DNA from: an uncultured Ruminiclostridium sp.
GTDB lineage: Bacteria > Bacillota > Clostridia > Oscillospirales > Ruminococcaceae
NCBI GenBank assembly: GCA_947630685.1
Contig: CANRII010000006.1
Span: 1-48,258, forward strand
Direction of reading: 5' to 3'
Length of the DNA stretch: 48,258 nucleotides
Both the position numbers and the translations under genes were made by a program. A model generated the notes under the pieces. The model saw only the letters and a program-made list of their open reading frames with translations, was not told the DNA's origin and ran no database searches. Shown here one piece after another: positions 1 to 48,258 of the stretch. Numbering within the stretch: position 1 is the first letter of the stretch; each line of letters begins with the position of its first letter.

Positions 1-247
1 GTATCAACGCCTCGTTGCTGAGCACCAGCACGTCCAGCGGGTCGCCGTCGTCCGCAAGCGTCTTGGGGATAAAGCCGTAATTTGCGGGATAATGGGTAGA
101 GGTATAAAGTATCCTGTCCAGGATAAGCATACCTGTCTTTTTATCCAGCTCATATTTTAATTTACTGCCCTTTGATATCTCTATGACAGCAAGGAAATCG
201 TCCGGTGTGACTCTGTCGTTGTCTACATCATGCCATACATTATTCAT
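1..247 (-). CDS. ppa: Inorganic pyrophosphatase (family I), N-terminal part, cut by window edge
   Basis: Reading the minus strand from the ATG at 247 gives about 82 codons without a stop up to the window edge. The translation contains [13 protein letters not shown] and DGDPLDVLV, the latter being the signature of soluble family I pyrophosphatases that hydrolyse PPi to phosphate with Mg2+; the aspartates of DGDPLD are metal ligands. The start is supported by AAAGAGG a few bases upstream and by a good promoter at 292-320. It is absent from the ORF track because it has no end in the window. The C-terminal half lies outside, so integrity of the full gene cannot be judged. Confidence 0.93.
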
Positions 248-291
248 ATTCGATCCTCTTTCGGTCGGCTTTCCGACTGTTTCTTTTCTTA

Positions 292-320
292 ATTATACAA
301 TATGCTTTTATAAAATTCAA
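292..320 (-). promoter_or_regulatory. SigA-type promoter of ppa
   Basis: On the minus strand TTGAAT (315-320), a 17-base spacer and a perfect TATAAT (292-297) sit 45 bases upstream of the ppa start. It implies ppa is transcribed separately from the SDR gene upstream. Confidence 0.75.
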
Positions 321-347
321 GAGATAATATAAAATTTTTAGCTGTTT

Positions 348-1052
348 TCAGCAAAATCCTCCGTCCACGCCGAGCACCTGCCCCGTAATATAGGGAGAAA
401 CCGCTAAAAATTTCACGCTGTCCGCTATTTCCTGCGGCGTGCCTAACCTGCCGAGCGGTATTTCCCGCTTAAGCTCGTCAAGGTCGTCGGCGGTAAGAGC
501 GTTTACCGTCATGGGACTGTCCACCGCGCCGGGCGCAACGCAGTTTACGGTTATCCCGGAGGGGGCAAGCTCCTTTGCAAGCGCCTTTGTAAAGCCGATA
601 ACTCCCGCCTTTGCGGTGGAATAATGCACCTCGCAGGACGCGCCGTACACTCCCCACACGGATGAGATATTTACGATACTGCCCGCCTTTCGGTGAAGCA
701 TATACCTGACCGCCTCCTGCGTGACATTGAACATGCCGGTAAGATTTACATTCAGCATATCCCGCCAGTCATCTTCGGTTATATCGGTAAACAGCTTTAT
801 CTGCGCTATCCCCGCGTTATTTATAAGTATATCTATCCTGCCGTACAGGTCGTATATCTCCTTTACGACCTGCGCCGCCTGCCGCTTTGAGGTAATATCG
901 GCCTTAAAGCAGCGGCATCCGTATGTTTTTTCAAGCTCCGCCGCCTTTTCGTCGGAGCTTTTATAGATAACCGCAGTATCGTGATACTTTGAGAATACGC
1001 TTACTAACGCGCTGCCTATAGCACCGGTCCCGCCGGTAATGATAACCGCCAT
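348..1052 (-). CDS. Short-chain dehydrogenase/reductase, FabG-like (234 aa)
   Basis: Classical SDR of normal length. The Rossmann glycine motif TGGTGAIG is at residues 6-13, NNAG at 78-81, the catalytic Ser at about 130, and the YxxxK pair is Y144/K148 (YSTAK). It ends in VDGGFC, typical of the FabG/3-oxoacyl-ACP reductase branch, so it is expected to be an NAD(P)H-dependent cytoplasmic oxidoreductase. Whether it really serves fatty-acid synthesis is unclear: no fab genes are adjacent, and FabG-like paralogues often have other substrates. An AAAGGAC ribosome site precedes the ATG. The gene follows the ClpE-like gene by 28 bases and is the last gene of the long ruv-led run. Confidence 0.85.
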   Translation of the reverse strand: MAVIITGGTGAIGSALVSVFSKYHDTAVIYKSSDEKAAELEKTYGCRCFKADITSKRQAAQVVKEIYDLYGRIDILINNAGIAQIKLFTDITEDDWRDMLNVNLTGMFNVTQEAVRYMLHRKAGSIVNISSVWGVYGASCEVHYSTAKAGVIGFTKALAKELAPSGITVNCVAPGAVDSPMTVNALTADDLDELKREIPLGRLGTPQEIADSVKFLAVSPYITGQVLGVDGGFC

Positions 1053-1080
1053 ATCTGTCCTTTCTGCCGAAGCGGGAACA

Positions 1081-3372
1081 TTATTTGCCCGTTATCTTAA
1101 GGCTGTCTGCGGCCGCGTCTATCTTTATAGAGGATATAACGCCGTCATTATCTACTATAATGTCCGCTACCTTATCCTCTACCTCCTTGCGGATTATCCT
1201 GCGCACGTCTCTGCCGCCGTATTTCCCGCCGTAAGCCTTTTTGCCGATATACTTATAAGCCTTATCGGTGACTTCCAGCGTGATATTTTTCTCCTCGAGC
1301 GGCGTTTTCATCTCGTCTATCATCAGACGGGCGATACCGCAGTAGGACTCTTCGTCAAGCGGCTTGAACACCACTATCTCGTCTATTCTGCTGAGAAATT
1401 CCGGCCTGAGGAAATCTTTTAATGCGTTCATCGCCTTTTCGCGGGAAATGTCCTCCTCGGTCTTTGCGAAACCGAGGCTGGCGGTTTTAAGTGAAGAACC
1501 GGCGTTTGAAGTCATGGCGATAATGGTATGCTCAAAGCTTACCGTCCTGCCGTGCGCGTCGTTCACCTTGCCCTCGTCCAATATCTGAAGCAGTATATTC
1601 AGCACATCGGGATGCGCCTTTTCTATCTCGTCAAAAAGTATCACCGAATAAGGCTTTCTGCGTACCTTTTCGGTAAGCTGTCCCGCCTCGTCATAGCCGA
1701 CATATCCCGGAGGAGAGCCTATTATACGAGATACGCTGTGCTTTTCCATAAACTCCGACATATCAAGTCTGATAAGCGGGTCTACCGTATCGAAAAGCTC
1801 TGCCGCGAGCACCTTTACAAGCTCTGTCTTGCCTACGCCGGTAGGTCCGACGAATATGAACGACGCCGGTCTTTTGCGAGCCGAAAGCTGTACTCTGGTG
1901 CGCTTTATCGCGGCGGCTACCAAAGAGCATGCCTCGTCCTGACCGACTATCTTGCTTTTCAATACCTCTTCCAGCTTGGCTATCTTGATATATTCGGTCT
2001 CCATTATCTTGCTTGCGGGTATCCCCGTCCAAAGCTCGATGACCTTGCAGACGTCCTGAACGGTAACGTTTATCTCGTCCAGCTTAGGCTCAAGCTCCTT
2101 TATCACCGCTTGATTTTTAGCGATCCTGGTCTTTACCTCGGCTATCCGCTGATAATTTACGTTTTCGGTGTCGGAGGAAAGCTCGTTCTCCTCCTGCTCC
2201 AGCTTTTTATTTTCCTTTACCAGCTTTTCGTAGCGGGTAAGCTCGTCGCTGTTTATGCTTGCGCAGGCGGCGGACTCGTCCAGCAGGTCTATCGCCTTAT
2301 CCGGCAGAAAACGGTCGGTGATGTATCTCTCGCTCAGCACCGCGCAGCTTTTTAGCACCTCTTCGCTGATGTGTATTTGGTGATGCTCCTCATAGTAGGA
2401 TTTGATACCGCGCAGCAGCTCTATAGTTTCGTCTATTGTAGGCTCGTTTATAGTCACCGGCTGAAAACGGCGTTCCAGAGCGGCGTCCTTTTCGATATAC
2501 TTTCTGTACTCGTCGAAGGTGGTCGCGCCTATCACCTGCATTTCCCCGCGGGAAAGCGCCGGCTTGAAAATGTTTGCGGCGTTCATAGTACCCTCGGAAT
2601 CGCCGGTGCCGACAAGATTATGCACCTCGTCGATAAAAAGTATGATGTTTCCGGCAGTCTTTATCTCCTCGATAAGCGACTTTGCGCGGCTCTCAAACTG
2701 ACCGCGGAACTGCGTCCCCGCTACCAATGCGGTAAGATCCAGCAGATAAAGCTCCTTATCCTGTAACCTGAACGGTACGTCTCCGCTGACTATCTTCTGA
2801 GCGATACCCTCCGCTATAGCGGTCTTGCCTACGCCGGGCTCGCCTATAATACAGGGATTATTTTTAGTGCGGCGGGAAAGTATCTGAGTGACGCGGTATA
2901 TCTCCTTATCCCTGCCGATTATCCTGTCCAGCTCGCCGCGCCTTGCCTTGTCAGTAAGGTTGGTGCAGTAGGTATCAAGAAAGCGGCGTTTTTTCTCCTC
3001 TTTCCTCTTATTGCGCTTTTTCTCCTCCTTGACAGGCTGACCGTCGCCGCCTGATATGGCGTTGTTTTCGTTTCCGGCGGAGCCGAACAGGCGTTGAAAC
3101 AGCGGAGGCATAGTGCTTGCGCCGCCGGGAATGAATTTGTCGTCGTCTTCGTCAATGTCATCGTCCTCGGCCTCTTCGTCGCCGAACATCATTTTATAGC
3201 TCTCTTCTAAATCTTCATCGCTTATACCCATCTGTTTAAGGTACTCGTTCACCTGCGGCACGCCGAGCTCCTTTGCGCAGATAAGGCAAAGCCCCTCGTC
3301 GCGCTTTTCGTTCCCCTGCATGGTCGAAATGAATACCACAGCGGTTCTTTTTTTGCATCTTGAACAAAGCAT
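1081..3372 (-). CDS. clpE: ClpE-like Hsp100 AAA+ ATPase with N-terminal zinc finger (763 aa)
   Basis: Two AAA+ modules are present: Walker A GEPGVGKT at 177-184 with Walker B ILFIDEVHNL, and a second Walker A GPTGVGKTEL with VILFDEIEKAHPDV. The N terminus carries two CxxC pairs (C3/C6 and C29/C32), a zinc-finger layout known from ClpE. An acidic stretch (DDDIDEDDDKF) follows, and no Clp_N repeats are visible. A central lysine/glutamate-rich segment around residues 385-430 fits the short coiled-coil M domain of ClpC/ClpE. An LGF tripeptide after MTSNAGS matches the ClpP-docking loop position, so it probably unfolds substrates for ClpP. ClpE rather than ClpC is chosen because of the zinc finger. 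Its start has a weakly placed ribosome site (GGAG 14 bases upstream, with an AUG-UAA between). Confidence 0.88.
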   Translation of the reverse strand: MLCSRCKKRTAVVFISTMQGNEKRDEGLCLICAKELGVPQVNEYLKQMGISDEDLEESYKMMFGDEEAEDDDIDEDDDKFIPGGASTMPPLFQRLFGSAGNENNAISGGDGQPVKEEKKRNKRKEEKKRRFLDTYCTNLTDKARRGELDRIIGRDKEIYRVTQILSRRTKNNPCIIGEPGVGKTAIAEGIAQKIVSGDVPFRLQDKELYLLDLTALVAGTQFRGQFESRAKSLIEEIKTAGNIILFIDEVHNLVGTGDSEGTMNAANIFKPALSRGEMQVIGATTFDEYRKYIEKDAALERRFQPVTINEPTIDETIELLRGIKSYYEEHHQIHISEEVLKSCAVLSERYITDRFLPDKAIDLLDESAACASINSDELTRYEKLVKENKKLEQEENELSSDTENVNYQRIAEVKTRIAKNQAVIKELEPKLDEINVTVQDVCKVIELWTGIPASKIMETEYIKIAKLEEVLKSKIVGQDEACSLVAAAIKRTRVQLSARKRPASFIFVGPTGVGKTELVKVLAAELFDTVDPLIRLDMSEFMEKHSVSRIIGSPPGYVGYDEAGQLTEKVRRKPYSVILFDEIEKAHPDVLNILLQILDEGKVNDAHGRTVSFEHTIIAMTSNAGSSLKTASLGFAKTEEDISREKAMNALKDFLRPEFLSRIDEIVVFKPLDEESYCGIARLMIDEMKTPLEEKNITLEVTDKAYKYIGKKAYGGKYGGRDVRRIIRKEVEDKVADIIVDNDGVISSIKIDAAADSLKITGK

Positions 3373-3464
3373 ATCTTACATAAATACTCCAGTATAGAAG
3401 TATATCTCCTTTCCGTGGGAATTTTGCCTTTTTATCTAATATGCCGGACAGCGGCAGAATGTGT

Positions 3465-4502
3465 TTACGACAGGAAATCCAAGAACCGGAAATTATATAT
3501 CCAGCCGAATGCGTATGAGTCGTCTATCGTCATATCGTTTAAGAACACCATCGAATTATCCGTCAGTATAGTAACGATATGAAGAATTATAACAATAATA
3601 AATATAATCAGCACGCCGTTGATTATTCCCAGCACTCCGCCTAAGAACGCATTGAAGCGCCCTATCAGCGGCAGCTTGTTGACAACGGAGGTAGCCGTTA
3701 TCACAAGATTGAGCACTAACAATATTATAACAAATAAAATCATAAAAATCAACGTTCTCAGCGGTATAAGTATCACGGGCTTCACCAGATTGTCAAGTAT
3801 CGCCTTGCCGGGATTGCCGTTTGCGTTGCGCACGCTGATTATCACGTCGCGTATCACATTATTATCCGCCTGAGCAAGAGTTTCGGCGTTGATATTCAGT
3901 ATCGGCACCGCCTCGCCTACCTTATCCGCCACATCGGCAACTGCGTCGAATACGTCGGAATCCAATATCTTGCTTGTCAAAACCTCCGCCAGCAGAAGAT
4001 CTCCGATGTTGTTTTGTCTTAAGTCGCTCTCATAAATTTGCACCGTGCCTATATCAAGGTCGGATATATTTATATTTTCCGATTTATCGTAGCCGAACAC
4101 GGAAAGATCCACGCCGGAAAGTCCGGTGCGGCTCATATCGACGTCCTTTAAGCTGATGGTTATCTTGCCCGCTCCGTCCGGGGTAATATCCAGTTGATCC
4201 AGCGTTTTCCCTCCGACAGTTACTTTATCCATATTTATCTTGCCGAGCTGGGTCACTATATTATCGCCGAGCGTATCGTTCACCGTGTCGGTTATAGCGG
4301 TCTCCAGCTTTTCTTCAACAAATGATTCATACAGCTTTTCGGAGGCGATGTCGCTTACAAACAGCGATATCAAAAACGCTGCAACAAACGCCGCTAAGCT
4401 CAGCACCATGCGGATAAATCCTCGCTTTACCCCTAAAAACATCATGCCGATAAGTACGGCGACCAATATCACGTCATAAAACCAGAAAAATTCCGTTCCC
4501 AT
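3465..4502 (-). CDS. CvpA-family membrane protein, long form (345 aa)
   Basis: The N terminus (WFYDVILVAVLIGMMFLGVKRG, then a second hydrophobic helix) matches the CvpA/colicin V production family. Usual members are about 160-200 aa with four helices. Here an extracytoplasmic insert of about 170 residues separates helices 1-2 (about 8-55) from two C-terminal helices (about 235-300, VILIPLRTLIFMILFVIILL and LGGVLGIINGVLIIFIIVII). Large-insert forms are common in Clostridia as far as I recall, but no function is established. An AGGAAG ribosome site precedes the ATG, 17 bases after the gene upstream. Co-transcribed position only; no functional link to neighbours is evident. Confidence 0.75.
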   Translation of the reverse strand: MGTEFFWFYDVILVAVLIGMMFLGVKRGFIRMVLSLAAFVAAFLISLFVSDIASEKLYESFVEEKLETAITDTVNDTLGDNIVTQLGKINMDKVTVGGKTLDQLDITPDGAGKITISLKDVDMSRTGLSGVDLSVFGYDKSENINISDLDIGTVQIYESDLRQNNIGDLLLAEVLTSKILDSDVFDAVADVADKVGEAVPILNINAETLAQADNNVIRDVIISVRNANGNPGKAILDNLVKPVILIPLRTLIFMILFVIILLVLNLVITATSVVNKLPLIGRFNAFLGGVLGIINGVLIIFIIVIILHIVTILTDNSMVFLNDMTIDDSYAFGWIYNFRFLDFLS

Positions 4503-4519
4503 ATCCTACTTCCTTTCTT

Positions 4520-5701
4520 TTACAGATTAGCCTTTTCTATCGTGTCATAGCCAAGCATAAGATACATCGAACCCGCTCGTACAAAAGCGGAAAAATCATG
4601 CTCAAGTCTTGCTTTGCTTATTTCGGTAAAATCCTGTTTTACCCTCGCTATATCCCGTCCGCTCAGGATACACATTTCGCTGTCGTACAGCTTTATATCG
4701 GATATCGTATCATATCCGTCCTTTTTAGAGACCTCGGCGCAGGTATTATCCAGCACCATTACGGTCTTTCCGTTTCCGGCGTAATAGTCGAGCACATATA
4801 CCCCGCCGCTTTCGCCGATATCAAAATCGCTCAGCTCGCCTTCAAAGCTGTATCTGCCCGATTCCTCGCCGGTATCGGCATTCAGACTGTATACGGCGTT
4901 GTCCTCCACCGCGGTCACAGTATTGCCGCTTACCTTGAGGGCATACGGCAGGCTGTCGCTTATACTGTACTTCCAAAGCTCTTTTTCCTCGGAGGAAATG
5001 TCGTACTTGCACACCTCGGTGACGATATCCCCGTTATTTGATCTTACCAGAGTGAGGAACAGATATTTCCCGTCGTCGGAAAAATCCGCCTGCATAACGT
5101 TTTCATCTATGAATTTACGGGTATAAAGCCATTTTCCCGTGCCGTCGTAGACATACACGACGTTTGAGTATCTCCCTCCCGAGGTAACTATCGCCGACTT
5201 GTCGCCCGCTCCTATAAAAGCCGATACGATAGTTTCGTCGTTTACGGACTGTTTGAACATCTCCGCGCCGGAGGAATACAGCGCGAAATCATGTCCGCCG
5301 CGGTCGTAGATGAGCGCGCGCTTTTCGGTGGATACCGCCGCCGGATTAACGTAGCCGTGCTGGACGGCCTGTTCCTGTCCTCCGGCGGAATTGTATGTAT
5401 AAAAATACGTATCGGTCACAAGCGCAAAATCGTTTCCGACGGAAAGCAAGGTGTATTCCGAGCTGCCGGGCAGCTTTACCGGAAAGCCTCCGCCCTGCGC
5501 CGTCTGACCGGTAAGTCCCGACGCTATGCCTTTCAGCGGCTTTGCTATCTCGTCGCGGAATATATATATCACAACGCCGATGGCGATGATAACTGCAAGA
5601 ATAATAATATTTCTCAATATTTTAAGACGTTTTTTCTTTTTTCTAAAAGCCGTCATGTCGTTCAGACTGTTGTCTGCGGCAGGCATATCCGGTACTTTCA
5701 T
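4520..5701 (-). CDS. Membrane-anchored beta-propeller-like protein, DUF5711-like (393 aa)
   Basis: A basic cytoplasmic N terminus (KKKKRLKILRN) is followed by one transmembrane helix at about residues 28-48, giving an N-in/C-out protein. The remaining ~340 residues are repeats of short strands with patterns such as KWLYTRKF, KDGYDTISDIKLYD and ALIYDRGG, which read like blades of a WD40/PQQ-type propeller. The overall layout resembles the DUF5711 family of Clostridia; that name is from memory and uncertain. No catalytic residues can be assigned. It lies between truA and the CvpA-like gene with 13- and 17-base gaps, AAGGGG as ribosome site, so it is probably co-expressed with envelope-related genes. 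Confidence 0.6.
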   Translation of the reverse strand: MKVPDMPAADNSLNDMTAFRKKKKRLKILRNIIILAVIIAIGVVIYIFRDEIAKPLKGIASGLTGQTAQGGGFPVKLPGSSEYTLLSVGNDFALVTDTYFYTYNSAGGQEQAVQHGYVNPAAVSTEKRALIYDRGGHDFALYSSGAEMFKQSVNDETIVSAFIGAGDKSAIVTSGGRYSNVVYVYDGTGKWLYTRKFIDENVMQADFSDDGKYLFLTLVRSNNGDIVTEVCKYDISSEEKELWKYSISDSLPYALKVSGNTVTAVEDNAVYSLNADTGEESGRYSFEGELSDFDIGESGGVYVLDYYAGNGKTVMVLDNTCAEVSKKDGYDTISDIKLYDSEMCILSGRDIARVKQDFTEISKARLEHDFSAFVRAGSMYLMLGYDTIEKANL

Positions 5702-5714
5702 GCTACCCCTTCTT

Positions 5715-6455
5715 TCAATAATATACTTTGTTCAGATAAAGTCCGCAGGCCGGTGCGGTCTTTCCCGCGCGCTCCCTGTCTTTAAGCCTTAGCGCGGCGT
5801 CTATATCCTCAGCAGCGCGCTTCCCCTCGCTTATATATATCAGCGTTCCGGCGATTATCCGCACCATATTGTGCAAAAAGCCGTCGCCGCTTACATAGAT
5901 GTCGGTAAATTTACCGTTTCTTACCACTTTTGCCTCGGTAATCGTCCTGACGGTGGTTTTTACAAGCGCTAATGATTCCGCCTTGCAAAACGCGGCGAAA
6001 TCATGCGTTCCTATGATATGAGCGGCAGCCTCGTTCATTAAAGGCACGTTAAGCTCATACGGATAATGCAGCGCCATATCCCGTAAAAACACGTCGCGCA
6101 CTTCCGAGGTGTATATCCTGTAAAGATACTGCTTACCCTTACAGGAGTATCTGGCGTGAAAGTCCGGCTCTGCCTCGCGGCAGCTGAGTATCGCTATATC
6201 CTCCGGCAGCAGCGCGTTCATTCCGCGAAGAAAGCCGTCGCAGGGTATGCCGCTGTCCGTTTTCATATTGAAAACAAATTCATTAGCATGGACTCCCGCG
6301 TCGGTGCGCGAGCAGCCGGTTATGCCTATCTCGCTTTTAAGCAGCTTTTTTATCGCGTCCTCGACGGTCTGCTGTACGGTGATCCCGTTATCCTGCCGCT
6401 GAAAGCCGTGATAAGCAGCGCCGTTATATGACATTGTCACCGCAAAATTACGCAT
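5715..6455 (-). CDS. truA: tRNA pseudouridine(38-40) synthase TruA (246 aa)
   Basis: The core motif GCSRTDAGVHANEF contains the catalytic aspartate of the TruA family, which isomerises uridines 38-40 in the tRNA anticodon arm. MSYNGAAYHGFQRQ near the N terminus and the C-terminal FLHNMVRIIAGTL are also family hallmarks. The ORF track starts at 6629, adding 58 residues that overlap ecfT in another frame and look unlike TruA. I place the start at the ATG at 6455, preceded by AAAGGAG, giving the usual ~245 aa. The gene follows ecfT directly, an arrangement common in Firmicutes. Confidence 0.93.
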   Translation of the reverse strand: MRNFAVTMSYNGAAYHGFQRQDNGITVQQTVEDAIKKLLKSEIGITGCSRTDAGVHANEFVFNMKTDSGIPCDGFLRGMNALLPEDIAILSCREAEPDFHARYSCKGKQYLYRIYTSEVRDVFLRDMALHYPYELNVPLMNEAAAHIIGTHDFAAFCKAESLALVKTTVRTITEAKVVRNGKFTDIYVSGDGFLHNMVRIIAGTLIYISEGKRAAEDIDAALRLKDRERAGKTAPACGLYLNKVYY

Positions 6456-6466
6456 CGGTTCTCCTT

Positions 6467-7306
6467 TCACGGCACCATATACGGTATGCCGAGATAAGGT
6501 ATATATATATTCAGCAGGATAAGCTCCGCGAAAAACAACGCCATTACGGCAAGCGCGATATAATCCTTTAAGCCGGAGTGGAGCTGTTTCATTCTTGTCC
6601 TGCCCTCTCCTCCGCGGTAGCAGCGGCACTCCATCGCGAGCGCAAGCTCGTTAGCCCTTTTGAACGCGGAAACGAACAGCGGTATCATCACCGGTATCAG
6701 CGCCTTTGCCTTTTTCATAAGCCCGCCGGTATCGAGATTAGCGCCGCGCGCTTTCTGCGCCGACATTATTTTGTCCGTTTCTTCTATCAGAGTAGGTATA
6801 AACCTTAACGCAATAGTCATCATCATAGCCAGCTCATGCACCGGAAAATGCAGCTTTTTAAGCGGAGATAAAAGCCGCTCGATAGCGTCGGTCAGCTCTA
6901 TCGGCGAAGTGGTATAGGTTAATAGCGACATACCGATTATAAGGAACATTATCCTTACCGCCATGAATATAGAGGTGGTTATTCCCTCCGGGTATATCAT
7001 TATCACCCCGCCGATATTAAGCAGCGGCTCTCCGCTTCCCCTGATAAAAAACAGGTTAAGTATACAGGTTATCGCGATAAGCGGCATTATCGGGCGCAGG
7101 CTTTTAAGTACAAGTCTTAATCCTACGCCGGACATGATATACAGCAATATCATAAACAGACCGACAGCGACAAGCCCCAGATAATTTGAGGCGGTGAACA
7201 GCATAACTACATACGCTATGTCCATTATTATCTTAAAACGGCTGTCCAGCCTGTGAATAAGCGAGTTACCGGGAAAAAACTGCCCGATGGTTATATCTTT
7301 CAGCAT
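6467..7306 (-). CDS. ecfT: ECF transporter transmembrane protein EcfT (279 aa)
   Basis: Hydrophobic protein with at least five membrane helices plus the cytoplasmic coupling region. QKARGANLDTGG carries the first Ala-Arg-Gly coupling motif that contacts the ATPase; the second is degenerate (ECRCY). It starts DITIGQFFPGNSLIHRLDSRFK, very typical of EcfT. With EcfA1/EcfA2 it forms the energising module shared by several vitamin-binding S components, none of which is encoded nearby, so it is a group II (shared) ECF module. Its start overlaps the end of ecfA2 by 7 bases. Confidence 0.93.
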   Translation of the reverse strand: MLKDITIGQFFPGNSLIHRLDSRFKIIMDIAYVVMLFTASNYLGLVAVGLFMILLYIMSGVGLRLVLKSLRPIMPLIAITCILNLFFIRGSGEPLLNIGGVIMIYPEGITTSIFMAVRIMFLIIGMSLLTYTTSPIELTDAIERLLSPLKKLHFPVHELAMMMTIALRFIPTLIEETDKIMSAQKARGANLDTGGLMKKAKALIPVMIPLFVSAFKRANELALAMECRCYRGGEGRTRMKQLHSGLKDYIALAVMALFFAELILLNIYIPYLGIPYMVP

Positions 7307-8163
7307 ATTCTTCCTTTTGCCATGTATTCCAGTATTCTTTCTTTTGCTCTTTCGACGGTATAGATATCGCTGCCGAGATCTATACCCTTTTGCCGCAGCT
7401 TCATTATCACTCTGGTTATCTGCGGCACGTCAAGCCCTATCTTTATTATCTCGTCCTGACGCGCGAACACCTCGTCGGTAGGCGAATGACAGAACACCTC
7501 GCCCTTATTCATCACCAGCACCTTTTCGGCGAATCTTACGATATCCTCCATCGAATGGGAAACAAGCAGGATAGTAGTGCCGTATTTCTTATGATATTCG
7601 CTTATCCTGCTCAAAACGCTTTCCCTGCCTATCGGGTCAAGCCCCGCCGCCGGCTCGTCAAGTATGAGTATCTCGGGTTTCATAGCTATTATCCCCGCCA
7701 GCGCGACGCGGCGCTTTTGTCCGCCGGAAAGGTCAAACGGAGAGCGCTCCAGCAGTTCTTCGGATATACCCATGCTTTCCGCCGCCGCACGAACGCGGGT
7801 ATCTATTTCCTCCTCCGACAGTCCCATATTCTTAGGACCGTAGGATATATCTTTATATACGGTCTCCTCAAACAGCTGATGCTCCGAATACTGGAACACC
7901 AGTCCCGCCTTAAAGCGCACCTCTCTTATATCGACGTCTTTGCTCCAGATGTTTTCGCCGTCGATATACACCTCGCCCAATGTAGGCTTTACCAGTCCGT
8001 TAAGGTGCTGTATCAGCGTGGATTTGCCGCTGCCGGTATGTCCTATTATCCCGCAGAACTCGCCCTTTTCGACGGTCAGGCTGACATTATTCACCGCCAC
8101 CGCCTCAAAAGGCGTGCCCGCGCTGTATTTATACGTTACGTTTTTAAGCTCGATAACACTCAT
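7300..8163 (-). CDS. ecfA2: ECF transporter ATP-binding protein EcfA2 (287 aa)
   Basis: ABC ATPase with Walker [10 protein letters not shown], signature LSGGQKRR and Walker [14 protein letters not shown], followed by the conserved His in [10 protein letters not shown]. The C-terminal extension ([16 protein letters not shown]) is the one typical of ECF ATPases. It is the second ATPase of the heterodimer; assignment A2 rests on position directly before ecfT and on the PAAGLDP Walker B. It overlaps ecfA1 by an ATGA and ecfT by 7 bases, implying translational coupling. Confidence 0.93.
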
Positions 8164-9038
8164 TTTTTATCTCCGACGTCGGCGGTAAGCATATCAAAAA
8201 GATACTCCGCACATTCTTCCTCGTAAAGCAGGTCGTCCGGCACGTCAAGCCCGCTCTTTTTAAGCTCGTACATAAGCTCTATCGTCTGCGGCACGTCCAG
8301 CCCTACCGACCTTAACAGCTCCACCTGTGAAAAAATCTTTTTCGGCACGTCGTCCAGTAATATTTTTCCTTTATCTATCACCACTACCCGGTCAGCCTGC
8401 GCCGCCTCCTCCATATAATGGGTGATAAGCACCACGGTGATACCGTGCTCGCGGTTAAGCAGCTTGATAGTTTTCATTATCTCTTTTCTTCCCTTTGGGT
8501 CGAGCATGGCGGTCGGCTCGTCCATAACTATACAGCGCGGACGCATGGCGATTATGCCCGCGATAGCCACCCTTTGCTTTTGCCCGCCGGAAAGCTGATG
8601 AGGAGAATGCTCGCGGTATTCGTACATATCCACCGTTTTAAGCGCCTCGTCCACCCTGCGGCGTATCTCTTTAGGCTCGACGCCGAGGTTTTCCAACGCG
8701 AACGCCGCGTCCTCCTCGACTATAGTCGCCACTATCTGGTTATCCGGGTTTTGAAACACCATGCCTACCGTCTGCCGGATATCGTATATCCTGCTTTCGT
8801 CCTTAGTGTCCATGCCGTCCACCGTCACGCTGCCGGACATGGGCAGCAATATGCCGTTAAAATGCTTTGCCAGCGTGGATTTACCGCTGCCGTTATGCCC
8901 GAGTACCGCCAGAAACTGCCCCTCGGGAACGCAAAGCGACACATCGTCCAAAACGCGGGTGCGCGACACCTCGTTTCCGTCCTCGTCCAGCACGGGATAT
9001 TCAAATATAATGTTTTCAGCTTTTATGATATCGCCCAA
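8160..9038 (-). CDS. ecfA1: ECF transporter ATP-binding protein EcfA1 (292 aa)
   Basis: ABC ATPase with Walker [10 protein letters not shown], signature LSGGQKQR, Walker [14 protein letters not shown] and switch His in [10 protein letters not shown]. The DEPTAMLDP form is usual for EcfA1. It energises import of vitamins or metals with EcfA2 and EcfT at the cytoplasmic face of the membrane. The C-terminal domain ([19 protein letters not shown]) also matches the ECF ATPase family. It begins 22 bases after the methyltransferase gene. Confidence 0.93.
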
Positions 9039-9060
9039 TTCAGCTATCCCTTTCGTAAGA

Positions 9061-9927
9061 TCACTCGAAGAATACCGCAGCGGTACTCCCCGCCGGAACT
9101 GCCAGTCCTGTTTGTTCTACTTTAAGACCTATCTCCTGAGAATCTACTCTTATCTTAAATCTCTGTCCGACCGTCATATTTATAAGATACGTCATCACCG
9201 AGGAGGAAAGCCCGGTCGTGTAGCTGTTCAGCAGTACAAACAGCGGCTTGTCCGTCAGCACCTCGGTACACATCTGCATAAGCTCAAAAATACAATCCTC
9301 TATCTTCCACATTTCGCCGTTTGTACCGCGCCCGTAGCTTGGCGGGTCGAGGATTATCCCGTCGTAACGGCTCTGCCGCTTTATCTCGCGGCGAAGAAAT
9401 TTCATAGCGTCGTCAACTATCCATCTTATCGGTTTATCGGAAAGACCGCTCAGCGCGGCGTTTTCGCGTCCCCATTCCACCATGCCCTTTACCGCGTCGA
9501 GGTGGCAGACCTTTGCTCCCGCCTTAGCGCAGGCGAGCGTTGCCGCTCCGGTGTAGGCAAACAGGTTGAGCACGTTTATCTCCCTATTCGCCGAGGAGAT
9601 GAGCTTTGTGCATAAGTCCCAGTTCACCGCCTGCTCCGGGAAAAGTCCGGTGTGCTTAAATCCGGTGGGCTTTACCTTAAAAGTAAGCCCTTTATAATCC
9701 ACCGTCCAGCTTTCCGGCAGCTTTTTGGAAAAGCTCCAGCTTCCCCCGCCTGAGGAGGAACGGTGATACACCGCGTCCGCCCTCTCCCACAGCTTTGAGG
9801 GGTGGGGATTTTCCCATATTATCTGCGGGTCGGGGCGCACCAGAATGATATCGCCCCAGCGCTCAAGCCTTTTGCCCGCCGACGTGTCTATCAGGCTGTA
9901 TGACTTCCAGCCGTCCGATACTCTCAT
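9061..9927 (-). CDS. Class I SAM-dependent methyltransferase, RlmI/RlmK-like (288 aa)
   Basis: The C-terminal two thirds have a SAM-binding Rossmann fold: [19 protein letters not shown] (motif I), [16 protein letters not shown] (motif II) and the catalytic-type motif DPPSYGRG. DPPxYGRG is typical of the 23S rRNA 5-methylcytosine/2-methylguanine methyltransferases related to RlmI and RlmK. The usual N-terminal PUA domain is absent; the first ~85 residues are a short strand-rich domain. Probable substrate is therefore 23S rRNA, position unknown. It lies 19 bases after glmM in the ruv-led run. Confidence 0.8.
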
Positions 9928-9946
9928 CTTGCTCCTTTACAGTAGG

Positions 9947-11302
9947 TCAGCATAGCTGCTCGCGCACGACGGCGACTATCCTGCCGACCCATTCTTCCAC
10001 CTGCGGCATTTCCGCCGCTTCTATCATAACTCTTACCAGCGGTTCCGTTCCGCTCTCGCGGACGAGTATCCTGCCGTTATTGCCGAGCGCGTCCTGCGCC
10101 TGCTGTATCACCGCGTTTATCTCGGGAGTTTTATCCCACAGTCCGCGCTTTTCCTCGGTTATCTTTACATTTTCCAGCTTTTGCGGATAATCCGGTATAT
10201 CGCCCGCAAGCTTTGACAACGGCAGCTTGCTGTCCGTCATCATTTGAAGCACCTGTACCGCCGTCAGCTGACCGTCGCCGGTGGTGGCATGGTCAAGGAA
10301 AATTATATGTCCCGACTGCTCGCCGCCTATATTATAGCCGCTCGCCAGCATTTCCTCAAGCACGTAACGGTCGCCGACCTTTGTACATACGGTGTCTATG
10401 CCGTTTGCTTTCATGAACTTATGAAAGCCCAGATTGCTCATCACGGTGACCACCGCGGTGTTGTTTTTGAGCGTCTGCTTTTCCTTCATATAGCGGGACA
10501 TTATCGCTATCAGCTTATCTCCGTCGATGATATTTCCCTTTTCGTCCACCGCAAGACATCTGTCCGCGTCCCCGTCAAAGGCAAAGCCTACGTCGCAGCC
10601 GCGCTTTACCACCAGCTCGCGAAGCTGCTCGATATGGGTAGAGCCGCAGTTGTCGTTTATATTAAGCCCTGTCGGCTCGTTGTTGATATAAATAAATTCC
10701 GCGCCGAATTTGTAAAACAGCGCCTCAGCCGTGGCGCTCGCGCTGCCGTTAGCGCAGTCTATCGCCACCAGCAGGCCGTGGAACATACCCTTTACCGTGG
10801 ACTGGATATGCTCGTTGTACTCGCTTACCGCGCCGTAAAGCGTCCTGACTCGCCCTACGTCCTTGCCGTCGTGCAGCGTTATTTGCTCCGGCGTGTCCAG
10901 TATCAGCGCCTCTATCTCGTTTTCCACAGCGTCCGGCAGCTTAAAGCCGGTAGAGGAAAACAGCTTTATGCCGTTGTATTCCACCGTGTTATGCGAGGCG
11001 GATATCATCACTCCCGCGTCCGCTTCGTAATATTTCACAAGATACGCGACCGCCGGAGTGGGAACGACTCCCAGCAGCTCCACGTCGGCGCCTACCGAGG
11101 TTATCCCCGCTACCAGCGCGGCTTCAAGTATGTCCGAGGATATCCTTGTGTCCTTTCCGATAAGTATGCGCGCTTTCTCTTTTTTAGTGCCGTGCTTTGT
11201 CAGCACTATCGCCGCGGCTCTGCCTATGTTCATCGCCATTTCACAGGTAAGCTCCGTGACTGCGACTCCTCTTGCTCCGTCGGTACCGAATAATCTGCCC
11301 AT
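9947..11302 (-). CDS. glmM: Phosphoglucosamine mutase GlmM (451 aa)
   Basis: Interconverts glucosamine-6-phosphate and glucosamine-1-phosphate on the way to UDP-GlcNAc for peptidoglycan. The N terminus MGRLFGTDGARG, the phospho-serine loop MISASHNTVEYNGIK, the metal-binding DGDADRCLAVDEKG and the phosphate-binding RESGTEPLVRVMIE are all present, and the length is normal. A small oddity is Thr instead of the usual Pro after SASHN. AGGAG precedes the start. The gene sits between ruvB and the methyltransferase with short gaps, so it is likely in the same transcript. Confidence 0.95.
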   Translation of the reverse strand: MGRLFGTDGARGVAVTELTCEMAMNIGRAAAIVLTKHGTKKEKARILIGKDTRISSDILEAALVAGITSVGADVELLGVVPTPAVAYLVKYYEADAGVMISASHNTVEYNGIKLFSSTGFKLPDAVENEIEALILDTPEQITLHDGKDVGRVRTLYGAVSEYNEHIQSTVKGMFHGLLVAIDCANGSASATAEALFYKFGAEFIYINNEPTGLNINDNCGSTHIEQLRELVVKRGCDVGFAFDGDADRCLAVDEKGNIIDGDKLIAIMSRYMKEKQTLKNNTAVVTVMSNLGFHKFMKANGIDTVCTKVGDRYVLEEMLASGYNIGGEQSGHIIFLDHATTGDGQLTAVQVLQMMTDSKLPLSKLAGDIPDYPQKLENVKITEEKRGLWDKTPEINAVIQQAQDALGNNGRILVRESGTEPLVRVMIEAAEMPQVEEWVGRIVAVVREQLC

Positions 11303-11326
11303 AATAAACTCCTGTCGTGTATAAAT

Positions 11327-12373
11327 TCAGTCTAATCTTTGCTGTCCCTCGCGCAGCATTCCGAGATGCTTATAAGCAAGGTCGGTGGCGCAGCGCCCTC
11401 TCGGGGTGCGGGATATAAAACCGAGCTGCATAAGATACGGCTCGCATACGTCCTCAAGCGTTACCGATTCTTCACCCAGCGCAGAGGCAAGCGTTTCCAG
11501 TCCTACCGGACCGCCGCCGTAGCCCTTTATTATCATGGTGAGCAATCTTCTGTCCAGACTGTCAAGTCCCAGTTTATCTATATCCAATCGGCCAAGCGCA
11601 ATATCGGCCATTTCCTTTGTTATCCTGCCGTCGCCCATTACCTCGGCAAAATCGCGAACGCGCTTTAGTAATCGGTTAGCGATCCTCGGTGTTCCGCGCG
11701 AGCGACGCGCCAATTCTTTAGCGCCCTCTTTTTCGCAGGGTATCGCCATTATCACCGCAGAGCGCTGTATTATCTCGGTAAGCTCTTTCTCGGAATAAAG
11801 CTCCAATCTCATCACGATACCGAAACGATCTCTGAGCGGCCCGGTCAATTGCCCCGCTCGGGTAGTCGCGCCTACCAGCGTAAAATGATTAAGATCGACG
11901 CGTATCGACTGCACCGACGCGCCTTTTCCTATCATTATATCCAGCACATAATCCTCCATGGCGGGATACAGCACCTCTTCCACCTGTCGGGAAAGCCGAT
12001 GTATCTCGTCCACAAACAGAACGTCCCCGTCCTGAAGTCCGGTGAGCAAGCCCGCAAGGTCGCCCGGCTTTTCGATAGCCGGACCGGAGATTATCTTTAT
12101 ATTCGAGCCCATCTCGTTGGCGATTATACCGGCGAGCGTGGTCTTGCCGAGTCCCGGCGGGCCGTAAAGCAGCACATGGTCGAGATTTTCTCCCCTGCTC
12201 CTCGCCGCCTCGATATATACCGACATGTTGGATTTCACGTTTTCCTGTCCGATATACTCGCTCAGCCGTTTAGGTCTGAGGGAAAACTCGATATCCGCGT
12301 CCTCCTCGGTAAGCGCGGGTTCAACGATACGCTGCTCGGCGTTTGTTTCGGAAAAATCGGTTTTCTCTATCAT
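11327..12373 (-). CDS. ruvB: Holliday junction helicase motor RuvB (348 aa)
   Basis: AAA+ motor of the RuvAB branch-migration complex. Walker A is [12 protein letters not shown], Walker B FVDEIHRL, the sensor/arginine-finger segment [14 protein letters not shown], and the C-terminal winged helix contains [17 protein letters not shown]. The region [16 protein letters not shown] at the N terminus is also characteristic. Length is as expected. It follows ruvA by about 50 bases in the order ruvC-ruvA-ruvB. Confidence 0.97.
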
Positions 12374-12422
12374 TTATGCGTTATTCCTCCAAAGATTGCA
12401 TGTTTACACGGATATCTCCCGC

Positions 12423-13013
12423 TCAGAATTTCGACAGATTTTTAAGCGCCGCCTTGATAAGCTCGGAGGACGGGGTATCCTGCGGCATGCCCGATATCGC
12501 CTTTGCCGCCTCGGAGCTGCTGTAGCCCAGCGTCTGCAATGCCGTTATTGCCTCCGCAAAATTGTTGGAAACAGCGCCGACGCCGATATCCTGCGCCGCT
12601 ATATCCTGAGCCTGTCTTTGTATCTTATCTTTCAGCTTAAGTACGATAAGGTCGGCGGTCTTTTTGCCTATACCCGGCGCGCGGGTCAGCGCCTTGCTGT
12701 CCTCCGACGCTATACACAGTGCAAACTGCTGCGGGTCCATCTGGGAAAGTATCGAAAGCGCGCCCTTTGCTCCCACTCCGGAAACGGAGGTGAGCAGCTT
12801 AAAGCATTCCAGCTCTCCCTTATCCGCAAAGCCGAACAGATCTGCAGCGTCCTCGCTTATTTTAAGCACGGTGTACAGCTTTACCTCGCTGCCGAGCTTC
12901 AGCTTGGACAGCGTGTATGAGGTGGTACGGCAGGCATATCCCACGCCGCCGCATTCCACCACGGCAAGATTTTGCTCCACATCGGTCAGCACGCCGCTAA
13001 CACTATATATCAT
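12423..13013 (-). CDS. ruvA: Holliday junction DNA-binding protein RuvA (196 aa)
   Basis: Tetrameric junction-binding subunit. The N-terminal OB fold (VEQNLAVVECGGVGYACRTT) is followed by two helix-hairpin-helix motifs, LTSVSGVGAKGALSIL and LTRAPGIGKKTADLIVLKL, and by the C-terminal RuvB-binding domain (ALQTLGYSSSEAAKAI). Normal length. Its start overlaps the ruvC stop by ATGA, indicating coupled translation. Confidence 0.96.
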   Translation of the reverse strand: MIYSVSGVLTDVEQNLAVVECGGVGYACRTTSYTLSKLKLGSEVKLYTVLKISEDAADLFGFADKGELECFKLLTSVSGVGAKGALSILSQMDPQQFALCIASEDSKALTRAPGIGKKTADLIVLKLKDKIQRQAQDIAAQDIGVGAVSNNFAEAITALQTLGYSSSEAAKAISGMPQDTPSSELIKAALKNLSKF

Positions 13014-13513
13014 ATTCTTCTTCCTCCAAAATTACTCAGCAGCGAACCGCTTACATGTGCGTGGCATATCGCCAGCGCCAGCGCGTCCGCGGTGTCGTCC
13101 GGCTTAGGCACGCTTTCCAGCGAAAGTATCCGCCTGGTCATGTCCTGGACCTGTTTTTTTACCGCTCTGCCATAGCCTACCACCGCCTGTTTTACCTGAA
13201 GCGGGGTATATTCGTTTATCACGATATCCCGCTGAGCCGTCGCCATAACGATTATACCTCTCGCCTGCGCGACGTCTATCGCGGTTTTCTGATTGGTATT
13301 GAAATACAGCCGCTCCATCGACAGCGCGTCGGGCTTGTATTTATCCAGTATATAACAATAATCCGTGTATATCTCGCACAGCCGCTTTTCAAAAGGGGTG
13401 TCTTTTTTTGTAGTTATCGCGCCGTATTCCACCACGGAAAAGCGTCCGCCGTTATAATCAAGCAGTCCGTACCCCACTATCGCATAGCCCGGATCTATCC
13501 CAATAATACGCAT
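13010..13513 (-). CDS. ruvC: Holliday junction resolvase RuvC (167 aa)
   Basis: RNase H-fold endonuclease that cuts Holliday junctions. The acidic catalytic residues are visible: D in GIDPGYAIVGYG near residue 7, E in MERLYFNTN, and the pair in DDTADALALA near the C terminus. Normal length. It is the first gene after the strong promoter at 13586-13614, so the long run of minus-strand genes down to the SDR gene can start here. Confidence 0.96.
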   Translation of the reverse strand: MRIIGIDPGYAIVGYGLLDYNGGRFSVVEYGAITTKKDTPFEKRLCEIYTDYCYILDKYKPDALSMERLYFNTNQKTAIDVAQARGIIVMATAQRDIVINEYTPLQVKQAVVGYGRAVKKQVQDMTRRILSLESVPKPDDTADALALAICHAHVSGSLLSNFGGRRI

Positions 13514-13585
13514 ATAAAAGCACCTGTTTCCCCGTTAAAGACCCGGCCGGAGCTCCGACCAAGCCGTAATTGTCCATATTAAGTT

Positions 13586-13614
13586 ATTATACCACATTAA
13601 CACGCTGTTGTCAA
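13586..13614 (-). promoter_or_regulatory. Consensus SigA promoter of the ruvC-led operon
   Basis: Minus strand TTGACA (13609-13614), 17-base spacer, TATAAT (13586-13591): both hexamers perfect. It is 72 bases upstream of ruvC and just downstream of the DUF624 terminator. No other clear promoter was seen among the closely spaced genes down to 348. Confidence 0.88.
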
Positions 13615-13625
13615 TCTCACGGGAT

Positions 13626-13656
13626 AAAAAACCGCCTCCGGAAAAACCGGCGGCGG
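13626..13656 (-). terminator. Intrinsic terminator after the DUF624 gene
   Basis: Minus strand CCGCCGCCGG, loop TTTTT, CCGGAGGCGG: ten-base arms with one mismatch, followed by TTTTTT. It begins 6 bases after the stop codon. Confidence 0.9.
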
Positions 13657-13662
13657 ATAGTA

Positions 13663-14478
13663 TTATTTTATTACCTTTCCGTGAGTTTTGGTGACGGATC
13701 TTACCGCCTCCTCCGAGCCTCCGCGATCGACGAATACCGTTTCGGATTCCTCCGGCTCTTCCGGCAGCTCGGGATTGCGCTCTCCACGTTCTTCATAATA
13801 CGGATTTACAATGTATTTCTGCACCACGGGATAGCAGATAAACACCGTAGCAAAGCACATCCACGACAATGGCAGGAATATCATCACCGTAGCGGAAAAC
13901 GGCAGGAACAATATCAGCAGCGTGATAAACACCAGATTTATAAGCAAAGCGATGACGTTGCGTTTTACTCCGAGGAACACCAAAAACAGCGCATTTTTAA
14001 GTATGGCTTTCATTTTAAGGTTCAGCGCGACTATCTCGACATAGATATAAAAGTGCATCATAAAGAATATCGTGCCTACGCCGAAGAAAAATCCCATCAT
14101 CATAAGTCTTTCTCCGGACGCCGTCGGGTCGGTGAAAAACGCGCTGCACACTATCCAAAGCGAAACTATGCAGATAACGTCCACTATCCCCACGAAAAAC
14201 GACTGCTTAAAATTTTTCTTGAAAGCGGTGAAAAATTCATCAAAGACGAAGCACGGCTGCTCCAGCATGAATTTTCGCATAACGTGCGTCATGGCGGCGA
14301 CCGCAGGACCGAACGTCACTATAGGGATACAGAAAAGCACGAATATCATGTTTATCTCGATGAGCTTCCAGAATTTTCTTGCGAATATCTCAAAAAATTT
14401 GAAAAACGGTTTTTTCTCCGGGCCGTGTTTTGCAACGCCTTTGCCCGCGCTATTATAATCGAACAGCTTAAAAGCCAA
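13663..14478 (-). CDS. DUF624 (YesL-like) membrane protein (271 aa)
   Basis: Start is TTG at 14478 with TAAGGAG eight bases upstream. The protein has about five or six hydrophobic helices, beginning with FWKLIEINMIFVLFCIPIVT and the segment FGPAVAAMTHVMRKFML, which is the recognisable core of DUF624/YesL. The C-terminal ~45 residues are hydrophilic and acidic (PELPEEPEESE), presumably cytoplasmic. In other Firmicutes, yesL-type genes lie in carbohydrate utilisation loci; here the neighbour upstream is a beta-mannosidase, which fits, but the gene has its own promoter and terminator. Biochemical role unknown. Confidence 0.75.
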   Translation of the reverse strand: MAFKLFDYNSAGKGVAKHGPEKKPFFKFFEIFARKFWKLIEINMIFVLFCIPIVTFGPAVAAMTHVMRKFMLEQPCFVFDEFFTAFKKNFKQSFFVGIVDVICIVSLWIVCSAFFTDPTASGERLMMMGFFFGVGTIFFMMHFYIYVEIVALNLKMKAILKNALFLVFLGVKRNVIALLINLVFITLLILFLPFSATVMIFLPLSWMCFATVFICYPVVQKYIVNPYYEERGERNPELPEEPEESETVFVDRGGSEEAVRSVTKTHGKVIK

Positions 14479-14563
14479 GCTAACAACTCCTTACAAATCA
14501 TACTGCCGTTCCCGGCGGCAAATCCAATAAATAATATATTACCGTTTTTTTAACGGCATATTA

Positions 14564-14592
14564 ATTTTACCACATTGTCGCCTACTTTGCAA
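14564..14592 (-). promoter_or_regulatory. Promoter of the DUF624 gene
   Basis: Minus strand TTGCAA (14587-14592), 17-base spacer, TAAAAT (14564-14569), about 85 bases upstream of the TTG start. Confidence 0.65.
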
Positions 14593-14625
14593 GCGGACAG
14601 GCAAATTTTTTCGATTTTGCCGCAA

Positions 14626-17121
14626 TTATGCTTCCTTTACCCCCTGCTCCGACAGTCCCATAGCCTCAAAATACGATACGGCGGTAAGAGCGGAGGAGAA
14701 CTTTTCAAGCGTCATGCCGTCGGGAAGCTCGCTTTTGTCCGCGTAGACCGTCACCGTGCCGGCATGGATATCGAACCAGTTATCGGAAAATACGCAGTCG
14801 AATCCGTCGGTATCCAGCCGCACGCCCTTTGCGTAAGCTAATGCGCTGACCGATACCGCAAAGCGTTCTCCCTTGTCGACAGCGCTTACGCTTAGCTTCG
14901 GGTCAAGAAAGCCAAACGCCTTGGGCTGAACCGCATGGTATATGCCGGAGCTTATGACGTTTTTATTTTCGGTAACGGAAAACTCGATATACGCGCGATT
15001 TTTGTTCTCTTCGGTAAGGCGTGTGGTCTGCTCGCTAAGCGCTATAATATCATTTGCCGAAAGCGGTTTTATTGATGTCAGCACAGAGCCGGACGCGATT
15101 ATCTCGCCGGTATTGAGGCGTGTGTTCCATACAATTTCGCCGACAAACGGCTGCCGCCTTTCGGAAGAAACATTCAGCACGATGTCGTTGCCTGCTTTTT
15201 CCGCGGAGATAAGCACCGGAGAAAAGAATTTTGCCGCGTAGTAATGCAGCGCTTTCAGTCTGCCGTAATAATCTACGGACGACCAGGATATCACCGGGTT
15301 GGAGTCGTTGACCTGCCAATAAAGGCAGCCCATACATACGCCCCGCGAGCGGCGCATGTGTTCGGCGTTTATCCTCACCGCGTCCGCCTGCACTATCTGC
15401 GACGCGTACACCAGCGAGGGAAAGCTGTAGGGATAATGCACCATCTGAGCGAGGTAGTACATTATCTTTTCGGTGCCGCCCTCGCATTTCTGGTGCGTCT
15501 CCATGACCGGACAGCAAAGATTGAGGTCCTGCTTTTTTGCAAAGGCGTTTATTGTTTTCATATCCGGCAGCGACTCAAACCCGAACTCCGAACAAAAGCG
15601 GTAATGATAGTTATAATAATCGGTGAACGGCTTTAATCCGTGCCACACCGACCAGTAATGACAGTCGCCGCGCGTTTCGTCGCCGGTATTATCGAATCCA
15701 CCTCCGGAGGACGGCGAGGACGGCCAGTAAAAGGTAACGGGGTCGTACTTTTCCAGCTCCTCGGGAAGTACCTGCTCAAACAGCACAAGATAGTCCTCGC
15801 GGTACTTCTGCTGGTCTTTGGGCAGACCCCAGCCCGGCCACATCGATTCTATTTCATTATTGCCGCACCACATGGCAAGGCTCGGATGATTGCGCAGCCG
15901 CTTTATATTATCTCTCGCCTCGGCTCTGACGGTATTTATAAACTCAGCGTCCGCCTTATATACCGAGCAGGCGAACATAAAGTCCTGCCACACCAGCAGT
16001 CCCAGTCTGTCGCATTCATCATAAAACCAATCTTCCGGGTAATAGCCGCCGCCCCACACTCTTATCATGTTGTAATTTGCCTTGCAGCAATTTTCAAGCA
16101 GGCGGGCAGTCCTTTCCTTATTGCAGCGGGAAATTATCTGATCCTCCGGGATATAATTCGCGCCCATGGCGAACAGCTTTACACCGTTTACCATAAAGGC
16201 AAATTCCTCGCCGACGCCGTTTTCGCAGTCGTCGCGGCTGACCGTCACGGTGCGCAGACCTATCTTTGTCTTATATTCGTCAGCGGTTTCGCCGTCGTGA
16301 TAAAGCGTAACGGTAAGCTCATACAGCGGCTGTTCTCCGTAGCCGCGGGGATACCACAGCTTAGCTTCGTCTACTGTCAAAGAAAGAGCGCAGCTTTCGC
16401 CGTTCACGTCGGATTTAGCGGTGAACGTCCTGCCGTCGGGAGAAATAAGACTGGCGGTCAATTGAAGCCCGTTTGCGACGTAAGCAAGCTCGGCTTGTAC
16501 TTCCAGCGTTACGATACCGTCCGCCGCGTGTTCATGCTCCTGAGAGATATATACCCCGTCGATAAGCCCGCCGTTTACGCCGATAAGCTCAACGCCGCGC
16601 CAAATTCCCGCGTCCGGCAGCATCGGACCCCAATCCCAGCCGAACATATAATGCGCCTTTCTGATATGCGGATAGCCCGGCATGGTGGAGGCTACTCCCC
16701 ACAGCGGCTCGGATAACTGCTTTTCCTTTATGTATTTTATCGGAGAAAAAATATTTACCGTCAGCAAATTTCCCTCGGGCTTGATGATATCGCCGATATC
16801 GAAAACATACTCGCGGTGCATATTGTCGGTCTTTCCTAGCTCAACGCCGTTAAGCGTCACCTGTGACAAGGTATCTATCCCGTAGAATTTTAACAGCTTA
16901 TGCTCGCAGTCCATTATCTCCTTTGCGTCAAAGCTGCGGGAAAATAAGCAGTCGGTGTCGCTGATATAAGTGCTTTTATATTCGTTGTCGCGGTAGTACG
17001 GGTCGTCGATAAGCCCATTACTTATCAGCGTTCCGTAAAGCGAGCCGGGTATCTGCGCGGCGGTATCGTATTTCCCGTCGGAAGTTATTAACCGCCATTC
17101 GCCGTTTAATGAAATTTTCAT
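14626..17121 (-). CDS. Beta-mannosidase-like glycoside hydrolase family 2 (831 aa)
   Basis: The layout is that of GH2: N-terminal sugar-binding sandwich (ISLNGEWRL, then IPGSLYGTL), immunoglobulin-like domain, and a TIM barrel containing NMIRVWGGGYYP. WCGNNEIESMW carries the acid/base Glu (NE pair) and CSEFGFESLP the likely nucleophile Glu. The pattern IPGSLYGTLISNGLIDDPYYRDNE at the start is typical of beta-mannosidases rather than beta-galactosidases. It would release mannose from beta-1,4-manno-oligosaccharides. There is no signal peptide, so it acts in the cytoplasm on imported oligosaccharides. GGAGGGG precedes the ATG, with a promoter at 17151-17179. No transporter is next to it. Confidence 0.88.
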   Translation of the reverse strand: MKISLNGEWRLITSDGKYDTAAQIPGSLYGTLISNGLIDDPYYRDNEYKSTYISDTDCLFSRSFDAKEIMDCEHKLLKFYGIDTLSQVTLNGVELGKTDNMHREYVFDIGDIIKPEGNLLTVNIFSPIKYIKEKQLSEPLWGVASTMPGYPHIRKAHYMFGWDWGPMLPDAGIWRGVELIGVNGGLIDGVYISQEHEHAADGIVTLEVQAELAYVANGLQLTASLISPDGRTFTAKSDVNGESCALSLTVDEAKLWYPRGYGEQPLYELTVTLYHDGETADEYKTKIGLRTVTVSRDDCENGVGEEFAFMVNGVKLFAMGANYIPEDQIISRCNKERTARLLENCCKANYNMIRVWGGGYYPEDWFYDECDRLGLLVWQDFMFACSVYKADAEFINTVRAEARDNIKRLRNHPSLAMWCGNNEIESMWPGWGLPKDQQKYREDYLVLFEQVLPEELEKYDPVTFYWPSSPSSGGGFDNTGDETRGDCHYWSVWHGLKPFTDYYNYHYRFCSEFGFESLPDMKTINAFAKKQDLNLCCPVMETHQKCEGGTEKIMYYLAQMVHYPYSFPSLVYASQIVQADAVRINAEHMRRSRGVCMGCLYWQVNDSNPVISWSSVDYYGRLKALHYYAAKFFSPVLISAEKAGNDIVLNVSSERRQPFVGEIVWNTRLNTGEIIASGSVLTSIKPLSANDIIALSEQTTRLTEENKNRAYIEFSVTENKNVISSGIYHAVQPKAFGFLDPKLSVSAVDKGERFAVSVSALAYAKGVRLDTDGFDCVFSDNWFDIHAGTVTVYADKSELPDGMTLEKFSSALTAVSYFEAMGLSEQGVKEA

Positions 17122-17150
17122 GTTCCCCTCCGAAAATGTACTTTATCACA

Positions 17151-17179
17151 ATTATATATTCTTTTAAGACAAAAATCAA
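17151..17179 (-). promoter_or_regulatory. Promoter of the beta-mannosidase gene
   Basis: Minus strand TTGATT (17174-17179), 17-base spacer, TATAAT (17151-17156), 30 bases from the start codon, so the leader is very short. Confidence 0.7.
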
Positions 17180-17193
17180 GGCAAATCGTAAAT

Positions 17194-17226
17194 AAAAAAG
17201 GCCGACGCTTAAAAACATCAGCCTTT
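17194..17226 (-). terminator. Terminator after the AIM24-like gene
   Basis: Minus strand AAAGGCTGA / TCGGCCTTT hairpin (one mismatch) followed by a run of T. It separates the AIM24-like gene from the beta-mannosidase promoter. Confidence 0.7.
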
Positions 17227-17256
17227 ATTATTCAGCCTTTATTATAAAGATCGTGT

Positions 17257-17937
17257 TTACCTGGCGGTCGCTATAAACGGCGAAATTGCCGACGCTACTG
17301 CCGAAGCGGGCATTGTTTGCAGCCAGATCCTGCCGGGGCCGGTAACTCTGGTGTTGAAGAAGCCCTCTCCGCCAAACAGCTTATTGCCGATACCCTTAAC
17401 GGATTCTATCGAGATCTGAACGGTAGCGTCCATAGCGGCAAGATGTCCGGTATCCAGCAGCATGGACTGACCTGCCTGAAGGTCGTATGTAACTACCGCG
17501 CCGTCTATTTCAAGGAAAACCATACCCTGACCGTCAAAGCGCTGCATGATAAAGCCCTCGCCGCCGAAGAAGCCCGCGCCCATCTTGCGCTGAAAGTGTA
17601 TGCTCATCTGAACGGTAGCCTCCGACGCCATGAAAGCGGATTTCTGTGCAACGATGGATTTTCCGTTGCCTATCTCCATAGCGAGTATCTCGCCCGGGAA
17701 GCTGGAAGCGAACGCTATCTGTCCGGGGCCTCCCTGCGCCGTGTAAACGTTCTGGAACATCGACTCGCCGGAAAACATCCTTGACATCGCTTTTCCCACG
17801 CTGCCGCCGGCATTGGTGGACATAACCATATTCGGCGTCATCCAGCTCATACCGCCTTTGTCGGTTATCATCGATTCTCCGTCCGCTACGTTGCAAATTA
17901 CCACCGGAAGCGGAGTACCCTTAATTTCGTACTGCAT
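17257..17937 (-). CDS. AIM24/TIGR00266-family protein (226 aa)
   Basis: The protein consists of glycine-rich beta repeats: MFSGESMFQNVYTAQGGPGQIAF, GAGFFGGEGFIMQRF and KLFGGEGFFNTRVTGPGRIW. This triplicated pattern is the hallmark of the AIM24/TIGR00266 family, a beta-sandwich trimer related to tryptophan RNA-binding protein folds. Function in bacteria is not established. No signal peptide or membrane helix, so cytoplasmic. AGGAGG precedes the ATG and a TTGACA promoter lies upstream, divergent from degV. Confidence 0.88.
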   Translation of the reverse strand: MQYEIKGTPLPVVICNVADGESMITDKGGMSWMTPNMVMSTNAGGSVGKAMSRMFSGESMFQNVYTAQGGPGQIAFASSFPGEILAMEIGNGKSIVAQKSAFMASEATVQMSIHFQRKMGAGFFGGEGFIMQRFDGQGMVFLEIDGAVVTYDLQAGQSMLLDTGHLAAMDATVQISIESVKGIGNKLFGGEGFFNTRVTGPGRIWLQTMPASAVASAISPFIATAR

Positions 17938-17996
17938 AATTCCTCCTAAAATAAAAACAAATTTTTACCGTCAAGCGCGGTGAATTTCACATTAAT

Positions 17997-18025
17997 ATTT
18001 TAACTTATCTTACAGCTTTTGTCAA
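17997..18025 (-). promoter_or_regulatory. Promoter of the AIM24-like gene
   Basis: Minus strand TTGACA (18020-18025), 17-base spacer, TAAAAT (17997-18002), about 60 bases upstream of the start. Confidence 0.78.
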
Positions 18026-18072
18026 GTTTTTTATGCACATTTCATAAAAAAATTTCATTTTCAAATTTACTC

Positions 18073-18101
18073 TTGCAAATTATAACGAAACATGGTAATA
18101 T
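18073..18101 (+). promoter_or_regulatory. Promoter of the degV-like gene
   Basis: TTGCAA (18073-18078), 17-base spacer, TAATAT (18096-18101), about 40 bases upstream of the start codon. Confidence 0.68.
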
Positions 18102-18113
18102 TAACTTAGTTAA
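18101..18113. promoter_or_regulatory. Perfect 13-base palindrome at the degV transcription start
   Basis: TTAACTTAGTTAA is an exact inverted repeat of six-base arms around one T. It overlaps the last base of the -10 hexamer and the expected +1, where a repressor would block initiation. The binding protein is unknown. Confidence 0.45.
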
Positions 18114-18140
18114 GTAAACATTTTCGGGAAAGGGATTTAT

Positions 18141-18983
18141 ATGAAGATAAAGATAACTGCCGACAGCACCTGCGATCTGTCGCCGGAGCTTACCGCAAAA
18201 TACGGTATAGATATACTCCCGCTGTATATCGTAAAAGAGGGAAAATCTTATAAGGACATGAGCGAAATTGTGCCGCAGGACATTTTCGACCATGTGAGCG
18301 CGGGCGGAGAGATAACCTCCACCGCCGCGATAAACACTGAGGATTATATCAATTATTTCAAGCCGCTCAGCGAGGAATACGACGCCGTTATCCATATAAA
18401 TATCAGCGCGGATTTTTCAAGCTGCTATCAAAACGCCTGCATAGCCGCTAACGAATTTGAAAACGTCTACGTTATCGACAGCCGCAACCTTTCCACCGGC
18501 AGCGGGTTGCTTGTGCTGGAAGCGGCGGAGATGGCGCAAAACGGAGAGAGCGCGGAAAAGATAGTGCACGTGCTGACAAATCTCGCGCTTAAAGTAGAGG
18601 CAAGCTTTGTGATAGACAAGCTGGATTATCTCAGAAAGGGCGGCCGCTGCTCGGCGCTTGCGGCGTTGGGGGCAAATCTGCTTTCGCTGCGACCCTGTAT
18701 AGAGGTAGTCGACGGCAAAATGAAAGTCGGCAAAAAATACCGCGGACATTTTGAAAAATGTATCCAGCAATATGTTAAAGAACGCCTGGACGGAAGATTC
18801 GACATATCAACAAAGCGAATATTCATCACTCATACTCCCTGCCCCGACGGACTTGCCGACGCGGTTAGAGCCGAAATAGCAAAGTATATGAAGTTTGACG
18901 AGGTGCTGGAGACCTTCGCGGGCTGCACGGTGTCAAGTCATTGCGGACCGAATACGCTCGGGATATTGTTTATAAGAAAGTAA
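18141..18983 (+). CDS. DegV-family fatty-acid-binding protein (280 aa)
   Basis: The N terminus KIKITADSTCDLSPEL, the loop STAAINTEDY, and DKLDYLRKGGRCS in the middle are typical of DegV/FakB proteins, which bind a fatty acid and present it to the kinase FakA. Length matches the family. Cytoplasmic, no signal peptide. GGGAAAGGG precedes the ATG. A fakA gene is not in the window; several DegV paralogues per genome are usual in Clostridia. A small membrane protein and rubrerythrin follow on the same strand. Confidence 0.9.
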   Translation: MKIKITADSTCDLSPELTAKYGIDILPLYIVKEGKSYKDMSEIVPQDIFDHVSAGGEITSTAAINTEDYINYFKPLSEEYDAVIHINISADFSSCYQNACIAANEFENVYVIDSRNLSTGSGLLVLEAAEMAQNGESAEKIVHVLTNLALKVEASFVIDKLDYLRKGGRCSALAALGANLLSLRPCIEVVDGKMKVGKKYRGHFEKCIQQYVKERLDGRFDISTKRIFITHTPCPDGLADAVRAEIAKYMKFDEVLETFAGCTVSSHCGPNTLGILFIRK

Positions 18984-19013
18984 CACCGCTTTCAACGACG
19001 GCGAGGTATCAAG

Positions 19014-19646
19014 ATGGAAAAAGCGAAAAAACAAAAGGATCACGCGCTGACAGCGGCGATACTTTTCTCTATGTGTACGCTCTGCGTTCTTTACATGAAT
19101 TTGGAAACTCTCATGACAACGACGGTCGGATCGGATAATACGAATTTATTAAGTTCCGTTTTACTCCTTATTGCTTCGACCGTTATCACCGTGGCTTTAT
19201 TTTTCAAAAGCAAAAAATGGTGTATTGTGGGAGCGGCGCTCGAGATAGCGTATTACATTTGGGGAAGTATATATACACATTCCTTTACTAACATATTCCT
19301 GTTCGTCGCTTATGCCGTCCTGATCTTCTTCTTTGCACAAAGTTTAAGAAAGCGCGAGCCCATCATAAAAATGATATGGTTTATGCCGAGCTTATTGATG
19401 CTGCTTTACCTGCTGCTGTATACGCCAGAATTTATAGGAGAATGTATGCGTTATGCAGAATTTCAAGCGATTTACGAAGCACACGGCGTTTATTTTAACT
19501 ATTTCCGCATTATCGCACAATTCGCAAGCTGTATATTTGAGACCGCCGCGCTGTTCTTCATAGGGATTTGGCTTAAAGCAAGCGCTCCCTCTCCGGTAAC
19601 AGAGGATATAAACGCGATAAGCTCTGAAGAAAAAAGCAATATATGA
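19014..19646 (+). CDS. Hypothetical six-helix membrane protein (210 aa)
   Basis: Not recognised. About six hydrophobic segments can be read, including LLSSVLLLIASTVITVALFF, FTNIFLFVAYAVLIFFFAQSL and SLLMLLYLLLYTPEFIG, with short basic loops (KSKK, RKREP) suggesting a polytopic inner-membrane protein. The C-terminal tail is hydrophilic and acidic. It starts 30 bases after the degV stop behind a modest GCGAGGT site and precedes rubrerythrin by 52 bases, so the three genes are likely one transcript. No motif allows a functional call. Confidence 0.6.
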   Translation: MEKAKKQKDHALTAAILFSMCTLCVLYMNLETLMTTTVGSDNTNLLSSVLLLIASTVITVALFFKSKKWCIVGAALEIAYYIWGSIYTHSFTNIFLFVAYAVLIFFFAQSLRKREPIIKMIWFMPSLLMLLYLLLYTPEFIGECMRYAEFQAIYEAHGVYFNYFRIIAQFASCIFETAALFFIGIWLKASAPSPVTEDINAISSEEKSNI

Positions 19647-19653
19647 ATAATCT

Positions 19654-19690
19654 CTCCTTTCCGCAGCAAAATAGTAAAAATGGAAAGGAG
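19654..19690 (+). promoter_or_regulatory. Hairpin that pairs with the rubrerythrin ribosome-binding site
   Basis: CTCCTTTCC (19654-19662) is the exact complement of GGAAAGGAG (19682-19690), with a 19-base loop. The right arm contains the whole Shine-Dalgarno sequence of the rubrerythrin gene, eight bases from its ATG. Folding would hide the site. Confidence 0.55.
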
Positions 19691-19698
19691 CGATTTTT

Positions 19699-20241
19699 AT
19701 GCAGCTTGAGGGTTCACGCACATTGGAAAATCTCAGAGCCGCCTTTCAAAGCGAGGCGGAGGCGGTGAGCAAATACAGCGTCTACGCGGAAAAGGCTCAG
19801 CAGGAGGGCTATAACGAAATATCGGAGGTGTTTTCAAACACCGCAAGAAACGAGCACGCACACGCACAGCTTTTCCTCAGTTTGGTAAACGGCGGTATCC
19901 CCGCTACGGAAAAGGCTTTGGAAAACGCCGCGGGCGGAGAGAATTACCGCTGGTCGCAGCAGTACGCGGGTTTCGCCCAAACCGCGAGAGAAGAGGGGTT
20001 TGACAACATCGCCGCGCTGTTCGACATGGTGGCAGGCGTTGAGAAAGAGCACGAAAAGCGCTACAATATGCTGCGCGAGCGGCTGCTGTCCGGCAAGATG
20101 TTTACCGAGGAGGGCGAATGCGTCTGGCTTTGCCGCAACTGCGGTTATCTCCATGTGGGAACTCAGCCGCCTAAACAATGCCCCGTCTGCCGTATGCCGC
20201 AAGCGTATTTTCAAAGAAAATCCGACAGTATTACCACATAA
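19699..20241 (+). CDS. Rubrerythrin (180 aa)
   Basis: Non-haem di-iron peroxidase of anaerobes that reduces H2O2 using rubredoxin-type electron transfer. The four-helix ferritin-like domain (residues ~1-140) has the metal ligands in FQSEAEAVSKY, ARNEHAHAQ and VEKEHEKRY. The C-terminal rubredoxin-like domain has the FeS4 cysteines in LCRNCGY and CPVCRMP. Length is normal. A strong Shine-Dalgarno GGAAAGGAG precedes the ATG but is fully matched by an upstream complement. A terminator follows directly. Confidence 0.95.
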   Translation: MQLEGSRTLENLRAAFQSEAEAVSKYSVYAEKAQQEGYNEISEVFSNTARNEHAHAQLFLSLVNGGIPATEKALENAAGGENYRWSQQYAGFAQTAREEGFDNIAALFDMVAGVEKEHEKRYNMLRERLLSGKMFTEEGECVWLCRNCGYLHVGTQPPKQCPVCRMPQAYFQRKSDSITT

Positions 20242-20244
20242 AAC

Positions 20245-20277
20245 AAACGACCGCGTTTACAGCAACGCGGTCGTTTT
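20245..20277 (+). terminator. Strong terminator between rubrerythrin and flotillin genes
   Basis: AAACGACCGCGTT, loop TACAGC, AACGCGGTCGTTT: a perfect 13-base stem with T residues on the plus side. On the minus strand TTTGTTTT follows, so it can serve both converging units. Confidence 0.92.
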
Positions 20278-20290
20278 AGTATATTCTTAA

Positions 20291-21679
20291 TTACTGGTCG
20301 AGAGTCTGAGGAGCTTCCGACGTGGTCTTTTCTCCCAGGAATTTCGGAAGATCCATGCCCGCCTGATCGAACATTTCGCTCATCGGGGGAATGGATTTAA
20401 GCATTCCGCTCAGAAAATCCGCGGTGGCCGTCTTGCCGTCCTTGCCGGAGCCGCCGTCCCATACGGTGACCTTATCTATCTTGATGTTCTTGATAGCGTC
20501 TACCTGTATCTTCATCAGCTCTTCCATGTTGTTGGCTATGATAAGGCGTATTGCCTTATCTGCGTCGCCGCCTGCCGCTACAACAAGCTCGCGCATACCT
20601 GCCGCCTGTTTGGAAAGTATCTCCTGAGTACCCTTTGCCTGAGCCTCCATTTTAGCGAACAGCGCGTCCGCTTCACCTTGTGCGGTACGGCGTGCTACCT
20701 CTGCCTGAGCCTCCGCCTCTATCTCCGCCTGCTCCTTGGCGATCTTTGCCTTTACGATGACGTCCGCTTGCTGGGTAGCGGTCTCAAGAGCCGCACGGGT
20801 CTGCTCTGCCTGCTGCTGAGCGACGTAGGCTTCTTCCTTAGCCTTAGCCGCCTGGACTGCCTCTGCCGCGGTAGCTATACGCATAGCCTCCGCCTCGCGC
20901 TCACGCCTTAACGCCTCGGACTGAGCTATCTCTATCTTGGATTCGTTCTCTCCCTTGATAGCGGTAGCGTTTGCGGCTGCTACCTGGATACGCTGATCTC
21001 TGCGGGCGTTTGCCTGACCTATCTCACCGTCGCGGTCTTTTTCCGCAACGGATTTTTTAGCGTCGTTGATAGCCTTTGCCGCCGCTTCTTTACCGAGCGC
21101 CTCGATATATCCCGATTCGTCGTTTATATCGGTGAGGTTTACGTTGATAAGCCGCAGACCTATCTTTTTAAGCTCTATCTCCACGTTATTTGATACGGCT
21201 ACTAAGAACTTATCGCGGTCGGCGTTTATCTCCTCTATCTCCATAGTGGCGATGACCAAACGCAACTGACCTAAAATTATATCCTTTGCCAGCTCTTGTA
21301 TCTCGTTCATTTTAAGACCGAGCAGACGCTCTGCGGCGTTTTGCATGATGGTAGGCTCGGTAGAGATACCTACCGTAAATCTTGACGGTACGTCAACACG
21401 GATATTCTGCTTGGAAAGCGCGTTTTTAAGGTCTACGTTCAGCGATATCGGCGTCAGATCCATAAACTGGTAGGACTGAAGTATCGGCAGTATGAACGCC
21501 GCGCCGCCGTGAATGCACTTTGCGCTGCGCGCCTGACCGTTGCGGTCGCTGCCCACCTTACCGTAGATAACCAGTATCTTATCCGACGGACATTTGCGGT
21601 AACGGGACAGTATCCCCATTATCAAAGCGAACAGTATCACCACGATAACACATATCGCTATTAAAATCTCCGGCTGCAT
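20291..21679 (-). CDS. Flotillin-family SPFH protein, FloT/YuaG-like (462 aa)
   Basis: A single N-terminal membrane hairpin or helix (ILIAICVIVVILFALIMGIL) precedes an SPFH/PHB domain (about 30-230) containing PTIMQNAAERLLGL and an Ala/Glu-rich coiled coil (about 230-370, with repeated EAEA/QAEV patterns) as in flotillins. These scaffold proteins organise membrane microdomains. The C-terminal ~80 residues (DKVTVWDGG... LPKFLGE) match the YuaG-type tail. It directly follows an NfeD-like gene, the conserved partner of bacterial flotillins. Confidence 0.92.
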   Translation of the reverse strand: MQPEILIAICVIVVILFALIMGILSRYRKCPSDKILVIYGKVGSDRNGQARSAKCIHGGAAFILPILQSYQFMDLTPISLNVDLKNALSKQNIRVDVPSRFTVGISTEPTIMQNAAERLLGLKMNEIQELAKDIILGQLRLVIATMEIEEINADRDKFLVAVSNNVEIELKKIGLRLINVNLTDINDESGYIEALGKEAAAKAINDAKKSVAEKDRDGEIGQANARRDQRIQVAAANATAIKGENESKIEIAQSEALRREREAEAMRIATAAEAVQAAKAKEEAYVAQQQAEQTRAALETATQQADVIVKAKIAKEQAEIEAEAQAEVARRTAQGEADALFAKMEAQAKGTQEILSKQAAGMRELVVAAGGDADKAIRLIIANNMEELMKIQVDAIKNIKIDKVTVWDGGSGKDGKTATADFLSGMLKSIPPMSEMFDQAGMDLPKFLGEKTTSEAPQTLDQ

Positions 21680-21691
21680 ATTATTTCCTCC

Positions 21692-22339
21692 TTATGTATC
21701 TTTTTCGACCACCAGCACATCGCCGCGTATATCGGTCACGCGAACCGGCGTACCGGTGGGGATAGATGTTTCTTCATCGGTCACCGCCGACATTTCTATA
21801 TAACGCTCTCCGGCGGTCACAGTTACCTTGCCCTGCCCATTCCCTGCGGCGGGAATTGGGATATACACGTTTCCTTTTTCGCCGAGGAGCTTTTTGATAT
21901 CTATGTTTCCGCTCTGAGCGAGGCGGGCGGTAAGCTGTATCACCTTCGCTACTCCGAGCATAGCAAGAAAACCCAGCGCCAGCCCGATTATAACGGCGAG
22001 CGCAACATGCAGTCCGAGCGACATACATACTATACCGCTCCAGCTGAACACGCAGAGGAACGCCATTATCCCCTGTACGGTAAATATCTGCATAGTGCCG
22101 AAATCCGCCGGGTTGCTGCCGTCCGCGATATCGGTACCTACGTCGGAAACGTCCGGAGCGTCGGGGATATCAACGCCGCCGTCCAGACCGGAGGTGTCGC
22201 TGAAATTCACTCCTTCTCCCCCGCTGCCCATGCCTATCATTACCATTATCGCCTGAATAATGATTATCAGCGTGGAGGGTATGGCTATACAATAAAATAT
22301 CTGCTGTGCAAGCTCCAGCGAGCCCCACCATTCAGCCAT
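21692..22339 (-). CDS. NfeD/YuaF-like membrane protein (215 aa)
   Basis: One helix near residues 10-35, an acidic external loop (DGGVDIPDAPDVSDVGTD), two or three more helices around 85-140, then a C-terminal OB-like beta domain (KLLGEKGNVYIPIP ... RVTDIRGDVLVVE). This is the YuaF arrangement of NfeD proteins lacking the ClpP-like protease part. It is the standard partner of flotillin, which follows after 12 bases. AAGGGGG precedes the ATG. Confidence 0.85.
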   Translation of the reverse strand: MAEWWGSLELAQQIFYCIAIPSTLIIIIQAIMVMIGMGSGGEGVNFSDTSGLDGGVDIPDAPDVSDVGTDIADGSNPADFGTMQIFTVQGIMAFLCVFSWSGIVCMSLGLHVALAVIIGLALGFLAMLGVAKVIQLTARLAQSGNIDIKKLLGEKGNVYIPIPAAGNGQGKVTVTAGERYIEMSAVTDEETSIPTGTPVRVTDIRGDVLVVEKDT

Positions 22340-22392
22340 AAAAATTTCCCCCTTGTAAAGAAATTACAAACCGCAAAAACCGTTTTACCGTC

Positions 22393-23052
22393 TTAGCTCT
22401 TATCGGATGAAATTGGACTTACCGACTGTCCGGGAGTAGGCTGCGAATCGTTATAATACCCTAACGTCAGCAGCACCAGAAAGCTCTTGTCCGAAAGCAC
22501 CCATTCCTCGTCGGTGTAGCGGAAATCTATCGCAAGCTCAAACGGCTTGGACTTAAGGCTCATATCCCCGACGACGGAATCTATATACTTCATCTGCGCG
22601 TCAAAATCGGTTTTGAGCCCGTTATTGATGTCGGAGTCGGTCATCTCGTTGAATTTTTCCATATCCATAGAGGTAAACGTGCCGGTCACGACCGCGGTGC
22701 GCCCCTCGTAATCCAATGTTTCGTTAAGCTGCGTATAGGTCACATAGCTGTCGAACAGTTTATACATTATATCGGAATAGCTCTGTGTCCATTCCATATC
22801 GTAATCCGTGCCGGTGTCGTCAAAATAAAGCTGCATGCTGTACGGTGAAAAGCTGCGGCAGTAATAAGCCAGCTCGTCGTATTCCTTATCCTTGGCAAGC
22901 GTGAAGATCTTTTCTACTATCTGACGCGGCGAAAGAGAAACGTCTTCGGTCTCTTTCTCTTTCTTACACGCGGAAAGCGAAGAAATACATATCACGACCG
23001 CCGATAAAACTGCGCCGACTCTAAACCATATCGCTCTCCGAAAACCTGTCAT
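22393..23052 (-). CDS. Putative lipoprotein of unknown function (219 aa)
   Basis: The N terminus has an RR-containing basic start, a hydrophobic stretch (VGAVLSAVVICISSLSAC) and a lipobox LSAC followed by KKEKE, so it is probably lipidated and anchored outside the cell membrane. The mature part (SPRQIVEKIFTLAKDKEYDELAYYC...) resembles the NTF2/DUF-type alpha+beta domains found in Firmicute lipoproteins, but no family is assigned. A TTGACA promoter lies upstream and the NfeD-flotillin pair follows after 53 bases, suggesting one transcript and an envelope role. Confidence 0.7.
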   Translation of the reverse strand: MTGFRRAIWFRVGAVLSAVVICISSLSACKKEKETEDVSLSPRQIVEKIFTLAKDKEYDELAYYCRSFSPYSMQLYFDDTGTDYDMEWTQSYSDIMYKLFDSYVTYTQLNETLDYEGRTAVVTGTFTSMDMEKFNEMTDSDINNGLKTDFDAQMKYIDSVVGDMSLKSKPFELAIDFRYTDEEWVLSDKSFLVLLTLGYYNDSQPTPGQSVSPISSDKS

Positions 23053-23091
23053 GCCTATTTCCTTTCAATTGTGTAATTTTTATTTACCTTA

Positions 23092-23119
23092 ATTATATCA
23101 CTTTCGCCGTAAATGTCAA
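23092..23119 (-). promoter_or_regulatory. Promoter of the lipoprotein-NfeD-flotillin unit
   Basis: Minus strand TTGACA (23114-23119), 16-base spacer, TATAAT (23092-23097), about 40 bases upstream of the lipoprotein ATG. Confidence 0.8.
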
Positions 23120-23217
23120 TATTTTTTGACGCAAAACCTAAAAATCGTCACTATATACATTATATTTTGCTGTTTTTTGTGCAGAAAAGAGAAAAAACGC
23201 TCCGAACATTATTTCAC

Positions 23218-23246
23218 TTGATTTTTTCGGCGTTTTCTGATAGAAT
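23218..23246 (+). promoter_or_regulatory. Promoter of the XRE regulator gene
   Basis: TTGATT (23218-23223), 17-base spacer, TAGAAT (23241-23246), divergent from the lipoprotein promoter. An imperfect inverted repeat (AACGCTCCGAA / TTCGGCGTT) brackets the -35 region and may be an operator. Confidence 0.62.
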
Positions 23247-23311
23247 TAAATTGTTAGTAAATAATATTTACCCGCGGTAAAAACATTCGTCGGCTAGAGA
23301 AAGGAGCGGTC

Positions 23312-23824
23312 ATGAACGCACAGCAGCTCGGAAAGCGAATAAAAGAAGTACGCATTCAGCGCAAGATGACACAGTCTGAGCTGGTCGGCGACTTCATAAC
23401 CAGAAATATGCTCAGCCGGATAGAAAGCGGGAACGCTTACCCGTCGGTGAAAACACTCGAATATCTGGCGCAGCGGCTGGATATACCGTTCGGTCAGTTG
23501 ATGGATGAGGATATAGACGAAGCGCAGCCGGACGAGGTGCAGCTGCTTTCCTTGGCAAAGCGGGCGTTTCTTGAGGAAAAATACGCCGATTGTATGAAAG
23601 CCGCCGAAAAGCTGGATAACAGCGTATTTTCCGACGAGGCGGCGGCGCTTATGGCGAGATGCAGCATAGCCGAGGCGAAGCGCTTAGAAAAGCAGGGCGA
23701 CCGTCTTGCCGCGGCGGATAAAGCGGAAAACGCGCTGAAATACGCCGATATCGGAATTTACGCTTCCCGCGAGATAAAAACGGAGGCGGTGCTGCTGCTC
23801 GACCGAGCCGCCGGAAATAAATAA
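23312..23824 (+). CDS. XRE-family transcriptional regulator (170 aa)
   Basis: N-terminal helix-turn-helix at about residues 6-60 (LGKRIKEVRIQRKMTQSELV ... RIESGNAYPSVKTLEYLAQRLDIP), the usual Cro/CI-type fold. The C-terminal ~100 residues are Ala/Glu/Leu-rich helices (EEKYADCMKAAEKLDN, GDRLAAADKAENALKYAD) resembling TPR-type repeats as in peptide- or metabolite-sensing regulators. AAAGGAGCGG precedes the ATG. Divergent orientation to the lipoprotein-NfeD-flotillin unit makes control of that unit or of itself plausible, but this is inference. Confidence 0.82.
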   Translation: MNAQQLGKRIKEVRIQRKMTQSELVGDFITRNMLSRIESGNAYPSVKTLEYLAQRLDIPFGQLMDEDIDEAQPDEVQLLSLAKRAFLEEKYADCMKAAEKLDNSVFSDEAAALMARCSIAEAKRLEKQGDRLAAADKAENALKYADIGIYASREIKTEAVLLLDRAAGNK

Positions 23825-23833
23825 CAATAATTT

Positions 23834-23867
23834 ATCGGTAAGTACGCCCCGTTGCATACTTACCGAT
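23834..23867. terminator. Hairpin between convergent XRE gene and 47-aa gene
   Basis: ATCGGTAAGTA and TACTTACCGAT form a perfect 11-base stem around a 12-base loop. T-richness after the stem is only moderate on either strand. Its place 9 bases after one stop and 2 bases after the other suits a bidirectional terminator. Confidence 0.75.
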
Positions 23868-23869
23868 CT

Positions 23870-24013
23870 TCATTGTCTTATATATATTCCCTGTTCTTCG
23901 AGGTAATCCTCAAGCTCCTGCTTCATATCCCAAATTTTTTCTTCTTTTTTGGCCGCGTCGCGGTTTTGCTCGTCGACCGTCTGTTCATCGGTCCTTTTTT
24001 TGTCTTCCGACAT
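23870..24013 (-). CDS. Small charged protein of 47 aa (not in ORF track)
   Basis: The minus strand from ATG at 24013 reads MSEDKKRTDEQTVDEQ... and ends LEEQGIYIRQ at a TGA. A GTGAGGT ribosome site lies 5 bases upstream, and the gene starts 26 bases after the 198-aa gene, with a terminator hairpin right after its stop. The protein is hydrophilic, rich in Lys/Glu/Asp, likely mostly helical. No family recognised. The plus-strand ORF listed here (23852-24034) is its shadow. Confidence 0.68.
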   Translation of the reverse strand: MSEDKKRTDEQTVDEQNRDAAKKEEKIWDMKQELEDYLEEQGIYIRQ

Positions 24014-24039
24014 TGTTACCTCACTCTCCCGTGAAAATG

Positions 24040-24636
24040 TTATCTGCCCGACAGACCGGATATCATCTGAGAAAGCCTGTCGTAATAAAGCGTCATCAGC
24101 GCGTTTGCACAGCCGGAAAAATATAAATTCCGGTTGTTTATCTGTGCAAGCTCGGTGCGGTAGTTATAAATATATCTGCCTACCCATCGGGTATCCTGCG
24201 GCGGGAAAATTTTTAAGCCTTTTGAAAGCCGCAGATTTTCCTCAAAGGTCTCACGCACCGCGCCGCCTACGTTGTCCGCGCCGTTTGCTGTCACCTGATC
24301 GTACAGCCTGCGAAGCTGTTTTACATCCGCAGAGCCTGTCTGCTTTATGATAAACGGTATACGTACCGCAAAGGAATATCCTATCAGCTTTGCCAGCTCG
24401 TTAATATTATCGTCGGCGAATATCCCCTCGGTCAGTATGTCCGGCTTTATGCCCAGCGCGTTTACCTGCGAGCAAGAGGTTATATCCTCCAAAGCGGCGG
24501 AAAAAATATCGCGGATATTTATTTTGTAGTAGTCATCGCAAGCGGCGTATACATATTTCAATGCCTCGGCGGCCGCTTTTGCGGTATCGTTTATTATCCC
24601 GGCGATCCTCTCTGTCGCCGCAGCGTCAAACCCCAT
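24040..24636 (-). CDS. Hypothetical protein (198 aa)
   Basis: Not recognised. The protein is soluble, mainly helical by appearance (ATERIAGIINDTAKAAAEALKYVYAACDDYY, VKQLRRLYDQV), with no signal peptide or membrane segment and no known motif. The start is 14 bases after the EAL-domain gene, and the 47-aa gene follows after 26 bases, so it appears to be in the c-di-GMP signalling transcript. A regulatory or effector role is possible only from context. Confidence 0.65.
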   Translation of the reverse strand: MGFDAAATERIAGIINDTAKAAAEALKYVYAACDDYYKINIRDIFSAALEDITSCSQVNALGIKPDILTEGIFADDNINELAKLIGYSFAVRIPFIIKQTGSADVKQLRRLYDQVTANGADNVGGAVRETFEENLRLSKGLKIFPPQDTRWVGRYIYNYRTELAQINNRNLYFSGCANALMTLYYDRLSQMISGLSGR

Positions 24637-24650
24637 ATCTAAGCTCCTGG

Positions 24651-26933
24651 TTAGTGATTTATATTGTGAGAACGCTCTATAATGCGTTCAAAATCGGTAT
24701 ACGGCATTGGCTTTGCGAAGAAGAAGCCCTGCGCCATATCGCAGCCGAGCGAGCGCAACAGCTGAGCCTGCTCGTCCGTTTCGATACCCTCGCATATAGT
24801 TTCCATACCGAGCGTGCGCGCCATTTTGATAACGTGGCCTATAATGTCGTTAGCGCGCTTATTGTTCGTTTCGGTAAGGAATACCCTGTCTATCTTAAGC
24901 ACATCGACCGGTAAGTCTTTAAGCATATTCAGCGACGAATAGCCCGAACCGAAATCGTCTATCGAAATATGGAAGCCGCGGTTCTTAAGGTCGTGTACCA
25001 CATCTATCAGCACGTCCATAGAGTCGTATGCCGCGCTTTCGGTTATCTCTATCTCTATCATCGACGGAGCGACTCCGTGAGTTTTGCATATCTCCTCCAG
25101 CTTATCCACAAAGCCGGGGTCGCGCAGATGTACTCTTGACATGTTTACCGAGATAAGTATACTCGGTATGCCCTCGCTCTCCCATTTTTTTAGGCAGCGG
25201 CATACCTGGTCGAGAATGTAATAGTCCAGCTTGATTATAAATCTGTTCTTTTCAAACAGCGGGATAAACTTTCCGGGCGACACTACGCTGCCCTTGCGTA
25301 TCCAGCGCACCAACGCCTCCGCGCCGGTCAGCACCGGAGGACCGCTCAGCGAGAATTTCGGCTGAAGATACAGCGAAAACTCGTGGGTGTCCAGAGCGTT
25401 CTGCATTTCGTTTTCTATAGCCTTTTCCTCGCGCATGCTTTCCAACATGGCGTCGGTAAAGTAAGCGACGCTGCTTTCCTCTTGGTATTTCACGGTGCGT
25501 CTTGCGATATCCGCGCAGTCCGTCATACGCCTGAGCGATACGTTCTTATCCACTATCCTGTAAACGCCGAACGACAATACCGGAACATAATTTGAAAATT
25601 CATAGCTTATCGCCGATATTATTTTTCTTATCCTGTCGTTTATATCCGCGTCGTCCTTATAAGACAGCAGTATAACGAAGTTGTCGGAATTTACTCTGGC
25701 AAAGGTCTCCCAGTCCAGCAGATTGCGCTGCACCGTTTCCGCTACCTGCCTTAACATATGGTTGCCCTCTTCATGACCGAACATATCGTTTATCGCCTTG
25801 AATTTATCTATATCGAAGCTAACAAGGCAATAACGCCGGTAATCATGCTGGAGCAGCTCCTTTATATCCTCTTCAAACTTGTTGTATGTACTGAAGCCGG
25901 TCACCGAATCCTCATACGCTACCTTGCTCATAAGCTCGTTTGCGTTTCTGAGCGAGCGCAGGTTGGTGTGCATTATAATGAAATACGCCAGCGCCATGAT
26001 TATAAGAACGCCGAGGAATACCAGATACATTATAAGGTTGCTCTCCATGTATCTAAACAGGTCGCTGAATACCGTTGACTCATCGAACACCACCACATAG
26101 TGCAGATCGGGATCGGTGGCAAGGTCGGTATAATACACGATATATTGTTTTCCGTCTACCGTCATCTTTACAGAGCCGGCGGAATCCTTTTTGGTAAAGT
26201 CGTCTACAATTCTTTGACGTTCGTTTTCGCCCGCCGCGCTTATCAGAGCGCTGTCAAAAAAGCTCTCTTCCTCGTTCGGGATAACTGCGTCCGGCAGCAG
26301 CTTAGTGCCGCTTATGATAATATCGCCGTCGGTGTTTACTATATAGCCGTTTGCGTTGTTTTCAACTCCGCGCACCGCAAGGTTTATCTCGTTGGAATAA
26401 TCGTTCACGCTGCGAAGTCCCGCCACAACGCCGACTATTTTAGAGTCGTTGTATATCGGCGCGGAAACGACGTTCGCCATGCTGTTGTCGGGATTGCTGA
26501 AAATAGGCTTGGAAATATAAACCTTGCCCTGCAAAGCGGTCTTGAAATAGACTCTGCTGGCTACGTTTATATCCTCGTTTCTGTAAGAAATAACTTCGCC
26601 GTCCGGCTTTACAAGTATAAAGTTCAGATAGCCGTTTATTTGGGTTATCCTTTCAAGCGTGGAATCTATTACTTTTTCATCGAGATTTTCATAGTCAGAA
26701 AGCGACGAGGAAAGATTCTGGACAAGCTTCATATCGTTTTCCAAAAGAGTGTTTACATAATCCGTCTTGCGGTCGGTTATCTCCTCGACGTATTCGTCCG
26801 TTACGGAATTGAGCTGACCGTAAACATACAGCATGAACGTAGTCGCTATGGTCGCAAAAGCCACTATCGAAGCTATTATCGCAACGGTCAGCAAAACCGA
26901 CTTGGTCACGTTTTTCTTAAGACCTTTGTTCAC
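24651..26933 (-). CDS. Sensor-GGDEF-EAL protein, probable c-di-GMP phosphodiesterase (760 aa)
   Basis: GTG start. A membrane helix (VLLTVAIIASIVAFATIATTF), an extracytoplasmic Cache-like sensor (about 40-290, with ARVYFKTALQGKVYISKPIF), a second helix (LIMYLVFLGVLIIMALAYFI), a GGDEF domain (about 340-490) and an EAL domain (about 505-755). The GGDEF signature is degraded to NSDNF, so cyclase activity is unlikely. The EAL domain keeps EALVRW, EIEITES, SIDDFGSGYSSL, KIDR and GIETDEQ, the metal-binding and catalytic set, so hydrolysis of c-di-GMP is expected. A promoter at 27033-27061 and a leader of about 100 bases precede it. Confidence 0.93.
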   Translation of the reverse strand: MNKGLKKNVTKSVLLTVAIIASIVAFATIATTFMLYVYGQLNSVTDEYVEEITDRKTDYVNTLLENDMKLVQNLSSSLSDYENLDEKVIDSTLERITQINGYLNFILVKPDGEVISYRNEDINVASRVYFKTALQGKVYISKPIFSNPDNSMANVVSAPIYNDSKIVGVVAGLRSVNDYSNEINLAVRGVENNANGYIVNTDGDIIISGTKLLPDAVIPNEEESFFDSALISAAGENERQRIVDDFTKKDSAGSVKMTVDGKQYIVYYTDLATDPDLHYVVVFDESTVFSDLFRYMESNLIMYLVFLGVLIIMALAYFIIMHTNLRSLRNANELMSKVAYEDSVTGFSTYNKFEEDIKELLQHDYRRYCLVSFDIDKFKAINDMFGHEEGNHMLRQVAETVQRNLLDWETFARVNSDNFVILLSYKDDADINDRIRKIISAISYEFSNYVPVLSFGVYRIVDKNVSLRRMTDCADIARRTVKYQEESSVAYFTDAMLESMREEKAIENEMQNALDTHEFSLYLQPKFSLSGPPVLTGAEALVRWIRKGSVVSPGKFIPLFEKNRFIIKLDYYILDQVCRCLKKWESEGIPSILISVNMSRVHLRDPGFVDKLEEICKTHGVAPSMIEIEITESAAYDSMDVLIDVVHDLKNRGFHISIDDFGSGYSSLNMLKDLPVDVLKIDRVFLTETNNKRANDIIGHVIKMARTLGMETICEGIETDEQAQLLRSLGCDMAQGFFFAKPMPYTDFERIIERSHNINH

Positions 26934-26975
26934 ACCGTGTCAGTTCCTTTCTCTTTACTAATCACAGGAAAATAT

Positions 26976-27021
26976 TGCGTTTTTATGTAAACGATACCAT
27001 CCGAAAAATCACAAAAACGCA
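26976..27021 (-). promoter_or_regulatory. Stem-loop in the leader of the EAL-domain gene
   Basis: TGCGTTTTTGTG and CATAAAAACGCA on the minus strand form a 12-base stem (one G-T) around a 22-base loop, between promoter and start codon. No known riboswitch consensus was recognised in it. Confidence 0.45.
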
Positions 27022-27032
27022 CCTTTGACCCC

Positions 27033-27061
27033 ATTGTATAAAAGTATAACATTTATTGCAA
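27033..27061 (-). promoter_or_regulatory. Promoter of the GGDEF-EAL gene
   Basis: Minus strand TTGCAA (27056-27061), 17-base spacer, TACAAT (27033-27038). Confidence 0.65.
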
Positions 27062-27092
27062 AGATTTGCAATAGTTTTTTTAAGTTTTTGAT

Positions 27093-27136
27093 ATAAAAAT
27101 TTTCTCCTACAGCCTTAAATCCGAAGGAGAAAATTT
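27093..27136 (-). terminator. Terminator after the GNAT gene
   Basis: AAATTTTCTCCT / AGGAGAAAATTT make a perfect 12-base stem; on the minus strand it ends in a T run. It starts 4 bases beyond the stop of the GNAT gene. Confidence 0.85.
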
Positions 27137-27140
27137 GAAT

Positions 27141-27947
27141 TTATTTAAGCCTTTTATTCATCATTAGCTGCGGCTGCACCGGCACAAAGCCGAGTCTGCC
27201 GTACCAGTCGATAAGCTCGACGTAAAGCAATTCTATCTTGTAACAGCCGTTTGAGAAAAGCCGCGCCGCGCCCTCGGCGACCATTGAAAGCCCTATTCCC
27301 TGCCGCCTCGCTTTCGGGATAACGCCGACGCAGCCGATATATCCCGCTTGCTCATTGCCGCAGAAGGTGCTGCCCTCTCCCAGCATTTCAAATCCCACCG
27401 GTTCGCCGTTGTACTCGGCAATAAGGACGTCCCCATGTTCGCGCTCAAACAGCGGCAGCCATTCCGGTTCGGCAGCCTTTACCGCATCCAAGAGCTTCGG
27501 CAGGTCGCTTTCCTTTGCAAGACGAAACACAGTTCCACGCGGTGCGGGACGTATCTTTTCCGGCGTGAAATCGTTTTTCTCCAGCACCATGTTATAGCTT
27601 GTCCAATCGCTGACGTAGCCGTGTTTTTCAAAAAATCCGCCGATGTTTTCAGGCACACCCTGAAGCAGAAAATTATCCCCGTTTCCGAGCGTGACGGTAT
27701 CCATGCCGCTTTTGCAAATATATTCCTCCGCCTGACTCAGTAAACATGTTCCTATTCCTTGATTTTGATGAACGCTATCTACGCACAACAGCGTTATACT
27801 GCCTTTATTCACCGCGCAAAATCCCTTTAACGAGCCGCTTGCGCCGCTGTAGAAAAGATGTGCAGAGTTAAGGCAGCCGCAAAAGGTATCCATATCCGCG
27901 GGATAATCCGGCATAACGCGGTGGAAAAGCTCGTAACACTCTCTCAT
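27141..27947 (-). CDS. Tandem-domain GNAT N-acetyltransferase (268 aa)
   Basis: Two acetyl-CoA-binding motif A segments are visible: VDSVHQNQGIGTCLLSQAEEYI near residue 60-80 and GVIPKARRQGIGLSMVAEGAA near 210-230 (QxxGIG/RRQGIG). The protein is thus a double-GNAT protein of usual length for that type. Substrate unknown. The start overlaps the patatin-like gene by 4 bases (ATGA), so the two are translated together. A terminator follows. Confidence 0.82.
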   Translation of the reverse strand: MRECYELFHRVMPDYPADMDTFCGCLNSAHLFYSGASGSLKGFCAVNKGSITLLCVDSVHQNQGIGTCLLSQAEEYICKSGMDTVTLGNGDNFLLQGVPENIGGFFEKHGYVSDWTSYNMVLEKNDFTPEKIRPAPRGTVFRLAKESDLPKLLDAVKAAEPEWLPLFEREHGDVLIAEYNGEPVGFEMLGEGSTFCGNEQAGYIGCVGVIPKARRQGIGLSMVAEGAARLFSNGCYKIELLYVELIDWYGRLGFVPVQPQLMMNKRLK

Positions 27948-28795
27948 TTACTTGATCCTACAAATTCGATAAGCTGCGGCAATACTCGTTCCGCAACGTC
28001 CCTGCCGAGTTTATATACGCGTTTAAGCTCAGCGGGGTCATGCTCTGCCGAGCCTATATTAAGCGGTCCGTCAGGGCGTATCACGAAAATATCGCCCTCG
28101 CGCTCCCGCTCGCGTATGTATTCCAAAGTACGGTTATAGCGCAAATGGCGATCCGCCACCGCTTTTATAAAATTCGGGTACTTGCGCATGGTGAGCTTAA
28201 GCACGGGCAAAAACTTATTCTTTTCCTTAACGTAATCCGCAGGTCGGGTGAGTACCACGACGTTGCGGTCATAGCCCAGCCCCTCGAAAAATTTAAGCGG
28301 TATGCTGTCGGAGATACCGCCGTCCAGCAGCTTTTTCCCGTCAAGCTCTACGATACGCGATACCATCGGCATAGACGCGGACGCGCGCATCCATTGGAGA
28401 TCCTCCCCGCTGCCGTTCGGCAAAAGTCTATACACCGGCTCTCCGGTCTCTATGTCGGTGCAGACAACATAAAAATCCATCGGGTTCGCGCGGTACGCCT
28501 CAACGTCAAAAATATCCAGCTTTTCCGGTATCTCGTAATAACAGAACTTCTCGCCGTACAGGTCGCCGGTCTTTATCAACGAGCGCAGGCTGCAATAGCG
28601 CCAGTCGCGGCAGTATGTGGTGTTGTAGCGTATCACTCTGCCCGGCTGCTTTGATTTGTAATTGCAGCCGAACGCCGCGCCCGCGGACACGCCTACCGCT
28701 CCGTCAAATATTATATCGTTTTCCATCATAACGTCGGTAACGCCCGCGGTGAACATACCGCGCATCGCTCCGCCCTCAAGCACAAGTCCTAACAT
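27944..28795 (-). CDS. Patatin-like phospholipase (283 aa)
   Basis: Serine lipid acyl hydrolase fold: oxyanion loop LEGGAMRGMFTAG at residues ~6-18, nucleophile elbow GVSAG at ~38 and catalytic Asp in DGGISDSIP at ~165. This set is characteristic of the YjjU/RssA-type bacterial patatins, cytoplasmic and without signal peptide. GAAAGGAC precedes the ATG. It shares a transcript with the GNAT gene that follows. Confidence 0.9.
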   Translation of the reverse strand: MLGLVLEGGAMRGMFTAGVTDVMMENDIIFDGAVGVSAGAAFGCNYKSKQPGRVIRYNTTYCRDWRYCSLRSLIKTGDLYGEKFCYYEIPEKLDIFDVEAYRANPMDFYVVCTDIETGEPVYRLLPNGSGEDLQWMRASASMPMVSRIVELDGKKLLDGGISDSIPLKFFEGLGYDRNVVVLTRPADYVKEKNKFLPVLKLTMRKYPNFIKAVADRHLRYNRTLEYIREREREGDIFVIRPDGPLNIGSAEHDPAELKRVYKLGRDVAERVLPQLIEFVGSSK

Positions 28796-28848
28796 TTTTT
28801 GTCCTTTCTTTTGTTTTAACAGGGTACTTTATTATAAACGACAGCCGT

Positions 28849-30244
28849 TCACACTCCTATCGACTTTATGAACAATACCGCCAGCATTACCGGTGCGATG
28901 TATTTTATCATCGCGATATACATGGCCTTTCTGCCCATTACGCAGCCGGTCTTTTCCACCTCGTCTATAATAAGCTTAGGCTTTACCGCCCAGCCTATAA
29001 GAAGACAGGTGCCTATCGCCACCAGCGGCATTAAAACGTTGTTGCTGATATAATCCATAAGATCGAGTATCTGCGCGGTGGAGCCGTTCGGCAGCGGCAG
29101 CTCGAAATATAAAAGATTATAACCAAGACATACAAGCACCGCTCCGGCAAGAGTTATCAATGTTTCTATGACTACCGCTTTTTTTTCGTGATATGTGAAA
29201 CGCGTCCATAAGGCTGGAAACTACGGCCTCCATTATGGAGATAGCACTGGTAAGCGCTGCGAAAAGTATCATCACGAAAAACAATATGCCTACTATATGC
29301 CCCACATCTCCCATAGAAGAAAACACCTTCGGCATGGTGACAAACATCAGTCCAGGCCCGGAAGCCGCCATGCCCTCGGTTCCCGCAAAGGTGTAAACCG
29401 CCGGTATTATCATAACTCCTGCAAGAAACGCGACTAAGGTATCAAATATCTCAATGCGGTTTATGGAGGTCTTTAGGTTGGCGTTATCGTTCACATACGA
29501 GCCGTAGGTTATCATTATCCCCATAGCGACGCTGAGGCTGAAAAACAGCTGTCCCATAGCGTCCAGCAAGGTCGTGAAAAAGCTCCCCACGGTAAGGCCG
29601 TCAAAATTCGGGATAACGTATATGCCCAGCCCCTCAAGCCCCGTGCGTGTCGCGCCGCTTTCGTCGGTATGGGTTATCGTAAGTGAAAATACCGCTATCA
29701 CCACTACCATTACCAGCAGCACCGGCATAAGTATTTTAGAGGTAGTCTCTATGCCTTTGTTCACACCTCTGTAAACCACGAACGCTACGGCAAGCAAAAA
29801 TATCACCGTCATAAGCAGCGGCTCTCCGGTGCCGGAGATAAACCCGTTAAAAAATCCGTCCTGCGCCGCCTGTTCTCCTCCCATGGTAAGGTAGACCAGG
29901 GAATATTTAACTACCCAGCCGCCTATCGCGCAGTAATACGGCAGTATTATGACCGGTACTATGCAGGCGACTATGCCTAAGCCTTTCCACTTTGGGTGCA
30001 GCTTTCCGTAAGCCGTGAGCGGGCTTTGCTTAGTGCGCCTGCCTGTCGCTATTTCAGTTATCAGCAGAGTATATCCGAAAGTCAGCGCCAGTATGATATA
30101 TATTACCAGAAACAACCCGCCGCCGTCTTTTGCGGCAAGGTAAGGAAACCTCCAGATATTGCCCAGTCCGACCGCGCTGCTCGCCGCCGCCAAAACAAAG
30201 CCCAGCGAGCCGGTAAAAGAGTTGCGTTTTGATGTTTTGTCCAT
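28849..30244 (-). pseudogene. Sodium-dependent NSS/SNF symporter split by a frameshift
   Basis: Two overlapping ORFs together encode a neurotransmitter:sodium symporter. The first (29117-30244) starts with SLGFVLAAASSAVGLGNIWRFPYLA, the sodium/substrate-binding helix 1 of the LeuT family, and runs to ISRKK at residue 355. There it leaves frame at a run of eight A (plus-strand T8, 29179-29186). The second (28849-29160) continues with AGAVLVCLGYN and the last helices. With one A fewer, a continuous protein of about 464 aa results, the normal family size. It could be a real mutation, a slippage site or a sequencing error. Substrate would be an amino acid or amine. Confidence 0.85.
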
Positions 30245-30271
30245 ATTTCCTCCTACATATCAGCCTGTTGA

Positions 30272-30847
30272 TTATTTACCCGTGCTGATAAGCTCGACCC
30301 TGCCATCCTCTGTGTGATACAGCGCGCCTCGTACCTCAAGGCCATGTCGTTCCTCCGCCTTTATCTCAATGCTGTTTTCAATTACCTCAATGCTGTGCAG
30401 CACGTTGAGTCTGCATGCTTCGCACTCGTCGGTGACGTTTCCTATCGCCTTTTTTATCTCGTCGGTAATGTACTTTATATTATTCGCGGGTTCGTGATTT
30501 ATCGCCGCGTCCACCGCTCCGCACCTGTCATGCCCCATTACCAGTACCAGACGGCAGCCCAAATGCTCCGCCGCATACTCGATACTGCCGAGCTGGTGCT
30601 TATCTATCACGTTTCCCGCCACGCGGATAACGAACAGCTCGCCTATACCCGCGTCAAAAATGCTCTCCGGTATCACGCGCGAATCGGAACAGGTTATTAT
30701 TATCGCATAAGGCGATTGCCCGTCATCGTGCGTTTTCTTCCTTATTTCCGCGGAAATGTCCCCGCCGCAGCTTTTTGCCGTAAGATAGCGGGTATTTCCC
30801 TCCATCAGCTTTTGGAGCGCCGCCTGTGCGTCAAGTGATTTGTTCAT
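30272..30847 (-). CDS. Beta-class carbonic anhydrase (191 aa)
   Basis: Zinc enzyme interconverting CO2 and bicarbonate. The zinc ligands and catalytic dyad are visible: CSDSRV (Cys, Asp-Arg) near residue 53 and GHDRCGAV (His, Cys) near 105. Length is normal for the small beta class. AGGAGG precedes the start. A symporter gene lies after it on the same strand with a 27-base gap. Confidence 0.93.
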   Translation of the reverse strand: MNKSLDAQAALQKLMEGNTRYLTAKSCGGDISAEIRKKTHDDGQSPYAIIITCSDSRVIPESIFDAGIGELFVIRVAGNVIDKHQLGSIEYAAEHLGCRLVLVMGHDRCGAVDAAINHEPANNIKYITDEIKKAIGNVTDECEACRLNVLHSIEVIENSIEIKAEERHGLEVRGALYHTEDGRVELISTGK

Positions 30848-30939
30848 ATTTTCCTCCTGCTATGAATATATTGTCGCTAAGAAGTTTTTATCCGTAGATC
30901 ATGGCCGGTAATTTTCCGGCGTGGTCAAAATATCGTCCG

Positions 30940-31488
30940 TCAACCCGGGACAGAACCGTTCCATTCTTCGTTTAATATCGCGTAGGCGGCGTAATCGCTC
31001 CAAATGGGCTCGCCGTTCTCGTCTTTTTGAAAATACGCGCTTTTCAGATAAACGCCCTCTTTTCTCATTCCCGCGCGCTCAAGTAATTTTAACGAGCGGG
31101 TGTTGCGCACATCGGCCTCGGCGATTATCCTGCGCACACCCGAGGCAAAAGCGTTATCCATCACGCCGCGTACCGCCTCTAATGCGTAGCCGTGTCCCCA
31201 GAATTTCCGATTAAAGGAATATCCTATCTCGTAAGCGCCGAAAAACTTTTTATCCTCGAAATATATCTTGCCGATGAGCTTGCCGGTCTCTTTGAGTATA
31301 ACGGCGTAAAACCTCTCGTCGCCGTTTAACTTTTCGGCTTCGAGCAGGGCGTCCTCTTTAGCGAACGTATCGTAAGGCTCGAAATAGCTGACCTCTTCGT
31401 CGGTGAGTATCTCCGCGAAATCCTCGGCGTCGGCTGCTCTGAAACGGCGCAGCCCGAGCCTATCTGTAGTAAATAAATATTCCCCCAT
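30940..31488 (-). CDS. RimJ/RimL-type GNAT N-acetyltransferase (182 aa)
   Basis: N terminus LFTTDRLGLRRFRAADAEDFAEI and the acetyl-CoA segment SFNRKFWGHGYALEAVRGVMDNAF are typical of the RimJ/L-like subgroup, which acetylates N-terminal or small amines. IAEADVRNTRSLKLLERAGM is the usual motif B. Substrate unknown. It has its own promoter (31524-31552) and AGGAGGC ribosome site. Confidence 0.88.
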   Translation of the reverse strand: MGEYLFTTDRLGLRRFRAADAEDFAEILTDEEVSYFEPYDTFAKEDALLEAEKLNGDERFYAVILKETGKLIGKIYFEDKKFFGAYEIGYSFNRKFWGHGYALEAVRGVMDNAFASGVRRIIAEADVRNTRSLKLLERAGMRKEGVYLKSAYFQKDENGEPIWSDYAAYAILNEEWNGSVPG

Positions 31489-31523
31489 AAAGCCTCCTTG
31501 CCATATTTTGAAAGCTCATTAAA

Positions 31524-31552
31524 ATTGTACCATATTTAGTTCAAAAGGTCAA
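31524..31552 (-). promoter_or_regulatory. Promoter of the RimJ-like gene
   Basis: Minus strand TTGACC (31547-31552), 17-base spacer, TACAAT (31524-31529). Confidence 0.72.
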
Positions 31553-31564
31553 TAGTTATGATTT

Positions 31565-31589
31565 GAACCGGACATATAATATCCGGTTC
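31565..31589 (-). terminator. Possible terminator hairpin after hydE
   Basis: GAACCGGA / TCCGGTTC, a perfect 8-base stem with a 9-base loop, lies 20 bases after the hydE stop. The T run is missing on the minus strand, so efficiency is uncertain. Confidence 0.45.
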
Positions 31590-31608
31590 TATTTATCGTA
31601 TTTATGTT

Positions 31609-32649
31609 TTACCTGATAACGTCGCCGCGCGAGGTGACCGCTTTATACCCGGCGGAAATTATCCTTTGTTCAAGGCAGCTGCGGCATTGGGCGGCTTCCT
31701 CTCCGGTGCAGAGCTTGTTTTCATACAGCTTGTAAAGCTCCCTTACTCCCACGGGAGAAAGGTTCGGCATCACGACGTTCGCGCCGGCTTTCAGTCCTCT
31801 TTCCCTGCCCTGCGGGTGGATAGAGCCCAGCGCGGTGGTAGCGGGTATCAACGCATACGGGAACATCAGCCTTAATATCGCCACCAGCCTCAGCGTCAGC
31901 TCCAAGCTGCCGTTTTCCTTATCACGAAAAGGGGTGTCCTTATGCTTAATATACGGTCCTATGCCTATCATGTCCGGCGACAGCTGCTGTAAAAATCGCA
32001 GATCGCTGATAAGGTTTTCCGTAGTCTGATACGGAGAACCCACCATGAAGCCCGAGCCTACCTGATAGCCGATAGCTTTTAAGTCAAACAAACAGCGCTT
32101 GCGATCATCAAGGCTCATCTGCAAAGGGTGCAGCTTTGCGTAATGCTCGTCCGACGCGGTTTCGTGCCGCAGAAGATAACGGTCAGCGCCCGCGTCAAAA
32201 TACGCCTGATAGCTCTCACGCGGTTTTTCTCCTATAGATAAGGTTATCGCGCAGTCGGGGAATTTTTGCCGAATATTCGCCACAATGCCGCATATACGCT
32301 CGTCGGTGTAATACGGATCCTCCCCTCCCTGCAAAACAAACGTGCGAAAGCCCAGCCGGTAACCCTCCTCGCAGCAGGAGAGTATTTCTTCTTCGCTCAG
32401 GCGGTAGCGCTTAAGCCTGATATTATCCCGGCGTATTCCGCAATAGTAGCAGTTATTTTTGCAATAGTTGGTAAATTCTATCAATCCGCGCAGATATATG
32501 TCGGTTCCGTAATGCTCTTTCCTGACCTTATCTGCAAGAGAGAACAGCAGATCGTCATATATATCCGTTTCGAGTATCTCTTTTAACGCCGCATCGGGAA
32601 TATCCTGCTTACGATACAGCGTATTGATATTCTGTTCTATAGGCTCCAC
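31609..32649 (-). CDS. hydE: [FeFe]-hydrogenase maturase HydE, radical SAM (346 aa)
   Basis: Radical SAM cluster motif CKNNCYYC (CxxxCxxC) near residue 63-70, followed by LQGGEDPYYTD and GSGFMVGSPYQTT; these and the C-terminal NVVMPNLSPVGVRELY match HydE, which helps assemble the H-cluster of [FeFe]-hydrogenase. BioB/PylB-like enzymes are the nearest alternatives. The start is GTG at 32649 behind GAGGTGAT; upstream in-frame codons reach a stop at once. hydF, hydG and the hydrogenase are not in the window. Its promoter and first ~26 codons recur at 36078-36207. Confidence 0.9.
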   Translation of the reverse strand: MEPIEQNINTLYRKQDIPDAALKEILETDIYDDLLFSLADKVRKEHYGTDIYLRGLIEFTNYCKNNCYYCGIRRDNIRLKRYRLSEEEILSCCEEGYRLGFRTFVLQGGEDPYYTDERICGIVANIRQKFPDCAITLSIGEKPRESYQAYFDAGADRYLLRHETASDEHYAKLHPLQMSLDDRKRCLFDLKAIGYQVGSGFMVGSPYQTTENLISDLRFLQQLSPDMIGIGPYIKHKDTPFRDKENGSLELTLRLVAILRLMFPYALIPATTALGSIHPQGRERGLKAGANVVMPNLSPVGVRELYKLYENKLCTGEEAAQCRSCLEQRIISAGYKAVTSRGDVIR

Positions 32650-32670
32650 ATCATCACCTCGTTTAAGTTA

Positions 32671-32699
32671 ATTATACTAAATTGATAGGTAATTGTCAA
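32671..32699 (-). promoter_or_regulatory. Promoter of hydE (copy 1 of a promoter family)
   Basis: Minus strand TTGACA (32694-32699), 17-base spacer, TATAAT (32671-32676). Two closely related copies precede the genes at 34096 and 35765, each with TACAAT as -10. Confidence 0.85.
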
Positions 32700-32761
32700 G
32701 GGAGGAGAGTGTTTGCGGGGATGATGAAGTTTATATAAATCATGAAAATCACAAAAAAACA

Positions 32762-32791
32762 TTGACAAATAAAAGCGTATCGTGCTATAAT
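32762..32791 (+). promoter_or_regulatory. Promoter of the structured leader and surface protein
   Basis: TTGACA (32762-32767), 18-base spacer, TATAAT (32786-32791). The expected start is at about 32798, exactly where the first stem of the leader begins. Confidence 0.82.
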
Positions 32792-32796
32792 ATGGG

Positions 32797-32907
32797 TGCG
32801 ACACAACTGAATATTTCCTAAATGACGAGGTATAATACTTTTACTACAGGTAAAAGTGCATGCTCTTTTTTCGTATACCTTTTCATTTGGGAACGAGTTG
32901 TGTCGCA
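32797..32907 (+). ncRNA. Structured 5' leader RNA, candidate cis-regulatory element
   Basis: Closing stem P1: TGCGACACAACT (32797-32808) with AGTTGTGTCGCA (32896-32907), 12 perfect pairs. After an asymmetric internal loop (GAATAT/CG) comes P2 of about 20 pairs (TTCCTAAATGACGAGGTATA with TATACCTTTTCATTTGGGAA; one mismatch, two G-U). P2 encloses P3, ACTTTTAC / GTAAAAGT with loop TACAG, and a 16-base single strand. It lies between a promoter and a terminator that can be disrupted by P1's 3' arm, as in riboswitches. It does not match any riboswitch or T-box consensus I know. The leader region 32650-33018 holds no convincing gene. Confidence 0.6.
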
Positions 32908-32931
32908 GCAATCGGAGCTTTGCATTTTTCG

Positions 32932-32958
32932 GTGCGTAGCTTCGGCTGCGCACTTTTT
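32932..32958 (+). terminator. Leader terminator with UUCG loop, upstream of the surface-protein gene
   Basis: GTGCGTAGC, loop TTCG, GCTGCGCAC, then TTTTT: nine-base arms with one mismatch, 61 bases before the start codon. The right arm (32945-32953) can instead pair with GTGTCGCAGC (32900-32909), which overlaps the P1 right arm of the leader; nine pairs with one bulge. Confidence 0.78.
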
Positions 32959-33018
32959 AATTTTGCGGAAAAGTGCGCTGACAATACACAACCGCAAAAA
33001 GAAATCGGAGGAAACACC

Positions 33019-34020
33019 ATGATACTAAAAAAGACTGCTGCGGCTATTCTGGCGGCGGCAACGGCAATGGCGAGCGTATGTGTATGCGCTTACGCACAGG
33101 ACGATACGGCAGGAGGCGCTCCGTTTAAGTTTACATACGAAAACGTCAAGAGCGCAGACGGCTATGACGACGAGGCTATGGCGATCGTAAAACACTTTAA
33201 CGGCGACGCTTCGCAAGCCGAGGGCGCGATCGACGGCATTCTCGCGGGCAACAGCATCATCACGGCGGATTTCGGTGATAAAGGCATAGATGAAAACGCG
33301 ATACCTGTTTTCAAATTTTATAACCTTTCCGAAGACGGCACAAAAATTGAAGAAAAGTATTCGTTCAACACACATAAGCATCCTGCAACCGAGGATTATG
33401 CTTGGGAATTAGACGGAGTACGCGTCTTTTCTGACGGAATAAAAGGAAAGCCTATTGCTGCCGACGGACAGATCGACGGTATAGACTATAATACCGGCGG
33501 ATGTATTGTAGGTCAAACGACTGTACTCGGCAACAAGATAAGCGGTAACCTCATAAAGAAATTATATGAAGAAAATGTTGCAGGCGCGATCGGTATGGGA
33601 TCGGATTTTTACAGCGATGAAGAGCTTGAGGAGCTTAAAAATCTTCCGAGCTTTGACGAATATGATATGATAGAGGTCGGAATAAATATTGACGGCATGG
33701 TCTACTCAGCATTTTTCCTGAACGCAAGCTACACAGGCGATACCGAAACCCCCGAAACTTCCGAAACCCCCGAAACCTCGGAAACTCCTGAAACTTCTGA
33801 AACTCCCGAAGCTTCCGAGACTCCCGAAACCTCGGAGACTCCCGAAACTTCCGAAGCTCCTGAAACCTCGGAGACTCCCGAAGCTTCCGAAGCTCCCGAA
33901 ACCTCGGATACCTCTGATAAGGACAATCCCGCTATGGGAGCGGCTGCTATTGTTCCGGCAGTCGGAGTTGCATTCCTCGCCGGAGCTGCTGCTATAATCG
34001 CTTATAAAAAGAGAAAGTAA
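33019..34020 (+). CDS. Secreted, membrane-anchored surface protein with TPETSE repeats (333 aa)
   Basis: The ATG at 33019 with GGAGG is chosen over the upstream ORF start (32860), which lies in the leader. A signal peptide (KKTAAAILAAATAMASVCVCAYAQ) is followed by a ~220-residue unknown domain, a low-complexity linker of nine TPETSE-like hexapeptides, then DKDNPAMGAAAI, a hydrophobic helix and the tail YKKRK. The end has the shape of a sortase signal, but NPAMG departs from LPxTG or NPxTG, so it may simply be a membrane anchor. Expression is probably controlled by the structured leader. Function unknown. Confidence 0.82.
   Translation: MILKKTAAAILAAATAMASVCVCAYAQDDTAGGAPFKFTYENVKSADGYDDEAMAIVKHFNGDASQAEGAIDGILAGNSIITADFGDKGIDENAIPVFKFYNLSEDGTKIEEKYSFNTHKHPATEDYAWELDGVRVFSDGIKGKPIAADGQIDGIDYNTGGCIVGQTTVLGNKISGNLIKKLYEENVAGAIGMGSDFYSDEELEELKNLPSFDEYDMIEVGINIDGMVYSAFFLNASYTGDTETPETSETPETSETPETSETPEASETPETSETPETSEAPETSETPEASEAPETSDTSDKDNPAMGAAAIVPAVGVAFLAGAAAIIAYKKRK
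33748..33909 (+). repeat. Nine 18-base coding repeats (TPETSE)
   Basis: Nine in-frame units of 18 bases encode T/A-P-E-T/A-S-E/D. The units vary at the third codon position and at Thr/Ala, so they are not freshly amplified. Such a linker spans the cell wall. The minus-strand ORF here is its shadow. Confidence 0.9.
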
Positions 34021-34037
34021 GCTTTTGTAAAATCATT

Positions 34038-34074
34038 AAAGCGCACCTTGTTGAAATAACAGGTGCGCTTTTTT
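34038..34074 (+). terminator. Terminator after the surface-protein gene
   Basis: AAAGCGCACCT / AGGTGCGCTTT, extended by GTT/AAC inside, followed by T residues. Confidence 0.9.
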
Positions 34075-34095
34075 GTAGTCTTATTTCAGAAGAGT

Positions 34096-35121
34096 TTACT
34101 TCTTTTTGCGGAAAAATATAACCGCCACCACCGCGCCCGCAATTACGATAACGCCGAGCGTTATTGAAATTACTATAACTAATATGTCGGGAGAGGTCGT
34201 GCTTTCGCTGTTTGAAACGCTGCTGTCGGTCGCTTTATCGGAAAGTGTGCTTTCGGTAGAAATTACATACTTGCTGAAATGATCGCTTTCAAACACGACC
34301 CAGCCGCCCTCTGCTCTTGCGTTCATGTTTGTGTAAGCGCCGTCGGTTTCAGCTCGGAAAACATAAACATTTTGGTTTGCCATTTGCGAAGGGATCGGGA
34401 GCTTGACGGTGACCATACCGCCCGGCTGAATTGTTGTTCCGTCGGCTGCCTTGAATGAAATATCGTATGTGACCCTTGTTTCGTCAGCTTCGACCGCCTT
34501 TGCAGAAAACACCGCGCCGTCAGCAATAACGCCTTTATCCGCGTAGGCCAAAACAAGCCCGTCGGAATAGTTGATAGGCTCATCGGCCGCAGGTCCATCG
34601 GAAATAGGCTCGCTCTCGGCGGGAGCGGATGTATTTATTTTGTAGGATACAAATACAATTTCTTCCTTAAATCCTACCCAAAATTCGTACAAGTCTTCGT
34701 CAAGCGTGTTTACATAAGATACTTCATCTATCATATCGGAAACGCGATTGCCGTCCTTATCGACGAGATAGCCCTTACCGTCTTTTATAACAGGAGTGTA
34801 CTCGCTGTTCACGCTTGAAGGATCGCCGCTCGGATCTATCTCAATGCCGGCTTCAACATCCGTGTAGGTAAGATTGCCGTATTCGTCCTTTTCAAAGTGA
34901 ATAGTGCCGGTAATGTTATTTCCTTCGTCATCAAAACCGCTGTAAGAACCATAGCCGTCGCCAAGATACTTAAACTCATACGCGCTGTGGATCGAAATTC
35001 TTTCCAGCGTTGTAAGCACTACTTTAGTTTCCTCTTTTTCTTGTGCGAACGCGCAGAGCGAAAATACGCTTACCGCAGTTATTGCCGCAAGTGCCGCCGC
35101 GAATATTCTTTTTAATCTCAT
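34096..35121 (-). CDS. Secreted protein with C-terminal membrane anchor (341 aa)
   Basis: I take the ATG at 35121 (MRLKRIFAAALAAITAVSVFSLCAFAQ), 6 bases after GGGGGGTG; the track's GTG three codons earlier is less well placed. Signal peptide, an unknown N-terminal domain (up to ~150) with YLGDGYGSYSGFDDEGN, a beta-rich middle part (~165-280, GMVTVKLPIPSQM ... WVVFESDHFSKYVI) of a type seen in Firmicute surface proteins, a Ser/Thr linker and a helix (ILVIVISITLGVIVIAGAVVAVIFF) with RKKK. No LPxTG. It uses a copied promoter (35146-35174). Convergent to the other surface protein; function unknown. Confidence 0.78.
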   Translation of the reverse strand: MRLKRIFAAALAAITAVSVFSLCAFAQEKEETKVVLTTLERISIHSAYEFKYLGDGYGSYSGFDDEGNNITGTIHFEKDEYGNLTYTDVEAGIEIDPSGDPSSVNSEYTPVIKDGKGYLVDKDGNRVSDMIDEVSYVNTLDEDLYEFWVGFKEEIVFVSYKINTSAPAESEPISDGPAADEPINYSDGLVLAYADKGVIADGAVFSAKAVEADETRVTYDISFKAADGTTIQPGGMVTVKLPIPSQMANQNVYVFRAETDGAYTNMNARAEGGWVVFESDHFSKYVISTESTLSDKATDSSVSNSESTTSPDILVIVISITLGVIVIAGAVVAVIFFRKKK

Positions 35122-35125
35122 AATG

Positions 35126-35186
35126 ATCACCCCCCGTTTAAGTTAATTGTACTAAAATAACAGGCGATTGTCAAGAAAGGAGGCTC
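35126..35186 (-). repeat. 61-bp promoter repeat, copy at the secreted-protein gene
   Basis: These 61 bases equal 36158-36218 with one difference (c/t). The segment contains TTGACA (35169-35174), 17-base spacer, TACAAT (35146-35151) and the GGGGGGTGAT ribosome site, i.e. the complete expression signal of the gene at 34096. The two copies are direct repeats about 1.03 kb apart. A third, more divergent copy is the hydE promoter. Confidence 0.88.
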
Positions 35187-35195
35187 AGCGATTCT

Positions 35196-35669
35196 TTATA
35201 TATTTTGCTTATTTGAAATCTTTTTTCGGCGCTTTTGTACGATGCACACCGTAAACCACATAACAAGCGTATATTGCACGGTTATAAAAAGCGACGCTGT
35301 TACCGACGGCATTCCGGCGGCTTTCACTAATATACCCGGTCCCCATTCGGCAGTAAGTATAAACAGATACCGCCACGGAGGAATATATATTGAAAAGGGG
35401 CAAAATAACGAAATTACAGTTACAGGTATACATTTTGCCGTTATATTAAATTTTTTTGCCAAAACGGCAGTCGGGACAACAATTATGACAAACTGAACAA
35501 CAAAATCTATTATGAAACACAGCAGCGCGCCCAAGGGATCATAGCCGTTTCTTCCGATAGCGACAAGAAGAGCGGGCGCTATGAAGATCACATATAAAAC
35601 CGTTATAACGTATATTGCAACACACGCAGCAATTGCAGCGATATACGGTTTTATTTTGTCAAAGCTCAT
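35196..35669 (-). CDS. Hypothetical four-helix membrane protein (157 aa)
   Basis: Not recognised. Four or so hydrophobic segments: YIAAIAACVAIYVITVLYVIFIAPAL, ALLCFIIDFVVQFVIIVVPTAV, IPVTVISLFCPFSIYIPP and LFITVQYTLVMWFTVCIV, with a basic C terminus (KRRKKISNK). AAGGAGG precedes the ATG. It follows the chimeric 129-aa gene by 95 bases and stops 9 bases before the next promoter repeat, so it is probably the last gene of the unit started at 36178-36206. Confidence 0.6.
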   Translation of the reverse strand: MSFDKIKPYIAAIAACVAIYVITVLYVIFIAPALLVAIGRNGYDPLGALLCFIIDFVVQFVIIVVPTAVLAKKFNITAKCIPVTVISLFCPFSIYIPPWRYLFILTAEWGPGILVKAAGMPSVTASLFITVQYTLVMWFTVCIVQKRRKKISNKQNI

Positions 35670-35764
35670 TTTTTACCTCCTTGACAAAATATACACGAGA
35701 GTCAGAAGTATGATCTGCTCCTCAAAAAATGTTGATAGAATACAAATTTTTACAAAACAATATT

Positions 35765-36154
35765 TTATCCGCCTATTTGAATACCCGTTTCAACTCTTGT
35801 AATTATCCCGTCGCTGTCATAGTACATATAGTAATAATAATCGTTTGTATCAAAATTATAAAGATAATAAGCGGCTATTCTCCCGGTGTCGATATCATAT
35901 TTTCCGTATCTTGCTTCAACATTTGAAATGTTATTTCCGACTATCCACCAATCATTATACCTTAATGATGTATGATGACTGGCATAAAACAAGATGACCG
36001 ATACTATAAACAATATTATTATAGCTACCGTAACTGTCCGTGATATTATTTTGATACGGTTCTCTCTTTTGTTCTTTAGTATCTCTTTCGGCGCCGCGTC
36101 GGGAATATCCCGCTTTTGATACAGCGTGTTGATATTCTGTTCTATAGGCTCCAC
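35765..36154 (-). CDS. Chimeric small membrane protein with a HydE-derived N terminus (129 aa)
   Basis: GTG start behind GGGGTGAT. Residues 1-26 (MEPIEQNINTLYQKRDIPDA...) equal those of HydE with 3 changes, and the DNA similarity extends through the promoter. From residue ~27 the sequence is unrelated to HydE: a basic stretch, one helix (TVTVAIIILFIVSVILFYAS, ~40-60) and an extracytoplasmic domain with DWWIVGNNISNVEARYGKYDID and a Tyr-rich strand, which recalls small BamE-like lipoprotein domains of Clostridia. So a complete promoter, ribosome site and N terminus were captured from hydE. Function unknown. Confidence 0.72.
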   Translation of the reverse strand: MEPIEQNINTLYQKRDIPDAAPKEILKNKRENRIKIISRTVTVAIIILFIVSVILFYASHHTSLRYNDWWIVGNNISNVEARYGKYDIDTGRIAAYYLYNFDTNDYYYYMYYDSDGIITRVETGIQIGG

Positions 36155-36207
36155 ATCATCACCCCCCGTTTAAGTTAATTGTACTAAAATAACAGGTGAT
36201 TGTCAAG
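36078..36207 (-). repeat. Copy of the hydE promoter and 5' coding end
   Basis: Compared by eye with 32573-32700: about 14 substitutions and a 2-base indel over 130 bases (near 88% identity). It covers the -35, -10, ribosome site, GTG start and roughly 26 codons, and remains in frame with the new 3' part. Confidence 0.88.
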
Positions 36208-36218
36208 AAAGGAGGCTC
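36158..36218 (-). repeat. 61-bp promoter repeat, copy at the chimeric gene
   Basis: Partner of 35126-35186 (60 of 61 bases). Contains TTGACA (36201-36206), 17-base spacer and TACAAT (36178-36183). Upstream of it, up to 36347, only a 37-codon ORF that runs through the promoter is seen, probably not a gene. Confidence 0.86.
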
Positions 36219-36347
36219 GGAGATTTTTTTGATCTTCGTAAAACGGAATATTTTTATCGTTTGTTCGGTCATGCCCTATCCTCATTATCACCTTTGATTT
36301 TACCGAATTTTATGCTGCAATACTTTAGTATAACATCCATGAGTGTA

Positions 36348-36791
36348 TTAATATAAAGACCATTTGGACTGAATTTTCGCGGTATCGCTGCTTTTATTTT
36401 TCTTATAGCTCAAAATCAAATATCTCACTAACCTAGCCGTCAAAAACGGTATAAGCTGCGGTAAAAACTCGACTGCCATCCAACCGAATACCTGATTGCC
36501 GGAGGGATATATAAGATAACAGCAACAAAAGAGTAGATAACCGTAGATCCAATAAATCAGCGCTTTTTGGGATCTAATAATTGCGCCTAAAATAATGCCT
36601 GCAATAATATTGAGAAGAAAGGCGAGAAGCAGCACTACGATGATCCCGTTAACGGAAAGGCCTTCCGTTATTTCGATACCTATTTTTCCTAAAAGATAAC
36701 GTCCAAACGCGAGATATATCGCCTGTATGATATATACCGACAATTCCACCACAAGAACTTTAATAACATCTTGTTTATTGATTTTAGACAT
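36348..36791 (-). CDS. Hypothetical membrane protein (147 aa)
   Basis: I prefer the ATG at 36791 (MSKINKQDVIKVLVVELSVYI), with AAAGGAGAG 12 bases upstream, over the track start at 36932, whose first 47 residues are hydrophilic and unlike the rest. Four hydrophobic segments can be read, e.g. NGIIVVLLLAFLLNIIAGIILGAII and ALIYWIYGYLLFCCCYLIYP, and a basic C terminus. No family recognised. It follows another small membrane protein and the LRR-ABC transporter genes, so it may be the last member of that operon. Confidence 0.55.
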   Translation of the reverse strand: MSKINKQDVIKVLVVELSVYIIQAIYLAFGRYLLGKIGIEITEGLSVNGIIVVLLLAFLLNIIAGIILGAIIRSQKALIYWIYGYLLFCCCYLIYPSGNQVFGWMAVEFLPQLIPFLTARLVRYLILSYKKNKSSDTAKIQSKWSLY

Positions 36792-36951
36792 AATTATGCC
36801 TATCTCTCCTTTCGGTTTTTTATGGCTTTGCGAATCAAAATTGCCGACCGTATCCGACAAGGCAAAAAACCACATTCTGAAAGATTTATTTTCAGACTTA
36901 TCACCTTTGATTTTATCTGAAAAGTCGATCAAAAAGCAACAACGACGTTCT

Positions 36952-37413
36952 TTAAGAACCGTTACTGTCGGGATCGCTTTTTGAAGGCTTATTTTTTACA
37001 AAGCTTATTATATTATCTAAGCCTTTACGAATCGCTAAGCCGGGCATATCCATAAGTAACATTTTAACAAAGGCAAAACCTATAGCTTGATCGATCGGTC
37101 CGTAATTCAGCAGCCCCACTCCGGGCTCTACCCAAAATATTAAAAAACGACCTTCTTTTACTTCTAAAAACAGCGCAGCTAAAACAACAAAACAAAGCTC
37201 GGATAAAATTATCGATTGGATAGGCGGACGTAAAACAGCTATAGCAACAACCGAAACAATTACGATAAACACTATTGAAAATGCCACTTGATATTCCAGG
37301 TCGCAGGTATAAAATAAAATAATATGAAATAACACTATCAAAGCTTGAACGCACGAGGGGATAACGGCTTTTTTTAGGATCGTTTTCCATTTTTCCAAAT
37401 CAAATTTTTTCAT
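36952..37413 (-). CDS. Hypothetical membrane protein (153 aa)
   Basis: Not recognised. Three or four helices (SCVQALIVLFHIILFYTC, VAFSIVFIVIVSVVAIAVL, SIILSELCFVVLAALFL), then an amphipathic C-terminal half and a basic/acidic tail. AAAAGGAG precedes the ATG, 11 bases after the ABC ATPase stop, so it belongs to the transporter operon and may be an accessory membrane subunit. Confidence 0.6.
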   Translation of the reverse strand: MKKFDLEKWKTILKKAVIPSCVQALIVLFHIILFYTCDLEYQVAFSIVFIVIVSVVAIAVLRPPIQSIILSELCFVVLAALFLEVKEGRFLIFWVEPGVGLLNYGPIDQAIGFAFVKMLLMDMPGLAIRKGLDNIISFVKNKPSKSDPDSNGS

Positions 37414-37424
37414 ATCGGCTCCTT

Positions 37425-38084
37425 TTAAGCGTTTTTAATTATCTGTCCGTCCGCTATCTCGATAACCCTCCCGCATTGTGCGGCGATGTCCGCGTCGTGA
37501 GTGACTATAATAACGGTCTTGCCGTATTCGCGGTTAAGCTCGGTCAAAAGCCGCATGACCTCCTCGCCGGACTTTGCGTCAAGGTTGCCGGTAGGCTCGT
37601 CGCAAAGCAGCACGTCGGGGTCGTTTATCAGCGCCCTTGCTATCGCCGCGCGTTGCTGCTGTCCGCCGGAAAGCTCGGACGGGTAATGCCGCAATCTATC
37701 CGATATGCCGAGCCTGTCGGTTATCTCTGTAAGCCGCTCCGCTTTCTTTTTAGCGAGCTTTGCGGGCAAAAGGATATTTTCCTCGGCGGTAAGCTCCGGC
37801 AAAAGGTCAAAGAACTGAAACACAAAGCCGATATTGTTAAGCCGAAAATCCGCAAGCGGGCTGTCTTTGAGCTTAGTTATATCGGTATCGCCGTACATAA
37901 TACTTCCGCTGTCCGCCTCGTCCAGCCCTCCGAGCAGATTAAGCAAGGTAGTTTTACCGCTGCCGCTTTTGCCGATAAGTGCGGTAAGCTCGCCGTCGTT
38001 TACGGAAAGATTTATATTTTTAAGCGCTTTGACGCTGCCGTCGCCCTTGCCATAGGTCTTGTTAAGGTCTGTAGCTTTGATCAT
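37425..38084 (-). CDS. ABC transporter ATP-binding protein, LolD/MacB-type (219 aa)
   Basis: Walker [14 protein letters not shown]-loop [17 protein letters not shown], signature [15 protein letters not shown], Walker [13 protein letters not shown] and switch His in [11 protein letters not shown]. [15 protein letters not shown] is characteristic of the LolD/MacB/BceA class, which drives FtsX-type permeases in mechanotransmission rather than transport through a channel. It overlaps the permease gene by ATGA. Paralogue of the ATPase at 44650. Confidence 0.93.
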
Positions 38085-40768
38085 TGTCTTTCCCTCCCTG
38101 AGTTTATATCCTCGGCTATGTTCTTCCTAAATTTTCTAAGAGCAAGCACGGTCAGAAGTATCGTTACCGCGCACATTATACCGACTATGATAAGCGTTAT
38201 CCGTTCGGCGGGTACTACCCACATAACTCGGTCAAGAAAATATCGGTCGCTTATCTCTGTAAGCTGCGAGCGCAGCGATTCTTTCAAAGCTCTGTCGGTG
38301 GAGGGGTCGTTCAGCATATCAAAAGTCTGCGAATGGAGATAATACCCGTGCGCCATCAGCATTTGCAGACCCTTTACCGATATGACGGAAAGCGCGCCCG
38401 CTATTATCGGCAGCTTGATATTATCTATAAGCAGTCTCAGCCTAAGCCTTGATATCGGCGCACCTACCGCCCTTAATACCGATATTTCATAAGCGCGCTG
38501 ACGTATCTTTACCCCTATTCCGTTAAAGTACGCCGCAAAGCCGAGCAGGGACATAATAATTATGATAAGCGCCATTCCTCCGTATTTTGCGGCGGCGGAC
38601 GCGATCATCGCCGTGTGTATCTGAGCAAGTCCGGTTTTGGTAAAGCCCGCGCCGGTTAGCGGCCCCGCGTCTATTCCGTCCTTGGCGATAATATTAGTAT
38701 AAGCCGCGTTGTGCAGCCCGATCGCCTTTGCGCCTGATACGGTGGTAAGCAGCCCGTAAGAGACCTCCGACTGATAATTTTTCACGCAGTTAAAGGTGAC
38801 GTTATCCATGTTCTCGGTGCTTATCACCGCGCCTATCTTCACTTTGCCCGAATTTATCTCTCCGATGCCGCCATAATCGTTTGCTTTTGCGGAGCAAAGC
38901 GTTATCTCGTCGCCCTGCGAAAGATGACCGCTGCCGCTGCATACGAAGATAACTTCTTCCCCGTTCGATATTTTTTCGGGGTCGATGCTGCCGCTTATGA
39001 CATACTTATCCAGGCTGTCTATTACCGAGCTGTCGGCAAGGCTGACCTCTATTTTATCAAGCGTCAGAGCGCCAAGCTCTCCGTCGTCGAAAATATCGGC
39101 ATATTTCTCATCGGACACGCTGATAAGATAATCCTTTTCCTCTTGCGTTCCGAAAAATATCCTGTCGGGATAGCCCTCTTTTCCTATCATAAACGTATTA
39201 GTAAGTACGCCGAACGCCTGCGCTCCCTTAAGCTCATCCGCGACCGCGTCGTCTATGCCGTACTCGGTATCCGCGCCCGCCATGGGAAATTCCCCGATAT
39301 AGACGGTAGGAGAGCCGGGCGCGCTGTAGTATTCGCTTATGCCGTCAAGCTCAAGATCTATGCCTCCCACCTCGGTGGAAAATTCGTAGCTTTGCGGGGT
39401 GTAATTCAAGGTTTGTATGATATTTTCATGATAGAAGCTTTCCTTTTCGGGAGTATCGGCAAAATACATATATCCCAAAGCCGTACCGCAGCAGATAAGC
39501 ACCAGCGCGGCGGTCTGTACGACGGTTATATATCTTTGTCGAAATACCCGCCCTATGCTGACAAAAAGGCTTGCGGGCTTTTTACCGCGCTTTTTTGTAA
39601 GCGGGCGCAGCTTAGACGCAAGCGCTCCCGCTAAAAACGCCGTAACGGTCATTATTACCGAGAAAGCGGCGGAAATGATAAACGGATCGAGGGTATAATT
39701 CGTTACCCACTTATCCGCCGTAAATCCCGAATAGGGCGGCATACCCATAAGCTCTGTCTGAAATATGTAGATCGCCATATAGACGAGCGACCCCGCGCCG
39801 CAGCCGATAACAAGCTGTACCAGCACGGCAAACAGCCCCTCGGTACAATACATGGCGGCGAGCCTTTTGCGGGAAAGCCCTATTCTCAGCAAAAGCCGAT
39901 CATGGTTCTTTCTCTGTGCGATTACCGAGCGCAGCACCGAAAATACCGACAGCGCCGCTATCACCATACATACTATCGACAGGCAGAGCAGAAACGCCGT
40001 GTCCTGCGTCGCATACTTCTTTAGCAGCTCGGAGGTTGAATATAAATCGTCTATACTTACAGAACTATACCCGTATTTTTGCAATATCTCGTCATATTTA
40101 ATATACAGATCGTCCTCGCCGTACAAATTGCCCTCGGCTATCCCGCTCAGCATGGTATATTCGTACAGCACATTTGCATTTTCGGGCTTGCCGACAAATA
40201 TCGACGGTAGGGGCTGTTCGGGCGGGTCGGTCATTCCTTTTCTTGTTGTTGAGGAAATTTCCGACAACGGGCGGTACAGTCCGTAGATCTCGTCTATTAT
40301 GCCGCTTACCGTATAGGAAACGCCGTCAAGCGTCAGGGTATCGCCCACATCGCCTACCCAGCCGAATCTGTCCAGAACATAACGGTCGGCGGCTATCTCG
40401 TTTTCCGACTGCGGAAGCCTGCCGCTTTCCATCGGGATATGACACAGTCCGGCGGGGTCGTCGAGATAGCCGCAGGTGAATTTTTCCGCGCCTGTCCCTG
40501 TTTTACCGAGAATGTTTATATGTCCCTCGCTGTACTCCCTGCCGCCCGAAATTTCGGTCAGAAATTCCTGCGACGGCGAGGTCACGATAAGCTCGTACAT
40601 TCCGTCATAGTCATAATCCGAATGAAGCTGCCGCGCAAAGCTTGAACGCAGCATAAGCAGCGACACGGTGACGACCATATTCATAAGTATCCCCGCAAAC
40701 AGCAGAGCGAATGCGGTTTTAAGGTGCTTGCGCCAGTATTTTAGAGATATGTAAAATAACGTTTTCAT
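38081..40768 (-). CDS. FtsX/MacB-like ABC transporter permease (895 aa)
   Basis: N-terminal helix (ALLFAGILMNMVVTVSLLML), a MacB-like extracytoplasmic domain (~50-260), a first FtsX block (LLCLSIVCMVIAALSVFSVLRSVIAQRK), further helices, a second external region (~440-740) and a C-terminal FtsX block (MALIIIIMSLLGFAAYFNGIG ... ALRKFRKNIAEDI). RKNHDRLLLRIGLSRKRL and RAYEISVLRAVGA are the coupling-helix motifs of FtsX permeases. Such single long permeases act in peptide efflux, antibiotic sensing or lipoprotein handling in Firmicutes. Substrate unknown. AAGGAGCG precedes the ATG. Confidence 0.88.
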   Translation of the reverse strand: MKTLFYISLKYWRKHLKTAFALLFAGILMNMVVTVSLLMLRSSFARQLHSDYDYDGMYELIVTSPSQEFLTEISGGREYSEGHINILGKTGTGAEKFTCGYLDDPAGLCHIPMESGRLPQSENEIAADRYVLDRFGWVGDVGDTLTLDGVSYTVSGIIDEIYGLYRPLSEISSTTRKGMTDPPEQPLPSIFVGKPENANVLYEYTMLSGIAEGNLYGEDDLYIKYDEILQKYGYSSVSIDDLYSTSELLKKYATQDTAFLLCLSIVCMVIAALSVFSVLRSVIAQRKNHDRLLLRIGLSRKRLAAMYCTEGLFAVLVQLVIGCGAGSLVYMAIYIFQTELMGMPPYSGFTADKWVTNYTLDPFIISAAFSVIMTVTAFLAGALASKLRPLTKKRGKKPASLFVSIGRVFRQRYITVVQTAALVLICCGTALGYMYFADTPEKESFYHENIIQTLNYTPQSYEFSTEVGGIDLELDGISEYYSAPGSPTVYIGEFPMAGADTEYGIDDAVADELKGAQAFGVLTNTFMIGKEGYPDRIFFGTQEEKDYLISVSDEKYADIFDDGELGALTLDKIEVSLADSSVIDSLDKYVISGSIDPEKISNGEEVIFVCSGSGHLSQGDEITLCSAKANDYGGIGEINSGKVKIGAVISTENMDNVTFNCVKNYQSEVSYGLLTTVSGAKAIGLHNAAYTNIIAKDGIDAGPLTGAGFTKTGLAQIHTAMIASAAAKYGGMALIIIIMSLLGFAAYFNGIGVKIRQRAYEISVLRAVGAPISRLRLRLLIDNIKLPIIAGALSVISVKGLQMLMAHGYYLHSQTFDMLNDPSTDRALKESLRSQLTEISDRYFLDRVMWVVPAERITLIIVGIMCAVTILLTVLALRKFRKNIAEDINSGRERQ

Positions 40769-40778
40769 AAATCGCTCC

Positions 40779-41651
40779 TTATTTTTCTTCTACGTCTATG
40801 CCGTGATCGCGTAAAAAATCTATATCCTCCTTGGGATACATTTCCTTTGACGCTTCGACCCGCTTTAGGCTGTCCATTTCGATAAGCCGCTTTATATCGA
40901 CCGAATCCAGACCGGTTATATCCAATTCTTCGACCGTTGAAAGAGTATAAAGCGCCGAGATGTCAGCCGGTTTTTTATCCGGGTCATAGTCAAACTTCCA
41001 TATCTCAAGACTTTTAAGATTTTTAAGACCGGTGAGAGGACTTAATGTAGGGATATATGAATGATGCAGGTCAAGCGCTTTCAAAGAGGTGAGCTTCCCT
41101 ATCGTTTCCAGCTCTTCAACAGTAAAATCGTGTAAGGAAAACTCCAAGTCCTCAAGATACGGCATATTATCCAAAAAAGTAATATCGTCGCCCCAGAAAT
41201 TAAAAACGGCAAATTTTTTAATCTCTTTCTGCTTAAACAAGGGCGAATAATCTATAGAATCATATCCGAGCATTTTGCCGAATTCGGCGTCGCTGTAATT
41301 TCCGCTGTAATAATCATCCAATGCTTCGCCTTTGATATCAGGGTCGTTTTTGGGTGAAAAGCCGATTTGCAGTTCTTCAAGCGAAAGCGGATCAAGAAAA
41401 TCAAAATTTTTTATTACATTACCTCTGAGGTTGAGGACTTTCAGATCTTTGAAATATGTAAGCTTGTACTGCTCGTTCGGTCTCAGCCGATCGAACCTTA
41501 GATCCAGCTCTGTTTCCGCGGTGCTGTGAAATTCGTTGTTTGTGCCTATTATTACAAACGGATGAAAAGCAGCGCAACATATCCCGAACACCGCTATTGC
41601 CGAAAGAACAACACCGGCCAAAGTCAATATCACTTTATCTTTACGCTTCAT
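40779..41651 (-). CDS. Membrane-anchored leucine-rich-repeat protein (290 aa)
   Basis: A short basic N terminus and a helix at ~8-34 (VILTLAGVVLSAIAVFGICC) anchor a domain outside the cell. It carries irregular leucine-rich repeats: FKDLKVLNLRGNVIKNF, YLEDLEFSLHDFTVEEL, LTSLKALDLHHSYIPTLSPL, LKNLKSLEIWKFDYD and TVEELDITGLD. LRR domains usually bind proteins or peptides. It is the first gene of the operon with an FtsX permease (10-base gap) and ATPase, suggesting it captures a ligand or acts as an accessory factor. GGGAG precedes the ATG. No lipobox is convincing. Confidence 0.75.
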   Translation of the reverse strand: MKRKDKVILTLAGVVLSAIAVFGICCAAFHPFVIIGTNNEFHSTAETELDLRFDRLRPNEQYKLTYFKDLKVLNLRGNVIKNFDFLDPLSLEELQIGFSPKNDPDIKGEALDDYYSGNYSDAEFGKMLGYDSIDYSPLFKQKEIKKFAVFNFWGDDITFLDNMPYLEDLEFSLHDFTVEELETIGKLTSLKALDLHHSYIPTLSPLTGLKNLKSLEIWKFDYDPDKKPADISALYTLSTVEELDITGLDSVDIKRLIEMDSLKRVEASKEMYPKEDIDFLRDHGIDVEEK

Positions 41652-41741
41652 TTATGCTCCCTTCGCCGTTTCTTAATGCCGTCGCTATGCCGAATGCCAT
41701 TAGAATCAATCCCCGTCAAAACGATAAACCGTTTTATCAAA

Positions 41742-41770
41742 ATTATAACTTATTCTTATTTTGTTTACAA
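41742..41770 (-). promoter_or_regulatory. Proximal promoter P2 of the LRR-ABC operon
   Basis: Minus strand TTGTAA (41765-41770), 17-base spacer, TATAAT (41742-41747), about 90 bases before the LRR gene. The non-coding stretch 41652-42226 contains this promoter, its repeats, promoter P1, a terminator and a decayed small ORF. Confidence 0.62.
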
Positions 41771-41779
41771 TATTTCTAT

Positions 41780-41805
41780 CGTGAATAGCAATTTATGAGC
41801 GTGAA
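41780..41805 (-). promoter_or_regulatory. 20-bp-spaced direct repeat upstream of P2
   Basis: TTCACG occurs twice on the minus strand (41780-41785 and 41800-41805), period 20 bases, ending 9 bases before the -35. Similar repeats precede P2 of the second ABC operon. Typical layout of a response-regulator site. Confidence 0.5.
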
Positions 41806-41858
41806 CGGCGAGATTATCCTGTGACTTTTGTATTAAACTCACACAATTGCTTACTTGA

Positions 41859-41887
41859 ATTATAATCTTTTCTTGCCTAAAAGTCAA
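41859..41887 (-). promoter_or_regulatory. Distal promoter P1 of the LRR-ABC operon
   Basis: Minus strand TTGACT (41882-41887), 17-base spacer, TATAAT (41859-41864). The surrounding ~65 bases are almost identical to 46087-46115 and flanks at the second ABC operon. Confidence 0.75.
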
Positions 41888-41891
41888 TACC

Positions 41892-41924
41892 TTTGCATTA
41901 AACGCCTCGTATTTGCATTAAACG
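41892..41924 (-). promoter_or_regulatory. Direct repeat CGTTTAATGCAAA upstream of P1
   Basis: CGTTTAATGCAAA is present at 41892-41904 and 41912-41924 (period 20), the proximal copy ending 4 bases from the -35. The core CGTTTA-G recalls LytTR-type direct repeats, but is not a full match. Confidence 0.6.
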
Positions 41925-41928
41925 GCTG

Positions 41929-41965
41929 AAAAATCCAAAACCGACCTCATTTGAAGCCGGTTTTG
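41929..41965 (-). terminator. Terminator of the second ABC operon
   Basis: Minus strand CAAAACCG...CGGTTTTG (8-base stem, 14-base loop) followed by GATTTTT. It lies between the end of the permease gene at 42227 and promoter P1. Confidence 0.65.
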
Positions 41966-41988
41966 AATATTAATAGAATTTCTTAAAG

Positions 41989-42125
41989 TCACTCTTTCCT
42001 AAAACGCTTATATATAATCCATTTGTCAAAGCTTACCGGAGCAAAGCGGGAGAAAAGCAGCGCCGCTGTGATCAGCAGGCGTGCCGGAAATAAAAATTAT
42101 ACGCTTTTTTAGGCTGTATTTTCAT
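41989..42125 (-). pseudogene. Decayed small membrane-protein ORF (possible)
   Basis: AAAAGGGGATC and an ATG at 42125 begin MKIQPKKAYNF and soon hit a stop. Shifting frame gives LLITAALLFSRFAPVSFDKWIIYKRFRKE up to a TGA at 41989, a helix with a basic tail. It may be the last gene of the ABC operon, broken by a frameshift. Weak evidence. Confidence 0.3.
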
Positions 42126-42226
42126 GGTTATGATCCCCTTTTGCTTAATTTGAGATCGGATAATTCTATTTTGACATAGCGTTTTACGGCGTTTTCTCGT
42201 GTACGACTTTAGTGGTGACCGCCCCG

Positions 42227-44653
42227 TTATTCCACGCCCTTTAAGCTTTCCACAACGGACGTTTTGAAGCTCTTAAAGGACGCATACAGGGATATCAATA
42301 TCACAAGGGCGAAATATACCGGCGCATAGACAGCTATTTCCCACATCGAAAACATCGCTGCCGAATACCCTGACAACAGCGAAACGGCAAGGCACAGCCC
42401 GCCGCCGAGAAGAAGTCCGAGTAAAAAGGCGGCGGCAAGGTAAACAAGATTTTCGGTAAGCAGCAGCTTAAAAAGCTGAGCTCGGGTCATTCCCGCCGCA
42501 CGTAAAGCGCCGAATATTCTGCGCCGCCTTGATATTTTTGCCGACAGCGAGCTTATCAGGCTTATCACCGAGAAAACTCCTAATGTAACGCACACTGTTT
42601 TGGATATCGCCAAAAACGCATTATATACCTGCTGCGCCGATTCGGACTGCTGAATGTTATCCGTCACCCATAACGATAAGCCGCCGGATTTATAATACTG
42701 CTCTATATCGTTTATCACCTCTGCAAGCTTAGCAAAATACTGCTTATCCTTGACTGTAAGGGCAACACGGTTATATCCGGCGTTGATATTAAGGGCGTCA
42801 TAAGCGTCTATCGACCATATATTTCCTCTGCTAAGCTCTTTTATCAAGGAAGCGTTTTCTGCAAGCTTTATATCCGCCACTGCGCAGACAGTCACCTCGA
42901 AGTCCAGCATACGCGGCTTTTCTTCGTCGTTGTCGGAGAATAAAACCGCGTATCTTATCCTGTCGCCAACATTATCGTTTTTATCGGTGGAGATCACCTG
43001 CGTTCCGTCTTTGAGCGCGGATATATTTATTTTTCCCTTGATTACATATTCGTTCAAAGTCTCCAGCGTTTCGTCGGATACGCCGCTTATAACCGTTTCT
43101 TTAAGCCTATATCCGTCCGGATAGCCCATATCTTTCGCCGTTTGCATAAGGCTTTCGTCTTGGTTTTCCGTGCCGCTGTAAATGGTTTCATCGACCAGTT
43201 CATATGGTTCAAAGCAAGCCATGCCGATTATCTGCTTTGTGTCTGGATTATCGTATAAAGCCGCATAATCAGTCTTTGTTATGCCCTTTACCGAATCCGA
43301 GGATACCTCGCCCGGCATTTTTGTGTATGCGGTATCAATATGAAAATCATACGGACGTGTAAGGCTGCTGATATCCTTAAGTAGCGCCACGCCGATAAAG
43401 GAACAGAAAACCATTATCACTACCGAAATAAACACCGTAATGCAGGCTGCGGTGATCTCTCCGGCGTTTTGCAAAAAGCTCTTTACCGCATATAAAACGT
43501 ATGGATTTTGAGAGGTGAAATTTGTGCCGCTTTCGGTAACGCTCGCCTTCGGCTTAAGATTTTCTATCACCGGCTTATTTACCGAACTTACAATGCTTAA
43601 ATACGAGAACAGCACCGCAAGCAGAAATATCCCTGCCACACCTAAAATGCACACAAGCCCCGCCTGCGCCGCGTTTTGGTTCGCGCCGAATATATCGCTT
43701 ATCCAAAATGAGGAAACAAACGCCGCCGCACCCGCAAGTATCGCACAGGGAGCGGCGAGCATAGCCGTTCGTAAAATAAATACCAGCGATATCGTCTTGA
43801 CCGAAAATCCGGCGGTTTTGAGCATGCCCGCCTGCATGATGTTCCCACGCGAGGATATCATGGTTATCGAAAGAAGTATTAACGCCGTAACAATAAGCAT
43901 AAGCAGGATAATAAAAAATACCGCGCCGCTGTCGGATATCCCGGTAATTACCATTATATCGCTGTTGCGCTGATTTGGAGTATATGCTATGGCGCTGCCG
44001 TTTTCTACAAGCTGTTTTGAAATCGTATCAACGTCCGTTCCGTCTGTAAATTTCACGCTTACAAAGCTGTACGGCACGGCATATGAAAAGTCCTCGCTCA
44101 CCAGCGCATTTATCATCGGGACCGAGCGGTCGTTCCACTGCATATTGGATATATTGTTGATAACGCCGCAGATTTTCATTGAGCGTTCTTCACCGTCGGA
44201 AAGCGTAAAAGTTATTTCATCGCTGACAGCCGATCTCGGGTATACCAAACTGAGAAAAGAACGCTCAAGCGCGATCTCATTGCTGTTTTGCGGAAAATTA
44301 CCCTCCAGTAATGTTATGCAATTAAGCGCTATGGCGTTTTCATCGGCGTGACCCATTACTATCGGTCGGTCGGAATAGTCCTCGTTTCTTATTGCCGAGC
44401 CTGTTACATAAATCGTACCGCGTTTAGTTATATCTAAAGAGGAAAACTCATCGGCATTTTTCACGGCAAAAACAGCGTCATGCACGCCGTAGGTCATATC
44501 CATGCGCTTTTCGTTTCCGGCATTCCAGCTAAACAGGAAAAGCGCCTGCAAAACAAAAAACAATGACGCAAAAAAGTAAAACAGCGCGGTTATAATGCTT
44601 TTACGCCTGTTTAATATTATGGTGCGGCTGACATAATGCAGTATATATTTCAT
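42227..44653 (-). CDS. FtsX-like ABC transporter permease, second system (808 aa)
   Basis: N-terminal helix (SIITALFYFFASLFFVLQALFLF), external domain to ~255, a first FtsX block (AVFFIILLMLIVTALILLSITMISSRGN) with AGMLKTAGFSVKTISLVFILRT, further helices around 300-430, a second external domain (~440-680) and a C-terminal FtsX block (FGALRAAGMTRAQLFKLLLTENLVYLAAAFLLGLLLGGGL). It ends VVESLKGVE, common in Firmicute permeases of this kind. Only weakly similar in sequence to the 895-aa permease but same design. It overlaps its ATPase gene by 4 bases. Confidence 0.87.
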   Translation of the reverse strand: MKYILHYVSRTIILNRRKSIITALFYFFASLFFVLQALFLFSWNAGNEKRMDMTYGVHDAVFAVKNADEFSSLDITKRGTIYVTGSAIRNEDYSDRPIVMGHADENAIALNCITLLEGNFPQNSNEIALERSFLSLVYPRSAVSDEITFTLSDGEERSMKICGVINNISNMQWNDRSVPMINALVSEDFSYAVPYSFVSVKFTDGTDVDTISKQLVENGSAIAYTPNQRNSDIMVITGISDSGAVFFIILLMLIVTALILLSITMISSRGNIMQAGMLKTAGFSVKTISLVFILRTAMLAAPCAILAGAAAFVSSFWISDIFGANQNAAQAGLVCILGVAGIFLLAVLFSYLSIVSSVNKPVIENLKPKASVTESGTNFTSQNPYVLYAVKSFLQNAGEITAACITVFISVVIMVFCSFIGVALLKDISSLTRPYDFHIDTAYTKMPGEVSSDSVKGITKTDYAALYDNPDTKQIIGMACFEPYELVDETIYSGTENQDESLMQTAKDMGYPDGYRLKETVISGVSDETLETLNEYVIKGKINISALKDGTQVISTDKNDNVGDRIRYAVLFSDNDEEKPRMLDFEVTVCAVADIKLAENASLIKELSRGNIWSIDAYDALNINAGYNRVALTVKDKQYFAKLAEVINDIEQYYKSGGLSLWVTDNIQQSESAQQVYNAFLAISKTVCVTLGVFSVISLISSLSAKISRRRRIFGALRAAGMTRAQLFKLLLTENLVYLAAAFLLGLLLGGGLCLAVSLLSGYSAAMFSMWEIAVYAPVYFALVILISLYASFKSFKTSVVESLKGVE

Positions 44654-45315
44654 TCTGCCACAACCTTTCCGTCGCGCAGAATTACAGTCCTGCCGCCTTT
44701 TGAGGAGAAATCCGCGTCGTGGGTGACGATAACTACTGTTTTATTAAGCTCCTTGTGCAGCTTGAGCAGCAACCGCTGCACAGATTCCGACGACGCAGAA
44801 TCAAGATTTCCCGTAGGTTCGTCACACAAAATAACAGACGGGTCGGTCATAAGCGCTCTGGCGATAGCTACCCTCTGCTGTTGTCCGCCCGAAAGCTGAG
44901 AGGGCAAGTGCTTTAACCGTTCCGAAAGTTCAAGAGCCGTTACAAGATAATCGAACAGCTCTCCGTCGATCTTTTTTCTTCCCAGATATACGGGGTATTT
45001 TATGTTTTCCTCGGCGTTAAGCTCCGGAATAAGATTGTAATCCTGAAATACAAAGCCGATATTATCACGGCGAAATACCGACAATTCGCTCTCTTTTTTA
45101 TCGGTGATGTTTATATCGTTGTAAAAAACCCCGCCGCTGTCGGGTCTATCCAGACCGCCTATAATATGTAACAGCGTTGATTTTCCCGAGCCGCTTTTCC
45201 CGATTATAAAAAGCAGCTCGCCGTCGGGTATCTCAAGATTTATCCCCTCAAGAGCGGCTATAGTGTTGTCCTTGTCAAGCTTATAGCGCTTTGTTATATC
45301 GTTTATCTTTATCAT
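44650..45315 (-). CDS. ABC transporter ATP-binding protein, LolD/MacB-type, second system (221 aa)
   Basis: Walker A GKSGSGKSTLLH, Q-loop FVFQDYNLIPELNAEEN, signature [15 protein letters not shown], Walker [13 protein letters not shown] and switch His in VIVTHDADFS. Closely related in pattern to the ATPase at 37425. It partners the 808-aa permease. Both ends overlap neighbours by ATGA, so the three genes are tightly coupled. Confidence 0.93.
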   Translation of the reverse strand: MIKINDITKRYKLDKDNTIAALEGINLEIPDGELLFIIGKSGSGKSTLLHIIGGLDRPDSGGVFYNDINITDKKESELSVFRRDNIGFVFQDYNLIPELNAEENIKYPVYLGRKKIDGELFDYLVTALELSERLKHLPSQLSGGQQQRVAIARALMTDPSVILCDEPTGNLDSASSESVQRLLLKLHKELNKTVVIVTHDADFSSKGGRTVILRDGKVVAE

Positions 45316-45836
45316 TGCCTGCGCTCCTTATTTTGCATAAGCTTAACGAAAAGTCGGTTTATATAGTAGCCCAACGCACACCCCGCCGCCGAAAAGATGA
45401 TAGCCGCGGTATCGTTTCTGACTCCCATTGATATACCGATAAAGTATAATATCAATATCAACAGTTCAACAGGCAGCACTACACAGACAGTTAAGGTCAC
45501 ATATTTTCCCGTGCTGTTCAGATTAAATAAAACCGGCGCAAAAATACCCCACAGCAAAGCTAAGATAAACGCCGCCGCAAATCCGTTAAAATAATATGAT
45601 TCCGGCAAGCCGGCCATTGCTGCAAACGGGATAGGGTTATATCCTATCCATTCTACATCGTCAAATGAAAATTGTTCGCCTATTCCGATAAAAAGCCGAT
45701 AAAAGAGCGCTGCAACAAGTATCACAGCACAGCCCACCTGTTTTAATTTCAGCTTTCGCGCAAAAGCAAAACCGAGCGCAACACAAATCAGCGCAAAAGC
45801 CAGCATTGTTAAAAATATCGCAGTGTTTAATCTCAT
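45312..45836 (-). CDS. Hypothetical membrane protein of the second ABC system (174 aa)
   Basis: Not recognised. About five helices, e.g. TAIFLTMLAFALICVALGFAFA, VGCAVILVAALFYRLFIG, FAAAFILALLWGIFAPVLFNL and VTLTVCVVLPVELLILILYFIGISMG, with a basic C terminus (KLMQNKERRQ). First gene of the operon, AAGGAG upstream, overlapping the ATPase gene by 4 bases. Position suggests an accessory membrane subunit, comparable to the LRR protein in the other operon, though without similarity to it. Confidence 0.62.
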   Translation of the reverse strand: MRLNTAIFLTMLAFALICVALGFAFARKLKLKQVGCAVILVAALFYRLFIGIGEQFSFDDVEWIGYNPIPFAAMAGLPESYYFNGFAAAFILALLWGIFAPVLFNLNSTGKYVTLTVCVVLPVELLILILYFIGISMGVRNDTAAIIFSAAGCALGYYINRLFVKLMQNKERRQ

Positions 45837-45959
45837 GGTAATACTCCTTTTTTGTTACATTTTAGTGAATTTTTGCTGAAACTTAGCCGAATAAGTTGAT
45901 ACACGGCCGAATAAAATTTGACGGTTTTTCAGATGACGACGACCACTTCCTTTGTCAAA

Positions 45960-46024
45960 ATTATAGCCGATTATTCCCGTATTTCCAATATTGCCATCGT
46001 GAATAAGCAGTATACGAGCGTAAA
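45960..46024 (-). promoter_or_regulatory. Proximal promoter P2 and direct repeat of the second ABC operon
   Basis: Minus strand TTGGAA (45983-45988), 17-base spacer, TATAAT (45960-45965). Upstream, TTTACG (46019-46024) and TTCACG (45998-46003) form a direct repeat with period 21. Same arrangement as at 41742-41805. The gene-free stretch 45837-46588 contains both promoters, a degenerate third P2 copy and the kinase remnant; the 86-aa ORF listed at 45855 crosses P2 and is not believed. Confidence 0.55.
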
Positions 46025-46086
46025 CAGCAGAATTACTTTGCTTTTCCTCCTTTGCAAAAATTAAGCTTATACAATTGCTTACTTGA

Positions 46087-46115
46087 ATTATAAGCTTTTC
46101 TTGCCTAAAAGTCAA
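46087..46115 (-). promoter_or_regulatory. Distal promoter P1 of the second ABC operon
   Basis: Minus strand TTGACT (46110-46115), 17-base spacer, TATAAT (46087-46092), nearly identical to 41859-41887. Only one copy of CGTTTAATGCAAA remains (46120-46132) against two at the other operon. Confidence 0.75.
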
Positions 46116-46208
46116 TACCTTTGCATTAAACGCCTGAATAAGTATATTTATGTAGTATTTTGCGCATAAGAAAATCAGTTATGATCGATCGACTTTTCAG
46201 ATGATTTA

Positions 46209-46230
46209 GTCAAAATCATAGCTGATTATT
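46209..46230 (-). repeat. Degenerate third copy of the P2 -10 region
   Basis: 22 bases match 45954-45975 at 20 positions, and both are preceded on the plus strand by TTTTCAGATGA. The -10 has become TATGAT and no -35 is seen. It adjoins the end of the kinase remnant. Confidence 0.5.
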
Positions 46231-46235
46231 TTTGT

Positions 46236-46515
46236 TCATTTTTGCTTTAACGCGCCGAAGCTGTTTTCGGTATAGATAAGTATAAGGTCATTGTGACGGA
46301 TAATACTGAACGTGATAAAGCGTTTTCCGGCAGCTCCTCGCACGCCTAAAAAGCGTTATCGAGAAGATTTGAAATGATAGCTGTCCTGTCAAGCTCGGCC
46401 ATAAAATCAAGCCTTGAAAACCGTATATCCAAGTTGAATTTTATGTTATTCTTATCTACGATCAGCCGCTTGCTGTTAAGTATCGGTATGTAGTTTTCGA
46501 AATAATTTCCGAGCC
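46236..46515 (-). pseudogene. Remnant of a GHKL-type (AgrC-like) histidine kinase
   Basis: The minus strand reads ENYIPILNSKRLIVDKNN, then LDIRFSRLDFMAELDRTA and IISNLLDNAF-stop-ACEELPEN, followed after a frameshift by FITFSIIRHNDLILIYTENSFG and a stop. NLLDNAxEAC is the ATP-binding N box of GHKL/HATPase_c_5 sensor kinases that pair with LytTR-type regulators; the Glu codon has become TAG. Only about 90 codons of the C-terminal domain remain, with at least one stop and one frameshift. No response regulator gene is left in the window. Confidence 0.78.
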
Positions 46516-46588
46516 GTTACCTGAATGCTTTGGGTTGTGCTGTTAGCGTTTCAAAGGTGACGGCAAACGGGAATTTTTCTATCCAAAT

Positions 46589-47248
46589 TCACTTTGCCAG
46601 CAAGTAACTTTCATCCACCCTGCGGCATATTTCATCCGTCAAAACCGTTCCGTCCAAAATGATCGTGTACCAATGCTTCTTATTCATGTGCCAACCGGGG
46701 AAAAATCGTGTGTTATCAATGAGGTTTTCCATTTCTTCCGGCGCGATGCGCAGGTCGATAATTTCCACGATCTCATCAGATGGGATTCCAAGTTTGCGGC
46801 GGGAAACAGTCAGCAAAGCGCCGTACCATTTTTCATTGTCCTTCCGACGCCATACGGCATTATCGGGAAATTTATCCCATAGATATTCAAGCTCGTCACC
46901 GTATTTTTCACGAACATAGGCGATGAGCGCAACGGACTGCTCCGCCTTGAAGACCGCCGTCTCATAGCAGTTATCTGCTATATCCTGCAAGATGTTTGTT
47001 ACAGCCGTTCTGACCTCGCCGACAAATGCGCCGACCGCGTCTGTTTTGTAAAGGACATATTCCTCGCCGGTGGCAGTTTCCGTCAATTTCGTATCCGGCG
47101 CTGTTCCTTTGCCGATGGTGATCTCCAACGCAAAGGCATTGTCAAGAATATTCGTACCGTATCTGTAGCTACTGCGTATTTTCTGAAAGCCGTAACTTTC
47201 CAGCCTTTCGGGAACAGCCTTTTTTCGCAGAAAAATATCTTCAAACAT
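46589..47248 (-). CDS. MmcQ/YjbR-like protein (219 aa)
   Basis: The ATG at 47248 (MFEDIFLRKKAVPERL) with GGAGGTGA is preferred to the track start at 47293. The C-terminal ~100 residues (KWYGALLTVSRRKLG ... NKKHWYTIILDGTVLTDEICRRVDESYLLA) match the YjbR/CyaY-like fold, a small cytoplasmic domain possibly binding DNA or partner proteins. The N-terminal ~100 residues (DNAFALEITIGKGTAPDTKL) form the extension seen in longer members. Biochemical role unknown. It follows the acetyltransferase gene by 35 bases. Confidence 0.8.
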   Translation of the reverse strand: MFEDIFLRKKAVPERLESYGFQKIRSSYRYGTNILDNAFALEITIGKGTAPDTKLTETATGEEYVLYKTDAVGAFVGEVRTAVTNILQDIADNCYETAVFKAEQSVALIAYVREKYGDELEYLWDKFPDNAVWRRKDNEKWYGALLTVSRRKLGIPSDEIVEIIDLRIAPEEMENLIDNTRFFPGWHMNKKHWYTIILDGTVLTDEICRRVDESYLLAK

Positions 47249-47283
47249 GGTATCGTCACCTCCGTAAAACAAGATTGGGTGGG

Positions 47284-47892
47284 TTATTCCCAAACGTCAA
47301 GCTTCCTGTCTTTATAATAAAACTCCCTATCCTTTTCGCCAATCTCACGAATAACCTGACAGGGAACGCCAAAGGCGACAACATTCGCGGGAATATCATG
47401 AGTCACAACGCTCCCTGCTCCGATAACAGAATTATCGCCTATCGTAATTCCGGGCATAATTTGGGAGCCGGAACCTATCCAAACATTTCTCCCAATATGG
47501 ATAGGAAGATTGTAAACATAGTGGTGTTCACGCAAAATCGGCAGAACAGGATGCCCCGAAGTGGTAAAGACAACATTCGGAGATACCATTGAATAATCAC
47601 CGATATAGATATGCTCATCATCAACAAATGTGACATTTGAATTTATATATATTCCTTTTCCCAAATGGACGTGTTTACAGCCCCAGTTCGCATTGAGAGG
47701 CGTTTCAACTGTGCAGCCCGTTCCTACTTCCGCGAATACTTCCCGCAGAAGTTTCTGCCGAAGCTCCGTTTCGGTAGGCAGCGTACGATTATACTCTGTC
47801 ATTTTGTTTTGATAGATGTGCTGGTCGCCGAGTAATGCGGGGTCGTCATAGCGGTATGGCAGACCTTGCTGTTTCCGTTTAACATTATCCAT
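47284..47892 (-). CDS. Sugar O-acetyltransferase, maltose/galactoside type (202 aa)
   Basis: N-terminal Mac domain (PYRYDDPALLGDQHIYQNKMTEYN) followed by a left-handed beta-helix with hexapeptide repeats (GKGIYINSNVTFVDDEHIYIGDYS, IGRNVWIGSGSQIMPGITIGDNSVIGAGSVV). The catalytic His lies in FTTSGHPV. It transfers acetyl from acetyl-CoA to a sugar hydroxyl, usually in detoxification or surface modification. Normal length (LacA/Maa). AAGGAGG precedes the ATG. Confidence 0.92.
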   Translation of the reverse strand: MDNVKRKQQGLPYRYDDPALLGDQHIYQNKMTEYNRTLPTETELRQKLLREVFAEVGTGCTVETPLNANWGCKHVHLGKGIYINSNVTFVDDEHIYIGDYSMVSPNVVFTTSGHPVLPILREHHYVYNLPIHIGRNVWIGSGSQIMPGITIGDNSVIGAGSVVTHDIPANVVAFGVPCQVIREIGEKDREFYYKDRKLDVWE

Positions 47893-47958
47893 TATTCAAA
47901 TCCTCCTTAAATTTTGATTTGCCGTATCAATTGTTACTCAGACAAACGGGAATTGTAC

Positions 47959-48258
47959 TTATATCTTTTTCAATTCTGCTATGGCGGCATAATGCAAAAC
48001 ATCAAATTCTTCAGGAGCAATTTCAGATAAAAGTTTCAAATGTTCCTGCTCCCAAGCGTTTATCTCATCTTCCGACAGAGAAGCTCCGATCCCCCGACAG
48101 GCTTTCATCCTGCCATTCCAGCTTTCCCGTGTAAAATGCACATTTATAGGATATTCCTCATGGTAAACAAGCTCAAATCGCTCCTTATAACATTCGGGGA
48201 TAAATATCGGGTGGATCGTCTCTCCCGCGCCGCTCCAATCAGGGCTGTATTTTAACAC
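47959..48258 (-). CDS. SAM-dependent methyltransferase, C-terminal part, cut by window edge
   Basis: The frame is open to the last base; the apparent GTG start at 48258 is only the window edge. YHEEYPINVHFTRESWNGRMKACRGIGASLSEDEI is the distinctive C-terminal segment of a class I SAM methyltransferase group common in Clostridia. The SAM-binding core lies outside. Substrate unknown. It is followed after 66 bases by the acetyltransferase gene on the same strand. Confidence 0.72.
   Translation of the reverse strand: MLKYSPDWSGAGETIHPIFIPECYKERFELVYHEEYPINVHFTRESWNGRMKACRGIGASLSEDEINAWEQEHLKLLSEIAPEEFDVLHYAAIAELKKI

Follow-up and report, generated by a model that had tools for sequence, protein, structure and literature searches.

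The window, the whole stretch of 48,258 nucleotides analyzed here from an uncultured Ruminiclostridium sp., contains a gene for an exported protein that is preceded by a promoter and a long structured leader, and this arrangement raised the question of whether the leader controls the gene and which of its helices would exchange in doing so. The first-pass annotation had taken it for a candidate undescribed riboswitch or attenuator with mutually exclusive helices in front of a surface-protein gene; a conserved, structured attenuator leader was supported, but the mechanism offered with it was not. In our reading, to which we assign a probability of about 0.82, the leader is an attenuator that acts in cis on transcription, belongs to an undescribed family and would work through a relay of five strands (W, X, Y, Z1 and Z2; Table 1).

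Table 1. Features of the leader and of the controlled gene, in positions of the window
Feature	Position	Strand	Basis
Sigma-A type promoter, TTGACA, 18-nt spacer, TATAAT, extended TG	32762-32791	+	sequence; -10 spacing in homologues
Structured element, 111 nt, closed by P1	32797-32907		
P1 5' arm (pairs with P1 3' arm)	32797-32808	+	fold; compensatory changes in alignment; strand-swap test
P1/P2 loop UGAAUA, partly conserved	32809-32814	+	just 5' of the P2 5' strand
P2 5' strand, variable in sequence	32815-32834	+	fold; conservation
Strand W, P3 5' strand	32836-32845	+	fold; swap test of P3; within-genome test
Strand X, P3 3' strand plus conserved bulge GGUAAAAGUGCAUGCUCU	32849-32866	+	covariation; folding
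P2 3' strand	32874-32893	+	fold
P1 3' arm	32896-32907	+	fold; alignment
Strand Y, GCAAUCGGAGCUUUGCAUUUUUCG	32908-32931	+	covariation; folding
Strand Z1, terminator 5' arm plus UUCG loop	32931-32944	+	terminator scan; covariation
Strand Z2, terminator 3' arm plus U run	32945-32959	+	terminator scan; covariation
Terminator stem	32931-32940 with 32945-32954		
Pseudoknot X:Y, AAAAGUGCA with UGCAUUUUU	32852-32860 with 32921-32929		
Pseudoknot X:Y, second part, GCUCU with GGAGC	32862-32866 with 32914-32918		
Antiterminator Y:Z1, CGGAGCU with AGCUUCG	32913-32919 with 32938-32944		
Shine-Dalgarno region, GGAGG inside	33006-33015	+	direct reading
Controlled gene, ATG at 33019	33019-34020	+	direct reading of sequence

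The anatomy of the leader largely agreed with what had been annotated. The promoter has 12 of 12 consensus matches and an extended TG, the 111-base element is closed by a P1 stem in which 12 of 12 pairs form, and a terminator with a UUCG loop and a T run is followed by the ribosome site. P2, given as about 20 bp, comprises about 19 bp interrupted by small internal loops, and P3, given as 8 bp, has 10 bp in the fold of the window leader. The leader folds far beyond chance, with an energy of -73.2 kcal/mol against -39.5 ± 3.5 kcal/mol for 200 dinucleotide shuffles, none of which equaled it (z = -9.6). The controlled gene encodes a 333-aa exported protein with a signal peptide, a region of 9-nt repeats encoding P/E/T/S, and a C-terminal transmembrane/basic anchor, and the protein had no Pfam match. 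The nine-base coding repeat (GAAACTCCC-like, forming a P/E/T/S stalk) spans 33727-33947 (+) and is likely to be variable in length.

Two further observations concern the neighborhood of the locus. On the minus strand, a promoter-leader cassette of another type is repeated, with three copies in a 3.6-kb stretch (32657-32707, 35132-35182 and 36164-36214; 82-84% identity). It consists of TTGACA, a downstream TATAAT/ACAAT-like box and then CTTAAACGGGGGGTGATGAT, and the copies lie before a radical-SAM gene, a gene for a surface protein and a small ORF. In addition, the start of the ORF at 35765-36154 (-) duplicates the beginning (~28 codons) of the HydE/BioB-like radical-SAM gene at 31609-32649 (-), with 86 nt at 91%, and is fused to an unrelated membrane-anchored tail; judged by these matches, it is a chimeric ORF from a gene-start duplication.

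The distribution of the element was analyzed by searches for homologous copies. BLASTN among 60 relatives gave matches in 22, with up to four per genome, and a covariance model built from 24 copies detected the element in 104 of 295 genomes within the order, spread over 62 of 148 genera, and in 89 of 341 within the class, spread over 56 of 202 genera, surveys in which the copy numbers per genome are lower bounds. The element is present in about a quarter of the sampled Clostridia species. Its distribution is patchy, with single-copy genomes beside genomes with 30: one genome examined in depth harbors at least 30 copies, and the window's own genome has a single copy in the covariance-model searches and no further ones with a second model, R2. 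Outside the class, two phylum samples of 349 and 300 genomes contained no copies, the only match being the window's own genome, and R2 likewise detected none there. The titled records with the element are nearly all MAGs, assigned to Oscillospiraceae, Ruminococcaceae, Ruminiclostridium and other Clostridia and largely from animal gut. The matches bearing on a phage or plasmid origin were two unannotated 'phage' clones from stool and one viral contig, no plasmid was found to carry the element, and such an origin was rejected. The copy on the viral contig (L222, 6411-6579) adjoins an ORF resembling an IS transposase as well as phage-tail-like ORFs, as judged by eye, and because of these neighbors the promoter-RNA-terminator unit may travel on mobile elements. 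Whole units also occur in tandem in several genomes, spaced 45-160 nt and each with its own promoter (L062, with three in a row, L063, L064, L065, L066, L219, L231, L234, L238 and L240), and in L063 a truncated gene start follows the first copy, as if leader and gene start had been duplicated together.

The copies share a fixed frame. Of 212 non-redundant copies, 149 have a -10 box (TGnTATAAT) that ends exactly 5 nt 5' of P1 and 162 have the extended TG, with a spacer of 17 as the rule; from the distance between the -10 box and P1, transcripts should start at or beside the first P1 bases. Downstream, an ORF led by a Shine-Dalgarno (SD) sequence was found in 229 of 261 copies, its start codon lying a median of 22 nt past the T run, and because of this ORF at a fixed distance the element is, by its sequence context, a leader and not a free RNA. 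The general layout of an attenuator was found, namely, a 5' leader with an intrinsic terminator just upstream of the SD sequence and start codon, and a mutually exclusive antiterminator backed by evolution. A leader peptide was considered and rejected, since homologues often have GCATACTC in place of the ATG-containing GCATGCTC; a leader reading frame conserved among them was likewise not observed.

The helices were then compared by a swap test, in which the duplex energies of a copy's own strands are set against those of strands exchanged among 216 non-redundant copies. By this test, whose z scores are inflated by the relatedness of the copies, own partners were strongly preferred in P1 (z = -40), in P3, where W pairs with X (z = -21.9), in a pseudoknot between X and Y (z = -20.6), and in an antiterminator between Y and Z (z = -16), and a control gave -0.6. 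Pair-count covariation, which relatedness inflates in the same way, exceeded that of shuffled data for P1 plus terminator (0.400 versus 0.163), the pseudoknot (0.216 versus 0.175), and the antiterminator Y:Z1 (0.267 versus 0.201), with 0 of 500 shuffles reaching the observed value in each case; the inner A-U pairs of the pseudoknot are almost invariant and hence uninformative on covariation. A within-genome test reduces the inflation: in the 30-copy genome the pseudoknot, the antiterminator and P3 favored their own partners (0 of 20,000 permutations), and in three smaller genomes the pseudoknot and P3 agreed, the antiterminator being nonsignificant in two of the three. The pairings of the relay are supported by sequence evolution, including that among the 30 copies of a single genome. 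Strand X can pair alternatively with W, forming P3, or with Y, forming the pseudoknot; neither this pseudoknot nor the antiterminator Y:Z1, both backed by covariation, had been annotated before.

The expected covariation of P1 was also found, with compensatory changes in 11 of 13 aligned pairs, but the role that had been given to P1 was not borne out. According to the first-pass annotation, the leader is an OFF switch in which the terminator 3' arm captures the P1 3' arm (32900-32909 with 32945-32953) and P1 itself switches. The complementarity is literally there in the window, and 86% of cells pair, which is explained by both strands being conserved for other reasons; own and swapped partners, however, were equal in energy (z = -1.6), the covariation score was that of the shuffles (0.100 versus 0.100, 247 of 500), and in 32 of 90 copies the key C-G pair, one of nine, is lost, since P1 there has C-G, U-A or A-U instead of G-C and the terminator does not change to match. 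We regard this mechanism as very unlikely indeed, and P1 is, on the comparative evidence, a constant scaffold with very strong covariation rather than a switch. A standalone trans-acting small RNA, to which the downstream gene would be incidental, would fit with the unit having its own promoter and a strong terminator, and with the tandem copies, but it leaves unexplained the SD-led ORF close behind the T run and a covariation that preserves an antiterminator destructive to the RNA's own terminator. Moreover, X and Y vary among the copies of one genome and yet keep their pairing in cis, where a shared trans target predicts otherwise, and we consider this explanation very improbable. That the repeats instead serve at the DNA level, as operators bound by a repressor at the start site, is barely conceivable: the arms of P1 do form a perfect inverted repeat, located near +1 and +100, but the imperfect pairs are G-U far more often than A-C (59:4 in P1, 95:0 in the terminator, 153:21 in the pseudoknot and 340:18 in the antiterminator), an asymmetry that contradicts operators and places the functional pairing in the sense RNA, and the operator model was rejected.

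With the attenuator as the preferred reading, the anatomy of the leader suggests that the pairings of the relay would control transcription termination in the following way. Polymerase would initiate at P1, and P1 would close the sensor domain and set Y beside X. In the ON state, X would be held by W in P3, leaving Y to pair with Z1 as the antiterminator, so that the terminator would be blocked and the gene transcribed. In the OFF state, X and Y would form the pseudoknot, which crosses P1 and would act as an anti-antiterminator, and Z1 would then pair with Z2 into the terminator and stop transcription. When the pseudoknot was imposed in folding, the terminator formed in 99.5% of the copies and the antiterminator in 0%, and folding without the pseudoknot gave the antiterminator in 58% and the terminator in 42%. 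The copies that favor the terminator without the pseudoknot show that the default state is not fixed by folding energy alone. In the window, the two states have energies of -68.4 and -72.2 before any pseudoknot penalty, that is, within a few kcal/mol of each other, which is the closeness that a switch needs.

As to the genes controlled, the targets of at least 150 aa are exported in 74% of cases against 18% of neighboring ORFs (odds ratio 12.6, p = 5e-31), with export called by a simple hydrophobicity heuristic, not by SignalP. Among 132 downstream proteins, BspA-type LRRs were found in 23 and SLH domains in 5, together with HTH, AMP-binding, Big_2, M23 and CHAP domains. The small targets are mostly soluble proteins without an assigned function, and 60-90 aa soluble families recur behind the RNA in several genomes (L056, L226, L227 and L200; L066, L076 and L078; L083, L152, L168 and L199). 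Small AbrB-like proteins with a C-terminal zinc ribbon (two CxxC pairs) are also encoded downstream of the RNA (L239, L242, L246, L252, L258 and L065) and possibly constitute a regulator family; as an autoregulator of the element they were rejected, since they account for only 6 of 229 targets, five of them in one genome.

With a regulon made up chiefly of surface proteins that are exported and of small accessory ones, the signal probably reflects general physiology and not a single metabolite pathway. That the RNA itself binds it, as a small molecule or an ion, has close to an even chance. The most conserved bases lie in the exchanging strands, and the unpaired conservation of the sensor domain is modest, with a moderately conserved AAUA-like P1/P2 loop, and falls below the expectation for a classic aptamer. 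This leaves room for the same relay being controlled by a protein that stabilizes P3 or the pseudoknot by binding to the P1/P2/P3 domain, as L10(L12)4 binds the Bacillus subtilis rplJL leader, the closest documented logic (PMC4538822); on the other hand, the patchy distribution and the single-copy genomes beside the 30-copy one point rather to an intrinsic sensor or to a universal factor, and no gene class resembling an autoregulator dominates the targets; protein input is less likely than not. Temperature, transcription rate or another input is an unlikely signal.

The absence of the element from the known RNA classes had been anticipated from its core, and in Rfam 15 no family reached the gathering score in the window, the best subthreshold match in a permissive search having 21 bits against a cutoff of 55; in 20 diverse homologous loci Rfam recognized just tRNAs and a Gut-1 RNA, none of them at the element. 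T-box leaders are Firmicute leader RNAs with an antiterminator/terminator exchange, which they share with the element, but its targets are not amino-acid or tRNA genes and no T-box match was obtained with Rfam in the window or the 20 loci. In trp-type attenuators a chain of strands also has alternative neighbors, whereas the element has one strand more and lacks a conserved leader reading frame.

The nearest documented logic is that of the B. subtilis rplJL leader, where an anti-antiterminator, an antiterminator and a terminator compete and L10(L12)4 binds the first of them (PMC4538822). There, as proposed for the element, the anti-antiterminator promotes termination (PMC4538822), but rplJL is one protein-bound operon, whereas the element has a pseudoknot across its closing stem and occurs in many copies before varied surface genes. 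The targets of the element are surface and small accessory proteins and not rplJ with an L10 site upstream, and no ribosomal protein gene dominates among them. In guanidine-IV and Gd4v, the latter enriched in gut samples, a hairpin lying upstream is connected to that of the terminator by a pseudoknot, which acts in termination control (PMC9788692). This involvement of a pseudoknot is shared by the element, but those RNAs consist of two hairpins and the pseudoknot with many conserved nucleotides around, and they control an exporter, a GNAT or a transaminase, whereas the element is closed by a long P1 located at the transcription start, its antiterminator is separate, and its targets are surface proteins. 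The guanidine-IV model of Rfam gave no match at the window or the 20 homologous loci, and Gd4v was set apart by its description only. Neither rplJL nor guanidine-IV/Gd4v is the same family. The literature searched contained no described equivalent, although the element may be among the unnamed candidates of a human-microbiome RNA survey (PMC8040213). The element is an undescribed and widespread class of cis-regulatory RNA, within a known kind, the attenuators, and with an unusual architecture.

In its widest form, which we propose tentatively and at somewhat less than even odds, the finding would be a riboswitch class not described before, one that responds to a general cellular signal (a second messenger, an ion or growth state) and, through a pseudoknot-based five-strand relay, has direct control over a large part of the variable surface proteome; this would apply to about one in four Clostridia species, with up to 30 genes per genome. 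The many sequence-divergent copies within one genome lend themselves naturally to a search for the ligand or protein, and also to testing the pseudoknot as an anti-antiterminator. If the reading is true, one uncatalogued RNA family would govern numerous genes for surface proteins, lipoproteins and BspA-like proteins in Clostridia of the gut, mostly uncultured, and would point to a shared, so far unnamed signal.
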